Shown: in pieces, positions 1 to 31,458 of the stretch
Layout of the letters: each line of letters opens with the position of its first letter
Position numbering within the stretch: the first letter of the stretch is position 1
IMG/VR virus record: IMGVR_UViG_3300046010_007688
Location: 1-31,458 of that record
Reading direction: 5' to 3' (one strand)
From: a virus
DNA: 31,458 nucleotides
Made by a program: the position numbers and the translations under genes
The notes under the pieces: model-generated
What the model saw: only the letters and a program-made list of their open reading frames with translations
Told to the model about the DNA's origin: nothing
Databases searched by the model: none

Positions 1-1100
1 TGCCGCCAGCGAGGCACTTGTCGTGTTGACGCTGGCTGATAATGTGGTGACGCTTTGCGCCAGAGAAGAGCTAAACGTGACGTTGGTGGTATTGACTGTG
101 GAGATGGATGCCGCCAGTGATGCGCTAGCCGTGTTGACACTGGCTGACAGCGTGGTGATGCTTTGCGCCAGAGAAGAGCTAAACGTGACGTTGGTAGTGT
201 TTACTGTGGAGATGGATGCCGCCAGTGATGCGCTAGCCGTGTTGACACTGGCTGACAGTGTGGTAATACTCTGAGCCAGAGACGAACTGAACGTGACGTT
301 TGTGGTATTTACCGTGGAGATGGATGCCGCTAGTGATGCGCTAGCCGTGTTGACACTGGCTGACAGCGTGGTGATGCTTTGCGCTAGAGAAGAGCTAAAC
401 GTCACGTTTGTCGTATTTACCGTGGAGATAGACGCTGCCAGTGACGAACTGGCTGTATTGACGCTAGCCGACAGTGTGGTGATGCTTTGCGCCAGAGATG
501 AACTGAACGTGACGTTGGTAGTATTTACTGTGGAGATAGACGCTGCCAGTGACGAACTGGCTGTATTGACGCTAGCCGACAGTGTGGTAATGCTCTGAGC
601 CAGAGAAGAGCTAAACGTCACGTTTGTCGTATTTACCGTGGAGATAGATGCCGCCAGTGACGAACTGGCTGTATTGACGCTAGCTGACAGTGTGGTGATG
701 CTTTGTGCCAGAGAAGAGCTAAAAGTGACGTTGGTGGTATTGACTGTGGAAATGGATGCCGCTAGCGAAGAGCTAGCTGTATTGACACTAGCTGACAGTG
801 TGGTGATACTTTGCGCCAGTGACGAACTGAACGTCACGTTTGTGGTATTTACCGTGGAGATAGATGCCGCCAGCGAGGCACTTGTCGTGTTGACGCTGGC
901 TGATAATGTGGTGACGCTTTGCGCCAGAGAAGAGCTAAACGTGACGTTGGTGGTATTGACTGTGGAGATGGATGCCGCCAGTGATGCGCTAGCCGTGTTG
1001 ACACTGGCTGACAGCGTGGTGATGCTTTGCGCCAGAGAAGAGCTAAACGTGACGTTGGTAGTGTTTACTGTGGAGATAGACGCTGCCAGTGACGAACTGT
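1..1100 (-). repeat. Homogenised 108-bp tandem repeat block A in the fibre gene
   Basis: About ten nearly identical 108-bp units, each coding two 18-residue repeats. They are visibly richer in G+C than the degenerate repeats of the same gene (about 1100-1750 and 2340-4400). Units differ by scattered, mostly silent changes. Bases 1-213 recur without a mismatch at 865-1077, an offset of 864 bp or exactly eight units. This looks like recent expansion or gene conversion in a multiple of the coding period, which keeps the frame. Confidence 0.93.
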
Positions 1101-4100
1101 TTCCATCAATTCTAGATGATAATGTAGCAATACTCTGCGCCAACGATGAACTAAAATTTGTTTGGGTAGTAGTTGCATTTGTTACTGCTGAAGACAGCGA
1201 TGCACTATTTGTATTAATGCTAGAAGATAATATAGTAGTTCTTGATGCCAAAGATGAACTAAATGTAGTTTGTATATCTTCTACAGTTTTTATAAATGCT
1301 GCCAAAGATGAACTATTTGTAGTAACTCTTGAATCTAACTCGGTTGTTCTTGAAGCAAAAGATGAAGAATTATTTGTAGCCGCAAGTTCTATAGTTGTTA
1401 TAGAAGCTGCCAACGAAGAACTGTCTATGAATATAGCACTAGCAGAAATAGAAGCTATTCTTTGTGCTAAGGAAGAACTTGCATTTGTAAAAGCAAAGTC
1501 AGTGCTAGTTATTGCAGCAGACAATGAACTGCTAAAAGTTAAAAAGCTAGAAGATAACGTAGTAGATCTGGATGCTAGAGAAGAACTTGCAGTAACAAAT
1601 ACAGTATCTACATTTGTTATAGAAGCTGCTATCGATGCACTCGTAAAATTGATGCTTGCCGACAATGCCGTAGATACTTGAGCAAGCGATGAAGAAGTAT
1701 CTGTAAATGTAGTTTGAACATTTGTTATAGATGCGGCGAGAGATGCACTATTTGTTTTTACGCTAGACGATAACGTGGTGATGCTCTGAGCCAGAGACGA
1801 ACTAAACGTGACGTTAGTCGTATTAGAAGTGGTGATGGATGCCGCCAGCGACGCGCTATTACCAGAAATTGTGGATGACAGCGAGGTAATGCTTTGCGCC
1901 AGAGATGAGCTAAACGTGGTGTTGGTGGTGTTCGTCTGGGTGATCGAAGACGCCAGTGACGCGCTGTTGGTGCTGATGCTAGACGACAGCGTAGTGATGC
2001 TCTGCGCCAGAGATGAGCTAAACGTGGTGTTGGTGGTGTTTGTCTGAGTTATGGACGCTGCCAGTGACGCACTGTTGGTACGTATGCTAGACGACAGCGT
2101 GGTGATACTTTGCGCCAAGGAAGAGCTAAACGTGACGTTAGTCGTATTAGAAGTGGTGATGGATGCCGCTAAGGAAGAACTGTTACCATCGATTCTGGAA
2201 GATAATGTGGTAATGCTCTGGGCCAGAGACGAACTAAATGTGGTATTGGTTGTATTCGTCTGTGTTATAGATGACGCCAACGACGCACTGCTAATGTTTA
2301 TACTAGAAGAAAGAACAGTGACTCTCTGAGCCAGAGAAGAACTATAATCCGTATTTACGCTGTCGATTTCGGTGATAAATGCAGCAATAGAAGCGCTCGT
2401 TGAATTTACAGATGAGTTTAATATTGTTGTTCTATCCGCAAAAGATGAAGAGTTTGTTACTACCGCCTGTTCAACCGTGGTAATAGACGCGGCCAAAGAA
2501 GCGCTATCTATAAAAACTGCACTTGCGGAGATCGACGCCAGTCTTGATGCCAAAGAAGAGCTTGCACTAGAAAATGCAAAATCTGTGCTGGTTATTGCCG
2601 CCGACAATGAGCTACTAAATGTATCGAAACTCGTATTAAGTTGAATGGAGCGTTCAGCGAGCGAAGCACTTGTAGTGGAAAATACGGTATCTACGTTTGA
2701 AATTGTGGCAGAGATTGAAGAACTAACTAAATTTATGCTAGACGATAATGTGCTAGATCTTGTAGCTAAAGAAGAGCTTAGATCGGTAAATGTTTCTTCA
2801 ATTGTTGTTATTGTAGAAAGTAATGATGCGCTAGTATTTACAAAACTTGAAGAAAGCGTAGATGCCCGCGATGCCAGTGAAGAACTAAATGTTACAAATG
2901 TTTGTTCCGTTGTAGATATAGAAGCCGCTAACGAAGAACTTTGAAAATTAGCATCAGAATCTAATGTGGAAACTCTGGAGGCAAGGGACGAGGAATTATT
3001 TACTACAGTTTGTTCAATGCTTGATATTGACGCGGCCAAAGATGCACTGTCGATGAAAATGGCACTGGCAGATAATGCAGATATTCTTTGTGCCAATGAC
3101 GAACTGGCATTAGTAAATGCGAAATCCGCAGTGGTTATTGCGGCAGAAAAAGAAGAACTAAATGTATATACACTTGCAGATATGACCGTAGTTCTAGAAG
3201 CTAATGAAGATGACAGTGTATTTACCGCAGTCTCATTTTCGGAAATGAAAGAAGAAAATGAAGAACTAACCCCAGTTATGTTGGAGTTTATTACCACCAA
3301 TCTTTCTGCCAAAGAAGATGATGCTTCAGAAAACACAGTCGAAGATTCCGATATAGATGCGGCAAATGAAGAACTTACATTTTCTATGTTAGAAGATAAT
3401 GTGGAACTCCTCTGTGCGAGAGATGACGACGTAGATACAAAAGTTTCATCAACGGAAGTGATCGTGGCAGAAATGGAAGAACTAACCGTGGTTAGCTCAG
3501 ATGATAATGTTGATATTCTTTGTGCAAGCGAAGATGAAGAATCTGAAAACGTACTGTCCGTAGTAGTAATTCTTGATGCTAAAGATTGACTTGTGTTTGA
3601 AAAACTTGCTTCTAAAAGTTGAGTTCTTTCTGCCAAAGAAGAGGATACCGTAACAAACGCCGTATCTGCGTTTTGTATCAATGCCGCTATTGATGCGCTA
3701 TTTTCATTAAAATTGACTGCGGCAGCTATCGTTGTTATTCTTCCGGACAGAGACGATGATGCTTCCGCAAATGTAATATTATTTTCCGATATCGACGCCG
3801 CCAGAGAAGAACTTGTATTTGAAAACGAACTTCTCAATTCATCAATAGTCAGGGCAGACGATGCACTGGTAGTAGTAAAAGAATCTCTTACAGATTTTAC
3901 ACTGGAATCCAAGGATCCAGAAACATTAGTGAATGAAGTACTTAGTTCTACAATCTGTGTGGCGGCTGACGAACTGAAAGTTGTTAGTGTGGAAGATAGC
4001 TGGGTTATTGTTGCTGCCAAAGACGCACTGTCCAAGGAACCCGATCCAGCTATATACGAAGAAAGGTTTTCTACTTTAGCGGCCAGAGAAGAACTTGCAT

Positions 4101-4986
4101 TTATAAACGTGGTATATGTAGTATCTATTGATGAAGCAAACGATGCACTATTGAAATTTGCATTAGAACTTATCGTGTCAATTCGAGTTGCAATAGATTC
4201 GCTAGTGGTAGTCAACGTAGCTTCTATTGTTTTTATGGAGCTTGCCAGAGAACTACTGTTTATTGATAGCGACGAACCTAAACTAGTTATATTTGCCGCA
4301 AAAGAAGAAGAACTATCTGAAAAAGCTCCATATACCGAAGTTATATATGCCGCAGTTGATGCGGAATTTTGCATCAAGGTTTCGCTAAATGCTCCGTAAC
4401 TTGCAGACAAAGAAGCAGAAACTTGATCCAATTTTATTATTACGGAAGAAGATATGCTGGTTAGAGAATTGTTTAGTGAAGTAACTCTTGTACTAAGAGA
4501 ACTGGACGCCGCAGTCAATACCCTAACATTGGTAGATATGGACGAAGAAAATAGTCCAAGTTCTTGTCTAACTACATCGATAGACTCGGTAGGAAGCGGT
4601 ATTATTGGTCCACCACCCTGCTGTATTGTAAGCGTTCCATTATTTTGGTCTGTCAGCTTTACAGATCCGACGTATAAACTCCCCGAAGTTACATATATAT
4701 CTTTCCATCTTCTGGAAGGACTTCCCAAATCATACAAATTATCTGTCTGTGGGATTATATTTTGATTTACTTGACTTAAATCAATAGAACCACTTACAAT
4801 TGAACCAGAACCGCCAGAATTTAAGTAAGGTAAGCTGGTCCACGAGGCAGTTCCATTCCCTATCTTAAGTCTACCAGTATCCAGTTCAAATCCGGCTTCG
4901 CCTGGATATAATGTCGGATTTACTGCCGCCCAATTTGAAGCAGTATCTCTTTTTAGCTGAATTCTAGAAATTCTGATTGTTGCCAT
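1..4986 (-). CDS. Giant repetitive tail fibre protein (partial, runs off the left edge)
   Basis: The frame is open from the ATG at 4986 to position 1, at least 1662 codons; I checked several long stretches by hand and found no stop. Residues 3-54 match the N-terminal module of phage fibres and tropism determinants (LKRDTASNWAAVNP, GEAGFELDTGRLKIGNG, W-x-S-L-P-Y). Residues 77-106 carry a second fibre motif (NLYDLGSPSRRWKDIYV). From about residue 195 to the edge the chain is a Ser/Thr/Ala/Asn-rich 18-residue repeat, for example SITTLSASVNTASASLAA and SISTVNTTNVTFSSSLAQ, roughly 80 copies. Hydrophobic positions 2, 5, 9, 12 and 16 are spaced 3-4-3-4-4, which suits a nearly straight alpha-helical bundle; that fold is inference. 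The N-terminal part probably attaches to the virion. The receptor-binding C-terminus lies outside the window. The start is 12 nt after the upstream stop, with no clear Shine-Dalgarno. Plus-strand open frames here are shadows of the repeat. Confidence 0.9.
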   Translation of the reverse strand, partial: MATIRISRIQLKRDTASNWAAVNPTLYPGEAGFELDTGRLKIGNGTASWTSLPYLNSGGSGSIVSGSIDLSQVNQNIIPQTDNLYDLGSPSRRWKDIYVTSGSLYVGSVKLTDQNNGTLTIQQGGGPIIPLPTESIDVVRQELGLFSSSISTNVRVLTAASSSLSTRVTSLNNSLTSISSSVIIKLDQVSASLSASYGAFSETLMQNSASTAAYITSVYGAFSDSSSSFAANITSLGSSLSINSSSLASSIKTIEATLTTTSESIATRIDTISSNANFNSASFASSIDTTYTTFINASSSLAAKVENLSSYIAGSGSLDSASLAATITQLSSTLTTFSSSAATQIVELSTSFTNVSGSLDSSVKSVRDSFTTTSASSALTIDELRSSFSNTSSSLAASISENNITFAEASSSLSGRITTIAAAVNFNENSASIAALIQNADTAFVTVSSSLAERTQLLEASFSNTSQSLASRITTTDSTFSDSSSSLAQRISTLSSELTTVSSSISATITSVDETFVSTSSSLAQRSSTLSSNIENVSSSFAASISESSTVFSEASSSLAERLVVINSNITGVSSSFSSFISENETAVNTLSSSLASRTTVISASVYTFSSSFSAAITTADFAFTNASSSLAQRISALSASAIFIDSASLAASISSIEQTVVNNSSSLASRVSTLDSDANFQSSSLAASISTTEQTFVTFSSSLASRASTLSSSFVNTSASLLSTITTIEETFTDLSSSLATRSSTLSSSINLVSSSISATISNVDTVFSTTSASLAERSIQLNTSFDTFSSSLSAAITSTDFAFSSASSSLASRLASISASAVFIDSASLAASITTVEQAVVTNSSSFADRTTILNSSVNSTSASIAAFITEIDSVNTDYSSSLAQRVTVLSSSINISSASLASSITQTNTTNTTFSSSLAQSITTLSSRIDGNSSSLAASITTSNTTNVTFSSSLAQSITTLSSSIRTNSASLAASITQTNTTNTTFSSSLAQSITTLSSSISTNSASLASSITQTNTTNTTFSSSLAQSITSLSSTISGNSASLAASITTSNTTNVTFSSSLAQSITTLSSSVKTNSASLAASITNVQTTFTDTSSSLAQVSTALSASINFTSASIAASITNVDTVFVTASSSLASRSTTLSSSFLTFSSSLSAAITSTDFAFTNASSSLAQRIASISASAIFIDSSSLAASITTIELAATNNSSSFASRTTELDSRVTTNSSSLAAFIKTVEDIQTTFSSSLASRTTILSSSINTNSASLSSAVTNATTTQTNFSSSLAQSIATLSSRIDGNSSSLAASISTVNTTNVTFSSSLAQSITTLSASVNTASASLAASISTVNTTNVTFSSSLAQSVTTLSASVNTTSASLAASISTVNTTNVTFSSSLAQSITTLSASVNTASSSLAASISTVNTTNVTFSSSLAQSITTLSASVNTASSSLAASISTVNTTNVTFSSSLAQSITTLSASVNTASSSLAASISTVNTTNVTFSSSLAQSITTLSASVNTASSSLAASISTVNTTNVTFSSSLAQSITTLSASVNTASASLAASISTVNTTNVTFSSSLAQSITTLSASVNTASASLAASISTVNTTNVTFSSSLAQSITTLSASVNTASASLAASISTVNTTNVTFSSSLAQSVTTLSASVNTTSASLAA
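1750..2340 (-). repeat. Homogenised 108-bp tandem repeat block B in the fibre gene
   Basis: A second run of about five high-similarity 108-bp units with a variant consensus. It codes SITQTNTTNTTFSSSLAQ alternating with SITTLSSSISTNSASLAS. Stretches near 1802 and 2126 are almost identical at an offset of 324 bp (three units). Diverged repeats flank it on both sides, so it was amplified separately from block A. Confidence 0.85.
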
Positions 4987-4991
4987 TTTCT

Positions 4992-4999
4992 ATAAATAT
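4992..4999 (-). promoter_or_regulatory. ATATTTAT octamer, candidate late signal
   Basis: Coding-strand ATATTTAT starts at the last base of the upstream stop codon and ends 5 nt before the giant fibre start. A promoter here would give a leaderless or nearly leaderless fibre mRNA. Confidence 0.35.
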
Positions 5000-7236
5000 T
5001 ACGTAGACCCAGCATCTCCACCGTCCAGTACAATATCTATCACGTTACCTCCTCCACCACCTCCACCGCCACCCCCACCGCCACCTCCACCTCCACCACC
5101 TCCACCGCCCCCACCTATTACAACGGTAAAAGGAATGTCGCTGGATACTATACCTACCGGATCTACGAATATTTTTGTTTTTAATGGCATAAATCTTTTA
5201 TTATAAGCAAAAGTATATGAGTTTGAGCCATATGCCAGCCTATTTTGAGCATCATATAGTTCCATTTCTATTTCATATAGTTCATTGGGCACTTTTACAG
5301 GTAATGGTATTTTTACGCTAAAACTATCAATAGAATAATCTATATTTTGATATGGTTGTATAGAAATATCGGATATGTTCCATTCGCCCTGACTTGGTGC
5401 AAGAAGTATAGTGCCAAATGACTCTTGTTCATTGAAAAATGTCTTTTCGTATGCTTCATTAGCGCCAAAGTTGTATGAACTGTCTATATATCCAATCATT
5501 TTTTTATTTGTTCCACTTATATAATAAGTATATAATTTAGCGTCATTTGAGTTGTTAGCACCCGCTTTTACTTTCATACTGAACTTATATAAAGTATTTT
5601 GACGCAATCTGATAGGATTACTGTCATGAACCCTACCGTTTATTAGGTTCTCTTGTGAAGCACTGTAGTTTGATATATATGGAATGTTATTTATACCAAG
5701 GTACGACGATGTTGGATATATATCATAGTTTATAAATGCATCTGTATTCGCATACCAATATGAGTTATTCAGTAAGTTAGGTCCATAATATGTAAAGTCA
5801 GTTGAACCTGAAAATGTATTATCCTTGAATATTACATAATCACTCAATGAACTATTATCCGCGTGGCTTATTCTGGCACCGTTTATAAGCACTTCGTTAC
5901 TTTGAGTAAAAACACAGCCGCCCTTTATAAACCAATGCTTTTGTACATGTGCGTTATTATAAAAATATGATGTATTATCATACAATCCATTATCAAACTT
6001 TTTTGAACGTATAACGTGCTCTGCTTCAATCTTACCTTCGGCCAGCAATGTTTTTGATATTGGCGTGTTTAAACTTCTCCCATATATCTTGTAGTATGAC
6101 AAATCGCCGCACAATGTTCTTGCATTATTGCATTCAATATTTAACGCGGACACAAAGTATGTAGAACCTGAAGGGTCTGCTCTTGGCAAATATACAGGTA
6201 TTTGTTTATGAAATATTTCATATTGACCATCGGACAAACTTAATACATAAAAATTTTTCTTATGAAATACAGTTTGCTTGGCGGCATCATCTATTACTGT
6301 ATATCCCTTCAACTGAACAAGATTGTTTTTGGCGTATGGTGAATCTTCGTTTGTTGAGTTGATAAGTTCAGATACGGTCGCAAATGGTATATCAAGCAGC
6401 AATGAAGTTTCATTTACTACTCGTTTTATTTTTGCGATAAAATCTGTATTCAATATGCCTTGATACTCTACTCTATTATCGCCAAAGTTTGTGTATGTAA
6501 ACTTTGTTACGGTTGGATTTTTCAGGCGTATATTTTCGCCTTCCATACTGGCACTAAACTTGTTTCCAGATTTCCAGTATAGTTGATATGATGCATCTTC
6601 AAACTGATAATCATAATCTCCGTTTGCATTGTTTTTTGGACTTAGTGCAATTGACGAAAATGTGCCAGAAGATAAGCTATATGAACTCGTTGGATATAAT
6701 GGCAGTGAATATATTTCTGATTTTGTTCTGATATATGGCGACGTAAAAAATCTTACTTCAGAATCAGTTTTTTTGCTAGTGTCTATCAATAAGTTTCTGG
6801 TCCATATAACTTCACCGGTTTCTAGCTTCTTATCTTCGGATGGAGCACTTGTTAGTGGCAATCTTTGGTTTTTATTTATCTTGTATCCAACATTATTATA
6901 ATACGCAACAAGACCTGTATATCCTTCTAAATTTAGCCCAAGAGCACGTATTTCTATTTTTCCTGTGCCGTTGATTGTTTCTTCTGGAACATTTACATAG
7001 TATAATTGACCTGTGAGCGTTTGTTCAGAAAACGCAGAATTGGTTGGTTGAATTATTCCTGAAGGCAGAATATTGCCTTGGGTGTCATATACTCTTACCG
7101 TAATAGGAGTATTAGGTATAACATACGGCGTTGTATTTACCGTAAACGAATTCTTGCCCGCTTTTAGTACATCACTAAAGTTAGTTAGAAAAAAGTAGGT
7201 ATTAGAGTTGTAATCTACGTCAAATAGTTGTTCCAT
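4999..7236 (-). CDS. Putative virion/tail-fibre-associated protein with a C-terminal 23-glycine run
   Basis: A 745-residue protein I do not recognise as a whole. It is rich in Tyr, Ser and Asn, has no membrane segment, and looks like a beta-structured virion protein. The N-terminal part (about 1-150) includes TPITVRVYDTQGNILPSGI, which resembles an Ig-like or presenter domain. Near the C-terminus, 23 consecutive glycines are followed by NVIDIVLDGGDAGST. Glycine-rich segments are known in adhesins of T-even relatives, where they form polyglycine-II helices; a similar use here is inference. The gene lies directly upstream of the giant fibre with a 12-nt gap, so a fibre, adhesin or fibre-attachment role is likely. 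Its start codon lies inside a 7-bp hairpin. A fibre chaperone is an alternative. Confidence 0.75.
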   Translation of the reverse strand: MEQLFDVDYNSNTYFFLTNFSDVLKAGKNSFTVNTTPYVIPNTPITVRVYDTQGNILPSGIIQPTNSAFSEQTLTGQLYYVNVPEETINGTGKIEIRALGLNLEGYTGLVAYYNNVGYKINKNQRLPLTSAPSEDKKLETGEVIWTRNLLIDTSKKTDSEVRFFTSPYIRTKSEIYSLPLYPTSSYSLSSGTFSSIALSPKNNANGDYDYQFEDASYQLYWKSGNKFSASMEGENIRLKNPTVTKFTYTNFGDNRVEYQGILNTDFIAKIKRVVNETSLLLDIPFATVSELINSTNEDSPYAKNNLVQLKGYTVIDDAAKQTVFHKKNFYVLSLSDGQYEIFHKQIPVYLPRADPSGSTYFVSALNIECNNARTLCGDLSYYKIYGRSLNTPISKTLLAEGKIEAEHVIRSKKFDNGLYDNTSYFYNNAHVQKHWFIKGGCVFTQSNEVLINGARISHADNSSLSDYVIFKDNTFSGSTDFTYYGPNLLNNSYWYANTDAFINYDIYPTSSYLGINNIPYISNYSASQENLINGRVHDSNPIRLRQNTLYKFSMKVKAGANNSNDAKLYTYYISGTNKKMIGYIDSSYNFGANEAYEKTFFNEQESFGTILLAPSQGEWNISDISIQPYQNIDYSIDSFSVKIPLPVKVPNELYEIEMELYDAQNRLAYGSNSYTFAYNKRFMPLKTKIFVDPVGIVSSDIPFTVVIGGGGGGGGGGGGGGGGGGGGGGGNVIDIVLDGGDAGST
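5047..5115 (-). repeat. Polyglycine-coding tract (23 codons)
   Basis: Twenty-three consecutive glycine codons near the 3' end of the 745-aa gene. All four codons (GGT, GGA, GGC, GGG) occur in mixed order, so the tract is not a pure triplet expansion and the glycine run itself appears to be maintained. Confidence 0.95.
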
Positions 7237-7257
7237 AGGTTTTTATAGTTCCTATGG
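7233..7257 (-). promoter_or_regulatory. Hairpin covering the start codon of the 745-aa gene
   Basis: A perfect 7-bp inverted repeat (CCATAGG / CCTATGG) with an 11-nt loop. In the minus-strand mRNA one arm contains the AGG of the only Shine-Dalgarno-like sequence (AGGA) and the other contains the AUG at 7236-7234. If it folds, both ribosome contacts are masked, which suggests translational control. This is a sequence observation; folding is not demonstrated. Confidence 0.5.
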
Positions 7258-7259
7258 TT

Positions 7260-7267
7260 ATAAATAT
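7260..7267 (-). promoter_or_regulatory. ATATTTAT octamer, candidate late signal
   Basis: Coding-strand ATATTTAT lies 3 nt after the stop of the fused gp47-gp46 gene and 23 nt before the next start. One of eight exact intergenic copies. Confidence 0.4.
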
Positions 7268-7270
7268 ATA

Positions 7271-10200
7271 TCAGACGGTATTATCTATCTTACTGAACCC
7301 GTTTTCCTTCTTTATCTCAAGTTGCTTATCTACCATGTCTCGCATAGCGTCAAGATGGCTTATTATAATGATAAAATCAAAGTTTCGCTTTAGATAATCA
7401 AATAATGCGTGTAGCATAGGTATATTATGACCATCTAATGCTGAAAAACCTTCATCTACAACAAGATAGTTTGGTCTTGGTAGATTACTCACGTTGATTA
7501 GAGCAACTCTAAGTGCCAATCCCGATATGAACTTTTCCATACCTGAACATAGTTCAAGCGGCCATTTTTTATCTTCATACTTGATATATACATTCACATT
7601 CTTGCCGTCTGTTTCTATGCTTACACTAAACTCGACAATATGAGATAGTATGTTATTTACTTCTTGTTCAATCTTTGGTATGGCGTCGGATATTATTTGA
7701 TATGGCACGCCATCCTTGCCAACGGCAGAAATATAATATTGATATGCGGAAAGATCATCTTCGTATTGTTGTATTGTCAATAGTTGTTTTTCTGATTCTT
7801 TGAGTTGATCGACCGCAGATACTTTCTTGCTATACGCATCCATATGCTCTTTTTCTATGTTTTTGAGCTTAGATGATATGTTTGACGCTTTGATTTTTAG
7901 CTCATTGACAATATCTTCTATCGCCTTGTTGCTTTCTACAATCTCTTTTGACTTTTCATATAGTTCAATTTGATCTTGTAGTTCTTTGATGCGAGCATCA
8001 TTTCTTTCAACACCGGACTTTAGATTTGTTTTTTCAAGTTCTTTCTTGGAAATAAAAGCAGTAAGCGTGTTGAGTATTTCTTTTAGTTTCACGCTTTCTT
8101 CATACTTTGATACATACTCGGCATATGCTTCCATTTCTGTTTTGATGTTTGATAATGCGTCGGATAGTTCCTTGGCTTCTGTTCTATCGGCAGCAAGGCT
8201 TTCTCTGGTTGATATAGCATCTTTTACAAAGATATTATCGCAGCAGTATTTACAGTTGGGGTCATATTCGTGTTTATCAAGATGAGCCAACTTCTTCAGC
8301 TTTTCAGACACAATCGTTTTGAGTTTATCCATCTCGGTTTCAATACGCTGCTTGGTTCTGCTTAGTGTCTGATACTTGTCATGCTTTTCTTTGAGATCGT
8401 CTGGAAACTCTTTTAGCTTGTTGGCGGCGTCAACATATATTGGCTTTTTGGCTGATACTTCAATATCAATCTTTTCAATATTTTCATTTGCCAGCTTGTT
8501 TTTTGATACAAGATTATCTCGCTCACGAACAATAGGCATTATGTTTGTAGGAACATTTTCAAGTTTTACAATAGTAGCTTTTTTAGCGTCTATTTCGGCA
8601 TCAACTTCATTCTTGAACGCCGCTTGTGTTTCTTTTTGTGCGTTCAAGTCATTGATTTTAGAGTCAAGCAGTTCTATATCATTGCTGGTTTGGCTTATTT
8701 TCTTCAGCCCATTTTCTTTGTTGAACAACTTGACCGCACCAGACAGTTCCTTGGTTTTGTCTGCGGCAAGAGAAGCTAGTTTATCAAACAAGTTTAGACC
8801 AATAAACTGAGACAATAGTTCTTTGCGTTCTGTTTGTCCCATATCAATAAACGAGCCTTGATTGCCTTGTAGAGCAAGTGTAGTCAATACAAAATCATCA
8901 TAGTCGCCAAGATAATCACGTATGATTTCATTGGTGCTGCGGCGAGCTTCGCTGTTGAGGCTTACTTTTTCATCGCCGTTTAGCTTGTAAAAGTTTACAT
9001 CAACTTTGACATTGTTCTTTTTGTCTCGCTTGCCTTCACGTTCAATAACGTAATGAACATTGTTTATCTCAAATGTGAACTTGCCACTAAAACTCATCTT
9101 TTGCGAGTTCATTACGTGCGTGGCCTTGAATGCTCGTGCACTCTTGTCAAACACCGTAAAGCACAACGCATCCATCAATGAACTTTTGCCGCTGGCATTT
9201 GCCGCAAATAGTCCATATACATCCTCAAGCTTTGTAAAATCAAGAATGTTCTTTTCGCCATAACTAAACATATTGCTGAACTCAAACTTGACTGGCTTCC
9301 AGCGAATGTTTCTGGATGTATCATCCTTGCTTAGTCCAGTATTTAGTTCCTTGTTGATTTTACAGACGGTGTCAATAGTTTCATCGTCCATAACATCCAC
9401 AAACTTCTTTCGCAGATAATCCGTGATGATTTTGTTCTGATAATCAATATTGCCGATTTGATTTAGATTTGATATGTTTTGTGCTTGAGCAACCTTGGTG
9501 GCACCATCTGTATCTACTCTTACATATATCAAGTCGGTGATTTCATATGTTTTGCGTAGTTCATTGATTACCTTCTTTACTTCTGTCGCAACACTTTCCT
9601 TACAACGCACACGTAGTTTTGGCTTACGTGGCATTGTGGTTATGTCAGTAATCAGTTTGCCGTCATCAACATCTATCGTAAAATACCCATAGTCGTTTGG
9701 TATTTCAACATGAGAATATGTTCTTTGCTTGATGTTCCATAGCGATAGTCCGTGTCCAAGCAATGCTTCGCCGTGGTTCTGCTGGATAAGAGACCCCGCA
9801 TAACGTATAATAGGTTTTTCATTAGTTTCATCATATTGCTGTAAATCTTGAGCCATATGAATATCACCAAGCATGGCAATATCGTGCCCATCAAATAGTT
9901 CGTTGGTTATTGTTTTATCCGAGACCGCATATCCTATATCTGTGCGAGCATTTAGTACTCCGCCGTGATATAAAGCGATTTTTGTATCAAAACTGGTCTT
10001 TATCTTTTTGGTTACATTCTTGAGCTTGATGTATTTGGTAACGTCGTCAAATACACTCATATTATTGATGAGCAAATTTGCGGCACCATACAAGCCGGTA
10101 TTCTTTAGATAAAAAAGTTTATTGTGCTTTAGATTATCAACGATAGGAGAAATACTATCAAGACGAGTAGCATTAGTAAGCAAACAATCGTGATTGCCTG

Positions 10201-10477
10201 CGATGATAATCGTTGGTCTAAGTTCTGATAGTTTATGAAAAAACTCACTTGTAATCTGAACTGCTTCTGGGCTCAAATCAACTTTGCTATGAAGTGTGTC
10301 GCCAGTATTGATAATAACCGTGTTTTCTGGCGTCTTTGATATTTCAGCATACAGCTTCTCAAACGCTTCTCTATATTCTTCGTGGCGTTTTGTAAGACGA
10401 ATATGTATGTCGGATATATGAACAACATAATCAATCTTACTTAGTCCTATATCCAACTTTTCAAATGTATCTACCAT
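7271..10477 (-). CDS. Fused gp47-gp46 (SbcD-SbcC / Mre11-Rad50) recombination nuclease
   Basis: One uninterrupted 1068-aa frame joins two subunits that are separate in T4 (gp47 about 340 aa, gp46 560 aa). Residues 18-260 are a calcineurin-like phosphoesterase: HISDIH (D23, H25), NTGDTLH (D60), GNHD (94-97), YHGG (H171) and GDIH (D205, H207). A gp46-type start follows at 391-407 (IRWKPVKFEFSNMFSYG), then Walker A at 422-433 (GLFAANASGKSS), Q-loop Q537, coiled coil, zinc hook CKYC (742-745, with an extra C746), a second coiled coil, ABC signature CSGMEKF (977-983), Walker B YLVVDE (1004-1009) and H-loop SH (1040-1041). All catalytic parts are present, so the fusion should be active. Known family role: resecting DNA ends for recombination-dependent replication and host DNA breakdown. 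It starts just after the primase stop; AGGA 11 nt upstream, inside the primase end, can serve as ribosome site, so the two are coupled. Confidence 0.95.
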   Translation of the reverse strand: MVDTFEKLDIGLSKIDYVVHISDIHIRLTKRHEEYREAFEKLYAEISKTPENTVIINTGDTLHSKVDLSPEAVQITSEFFHKLSELRPTIIIAGNHDCLLTNATRLDSISPIVDNLKHNKLFYLKNTGLYGAANLLINNMSVFDDVTKYIKLKNVTKKIKTSFDTKIALYHGGVLNARTDIGYAVSDKTITNELFDGHDIAMLGDIHMAQDLQQYDETNEKPIIRYAGSLIQQNHGEALLGHGLSLWNIKQRTYSHVEIPNDYGYFTIDVDDGKLITDITTMPRKPKLRVRCKESVATEVKKVINELRKTYEITDLIYVRVDTDGATKVAQAQNISNLNQIGNIDYQNKIITDYLRKKFVDVMDDETIDTVCKINKELNTGLSKDDTSRNIRWKPVKFEFSNMFSYGEKNILDFTKLEDVYGLFAANASGKSSLMDALCFTVFDKSARAFKATHVMNSQKMSFSGKFTFEINNVHYVIEREGKRDKKNNVKVDVNFYKLNGDEKVSLNSEARRSTNEIIRDYLGDYDDFVLTTLALQGNQGSFIDMGQTERKELLSQFIGLNLFDKLASLAADKTKELSGAVKLFNKENGLKKISQTSNDIELLDSKINDLNAQKETQAAFKNEVDAEIDAKKATIVKLENVPTNIMPIVRERDNLVSKNKLANENIEKIDIEVSAKKPIYVDAANKLKEFPDDLKEKHDKYQTLSRTKQRIETEMDKLKTIVSEKLKKLAHLDKHEYDPNCKYCCDNIFVKDAISTRESLAADRTEAKELSDALSNIKTEMEAYAEYVSKYEESVKLKEILNTLTAFISKKELEKTNLKSGVERNDARIKELQDQIELYEKSKEIVESNKAIEDIVNELKIKASNISSKLKNIEKEHMDAYSKKVSAVDQLKESEKQLLTIQQYEDDLSAYQYYISAVGKDGVPYQIISDAIPKIEQEVNNILSHIVEFSVSIETDGKNVNVYIKYEDKKWPLELCSGMEKFISGLALRVALINVSNLPRPNYLVVDEGFSALDGHNIPMLHALFDYLKRNFDFIIIISHLDAMRDMVDKQLEIKKENGFSKIDNTV

Positions 10478-10481
10478 AATA

Positions 10482-11456
10482 TTATTTTCCTAATCTTAAA
10501 CAGGTTAGTGCCCCAAAGTCAAGCACATCCGTTTGTTTAATCTGGTTTATAGTTTTTTCAAATCCAAGCACGTTGGGATCTTTGCCTTCTAAACGCACAA
10601 GCTTGGCAGTTTTTCCAAGAGATTGTATAAACTTCGCAATCTTGATGGCACTATTCAACGCATCATCGTCCAACACAATATTGACTTCAGGACATTTGCT
10701 GGAAGTTATTGCTGCCTGAAGTTTTTTGCTCATTGTTTTACCAAACAGCGGTATGGCATTACGTTTGAGCGATATAGCATCGAGTGCACCTTCGCACAGA
10801 TATATTGGATAATCAAAGTCTATCATATTCTCAAACCCAATGATATTCTTGCTAAATTCACTATTCTTATATTTGTAGCCGTCATCATAATAACTGCGGC
10901 AACTATAAAAGTTCAGATTGTTATCTTTGTCGTATGATGGAAATACAAGACGATTGGCAAATGGACCCTTTGCGCAATATCCAATGTTGTATTTTACAAT
11001 ATCACACAACGATAGTTTGCGTTTCTTGGCATAGTTGAACGCGACTTTATATTCTCTGCTGCCGTCATTTTCTGCCAAACTCTTGAAGTCAGGCATAAGA
11101 GAAAGTGATTCCGTTTTTTCAACTTCAACTTCACCAACTTTGAGTGATAAAATCTTGCTGTCAAACTCTGATAAATTTGATTTGTGCCCGGTATATCGGT
11201 CATTATCCCGCACTTTGTCCAATATATCGGACGTTACGTTCATTCGCTTAAACAGCCAATATAATCCACGACCCTTGGCGTGACATACCCAGCAATTCCA
11301 TTTTTGGGGATCATCCAGACACACTTCCATCTTTGTCTTATGATGGTGGCAGAAAGGACAATGATATACTATATTGTTGCCTTTACGCAGCCTGCCAGTT
11401 TCCTTGAATGCTCTGTTCAGCAAACTGGTAAGTTCTGTTATTTTTAATGATGACAT
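10482..11456 (-). CDS. DNA primase, T4 gp61-like (zinc finger plus Toprim)
   Basis: A 324-aa protein, close to T4 gp61 (342 aa). The N-terminal zinc ribbon is C33-P-F-C36 with C55-W-V-C58. The Toprim core follows: YLCEGALDA (219-227, E222) and the acidic cluster D263-D264-D265 after NIVL. It should make RNA primers for lagging-strand synthesis with a gp41-type helicase, which is not in this window. It is the first gene after the bidirectional terminator and the sigma70-like promoter, and runs almost directly into the fused nuclease gene. There is no convincing Shine-Dalgarno before the ATG, and the predicted transcript start is only about 4 nt upstream, so translation may be leaderless. Confidence 0.9.
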   Translation of the reverse strand: MSSLKITELTSLLNRAFKETGRLRKGNNIVYHCPFCHHHKTKMEVCLDDPQKWNCWVCHAKGRGLYWLFKRMNVTSDILDKVRDNDRYTGHKSNLSEFDSKILSLKVGEVEVEKTESLSLMPDFKSLAENDGSREYKVAFNYAKKRKLSLCDIVKYNIGYCAKGPFANRLVFPSYDKDNNLNFYSCRSYYDDGYKYKNSEFSKNIIGFENMIDFDYPIYLCEGALDAISLKRNAIPLFGKTMSKKLQAAITSSKCPEVNIVLDDDALNSAIKIAKFIQSLGKTAKLVRLEGKDPNVLGFEKTINQIKQTDVLDFGALTCLRLGK

Positions 11457-11486
11457 TTACCATACCACTATACAGATAATGGTAAA
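11456..11486. promoter_or_regulatory. Operator-like inverted repeat around the primase promoter
   Basis: A perfect 8-bp inverted repeat, TTTACCAT / ATGGTAAA, separated by 15 nt. One arm lies in the spacer between the -35 and -10 boxes and the other over the expected transcription start and the first base of the start codon. The arms straddle the -10 box, as a repressor operator would. A hairpin at the mRNA 5' end is less likely because most of one arm would not be transcribed. Confidence 0.4.
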
Positions 11487-11494
11487 GTAGTCAA
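11467..11494 (-). promoter_or_regulatory. Sigma70-like promoter for primase and fused nuclease
   Basis: Minus-strand -35 TTGACT (11494-11489), a 16-nt spacer, and -10 TATAGT (11472-11467). Each box differs from the bacterial consensus at one or two positions. It lies directly downstream of a strong terminator and is the clearest sigma70-type promoter I saw. It would let host polymerase transcribe the replication genes early, independently of the structural run. Confidence 0.6.
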
Positions 11495-11500
11495 CTAATA

Positions 11501-11528
11501 AAAAACCCGCCGTATTTGGCGGGTTTTT
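11501..11528. terminator. Bidirectional Rho-independent terminator
   Basis: CCCGCC (11506-11511), a 6-nt loop, then GGCGGG (11518-11523), flanked by an A run on the left and a T run on the right. The flanks extend the pairing to 11 bp and give a T tract on either strand. It lies about 33 nt past the stop of the 156-aa gene and closes the structural run before the primase promoter. Confidence 0.93.
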
Positions 11529-11560
11529 GTAATTTATTATTTATCTAATTTTCGTCCCCC

Positions 11561-12031
11561 TCAATCGCTTTCTAGTTTCTCAATTCCCCGAATAATTGCA
11601 TCCGTGATGTCTGTTGTTTTTTCAGCTTTTGTGACATCTTCTTTAACAGCATTAAACTGCTCTCCCCATATTCTAACACTGATAGTAGCCTTCCGCGAGC
11701 CTCTATCCAAAGTTAATGTAACTTTGTATAATTGTTCTACTCCACTTTTTTTTAATTTTTCAAAAGTTAATAATTGAGTTGACCCCCCGTCGAATGCTGG
11801 TCCGCTTATCGCCGTTACTGGATAAAAGCTGTAACTAGTATTCGGCATATTATATATTTTTGATTTTCTCAATTCTTTCAGAATTTTACTACCAAGTTCG
11901 TCCATAAATTTGTCTTGTTCGCCAAGTTTTGACAATGAATCCAAGTATTGGTTGTAAATTGTCGAAGCATTGCTTCCTCCAACTTCTTCAATTACTTCTC
12001 TAATCAATTGTTTTAGTTCGCTTCTTTTCAT
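11561..12031 (-). CDS. Small protein of unknown function with a helical MKxxEL...IR N-terminus
   Basis: A 156-residue protein I cannot assign. It opens with a short amphipathic helix, MKRSELKQLIREVIEEV, closely like the start of the 151-aa protein at 26718-27173 (MKKNELVDIIRTIVKEEV). The middle (about 65-135) looks like a small alpha/beta or beta domain (LYKVTLTLDRGSRKATISVR), and the C-terminus is helical. It is soluble, with no signal peptide. It is the last gene before the terminator, so it probably belongs to the late structural transcript. The shared N-terminus could be a virion-targeting or docking helix; that is a guess. Confidence 0.75.
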   Translation of the reverse strand: MKRSELKQLIREVIEEVGGSNASTIYNQYLDSLSKLGEQDKFMDELGSKILKELRKSKIYNMPNTSYSFYPVTAISGPAFDGGSTQLLTFEKLKKSGVEQLYKVTLTLDRGSRKATISVRIWGEQFNAVKEDVTKAEKTTDITDAIIRGIEKLESD

Positions 12032-12059
12032 AATGATATATCTCTAAAAGGTTATCTTA

Positions 12060-12067
12060 ATAAATAT
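12060..12067 (-). promoter_or_regulatory. ATATTTAT octamer, candidate late signal
   Basis: Coding-strand ATATTTAT in the gap between the resolvase stop and the 156-aa gene, about 28 nt before the start. Confidence 0.35.
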
Positions 12068-12083
12068 AATGCTAAAACGGTAA

Positions 12084-12575
12084 TCAACCAGCCAAACTTA
12101 ATACTATGGCGTCTCGCACATCTTCCATCCTTTTATCAGGATTTCCTTTTTTATTTAAAACAGACCATTTTGATAAATCGTATTGTTTCTCCAATTCGGC
12201 TTTTACAAAATCTTTAGCCTTGACGCCTTTAGCGCGCGCCGCACCAAGTGCTTTTTTACGAGCAGTTTGTGCGTGAATACTATCTACACATACACCATAA
12301 TGATTTTCAAGTATATAACCTACTACAGCCTTGTTCTTGACCAGTTTAATAATGACTTGCTGTGAAGTACCCCCACCAGCAAACCCAAACAAGCTTTCTT
12401 CAATCATTATTTTATCAAAACTGTGACCAACCAGAGTTTTTATAATAAGGTCTGCTTTATCTTTATACTTCTCGGCGTTTGATATATCAATATAGCCGCA
12501 AGATAGTATTTCTTTATTTTCTGTAATAGCCCATCCACAAGTTGTTGTGGATAAGTCAAGACCCAACACTTTCAT
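12084..12575 (-). CDS. RuvC-like Holliday junction resolvase
   Basis: A 163-aa protein of the RNase H-fold RuvC family. Acidic residues sit where the family's active site is: D7 in LGLDLSTTTCGWA, E59/E60 in IMIEESL after strand 4, and D152/D155 in the final helix (EDVRDAIVLSLA). A basic segment (TARKKALGAARAKGVKAKD, 104-122) could contact DNA. Its length suits phage and bacterial RuvC. It should cut four-way junctions symmetrically as a dimer. T4 uses the unrelated endonuclease VII (gp49) to clear branches before packaging; this gene, placed among late structural genes, may do that job here. No strong Shine-Dalgarno is visible. Confidence 0.88.
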   Translation of the reverse strand: MKVLGLDLSTTTCGWAITENKEILSCGYIDISNAEKYKDKADLIIKTLVGHSFDKIMIEESLFGFAGGGTSQQVIIKLVKNKAVVGYILENHYGVCVDSIHAQTARKKALGAARAKGVKAKDFVKAELEKQYDLSKWSVLNKKGNPDKRMEDVRDAIVLSLAG

Positions 12576-12593
12576 ATAACCATTTATAATAAA

Positions 12594-12941
12594 TCAACCG
12601 TGATATGTAGAATTGCTGTGTCGCAGCGTGTTTCTGGCATAATTCAATGCAGAATTGCTGAATCCACCATTTCTGGTAATAAACGGTATGAACGAGCTTG
12701 GTTGAAATGTACGAGTATATTGATTGTCAATATAATTATTTGTGGATTGATATACTGGACCGCCTGCCTTATAACTTTCTCCCCATCCTCTGTCCCCAAT
12801 GCCGTTTCTTGGTGCAATCAAATGCGACCGAATATTGCCATACACAGATGCTCCAAGACGAGGATCGGTATGTATAGTTCTATATAATGTTTCTAATCTT
12901 TCAGGACCAGATGGTTTTGCGATTGGGTCGAGTGCTGACAT
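12594..12941 (-). CDS. Small protein of unknown function (115 aa)
   Basis: I do not recognise it. It is rich in Asn, Arg, Ser, Tyr, Pro and Gly with few hydrophobic stretches, ends in THG-like residues (NSTYHG), and has no membrane segment or known motif. It may be a minor virion or connector peptide that is largely extended. It has one of the best ribosome sites in the window, TAGGAGA about 9 nt before the ATG, which fixes the start and suggests strong expression. It follows the propeller/dockerin protein by 36 nt and precedes the resolvase by 18 nt. Confidence 0.75.
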   Translation of the reverse strand: MSALDPIAKPSGPERLETLYRTIHTDPRLGASVYGNIRSHLIAPRNGIGDRGWGESYKAGGPVYQSTNNYIDNQYTRTFQPSSFIPFITRNGGFSNSALNYARNTLRHSNSTYHG

Positions 12942-12965
12942 ATGTATTTTCTCCTATTATTTATT

Positions 12966-12973
12966 ATAAATAT
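12966..12973 (-). promoter_or_regulatory. ATATTTAT octamer, candidate late signal
   Basis: Coding-strand ATATTTAT, 4 nt after the upstream stop and 24 nt before the 115-aa start. A promoter here would give a short leader that contains the TAGGAGA site. Confidence 0.45.
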
Positions 12974-12977
12974 AATG

Positions 12978-15900
12978 TTACGTATCAAAACGAACAACAA
13001 TATTAAGCGGCCAATCAATTAAGTTTTTTACAGGTCTTCCCAATTTACCAACAGCTACAAGTTCGTTTCCGTCATACAAGCCAATAGTTGTTATAAACGG
13101 AGCCAAATATGAACCTGTAGGGTCGTATGATGAACTATATTGATACTCTAAGAAATATGGACTTACTTTTGCATTATCGCTACGACAATATGTGTTCAGA
13201 TATTCTTTGATTTCTTTTACATATCTACGTGTAGAGTCTTCGTTAATCAACAAGTTTAATCTGTCTGGAGTAAGACGCTGTAGATAATACAATGAAAGTA
13301 TGTTTCCATCATTTAAGTTTATTTTTCCGTCACCATCAATATCAAGTAACCCCGTGTTTACCAAATTATTTTCTATATAATCAAACGCAGTTTTGGTGAA
13401 TGCATTAAATGATGAGCTTGCTAAATATGCCGCCTCATCACTTTCCAATAACAACACATCCTCGGATTCAAGTTGTAGTATGTCATTATTCCACCAACTA
13501 TAATCTTTAAGACTATCTTGTTCTAAAATAATTCCATTATCGTCAAACACGAATTCTTCAAAGAATTTTCTCTTTTGCAAATACCGCATTATCAAATCAA
13601 CATCATTAAAATCAAAAACTCCATCTTGATTTACGTCAAACAACAATGAACTTTGCACAAGTGCAGTAGGATTGATACTATAATTGAATTCTCCTGGTCT
13701 AATAGAAATTAAATGTTCGTGCTCGTATATTGTATGAGAACCTTGATAGTTTAAATCAAATCCACGAGAACCTGTACCAGTGAATATATTGTAATAATTG
13801 GACGATGTATTTGTTAATACAAAATATCCATTCTTATAAAATACATTTCCGATTAATGGGCTGGTCTGGTAATTGCTAAGATTATAAACATAAACTGAAC
13901 CGGAACAATTTGATGGAAACCCCAGTAAGTTATTTGGGTCAGAAATAGACTCTGTGGCCGAGGCTGTGGCAAGGTGTACAACAGGTGCACCAACCGTCAA
14001 AAAGTCAGAACAAACGCAGACAGAATATCCATAAATATTACTTGGTTTGTATGCTTCTTTGTTTCGCTTTATCATGCCTGTCAGTTTCCAAGCATCCGAC
14101 GCATCGTCATAATTATATACAGTTACTCTACCCAATACTCCGGACGTATCTTCGGACGAAGTTGAAGCGTATGAATAATTTTGTAATACATATTGTCCAT
14201 CAACATAATCGACGCTTGTACCGGTTGTGTCGGACCAAGATGTTACCGCAGCAAAATTTCCATCAACAGACACAGATTTTCCAAAATTATTATTTTTTGT
14301 ATATTGCCTGTCACCAAATGTTTTTAGAGATTTCCAATAACTGGATGTTCCGCACTGCGGCATATATCTATAAAAATAAGCTGCCCCAAGAACAGTTGCT
14401 CCACCAGAGTATGAAGAATATGGAATAAATGCCTTATCGCTCAAGCATCCAACAACTATTGTCGGATAACTTACAGAGACCGAAGTTCCAAATCCATCCG
14501 TTGTTATTTCTGTAGAAGTAACATCGTTATTGTATAGTGCAAGAGACATATCCAAGTCTCCGTATGTATTATCTCTTCTGAGTATCTTACATTCTCCCCA
14601 AGACGCTGTGGGACATTCTCCGTATGAAGCAGAATAGTATGAGCAAGTGAATACTGCGGCATATCCATTTCCACTCTTGTATGTTCCCACAACTAAACTA
14701 CCAGAATCTAAAGAAACACACCATCCGAATTTATCACCGGAAGCAAGCACGCTTGATGTAACGACCGCTTCATATACCCAAGTATAACTACCAGACAATG
14801 CGCCAGAAGCAATAGTTCTTTCATTATATATCGTATATGATCCAGATTCTGTTATAAGTTCTCCACAAAAATCATCCTGTGGGGCAACAGTTTGCCAGAA
14901 TGAACTGGTTTGTATGTTGTCACACCCATTACTAAAATATCTCTTTCTTCTGAAAATATAAACTGCACCAGATCCACTTACATTTGGTGCACCGACCGCC
15001 AACGTGTCGTCATCCAACGCAACAGAATGTCCAAAATAATCATTGTCCGTTGCTCCCTGTAATATATTGACGAGTCCCCAGTTATCTATGCCGCCCTTGT
15101 CTCTATTGTATACAAATACATAGCCAGGAAATGAACCAGACAAACATATAGATCCGGAAGATGAGCCAATCGCGAGAAAATTATCTCTCACCGAGACGGA
15201 TTGACCAAACGTGTCTGTGAAATACGAAGAACTTGCCTGAAACTCTGGTATTGAATATGGGAATGTATCATCAACGTCAAAATCAGTGAAAAATCCAGAA
15301 TCCGTAAATGGACAATTAAATTTTTTAACTAGTCTGTGAACTCCGGTATTGTCGTCGTATTTAAATATCGCTGCATATCCCAACGAAGGTCTATACAAGC
15401 TATACTTGTCTATTGAAGACCCAACAGCAACATACTTGTACCACGAACTGACCGATTCACCGAAGTGCTCATTGTCCGATTGAAAATTATCTACAACAGA
15501 ACTGCTATCAAATAAAATGGAAGATGTTCCAACATAAGAAACATTCATTCCTATACTGGCATACTCTTTTGCGGAGACTACATCTATTTTATGGACTATG
15601 CCATTGCCCAGGTTCAAATAAAATTCTCCACTTGAAGTATCCCAATATGGTCTTGGATATATGTTTTTTACCCCACCCAAAGTTGTATATGTAGAAAAGT
15701 GAGAACCGCTGACATACAAATTAGTGTACCCGTCATCTAATATTCTATATTCTTCATGTGGATTTGAGTTGTCGGTAATTACCACGGAGCTTGGTCTTAC
15801 TTTGTCACCAAATGCGTTATGATTTAGTGCCAACGAAACAACTCTATCATTTATGCTTCTAACTTCTCTTTTTCCAGTTACTTTATCGGTTGTATAACTT

Positions 15901-16208
15901 TCTACGCCAAACAACTCAGTGAAGTTGTTCTTGTTTCTATAAAACATAGCGTCAGTGAGACTATATATGTTTCTTGCGTATTTCCCAGAAGGATTGATTG
16001 GCTCTAACGAGGCAGAATAATATGGACTACCGGATGGATAAAAAATAGATGATATTTTCTTACCTTCGTTTATCTCACAAAACTGATTGTAATATGTGCT
16101 ATATCCATATGCATCAACAGAAGACGAATCAACACTTTGAACTGTCCAGTTCTTGAACGTATTGAATGGCCTTATTGTGATATCCCCTGCGGAGAACTGT
16201 TTTATCAT
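12978..16208 (-). CDS. Virion protein with a seven-repeat FG-GAP propeller and two dockerin-type calcium loops
   Basis: A 1076-aa protein. Residues 1-240 resemble the N-terminus of the 364-aa neighbour. Seven FG-GAP/integrin-alpha-type blades follow, starting near 249 (FGESVS), 334 (FGQSVS), 392 (FGHSVA), 494 (FGWCVS), 573 (FGTSVS), 642 (FGKSVS) and 726 (YGYSVC); most continue as a hydrophobic strand plus VG (LAVGAP, LAIGSS, LTVGAP). Seven blades suit a closed beta-propeller. Two dockerin-type EF loops follow: DVNQDGVFDFND (858-869) and DIDGDGKINLND (956-967), each followed by a helix with a YL pair. The last 39 residues (ITTIGLYDGNELVAVGKLGR and on) match the neighbour's C-terminus. It is likely a surface-exposed tail or baseplate decoration that binds a ligand, with calcium in the loops; the partner is unknown. 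Domain calls rest on motif reading; placement in the virion is inference from the neighbours. Confidence 0.85.
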   Translation of the reverse strand: MIKQFSAGDITIRPFNTFKNWTVQSVDSSSVDAYGYSTYYNQFCEINEGKKISSIFYPSGSPYYSASLEPINPSGKYARNIYSLTDAMFYRNKNNFTELFGVESYTTDKVTGKREVRSINDRVVSLALNHNAFGDKVRPSSVVITDNSNPHEEYRILDDGYTNLYVSGSHFSTYTTLGGVKNIYPRPYWDTSSGEFYLNLGNGIVHKIDVVSAKEYASIGMNVSYVGTSSILFDSSSVVDNFQSDNEHFGESVSSWYKYVAVGSSIDKYSLYRPSLGYAAIFKYDDNTGVHRLVKKFNCPFTDSGFFTDFDVDDTFPYSIPEFQASSSYFTDTFGQSVSVRDNFLAIGSSSGSICLSGSFPGYVFVYNRDKGGIDNWGLVNILQGATDNDYFGHSVALDDDTLAVGAPNVSGSGAVYIFRRKRYFSNGCDNIQTSSFWQTVAPQDDFCGELITESGSYTIYNERTIASGALSGSYTWVYEAVVTSSVLASGDKFGWCVSLDSGSLVVGTYKSGNGYAAVFTCSYYSASYGECPTASWGECKILRRDNTYGDLDMSLALYNNDVTSTEITTDGFGTSVSVSYPTIVVGCLSDKAFIPYSSYSGGATVLGAAYFYRYMPQCGTSSYWKSLKTFGDRQYTKNNNFGKSVSVDGNFAAVTSWSDTTGTSVDYVDGQYVLQNYSYASTSSEDTSGVLGRVTVYNYDDASDAWKLTGMIKRNKEAYKPSNIYGYSVCVCSDFLTVGAPVVHLATASATESISDPNNLLGFPSNCSGSVYVYNLSNYQTSPLIGNVFYKNGYFVLTNTSSNYYNIFTGTGSRGFDLNYQGSHTIYEHEHLISIRPGEFNYSINPTALVQSSLLFDVNQDGVFDFNDVDLIMRYLQKRKFFEEFVFDDNGIILEQDSLKDYSWWNNDILQLESEDVLLLESDEAAYLASSSFNAFTKTAFDYIENNLVNTGLLDIDGDGKINLNDGNILSLYYLQRLTPDRLNLLINEDSTRRYVKEIKEYLNTYCRSDNAKVSPYFLEYQYSSSYDPTGSYLAPFITTIGLYDGNELVAVGKLGRPVKNLIDWPLNIVVRFDT

Positions 16209-16214
16209 ATATAG

Positions 16215-16222
16215 ATAAATAT
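16215..16222 (-). promoter_or_regulatory. ATATTTAT octamer overlapping a T4-type TATAAATA
   Basis: The coding strand reads TTATAAATATTTATC, so ATATTTAT and a sense-oriented TATAAATA (16227-16220) overlap. It lies 6 nt before the start of the propeller gene. Confidence 0.35.
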
Positions 16223-16241
16223 TTATAACCCGCAGTATTTG

Positions 16242-16257
16242 ACCACATTCATGTGGT
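16242..16257. promoter_or_regulatory. Inverted repeat ACCACAT-TC-ATGTGGT
   Basis: A perfect 7-bp inverted repeat with a 2-nt centre, 10 nt past the stop of the 364-aa gene. No T tract follows, so it is not a typical terminator. It could be an operator, a weak pause hairpin or an RNA-end stabiliser. Confidence 0.35.
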
Positions 16258-16267
16258 ACTTTCTATA

Positions 16268-17362
16268 TCAAATGTCGATTTTAATTTTTATCAACGCTTC
16301 GTTGGTAAAGTCTTTTAGCAACGGCTGACTCAACTTAGCTACGGCAACAAGATCATTTGTTTCGTTATACAGTCCTACAGTGGTAATATACACTTTTGGA
16401 TCTGTGTAGAAATCGCTGAATCTTAGTTTGCCATAATCTGCGCTAGTAGAATCAGATATAATAAATGTAGGATTATTGCTGTAGTTATATTCCTGATTCT
16501 TTACGCGAACAAAGTAATGGCGGGCAGGCACATACTCTGTTACTCTCGCTTTCATTGACGAAATAGTCGCGCCATTTTTGATAGAAGCAAAAAGTACATT
16601 TTGCATTCGTGCAAATCCGCCGCTCCATCCATTTACTGGATCATATAAGGAATAGCCGTCTACATCGCCTATCAAATCTCTTAACACGGTTGGATTTAGT
16701 ATTACCATTCCAAGATCCGGGTACATAGATCCGATTGCTTCATAATTTCTCGTTTGTGCTGCACCATTGGCAATCGTACCCTGTATTAAATTGTAACGCT
16801 TCCCTCCAGTTTGTGTAGTAGTCGAAGGGTTGTCCTTGGAGTCGTCAATGATCGTAACTGTTCCAAGAGATCCACTTAGTGTAATTTCAAATTGGCCCGG
16901 ATCTAATCTATCTTTGTATTTTGTACTTCTAAATGCGATAGCATAAATTGCATCGGAATCAACCGACGTTTGGTTACCGAGTGCGTCAGACTGAATAAAT
17001 GAGAATTTAGTATCACCAGGTGCCAATAGTAAATTTCTATATTGATTGTATATTGCCTTCGTTGGATAAATCAGACTCCCCTGCGACGTATTGGTATCAA
17101 ACGTTGAAGAACCAGATCCGGCGTAGTGTCCGTATGTCAAAGAAAAATAGATATCTGCACTGGCTGAGGTTATAGGATAATCATAAACGTTGGTATAGTA
17201 TAGCCCGTTCAATGGCTCAAACGCCGATGATGACGCGACGGTCTGTGCACTGCTTGTATAAAATTGAGACCATGCAGTTTCTCCATCACTCCATACTCCA
17301 GTTGATACTGGCTGGGATCTTCCTGCTACTATATCGGTTGCGTCAAATTGCTTAAAAATCAT
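16268..17362 (-). CDS. Virion structural protein, paralogue of the propeller protein
   Basis: A 364-aa protein. Its ends match those of the 1076-aa neighbour: the start MIFKQFDATDI against MIKQFSAGDI, SSSAFEPLNGLYYTNVY against YYSASLEPINPSGKYARNIY, and a C-terminal module (323-364, ITTVGLYNETNDLVAVAKLS and on, ending IKIDI). The middle is beta-rich with a DPGQFEITLSG...TIIDDS segment. It lacks the propeller and dockerin loops. The C-terminal module looks like one I associate with structural proteins of large myoviruses. It probably assembles on the baseplate or tail; which site is unknown. It follows the 209-aa gene by 12 nt without a clear Shine-Dalgarno. Confidence 0.8.
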   Translation of the reverse strand: MIFKQFDATDIVAGRSQPVSTGVWSDGETAWSQFYTSSAQTVASSSAFEPLNGLYYTNVYDYPITSASADIYFSLTYGHYAGSGSSTFDTNTSQGSLIYPTKAIYNQYRNLLLAPGDTKFSFIQSDALGNQTSVDSDAIYAIAFRSTKYKDRLDPGQFEITLSGSLGTVTIIDDSKDNPSTTTQTGGKRYNLIQGTIANGAAQTRNYEAIGSMYPDLGMVILNPTVLRDLIGDVDGYSLYDPVNGWSGGFARMQNVLFASIKNGATISSMKARVTEYVPARHYFVRVKNQEYNYSNNPTFIISDSTSADYGKLRFSDFYTDPKVYITTVGLYNETNDLVAVAKLSQPLLKDFTNEALIKIKIDI

Positions 17363-17374
17363 ATGCGTAAATTA

Positions 17375-18004
17375 TTAATCTCTAACATTCACCGTCACCG
17401 GTATGGATATAGATCCTCCACTTTCATTTCCAATTACGGTTAATGTTGTGTTGGTAGTTGTGGTCAGCGAAGAGTTTGGAACGAACCTGAATCTAATACC
17501 GAGTGCGACCTGCGCGGTTGTTGAAGAAACGTCTCCTATGAATGTTGGAATGGTTGCGGTTGTAGCTATTTGCAATTGCTCGCCAATTATTGTACCAACA
17601 TCTTTATTAGATAAAATTGCCGTGTATCCAAGAGTAGTATTATAAACTGGGTTAGTGCTTGGAACGATAACAATTTCTCCCTTATAGTCTTTATCTACAT
17701 ATATTGCACTCTGTCCAAGACTAATGACTGGTATAGATGTTTGTCCAGAAGGTAATGTGACGAGTTTATATTTCAATACTTGCGTTTCATCGGTAAACGC
17801 TTCAAACACTGGGGTATTTCGTATAGCCAAGTCATAGTATGCGGAACCTTGTGGATGATTGGGTTGATACAGGCTATAATCAATTTCATCGTCCGCCAGA
17901 GCATAAGAGTTAATATTCAGGCCACCTTGAGCCGCAAGTAGTTCTCTACCCTTTTTAGTAAGAACTGCATCTACAGTGATAGTTTCGTTATTGATGTACG
18001 CCAT
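17375..18004 (-). CDS. Phage structural protein, 209 aa
   Basis: The N-terminal half has a pattern I associate with T4-like virion proteins: VDAVLTKKGRELLA followed by YALADDEIDYSLYQPNHPQG and YYDLAIRNTPVFEAF. The C-terminal half (about 115-209) is Thr/Val-rich beta and resembles an Ig-like domain. No catalytic motif is seen. A small connector or decoration role in the baseplate/tail is likely from position between the wedge-like protein and the two paralogues. The weak ribosome site AGAAAG precedes the ATG. Confidence 0.8.
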   Translation of the reverse strand: MAYINNETITVDAVLTKKGRELLAAQGGLNINSYALADDEIDYSLYQPNHPQGSAYYDLAIRNTPVFEAFTDETQVLKYKLVTLPSGQTSIPVISLGQSAIYVDKDYKGEIVIVPSTNPVYNTTLGYTAILSNKDVGTIIGEQLQIATTATIPTFIGDVSSTTAQVALGIRFRFVPNSSLTTTTNTTLTVIGNESGGSISIPVTVNVRD

Positions 18005-18020
18005 ATAGGTTTCTTTCTAA

Positions 18021-18028
18021 ATAAATAT
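18021..18028 (-). promoter_or_regulatory. ATATTTAT octamer, candidate late signal
   Basis: Coding-strand ATATTTAT in the 51-nt gap after the 1560-aa gene, 16 nt before the 209-aa start. Confidence 0.4.
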
Positions 18029-18055
18029 ATATGTTAAATCCTTTTTTTACTTATT

Positions 18056-21000
18056 TTATACTGTTTTTGATATTACCGGTTCGCTATTGTCTAATAGACC
18101 AGTTTTAGGATCTACGGTAGTTTTTTTATTTTGGCTATGCTTTTTCCACTTGAAGCTGGTTTGAACTTTAGTTATAGGATTAGTTTGATAACTATTTATT
18201 TCCATGTTTGAAAACTGCTGCTTGGTGTATTTGTAGTGATTATCTCTATAGCCGGATAGTAATGTGGCATTTGATGGATAATACTGCATGGAATATATCT
18301 TTCTATAGGACAACCCTTGTGCCAACGGACCAAATAGATCTTTTGATGTATTTTCTACGAATCGCGTAAAAATAGAAGCGGTGGGAGCCTCGGCTACAAA
18401 ATATAGATTGTATACTGTTTTATCTGATACATCATTTCCTGTGTTTTCTCCGTATATATTACCTTCAAAAGTTTGGACGCCGTTATCAATATCAAAAAAC
18501 CCAGAGTATATTACATTTTTTCCGGTATATAACATACTACCAGAAATTATTAATCCTGGATTAAATACATTACCATTTACAAAAATTGAAGAAGATGGAT
18601 TCTGTAAAGTATCCAACCCAGACACTGATCCGGACATTATACCAAAAATATCGTGTGGATTCAATGTTGTGTAATCGTGCCAACCTCTCAATCCAGCATC
18701 AAAGTACAAACTACCACTAAAATACGTTGGATTTGGAAGACTGGTATTAAATGAAGCGGTCATTGGATATCTATCCAGCGTTGGCAATTTAACAAGATTT
18801 ACCTTATAGTAATATTTTTCTATTGTTTCCGTTTTTCCTTCAAAGTCATTCAAAATTTCAGATTCAGTTAATTCGCCGTATGGCTTTACATATTTTTGAT
18901 ATACTTGATACTTCTTACTATATTTTATTGTATCTACTCGATAGAATTCATTATCAAAAAATGTTATACCATCTTCCGCGAATAATCTAAAACCATAAAC
19001 ATCATCTACAATTGGGAAAAATACCTGATTTACGTCGGAATATATAGAAGACCCTCTATATTTTACATCCAAACTTGCGCTCTTGTTGGCATCTTTTATT
19101 GCTGTGATTCTATTTACTCCATCAGCGACGCCAGTTTTTTGACCAACATCTTGTTTTACCAAAGGTTTTTGCTCAAGTTTTGGTCTTTCTAATATCGTGG
19201 GCTCAATCAGTATACCATCTACAAGTTTGGCTCTCGCGGGAATAAGTCCGCGTATGTACTTGAACATCGCCTTATCAAAGTAAAAGCGAACGATGTTCAT
19301 AAAGAAACTAAAATCTATGTTTCCAAATCCCTGATCGTAATATATCTGCTTGAACTTTTCAAATTTGTCATACGAGCGTTTATATACATCGGCTGGATCT
19401 CCAATCAAATCTCCTAGAGGAAATTCCCCGAAGAATTTTATGATTTCAGTATTTTGTGTTTCGGATAGAGAGAAGAAAATTCCAAGTTTGTTGGAATCGA
19501 CGTTAGACAATTCGCTTGCTTTGTACGATGCTCTAGTTTCTGGAGACAAATTCGTGGCAAGTTCTTGCTCTATATAATTGATTTTGTTACTTCTGAACTT
19601 GTTTGACCCATAATCCGGCAAGTTCATTGTTATTCTTACGTCTTTGCGAGAAAATTGATATGGAAATAATGGACCTTCTGCTGGATCGCAATAAGTATTT
19701 TGCACAAGTGGTCCAGAAACCTGTGGGAAATTTATGGCAGTAAATGTTGGAAAATCATTTCTAAATGAAAGATTGTTCAGTGTTATTCCGTATGGAACTG
19801 GGTCATATAAGTCCACCGGTCTTTCAAATGATATTCTATACAAATTTTCTGAAACCATTTGTTGTGGAGTTTCAAGATCATACGCATTTATATTTAGAGT
19901 ATGCGCAGTAAATCTTTCCGTGGATAACGGAGATTCCCATATTCTTATATCGTCAATATTTCCGAAGAATGCCTCTGGGTCGATACTTAAAGATGCCGTA
20001 TTTTGGTTATAGTTTCCGATATACAAATAAGATCCAGATTCGAATGAATCATTATAACTTCCGCTAAAGAATGCACTAGCAGAAACGTGAAATGTTATAC
20101 GATCATCTTCGGATTTTTGAAGTAGCAAGTCGTATCTGGTTGGATATTCATTCAATGAAGCGGTCGCACCAAATAAAGATTCAATATCATTTCTTCTGAG
20201 TAGTGCTTTATATGAATTTCCATCAAATATTGGTGCTCTGGAAGTAAGTATAGACTTTACTGCTCCTGCCCCGTCATCAATACTAAAGAACAACGTTCCC
20301 CAATCTTTTCCTTTTTCACGAACTGCCCCCATAACCCATACATCGGAACAATTTAATAATCTAAATACTTTGCCATCTTCGTGCGTCTTCTTTGTATCAA
20401 ACCTAAAACTAAACTCTATCGACTGTGCACTTCCTGTCCAGTCCAACTTAAAATATTCTCCGCTTCCACTAAAATATGGTTCGTACTTTACTTCTTCCAC
20501 GATATACAGCGACTTGTCGGTTAAATCACTGACGTTTTGTATGCCACCATATTCTTTTATCTTGATTATATTTTTTGGTACTCCAAAGCACGAAATTAAC
20601 GCATTCAGAGACGCTTCAGTTCCTTTTGTCTTGTAGATATATGGCAATGTATTGAGTATACGTTTCCATATTATCTGATTTCTTTGCTCTTCCGAAAACT
20701 CTCGTGCTTTTGAGTATAGCGGAGATTCTGGATCAAAATCCGATCTAGAAAATGCAGACAATATCAGCGGAAGATTGTCTTTTGATATCTCTACGTTCCA
20801 CCCCAACGACTCCAGCATATCTCCCACAATGTCGGTCGATATTCCGACATTTGGCGAGCTTGATATATTATTTTTTTCCGTATATTGTTTTGCTGCCAAC
20901 GAAATATTATCAAAGAAATGTCCGACCATTCCAACAAATTTGATATAGTCTGCGTTGTTGTCGGAATCTTCTACCAAGAATTGAGGAAGGTTGTTAATTA

Positions 21001-22738
21001 ATGCTCCACCATTTTCTTTGTCATATAAAGACGCAGAAGTATATCCATCCATTTCTCTGGTATGTTCATCATACCACATTGGATTATCATACAAGAATTT
21101 TTCATAACCATCCATCCCCGCTTCTATTTCATCTATTTCATTACTTGCATCGATTTTTTGTTTTAGATAAAACGTATCATCTGGGTTTATTGTAAGTTTT
21201 TCGTCTAACTCTCTTAGTTCTTCAGTAAGTTCTTCTATTCTGTTTCTTTTACTTTCGAACGCTTGTAGTCGTAAATCAGCAGAAGAAAAGTTGATGAAGT
21301 TTGTAAAGTTTCTATAATCTGTTGTATCGATGAACCGCTGTGCCTTTCCTTCCAGCTTGCTATTCAGTTCATTGTACAAACTTCCAGTTTCTCCGATGAG
21401 TTGTTCCATGGACAACGCTTCAGTAGAGTTTCCTTCATTCTCTATTTTGATTAGAAAATTTGGACCGCGCAAAGGTGTGGTATTTATTATCTGCCTTGAA
21501 TAGTAATAAACATTTTGGACGATTGGTAAAAATGCAAAATCACAAGTAATCCACATATCTGTATTTAGTTCTACATCGTATGGCAACGGTTCGAGTAATT
21601 TCAATGCCAATACATCATAAAACCTTGAATCGGTAGATGCGATGGATTTTCTGTTGATTATTGATATAGGCTTTTTACCCGGTATATTTAAATAATATTT
21701 AAAATATCCAGACAAGTTTACGTTATACTTTTGCTCCAGCCCAAATATTATTGGATAAAATATATTGTTGTAAAATATAGTTTGTAAAAATTCTACAATC
21801 TGTGGATATGTGTCCGGTTTTTTGTTTGTTATCCGATTTAATTCCTGGTCCACAATATACAAGAACAAGCTATAATAGTAATCGCGAATAGCACCAAAAG
21901 TGTAACCAGTTTCATAGTTTTGATATAGCCAGTTTTTAAACTGGTCATAAATTCCAAGTACGTCGTTGTTTGCGTATTGTCCATTACTTCTTAAGTTTCC
22001 TTTCTTTACTCCGTAATATATGTCATTCAGGAAAGAAATAACATCAACGTCTTTTTTAAAACTGTAGTTTAATTTTAATTCATTCGACCCGCTTGGGTTC
22101 TGGGCGGCGGCAGCATTATAAATCTGGTATATTTCCGGTTTGGATAATCCAAATATTAAATCGTCCGCAATTTCATTTACCTGTATTTGTGCGTTGGAAA
22201 ATATATCATATTCAGTGTTGATAGTGGATTTAGTACCCTTTATAGTTTTGGGTATTATTCCTATCTCTGTTCTGTTCGTAGAAATACCATTTATGATAAG
22301 TTTATTTTCGCTCCCATTTTCATTGCCGATGATGTTTCTACCAAGTTCTATATAAAGTTTATAATTTCCATTTTGTACGCCAAGATTATTTAGATTCTTG
22401 CTTACATCAAAAAACAATGATTGTGTTTCTGTACCAAGTATTACAAAGTCCGTGTTATACTTTTTGTATGAATATGTTATAAACTGGTTGAATACATCGT
22501 AATAAGATGACGTATGAAATGAATATTCTCCGGTGGAATATATCATGGACGACGTAATCAAACTATCGTCTAAGTTATATACTCCAAATTTTATATAATC
22601 TTGCTCTTTCTGCCCAAATGGGAAATTTTTGAAAGTTTTTCCATCCGTGTAAAAACTTAAATCTTCTTTGCTTAAAAATGATCCAAAACTCAAAGATGAG
22701 GTAGAAGTTACGGTATATTTTACATCTGATAAATTCAT
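18056..22738 (-). CDS. Large baseplate wedge-type protein (gp7/gpI-like) with an embedded LamG-like domain
   Basis: 1560 aa. Residues 1-480 are mixed alpha/beta with Tyr/Ser-rich segments. About 483-536 is a charged coiled coil (RNRIEELTEELRELDEKL). At about 685-730 comes IIWKRILNTLPYIYKTKGT followed by FGVPKNIIKIKEYGG, a pattern typical of phage gpI/gp7-class baseplate proteins. About 760-935 is LamG/concanavalin-like, from FKLDWTGSAQSIEFSFRF to FFGNIDDIRIWESPLS. About 1140-1180 holds FDKAMFKYIRGLIPARAKLV and DGILIEPTILER, another recurrent phage virion motif. The remainder is beta-rich. T4 gp7 is 1032 aa, so this is much larger. The gene starts in an ATGA overlap with the 73-aa gene and follows gp25 and gp6 in T4-like order. 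The gp7 assignment rests on position plus the gpI-like motif; LamG suggests glycan binding but that is inference. Confidence 0.7.
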   Translation of the reverse strand: MNLSDVKYTVTSTSSLSFGSFLSKEDLSFYTDGKTFKNFPFGQKEQDYIKFGVYNLDDSLITSSMIYSTGEYSFHTSSYYDVFNQFITYSYKKYNTDFVILGTETQSLFFDVSKNLNNLGVQNGNYKLYIELGRNIIGNENGSENKLIINGISTNRTEIGIIPKTIKGTKSTINTEYDIFSNAQIQVNEIADDLIFGLSKPEIYQIYNAAAAQNPSGSNELKLNYSFKKDVDVISFLNDIYYGVKKGNLRSNGQYANNDVLGIYDQFKNWLYQNYETGYTFGAIRDYYYSLFLYIVDQELNRITNKKPDTYPQIVEFLQTIFYNNIFYPIIFGLEQKYNVNLSGYFKYYLNIPGKKPISIINRKSIASTDSRFYDVLALKLLEPLPYDVELNTDMWITCDFAFLPIVQNVYYYSRQIINTTPLRGPNFLIKIENEGNSTEALSMEQLIGETGSLYNELNSKLEGKAQRFIDTTDYRNFTNFINFSSADLRLQAFESKRNRIEELTEELRELDEKLTINPDDTFYLKQKIDASNEIDEIEAGMDGYEKFLYDNPMWYDEHTREMDGYTSASLYDKENGGALINNLPQFLVEDSDNNADYIKFVGMVGHFFDNISLAAKQYTEKNNISSSPNVGISTDIVGDMLESLGWNVEISKDNLPLILSAFSRSDFDPESPLYSKAREFSEEQRNQIIWKRILNTLPYIYKTKGTEASLNALISCFGVPKNIIKIKEYGGIQNVSDLTDKSLYIVEEVKYEPYFSGSGEYFKLDWTGSAQSIEFSFRFDTKKTHEDGKVFRLLNCSDVWVMGAVREKGKDWGTLFFSIDDGAGAVKSILTSRAPIFDGNSYKALLRRNDIESLFGATASLNEYPTRYDLLLQKSEDDRITFHVSASAFFSGSYNDSFESGSYLYIGNYNQNTASLSIDPEAFFGNIDDIRIWESPLSTERFTAHTLNINAYDLETPQQMVSENLYRISFERPVDLYDPVPYGITLNNLSFRNDFPTFTAINFPQVSGPLVQNTYCDPAEGPLFPYQFSRKDVRITMNLPDYGSNKFRSNKINYIEQELATNLSPETRASYKASELSNVDSNKLGIFFSLSETQNTEIIKFFGEFPLGDLIGDPADVYKRSYDKFEKFKQIYYDQGFGNIDFSFFMNIVRFYFDKAMFKYIRGLIPARAKLVDGILIEPTILERPKLEQKPLVKQDVGQKTGVADGVNRITAIKDANKSASLDVKYRGSSIYSDVNQVFFPIVDDVYGFRLFAEDGITFFDNEFYRVDTIKYSKKYQVYQKYVKPYGELTESEILNDFEGKTETIEKYYYKVNLVKLPTLDRYPMTASFNTSLPNPTYFSGSLYFDAGLRGWHDYTTLNPHDIFGIMSGSVSGLDTLQNPSSSIFVNGNVFNPGLIISGSMLYTGKNVIYSGFFDIDNGVQTFEGNIYGENTGNDVSDKTVYNLYFVAEAPTASIFTRFVENTSKDLFGPLAQGLSYRKIYSMQYYPSNATLLSGYRDNHYKYTKQQFSNMEINSYQTNPITKVQTSFKWKKHSQNKKTTVDPKTGLLDNSEPVISKTV

Positions 22739-22956
22739 AACTCTGTAAATGTTGGGTCAATTCTAGTTTCAACCTTTACTGGCTCATATACGACATTTTT
22801 AAGTTCTATGCTTATGGAAGAACTATACAACTGGGAAGTTGTGTTTTGTATTGTGAGGTTTGTGTATTCATCTATGTTTGGTACAATATAACCCGTGCTT
22901 AATAAGCTTTCTACATCCGCCTGATTATATCCAATTAGATTTGGGTTGGCTTTCAT
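22735..22956 (-). CDS. Small baseplate-region protein of unknown function (73 aa)
   Basis: Unrecognised 73-residue protein (start MKANPNLIGYNQADVESLL, middle SISIELKNVVYEPVKVETR). It is probably one small beta domain after an N-terminal helix. Both ends overlap the neighbours by 4 nt (ATGA), so it is translationally coupled between the 446-aa protein and the large wedge-type protein, and probably assembles with one of them. Confidence 0.75.
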   Translation of the reverse strand: MKANPNLIGYNQADVESLLSTGYIVPNIDEYTNLTIQNTTSQLYSSSISIELKNVVYEPVKVETRIDPTFTEL

Positions 22957-24293
22957 CTAGAAATCTTGAATGTTGTTGGAATAGTATAGGTCAATATAGA
23001 CCCACTTTGTTCTGAACGTATTTCAACCGTGTAGTATCGTTCAGACGCAAGTCCGCTTGTATCAAGCATAAAATAATTTCCTGTTGGATCACAACTCAGG
23101 CGGGTAAAATCATCATATGGAAGTATTGTTTCTTCGCTTTCTGCATCCTTGATTTGGTAATAACTCGAAGATGGTAGATAGTATGGAGACAGATAATCGG
23201 AGAATCTGTTAGTAAATGTTTTTACTGGATATCTTTGTCTTGCGGCGACATCCATACGAACAATGGAACCGAACTTGTATTCTCTTGCCATATTCTTCAT
23301 ATTTACTACAGCGTCACGTAGTTGTATAGCATCCGCACTACCAGTATTGATGGTAGAATCATACCAGCATACATCAAGATATGGAGAATATATTGTATTA
23401 GTTTCTTTGCTAAAGAACTTCAATGAGCCATAATCCACAGAACTTGACTCGTCTGCGTGCATCAATATGAAACCTTCGTTTGGTATTGCTCTAGTAAGCC
23501 AAGCATTTACTATTGGAGTAACATCCATTCTTACGTCGGATGTTTGATAATCAAAGTATTGATAGCAAGCATATGAACCCGTGGATATTATGCTGGACGA
23601 AACTGGCGGAACATAACTGCTTGTAGGACAATCTGGGAATGGGTTGTATTGGCTTATGTTTGGATACTCGGCATATCCAGAACCAGATGCGATAGAGGCA
23701 CTATCCAACCACCATACACCACCACCACTACAGTCGGTGAGAGACCCGGTATTCCACCATTTTTGTAGTTGGTCGGCACTATAAAACTTCCAGTTTGCTC
23801 CATCGGACGTTGATGCTCCATCATACTTGTATCCAGTTCCCATTGCCCAAGATTGTGAAACAGGATATGCGGCAAGCGAATAACGAACTGGTACTTCTTG
23901 CGACTCACAAATCTTCAAGTTCAAGAAAAACTTGGGGCTGGTAATTGTTCCCGCCGCTATAGATTGCGATATTGTGGATAAGTCAAAATGTAAAAGTGCT
24001 CGCGATAAAACAGCACCCATAGTAGTTGGTCCAGATACATCTTTATATGAACTTGATACTACTCTTGGATCCGTAGAACCAGAATCAAAAGACGCCGACT
24101 TTAGTCCATTCAATAGTTCTATACTTGAACTGGTATAAGAAAACAATACAGGAAATGTACTTGTGCTTGAACAACTATAGCCAGAAACTCGTTTTTCAAC
24201 TTCTAATAGTTCGTCCAACCCCATATTTTTGTACATATAGGTTGGATAGTTGGTTATAAACGTGTCTTTTGTTGGATATAAAAAGTAGTGCAT
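22953..24293 (-). CDS. DNRLRE-like beta-sandwich virion protein
   Basis: 446 aa. The start FLYPTKDTFITNYPTYMYKN, then LLHFDLSTIS (100-109), GTITSPKFFLNLKI, an LAAYPVSQSWAMGTGYKYD segment (140-158), DVRMDVTPIVNAWL and GFILMHADES follow the order of a DNRLRE-type beta-sandwich, a carbohydrate-binding-like module known in secreted bacterial proteins. The C-terminal ~100 residues form a separate domain ending in YTVEIRSEQSGSILTYTI. It lies between gp6 and the wedge-like protein, where T4 has no such gene. A baseplate-mounted glycan-binding role is plausible but unproven. Start after AAAG-type weak ribosome site. Confidence 0.6.
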   Translation of the reverse strand: MHYFLYPTKDTFITNYPTYMYKNMGLDELLEVEKRVSGYSCSSTSTFPVLFSYTSSSIELLNGLKSASFDSGSTDPRVVSSSYKDVSGPTTMGAVLSRALLHFDLSTISQSIAAGTITSPKFFLNLKICESQEVPVRYSLAAYPVSQSWAMGTGYKYDGASTSDGANWKFYSADQLQKWWNTGSLTDCSGGGVWWLDSASIASGSGYAEYPNISQYNPFPDCPTSSYVPPVSSSIISTGSYACYQYFDYQTSDVRMDVTPIVNAWLTRAIPNEGFILMHADESSSVDYGSLKFFSKETNTIYSPYLDVCWYDSTINTGSADAIQLRDAVVNMKNMAREYKFGSIVRMDVAARQRYPVKTFTNRFSDYLSPYYLPSSSYYQIKDAESEETILPYDDFTRLSCDPTGNYFMLDTSGLASERYYTVEIRSEQSGSILTYTIPTTFKISR

Positions 24294-24312
24294 TTATATA
24301 TTTCTTTACTTT

Positions 24313-24320
24313 ATAAATAT
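24313..24320 (-). promoter_or_regulatory. ATATTTAT octamer, candidate late signal
   Basis: Coding-strand ATATTTAT in the 55-nt gap after gp6, 19 nt before the 446-aa start. The opposite strand reads TATAAATA. Confidence 0.4.
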
Positions 24321-24348
24321 AAACACCCAACAGATATTCTGTATATAT

Positions 24349-26304
24349 TTATGCTACTCTGCCTACTATATCTTTAGTTGGAAAACGTACTTCAAACACT
24401 GACGGATCTATGGATGGATATATAACATTATCTACTGTGGCCTTTTCAGTGTCATATTCGTATTGAGAATAATCACCATCTTTTAGTGTAAGATTTTTTA
24501 CACGCAACTGAGTTACGGACTGAACGCCATCTACTTTGGCAATTTCCAGTTCCAATCTGCTAAGATTGATTGGCTGACAGAACTTAGTATTGTTTATGTC
24601 GAAATATTGCTGCACCAGTGTTAGACAATTAGCCAAAACTTCGCGCTTATTATAGTTTTTATAAACAATAATGCTAAAATCGACGCCAATATTGATGACG
24701 TATCCATCCAACATATTCACGCTATCTGTAAGCATTCTATACTGATTTAGGTAGTTTTTCAGATTATTGCGTACTGCTTCGTTGGTAGGAATCAATCGTT
24801 GATTATTGTCATAACACAACAAGTATAGATTGATAGCAAATGGGTTGTTTTTGTCTGGATTAACTTTGTTTACTGTACCCGGTGCGAAACTTCCAGACTG
24901 TAATGAGGATGGTTGTGCTTGTATATTAGATATGTCCAACTGAGTATCTGTTACTGCATAAACTTTGGCAATAGACCCATATTTTGATGGCATTGCGTAT
25001 GTTCTTACTTCATAATCTCCCTGTGTTACCGCTCTATTTTGCGCAGCAAAGTATGCCAGTGCATTATTACGAATTTCATCGTTTGTTTCTGCGGCTTTTC
25101 CTCCCGTCGCTGGTATTGGGTTGTTTACTCGGACGGAACGACGTACCAGATTAGTTAAGTTGAATTCCAACAACCCCATTTCCGTCAAATCGCCAAAAAA
25201 TTCAACAGAACTTACATTTTTGATTGCGTTTGCATTTACGTTACTTTCTACTCCACCTCCAACTACATATCTTATCGTCAACGTCGTGTTTGAAGGAGCC
25301 TGTCCAAATGCTTTAGACGATAGAAAATTTGATGGGTCATATGCAATATTTTCTGCTCTAAAAGTCGTAGGTTTATTTACAGTAAATGCGTTTGGTATAA
25401 TCAACTCGTCGTCTTTTATGCTAATACCAGACCCAAATTCCAAAAACGTTGTGTTATCTGCGTCAACGCCGGTGACAAAACGTTTTGATGTACGCAAATA
25501 TCTCAACAAAAATGGCGTAGTATCTCTGTACACGGATAGAGTAACATCATTTTTATAGATATTTTCATAATCTACTGGTAGTAGATCTTGGGCAAGATAA
25601 TCTGTCTCATACCATCTATTTCCATCAGAATCATACACATCTAATACTTCTATTACATTAGTATCATCCAAGTATATCTTTAAAAATGGAACAGGATCAA
25701 CAACTGATACAGTTTTTGTCAATATTTGACCAGAAAATGCATCTACACTCTTTTTTAACACAAAAAATTCTGGTTGTCCCGCAGAGTTTCTTTGAAAAAC
25801 AGAAACTTCGAGTGGATCGTTTTTTGTATCTACTGTAAAATCTACGGGCGAATTAGTCAAAAATGTTACGTTAGTATCGCTCGTGGTAGACATTCCTGGT
25901 TTTATGATTTGAGCATAATTTAGGTCAGGGACTATTTCTCCCGCATCATCCGTCTTTGCAGGAACCAATTGATATACATCCAATCTTGTAACCGAAGGTA
26001 TTGTTGCCTTTGCTTTGTATCCTACCGATTTTGCCGCATCAATAATATTTTTTCTTTCCTCGGAATTTACCAACATAGATTCCTTGAATTGATAATCGAT
26101 GTAATATGATAATACGTCGCCAACATACGCCGCCATTTCCATAAACATCATTCCGGTGGACGCTTCACTGAAGTCTTTGTATGTATTAGGATAATATGTC
26201 TTGGCAAAATCCATTAACGACTGCTTCAGTTGAGAAAAGTCTTTGTTTAGATACTTAATATCTTTCTTATCTGGTTTGAATGATTTTGGTGTATCTAATA
26301 TCAT
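24349..26304 (-). CDS. Baseplate wedge subunit gp6-like (baseplate J family)
   Basis: 651 aa against 660 for T4 gp6. The N-terminal region has the family pattern: DFAKTYYPNTYKDFSEAST (32-50), GMMFMEMAAYVGDVLSYYID (51-70) and SVGYKAKATIPSVTRLDVYQLVP. The centre is beta-rich with a baseplate-J-type region around 380-480 (NDEIRNNALAYFAAQNRAVT, QGDYEVRTYAMPSKYGSIAK). The C-terminal part is an alpha/beta domain. Gp6 forms the ring joining wedges in the baseplate and pairs with gp25 and gp7. Its ATG overlaps the gp25 stop (ATGA), which matches assembly as a complex. Confidence 0.92.
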   Translation of the reverse strand: MILDTPKSFKPDKKDIKYLNKDFSQLKQSLMDFAKTYYPNTYKDFSEASTGMMFMEMAAYVGDVLSYYIDYQFKESMLVNSEERKNIIDAAKSVGYKAKATIPSVTRLDVYQLVPAKTDDAGEIVPDLNYAQIIKPGMSTTSDTNVTFLTNSPVDFTVDTKNDPLEVSVFQRNSAGQPEFFVLKKSVDAFSGQILTKTVSVVDPVPFLKIYLDDTNVIEVLDVYDSDGNRWYETDYLAQDLLPVDYENIYKNDVTLSVYRDTTPFLLRYLRTSKRFVTGVDADNTTFLEFGSGISIKDDELIIPNAFTVNKPTTFRAENIAYDPSNFLSSKAFGQAPSNTTLTIRYVVGGGVESNVNANAIKNVSSVEFFGDLTEMGLLEFNLTNLVRRSVRVNNPIPATGGKAAETNDEIRNNALAYFAAQNRAVTQGDYEVRTYAMPSKYGSIAKVYAVTDTQLDISNIQAQPSSLQSGSFAPGTVNKVNPDKNNPFAINLYLLCYDNNQRLIPTNEAVRNNLKNYLNQYRMLTDSVNMLDGYVINIGVDFSIIVYKNYNKREVLANCLTLVQQYFDINNTKFCQPINLSRLELEIAKVDGVQSVTQLRVKNLTLKDGDYSQYEYDTEKATVDNVIYPSIDPSVFEVRFPTKDIVGRVA

Positions 26305-26711
26305 ATGTTGCTGGTGTTCATTGAAACTTCCAAGGTTTGTTGCTGTGTTACTCCAATACTAGGAACAGTGAATAACACTTTGACGCCAATAGTGTATTTA
26401 TCTTTAAATTCAGAATCGTTAGTGCTTACTTGAACATCACTTACATTGACATAAGACATCCATCTCGTGATATCTTTTCTAATCGTATTTTCTATTAACG
26501 CGGAAATATCGTCGGTATAATTTTCAAACAATACATTCCACAATCCAGAGCCAAAATCTGGATTCATTCTTCGCTCTCCTTTTTTTGTGCGCAATAACAA
26601 GTTTAAATTTGATTTTACCTGGTCTATTATGGTGTAACTTTGGTTAAAATAACCTTGTGGCCCATGTGTTATGGGTAAAGTTATGCCATAAGGTTGTATT
26701 GCTGTTGCCAT
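26301..26711 (-). CDS. Baseplate wedge subunit gp25-like
   Basis: 136 aa against 132 for T4 gp25. The hallmark is LRTKKGERRMNPDFGSGLWN (40-59) followed by VLFEN. This is the gp25/lysozyme-like wedge family; the family name is historical and no lysozyme activity is implied. It connects wedges to the sheath/hub region. It lies 6 nt after the 151-aa gene and overlaps gp6 by 4 nt. Confidence 0.93.
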   Translation of the reverse strand: MATAIQPYGITLPITHGPQGYFNQSYTIIDQVKSNLNLLLRTKKGERRMNPDFGSGLWNVLFENYTDDISALIENTIRKDITRWMSYVNVSDVQVSTNDSEFKDKYTIGVKVLFTVPSIGVTQQQTLEVSMNTSNI

Positions 26712-26717
26712 TTATTT

Positions 26718-27173
26718 TTACATTGGACGCTTGGCCTTCGCCTTAGCATCAACTGCTTTTAGAAGTTTCGAATAATCTCTGGTCAACGCATTTGCTACCG
26801 CAGCGACTTCTTTGTTTTCGTTCAACGCTTCTTTTGGTAAAGTTTTTATTACATCAATTGCAGAAGGTGTGGAAGTTTGTTCTTCTATAGGAACACCTCC
26901 AACAGTTTCATTTAATACCTGGTTCAATAATGGATTTTTTGTAAAAATTTTAGGCGCTTGAACGGCCTGTTTTTTTACAGGTTCTTCTAATCCAACGTTG
27001 AAATTTGGTTTTCTGGTTGGAATTTGATCGGCCTGCTTTCTTGTTTCAAGTATTGCCGCCGAGTTCTCTGTCATTTTTTCTGCAAGCACTTCCATCAATA
27101 GTTGTGGAAGGGCGTTATGCACTTCTTCTTTTACGATAGTTCTTATAATATCTACTAGTTCGTTCTTTTTCAT
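26718..27173 (-). CDS. Helical protein of unknown function next to gp25
   Basis: 151 aa. The N-terminal helix MKKNELVDIIRTIVKEEV continues as a long amphipathic helix to about residue 45. A disordered Pro/Gln/Lys-rich middle (50-90) and helical C-terminal segments follow, ending in a basic tail (KAKAKRPM). No enzyme motif. The start strongly resembles that of the 156-aa protein at 11561-12031. Position between hub and wedge genes suggests a minor baseplate or assembly factor; that is inference. Confidence 0.75.
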   Translation of the reverse strand: MKKNELVDIIRTIVKEEVHNALPQLLMEVLAEKMTENSAAILETRKQADQIPTRKPNFNVGLEEPVKKQAVQAPKIFTKNPLLNQVLNETVGGVPIEEQTSTPSAIDVIKTLPKEALNENKEVAAVANALTRDYSKLLKAVDAKAKAKRPM

Positions 27174-27189
27174 ATATATGATGCTTTAT

Positions 27190-27197
27190 ATAAATAT
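27190..27197 (-). promoter_or_regulatory. ATATTTAT octamer, candidate late signal
   Basis: Coding-strand ATATTTAT in the 40-nt gap before the 151-aa gene, 16 nt before the start. The opposite strand reads TATAAATA. Confidence 0.4.
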
Positions 27198-27213
27198 ATA
27201 GTATTTTTAATAA

Positions 27214-28197
27214 TCAGCCAGTTGGCGGAAAGGTAAATGATTTAAGTGTAGATCCCGCCGTAGATGTAAATTGACTTGTTTTTATATTTGAAGTCGCCAA
27301 TATACCTTCTCCGACTTTTGGTGCAATATTGCTAACATCCGGGAATCCAGATAAATCTGGTTTTGGTGCCGGTATTTCTATTGTTTCACCGTCTTCATTT
27401 GTTGTAGTTTGGGGCGGATTTAAAGTATTAAAGTTGCTTAAAAATGAATCTTTTGCTCCGCCTACCACGCTATTAAGTTGGCCTTGTATGTTGTTTACTC
27501 CAGTAGAATCAATCGCCGTTTGCAACTGACCTAATGCTTGACCTTTAATGTCGTCTAAAACGCTACTTAACAAATGTTTCAATAATTCGGAAGGATTTGC
27601 AGACATTGCTGCTTTTATTACGGACACTGCTGCCAGCGCCATTCCCATGTTTATTTTTAATCCAGGCACAAACGGAGGAACTATACTTTTATATTTTGCT
27701 ATCTGCTCGGCTATAAACTTAGGACCAGCACCAAGATTTATACCGGCTAAATCTATGCCTGGAAATTCTGGCAGTTTGGGAAAATTTAGACCAGTCAAAC
27801 TTAAATCTAATTTTGGCATACTGGCATTAAATCCAAGTGTTTTAAGTGCGTCTCCGACGGGAGGTAAAGATGTTGGAATTCCCAGTGAAGATGCCGCGCC
27901 TCCTATGCTCGTGGGTACTCCCAAACCGGACGCTGCACCTCCTATACTTGTTGGTACTCCCATAGTTTGTCCAATTCCACTCAAATTCAAGCTTGCTGGA
28001 CTAGATATTGGATTTGTTATACTTAAACTCGGAGCACTAATGGATCTTAAAGATAAATCGGGTGCTGTTCCTGTTAAAAATTTAGGGGCACTTGTTCCCA
28101 CACTTACCGACGGGGTACTTACACTTATTGAAGGCGAAGAAAAAGTGGTAGATGATAAAGACACTGACGGAGCCCTGACTACAGATAGTGCATTCAT
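27214..28197 (-). CDS. Low-complexity baseplate-region protein with short tandem repeats
   Basis: 327 aa, unrecognised. Residues 9-70 are a Ser/Pro/Val pattern (SPSISVSTPSVSVGTSAPK). Residues 80-111 hold two and a half copies of a 13-residue unit (GVPTSIGGAASGL, GVPTSIGGAASSL, GIPTSL). About 125-165 is Leu/Pro-rich (LDLSLTGLNFPKLPEFPGID), 170-250 is helical (GMALAAVSVIKAAMSANPSE), and the tail is disordered. It starts 1 nt after the gp5-like stop, and a perfect GGAGG lies inside the end of that gene, so expression is strong and coupled to the hub. A hub-associated role is likely from position; no function can be read from sequence. Confidence 0.8.
   Translation of the reverse strand: MNALSVVRAPSVSLSSTTFSSPSISVSTPSVSVGTSAPKFLTGTAPDLSLRSISAPSLSITNPISSPASLNLSGIGQTMGVPTSIGGAASGLGVPTSIGGAASSLGIPTSLPPVGDALKTLGFNASMPKLDLSLTGLNFPKLPEFPGIDLAGINLGAGPKFIAEQIAKYKSIVPPFVPGLKINMGMALAAVSVIKAAMSANPSELLKHLLSSVLDDIKGQALGQLQTAIDSTGVNNIQGQLNSVVGGAKDSFLSNFNTLNPPQTTTNEDGETIEIPAPKPDLSGFPDVSNIAPKVGEGILATSNIKTSQFTSTAGSTLKSFTFPPTG
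27865..27960 (-). repeat. 39-bp tandem repeat coding GVPTSIGGAAS(G/S)L
   Basis: Two full 13-codon units and a partial third, in frame in the 327-aa gene, with silent differences between units. Confidence 0.8.
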
Positions 28198-28198
28198 A

Positions 28199-29626
28199 TT
28201 ATCCTCCCAAGAATACTCTACTACTTAACAGTGAACTTAACTGCGATCTTAGTGCAGTTAAGCTTATTTGAGATGCATACAGCGATTGCATTTGTTCCGC
28301 CCACATTGCCATAGCTGGTGGAAGAGATGGGGTCGTTGGTCCAACTTTGGTCATATGAAAATGCGATATTAACGCAGTCAACATCTGTATTTGAGTATTA
28401 ACGTTCAATAACATCCAGTCGCACAACGAATACATCCATAACACGGTAGTTCTTCCCAATAATGCCGGTTGATCATTTGGTCCTTCGGTATTAAAATTTA
28501 AATATATCTTCGGTGCATTTAGTGTCATTATTCCCTTGTTAGACGTTATTGTCGTATTTCCATAAGAATTTAAAGAAAGTACTTGATCTGTAGAGATTCC
28601 TATCATTTTCTTGGAAAAGAATAGCATTTCGTTTGCCTTGGAAGAAAATACTAATCTGTCACTGTTTATCACTATTTGATCTCCATCTAATTTTGGAAAA
28701 GGAATGCCCTTTGTGACATTTATCATGCCGGTCGTTGTTACCGGAGAAAATCTGGATATAGTTTTTCCCGAAGTAAGATGTATGGAAGAACCATCTTTAT
28801 TTATATCTTCCACCGTATACCCTTTTCCTGTATATCCTTGTGGAAGTTTTATCGGCGCTTGTCTATTTCGTATAAGTATCATCGGATTGCCACCATTATC
28901 CGAATATTCTCCAAGTCCATTATCATTTCCACGATTGTTGTCGTATGCTCCAAATCTTATAGACGATCCAAATCTTGATTGTAATATGGTATCTCCCTCA
29001 TACAATTTCAATCCACGTATTTTTGGGTTAAACTTAAAGTAGTTCCCCAATATTCCCGTATAATCGTCACCTCCAGAAAAATTAATTTTTGATTGCGGGC
29101 CTGTATATGCACCATCTTCGGAATATTCGTTTATATTTTTATCAACTTGCCCTGACGTTCTTTCCGCAGAAAAATCTGCATTTGAATTTATCGTGGAATT
29201 TACATTAAGTTTCCTGGTATAAAAATACTGATCTCTGTATTTTCCAACGATTACTATTTCGTTCATTAGGGGATATTCTACAATACCCGTATTTTCCACT
29301 GGAAATGCCCAGTTAAGCGTTTCTTTTTCTTCATTAACTTGGCTGTTTAAAAATCTAAATCTTACTCTTCCTATCCAAGAATAGTCGTTGTCGGATGGAT
29401 TTGGCTCACTTCCGTCTATATTCGGAGGCCAAGTATCGACCGATAATATGGCTGATGAAAATATTGGATGGGTTTCATCCAACACAACGTCCAGAACCAC
29501 GGCTTCTTCCAACTCATAAAATAAATTTGTATCTGGTTTTCTTTCTATAACAAAACGTTTTGACGCAAGCATATCATCTTGTTTGGTATTTTGTTCTGCA
29601 CGTCTGTCAACGGTGTTATAGGCCAT
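28199..29626 (-). CDS. Baseplate hub/spike protein, gp5-like without lysozyme domain
   Basis: 475 aa. Residues about 40-145 form an OB-fold-type N-terminal domain (WIGRVRFRFLN at 84-94, PLMNEIVIVGKYRDQYFYTR). The conserved gp5-class pattern follows: EGDTILQSRFGSSIRFG (210-226), NPMILIRN (247-254) and VEDINKDGSSIHLTSG (272-287). Strand-rich spike-like segments and a helical C-terminus with SLPP follow. T4 gp5 (575 aa) has an internal lysozyme domain; I see no equivalent here, so peptidoglycan digestion must come from another protein. It should trimerise as the tail-tip spike base. Confidence 0.85.
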   Translation of the reverse strand: MAYNTVDRRAEQNTKQDDMLASKRFVIERKPDTNLFYELEEAVVLDVVLDETHPIFSSAILSVDTWPPNIDGSEPNPSDNDYSWIGRVRFRFLNSQVNEEKETLNWAFPVENTGIVEYPLMNEIVIVGKYRDQYFYTRKLNVNSTINSNADFSAERTSGQVDKNINEYSEDGAYTGPQSKINFSGGDDYTGILGNYFKFNPKIRGLKLYEGDTILQSRFGSSIRFGAYDNNRGNDNGLGEYSDNGGNPMILIRNRQAPIKLPQGYTGKGYTVEDINKDGSSIHLTSGKTISRFSPVTTTGMINVTKGIPFPKLDGDQIVINSDRLVFSSKANEMLFFSKKMIGISTDQVLSLNSYGNTTITSNKGIMTLNAPKIYLNFNTEGPNDQPALLGRTTVLWMYSLCDWMLLNVNTQIQMLTALISHFHMTKVGPTTPSLPPAMAMWAEQMQSLYASQISLTALRSQLSSLLSSRVFLGG

Positions 29627-29631
29627 AAATT

Positions 29632-30009
29632 TTATTTAACCTTTTTTTCGGTTGCTTCCGGTTTTTGTAACTGTTTGGCGGTTTCTTCTACGGTAGCCAT
29701 CAACTGTTTGCGTTCTTCTTCAGTCAACAACATAGCACCACCTTCACCTTCTGCTCCACCCTTGCCACTCATTAGTCTTTGTATAATAGCAGCAAGTTTG
29801 ATAAGTTGTTCATCGTTTCTTACACCAACATCAAAATATTCTTTCAATAATGGCACAATCATGGTGGCATCGTTGATGGTTTTGATCATTTCACGCAAAT
29901 CAGTAATCAGAATATCTATCTGATTCTTCTTTTCTTCGCTGTTTTTGACAATGTCTTTACACAGGTCGGAGAAGTTTTTGCCCTTAAAAATCTCTATGTC
30001 ATTATCCAT
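29632..30009 (-). CDS. Conserved-type phage protein of unknown function (125 aa)
   Basis: Mostly helical: IEIFKGKNFSDLCKDIVKNS, IDILITDLREMIKTINDA and a segment PLLKEYFDVGVRNDEQLIKL, then a Gly/Glu linker (GKGGAEGEGGAM) and a charged C-terminal helix. The pattern looks like small proteins I associate with hub genes of T4-like phages, but I know no function. It lies 5 nt upstream of the gp5-like gene and 28 nt downstream of the sigma factor. Confidence 0.8.
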   Translation of the reverse strand: MDNDIEIFKGKNFSDLCKDIVKNSEEKKNQIDILITDLREMIKTINDATMIVPLLKEYFDVGVRNDEQLIKLAAIIQRLMSGKGGAEGEGGAMLLTEEERKQLMATVEETAKQLQKPEATEKKVK

Positions 30010-30013
30010 GACT

Positions 30014-30029
30014 ATAAATAGTATTTATA
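30014..30029 (-). promoter_or_regulatory. Near-match late octamer with sense TATAAATA upstream
   Basis: The coding strand reads TATAAATA (30029-30022) and then CTATTTAT (a one-base variant of the octamer), 4 nt before the 125-aa start. It is the best sense-oriented T4-type late box in the window, but would leave a leader of only a few nt. Confidence 0.35.
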
Positions 30030-30037
30030 ATATATAT

Positions 30038-30946
30038 TTAGATTTTTGCCCCGCTGATTGTGCCACGATTTAGATATTCTTCAGCGATGTTTTGCTGGGT
30101 AGCCTTCATTTTATTGATGACTTTGGTAATCTTTTGAGTTTGGCAGTCGGCGATTTCTCGTATATATAAATAAAGTGCCTTTTTATTGAATACATCAATG
30201 CGGTCAGCGTTTCTGAATATTTCTATAACAGCGTGAGCAATCTTTAGGTCTTTTTCCTTGTTGAACATCTTATGAACGTTCTTATCCCAGTAATCTACCA
30301 TTAGTGCTATAAACTCGCGTGTTTCGCTTTCTTGCTTTTCGTGTTCTGGTTCTACTACAAATTCACCGGCATCGCCTGCTTGCTCACATATTTCAACGTG
30401 CTTCTTGAACCGCTTATATGTTGTATTATTATCTAAAATAAACCAGTTCTTGGCAACAATGCTGAAGTAACTAAATGCCTTACCCTTGCCTGGCTCATAT
30501 TTGTCTATATTAGCCACCATATGCGATATAGCCTGCTTTTGTATTTCAAGAGGGCTGACATCCGCATAACTAAACTTGAATGTGTTATAAACGTTTTCTG
30601 CTATCTTAAAGAACGCTTGTTGAATATGGTCGTTGTATATTCTATCTTTTTCTCTGGAATCTGTTGTTTGGTTGTATGCTATAATGGCTGCTTCTGTTTC
30701 TGGGGTAAAATATACATTTGATACTTTTGGCGTGCCGTCTTTTTGCTTATTCTTGGCACCTTTTGGTCTGCCTCTTGGTCGCTTCTTTGGTTCAATCGGC
30801 GTATCATTTATTACAACCGGAACAATAATCTGCTTTTTTATCTTTGGTTGCTTCTTGACCTTTTTTATATTTTTGGACGCTACTCGTTTTACCTTTTTGA
30901 CGAGTTTTGTTTTTTTAGCATTCTTCTTCAGTTTCTTTTTTTTCAT
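30038..30946 (-). CDS. Late sigma factor, gp55-like, with Lys-rich tail and AT-hook
   Basis: 302 aa against 185 for T4 gp55. Residues 1-40 are nearly half lysine. Residues 54-63 form a canonical AT-hook core (KKRPRGRPKG). A sigma region-2-like block spans about 104-180: IQQAFFKIAENVYNTF, then IQKQAISHMVANIDKYEPGK and FSYFSIVAKNWFILDNNTTY, the pattern of core binding and -10 recognition in gp55-type factors. The C-terminal part (210-300) is helical and includes LKIAHAVIEIFRNADRIDVF. It should redirect host RNA polymerase to late promoters, normally with a sliding clamp and gp33 co-activator, neither present here. The basic N-terminus should bind AT-rich minor groove (inference). Confidence 0.85.
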   Translation of the reverse strand: MKKKKLKKNAKKTKLVKKVKRVASKNIKKVKKQPKIKKQIIVPVVINDTPIEPKKRPRGRPKGAKNKQKDGTPKVSNVYFTPETEAAIIAYNQTTDSREKDRIYNDHIQQAFFKIAENVYNTFKFSYADVSPLEIQKQAISHMVANIDKYEPGKGKAFSYFSIVAKNWFILDNNTTYKRFKKHVEICEQAGDAGEFVVEPEHEKQESETREFIALMVDYWDKNVHKMFNKEKDLKIAHAVIEIFRNADRIDVFNKKALYLYIREIADCQTQKITKVINKMKATQQNIAEEYLNRGTISGAKI

Positions 30947-30949
30947 ATA

Positions 30950-31204
30950 TTATTTTATCTTCTCGTCAAACTCTTTGATTATCTTTACGATTTCAGAAAA
31001 CACAAATCCTACATCATCGTCCTTCTCAAACAAATTTTTGTCATCTACTGCTTTTATTCTATTGTATACATCAGACACTTCACCTCTAAACATATCAAGC
31101 CAATCTTCATATACTTCCATCTTTTTGAGTAGATTATAGCACGCATATCCCAACGCACACGTCGTTAGGAAAAATATAACCAGCAGAGTTATTAGTAACC
31201 ACAT
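30950..31204 (-). CDS. Small single-pass membrane protein
   Basis: 84 aa. Residues 2-25 are one hydrophobic segment (WLLITLLVIFFLTTCALGYA) followed by KK, so the C-terminal part is probably cytoplasmic. The rest is an acidic helical domain (about 30-84). I associate this layout with small T4-like phage proteins but know no function. It stops 3 nt before the sigma factor start and begins 8 nt after the acidic 52-aa gene. Confidence 0.8.
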   Translation of the reverse strand: MWLLITLLVIFFLTTCALGYACYNLLKKMEVYEDWLDMFRGEVSDVYNRIKAVDDKNLFEKDDDVGFVFSEIVKIIKEFDEKIK

Positions 31205-31212
31205 AAAGAGTA

Positions 31213-31371
31213 TTATTCTTCGTCTTCCTCTTCTTCATCTTCGTCGGGATCATATCCAAGTTCTTCTTTGATGATTCCCAACGCTTCTTCGACCGAAGGC
31301 CAACTACGGCTTTCTAGTGCGTATTCTAATAGTTCTTTTACTTCTTCTATGTTGTCTGGGTCAATGTTCAT
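31213..31371 (-). CDS. Small acidic protein (52 aa)
   Basis: ATG at 31371-31369, TAA at 31215-31213, 52 residues. It begins MNIDPDNIEEVKELLEYALE and ends in a run of twelve residues that are all Asp or Glu (DEDEEEEDEE). The first 40 residues look like two short helices. The ATG overlaps the stop of the partial upstream gene (ATGA), a strong sign of real coupled translation. No function recognised; the polyacidic tail could mimic DNA or bind a basic partner. Confidence 0.75.
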   Translation of the reverse strand: MNIDPDNIEEVKELLEYALESRSWPSVEEALGIIKEELGYDPDEDEEEEDEE

Positions 31372-31458
31372 AGTATCTTCCATCCTTGTTCAACGAGTTC
31401 TAATGCCTTCTTGTATTTTATATATTGTGTTTCACCATTTTTTTCCACAACACTCTCT
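31368..31458 (-). CDS. C-terminal end of an unknown gene (partial, runs off the right edge)
   Basis: The only minus-strand frame open from the edge, reading to TGA at 31370-31368. It gives 29 residues ending KKALELVEQGWKIL, a helical end. The stop shares bases with the next ATG. Too short to identify. Confidence 0.65.
   Translation of the reverse strand, partial: ESVVEKNGETQYIKYKKALELVEQGWKIL

Follow-up and report, generated by a model that had tools for sequence, protein, structure and literature searches.

A predicted giant tail fibre of an uncultured T4-like phage, built on an 18-residue repeat and differing in its shaft between near-identical relatives

Known fibre systems and the fibre gene of the window

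Phage T4, which has a contractile tail, binds its receptor through a long, thin, trimeric fibre (gp34–gp37); this long tail fibre measures ~145 nm, is jointed and consists of several proteins (PMC5537660). In the lambda-type J tip and in F2-pyocin-type fibres (PDB 9ze4, 25vf, 7z4b), a coil is followed by a J-like domain, whereas the YadA-type trimeric autotransporter adhesins have long coiled-coil stalks with a non-heptad period and asparagine core layers (PMC4786415). An Mtd_N head, finally, is present in cyanophage proteins such as that of S-WAM1. Here, we analyzed a window of 31,458 nucleotides, which is an entire IMG/VR virus record (IMGVR_UViG_3300046010_007688), and found at its left end a gene that resembles each of these systems in part. 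Its Mtd_N head is ~62% identical over 48 aa to the S-WAM1 protein, which is without the 18-residue repeat and without a peak at 3.6 residues per turn in the 2050 aa examined. With the J tip and the F2-pyocin fibres the gene family shares the order of coil and J-like domain, but the matched coils there comprise ~70–100 residues, whereas the shafts described here comprise 1500–2200 residues in strict 18-residue units behind an Mtd_N head. The likeness to the T4 long tail fibre lies in the long, thin and, for the present fibre, presumably trimeric build, and in the S74-type C-terminus of one relative (L015), which matches PDB 6f45, “Long tail fiber distal subunit”; in contrast to T4, a single polypeptide would form a shaft that, if helical as predicted, would be at least 225 nm long. 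The stalks of the YadA type differ in their period, which is 15/4 there and 18/5 here, and neither a YadA-type head nor a YadA-type membrane anchor is among the Pfam matches of the complete relatives. A literature search, from whose reach most subscription journals fell, yielded no paper describing this fibre class, which is best filed as a J-like/S74-type fibre with a giant 18/5 shaft.

The window also carries genes for an SbcD/SbcC-like fusion, a primase, RuvC, and gp25 and gp6-like baseplate proteins, and thus derives from an uncultured T4-like contractile-tailed phage. Among annotated gp6-like proteins, the nearest are those of Microcystis phage Mel-JY01 (46%) and of Flavobacterium immuto phages (39%). 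In the fibre frame no stop codon occurs up to the contig end, so that the gene, as foreseen in the original prediction, runs past the edge of the window. A degenerate DNA search for block A among viral contigs, by which the gene could have been extended to the left, gave nothing. The features of the locus are compiled in Table 1. Antisense frames beneath the repeat, e.g., 638..1681 on the plus strand, were judged to be by-products of the repeat.

Table 1. Position of the fibre gene, its parts and the adjoining gene in the window
Feature	Coordinates	Strand	Description
Fibre gene	1..4986	minus	ATG at 4986; 1662 aa; C-terminus missing, open at contig end
Mtd_N domain	4849..4962	minus	Fibre aa 9–46, presumably virion-proximal; Pfam PF18454, 50.9 bits vs. 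cut-off 26.3
Spacer domain	4597..4791	minus	aa 66–130; motif NLYDLGSPSxRWKDIYV; kept in L007, L008 and L030 (alignment)
Shaft	16..4557	minus	83 units of 18 residues, aa 144–1657; consensus [SA]SLA.SI.TL.S.V.TNS
Block A	1..1095	minus	About ten near-identical 36-residue (108-bp) units
Second 108-bp array	1762..2290	minus	Inside the shaft, more diverged
Contig-terminal 213 bp	1..213	unstranded	Exact copy of 865–1077; repeat at assembly end
Switch zone	4853..4885	unstranded	L008 and L009 part from the window sequence here
Neighbour protein gene	4999..7236	minus	745 aa; conserved upstream of the fibre gene, 44–100% identity

Domain order in complete relatives

Relatives were gathered with the N-terminus, a piece of the shaft, the neighbour protein and a C-terminus as queries, whereby the queries from the L015 C-terminus and from the gene downstream of it matched L015 alone. 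Against phage records, the repeat region had no tblastn match, for which low-complexity filtering is the probable cause. Four complete versions of the fibre were obtained (L015, 1932 aa; L030/L036, 2557 aa; L042, 2086 aa; L050, 2199 aa), as well as an open one of at least 2424 aa in L008. The Mtd_N domain (PF18454) is found above cut-off at the N-terminus of the fibres of the window, L008, L015, L030, L042, and L050. In each complete relative it is followed by 78–103 units of the repeat and then by a J-like domain, which was identified by a database match in L015 and by similarity judged by eye in L030, L042, and L050. The J-like domain of L015 matches PDB 7z4b (3.6e-7), 25vf, and 9ze4. A C-terminal Peptidase_S74 domain is present in three of the four complete relatives (L015, L030, and L042); a Pfam search of L050 (4478–11071) yielded no S74 domain, and this protein ends in a long Pro/Thr linker and an extra domain. 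L030 and L036, which stem from two metagenomes, are identical across the 7671-bp gene, and thus the long arrays are real and not an assembly artefact.

Since the complete relatives end in this way, the missing C-terminus of the window gene most likely includes, by analogy, a J-like domain followed by a tip, frequently accompanied by an S74 folding chaperone. The gene had been predicted to encode a giant fibre, with a stop shortly beyond the left edge and no receptor-binding domain named as an outcome that would speak against it. With the Mtd_N head found here and the J-like and mostly S74 C-terminal modules of the complete relatives, which, rather than the window gene itself, carry the J-like domain and the tip, the assignment of the gene product as a tail fibre is well supported through the relatives. 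It might also be that the gene encodes a tape-measure protein, given that some tape-measure proteins are long, helical and contain short periodic repeats; the repeats would then lie within the tail tube and not in an external fibre. We regard this as extremely improbable because the Mtd_N head and the J-like and S74 C-terminal domains of the relatives are domains of external fibres, and because the shaft differs completely among near-identical phages (see below), which a length ruler would be unlikely to tolerate.

Period and predicted structure of the shaft

From residue 141 onward, the sequence matches itself with an identity of 0.56 when shifted by 36 residues and of 0.34 when shifted by 18, whereas in a shuffle control (n = 200) no lag gave more than 0.186. 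The units in Table 1 were placed by a position-specific matrix, with a step of exactly 18 residues in 76 of 82 cases, which agrees with the predicted number of about 80 copies. Over hundreds of units, positions 3, 7, 10, and 14 are hydrophobic in 76–95%, and the fifth position of the seam (17) is mostly polar across the family (N 38–45%) and F or A in block A. The hydrophobic positions named at the outset (2, 5, 9, 12, and 16) correspond to positions 7, 10, 14, 17, and 3 in our numbering and describe the identical seam with a spacing of 3-4-3-4-4. This seam is continuous, with 18 residues in five turns.

Fourier analysis of hydrophobicity gave a peak at 3.61 residues per turn (power 11.2) for the divergent part of the shaft and at 3.60 (power 16.9) for block A, where shuffled sequences reached at most 2.5 and 3.4, respectively, and the power at period 2.0 was 1.1 and 3.2. 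The peak at 3.60–3.61 was found in seven proteins (window, L006, L008, L015, L030, L042, and L050), and a comparison of six proteins yielded a power of 0.3–1.7 at period 2.0 vs. 10.5–15.7 at the peak. As a positive control, the SbcC-like heptad coiled coil on related contigs peaked at 3.42–3.50 in a looser window scan, so that the method can tell an 18/5 period from a heptad one. Steps other than 18 across the shafts were +4, +7, +11, or +14 in 33 of 54 cases vs. 24% expected (p = 4e-9), and in 16 of 28 cases when the core columns were masked for placement (p = 1.4e-4), whereby both p-values are optimistic owing to shared ancestry and events that are not all independent. Insertions of these lengths preserve a helical seam.

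When the repeat profile was compared to PDB sequences, five matches were obtained, all of them to phage-J/fibre or coronavirus-spike proteins. These are the phage J tip 9ze4 (E 3e-4), the F2-pyocin fibre 25vf, and three spike entries, one of which is an HR1 mimic. In 25vf and 9ze4 the match directly precedes the J-like domain, as is the case in L015. Going by the alignments and by what these proteins are generally taken to look like, the matched PDB regions are presumably helical; the matches are weak, and composition may contribute to them in part. PF01442, which describes helical repeats, scored 160 bits in L030 (cut-off 90) and 67.8 bits, below cut-off, in the window. This match, like those to PF06705 and HBL, was read as generic helical-repeat similarity and not as homology.

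A beta shaft would contain one strand or solenoid coil per 18 residues and would give a fibre of ~40 nm. Left-handed beta-helices also have a coil size of 18 residues, the composition of the shaft is rich in Thr, Val, and Ile, and an AlphaFold2 (AF2) model of 12 repeats, computed with an alignment of shifted internal repeats, consists entirely of beta hairpins (mean pLDDT 58, pTM 0.59). However, a Foldseek search with this model retrieved no solved-fold match (best probability 0.07). The shaft has a power of only 0.6–3.2 at period 2.0 and 2.5–3.4 at period 6.0, vs. 11–17 at 3.6, and is thus without the period-6 or period-2 core that marks a left-handed beta-helix or solenoid, and with a 4-3-4-3-4 spacing the core residues of a strand would point to both of its sides. 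Moreover, a bias of AF2 towards beta-solenoids is documented for repeat sequences (PMC11795689), and with an alignment of relatives it yielded helices for aa 1–400 (134–239, 245–275, 280–314, and 320–399; pLDDT 44), which begin roughly at the start of the shaft. Neither of the two AF2 models is reliable, the beta one being of low and the helical one of very low confidence. In our judgement it is the periodicity that decides, for which reason we prefer a helix and consider a beta shaft unlikely.

Ser, Thr, and Asn together make up 48–58% of the shaft, and charges are few. These residues are poor helix formers, which counts against a helix, and the same composition, together with the low AF2 confidence in both models, would suit a disordered, flexible, Ser/Thr-rich mucin-like linker, possibly glycosylated, that tethers the tip. 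Such a linker would hardly be expected to keep four fixed hydrophobic positions per unit over hundreds of units; in addition, the changes between block-A copies are mostly synonymous (618 synonymous to 102 non-synonymous, summed over unit pairs) and the seam survives insertions. We therefore consider disorder very unlikely. The nearly straight helical bundle of the original prediction agrees with the 3.60 period, the insertions of 4, 7, 11, or 14 residues and the coiled-coil matches among PDB sequences; the two AF2 models, both of low confidence, point in opposite directions.

Judged from the sequence, a helical rod is likely. A straight helix has 3.63 residues per turn (PMC4786415), relative to which an 18/5 period would produce a left-handed supercoil with a calculated pitch of ~65 nm, so that the shaft would be nearly straight. 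If helical, at 0.1485 nm per residue, the 1514 shaft residues of the window would span 225 nm, close to the ~200 nm estimated before, and the shafts of the complete relatives 219–325 nm, whereby the spans are defined by the matrix and 325 nm is an upper figure because the last placements in L030 overrun the clear repeats; up to about residue 2030, the L030 shaft would measure ~280 nm. From the Mtd_N, J-like, and S74 domains we infer a parallel homotrimer. In the shaft, three identical chains would accordingly form an alpha-helical coiled coil whose period is a true 18/5 (heptad plus hendecad per unit), which would leave it with hardly any twist and rod-like. Of the core layers in each unit, four would be hydrophobic and the fifth would in most cases be asparagine or else some other small or polar residue, while the surface would present serine, threonine, and asparagine and be almost uncharged.

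Tandem arrays, shaft switching and neighbouring genes

In block A, identity is 0.975 at lag 36 vs. 0.46 at lag 18, with N and V alternating at position 14 and F and A at position 17, so that the 36-residue superperiod read from this alternation is real. The block does not contain a single charged residue in 360 aa. The contig-terminal repeat is exact, whereas most block-A units are only 79–95% alike, which indicates that the contig stops within the array and that the virus itself has at least as many copies as counted; for the last 1.1 kb of the window the copy number is uncertain. In the complete relatives the longest exact internal repeat is only 22–47 bp, which probably explains why these were assembled. 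The higher-order period is not the same in all lineages, being 36 in the window and in L008, 72 in L030, and both 108 and 36 in L015, which is consistent with separate tandem expansions. We propose that the length of the shaft may be set by tandem duplication of 36-, 72-, or 108-residue blocks.

L008 and L009, which come from other metagenomes than the window, are 99.82 and 99.75% identical to it, respectively, over ~10.1 kb, between about 14986 and 4853 (fibre codon 45), exact identity stopping slightly before 4853 is reached. Past the switch both carry a collagen-like Gly-Thr-Ser stretch, after which L008 continues with an unrelated shaft. L008 and the window encode neighbour proteins that are 100% identical. 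A further contig, L005, is 99.81% identical to the window over 12,996 bp and represents the same phage over its extent. The shaft swap is thus seen as far as the contigs reach, and what is new here is that two near-identical contigs switch to unrelated sequence, in L008 an unrelated shaft, after a common presumed attachment end. The tip is probably exchanged along with the shaft, the contigs ending in or before the latter. No serine recombinase, as for an invertible fibre segment, was found in the related contigs, and no reverse transcriptase, as for a retroelement-diversified Mtd, in six contigs of up to 58 kb, all of these being fragments. In L008 (10001–10400), L009, and L031, Mtd_N is separated from the remaining fibre by a collagen-like GTS/GGS/GAA stretch.

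According to the picture we propose, the gene would encode the receptor-binding tail fibre of an uncultured T4-like contractile-tailed phage, with the Mtd_N end probably anchored either at the baseplate or to the adjoining 745-aa protein. Recombination within the part of the gene that encodes Mtd_N would swap the shaft, and probably the tip too, among otherwise near-identical phages. We hold this picture as a whole, i.e., a receptor-binding fibre with an 18/5 trimeric helical shaft, a length set by duplication and a swap at the Mtd_N region, to be quite probable. A wider claim would be that a clade of uncultured phages has single-protein fibres of ~220–340 nm with a natural, near-untwisted 18/5 trimer, uncharged stretches, and a spaced polar (mostly Asn) core layer, and that near-clonal phages exchange shaft and tip as a cassette and thereby change host; we put this forward tentatively, at somewhat less than an even chance. 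If helical, the fibre would rank with the longest predicted viral fibres that consist of a single polypeptide and would exceed the T4 long tail fibre. The repeat would then be a natural modular source of a nearly straight coiled coil, with a period rarely seen over such a length, and could be used to test coiled-coil theory and to build rods. That the shaft switches abruptly in ~99.8% identical phages points to cassette exchange, which could be tracked in time-series metagenomes as host-range switching.

The 745-aa neighbour is likely a fibre-anchor or virion protein. It has no Pfam or PHROG match, and no counterpart was found in the bacterial genomes and phage records searched. Near its end (window 5047–5116, minus strand) a long glycine run is followed by a conserved tail (VIDIVLDGGDAGST), and the length of the glycine tract differs among relatives. 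In L033 and L034, collagen-like Gly-X-Y repeats lengthen the neighbour protein (from position 10001) to 1370 and 3096 aa, respectively, so that this locus holds a different type of shaft there. In L032 (12246–21786), large genes that by eye are glycosyltransferase/methyltransferase-like occupy the fibre position downstream of the neighbour gene. Elsewhere in the window, a 1076-aa protein (12978–16208, minus strand), which contains FG-GAP repeats and shows weak dockerin-like similarity, is a possible second surface or tail protein. In the SbcD/SbcC-like fusion (7271–10477, minus strand), SbcD-like and SbcC-like halves, the equivalents of phage gp47 and gp46, are joined in one protein of 1068 aa, and ORFs of 1068–1069 aa occur at the same place in L007 and L015.
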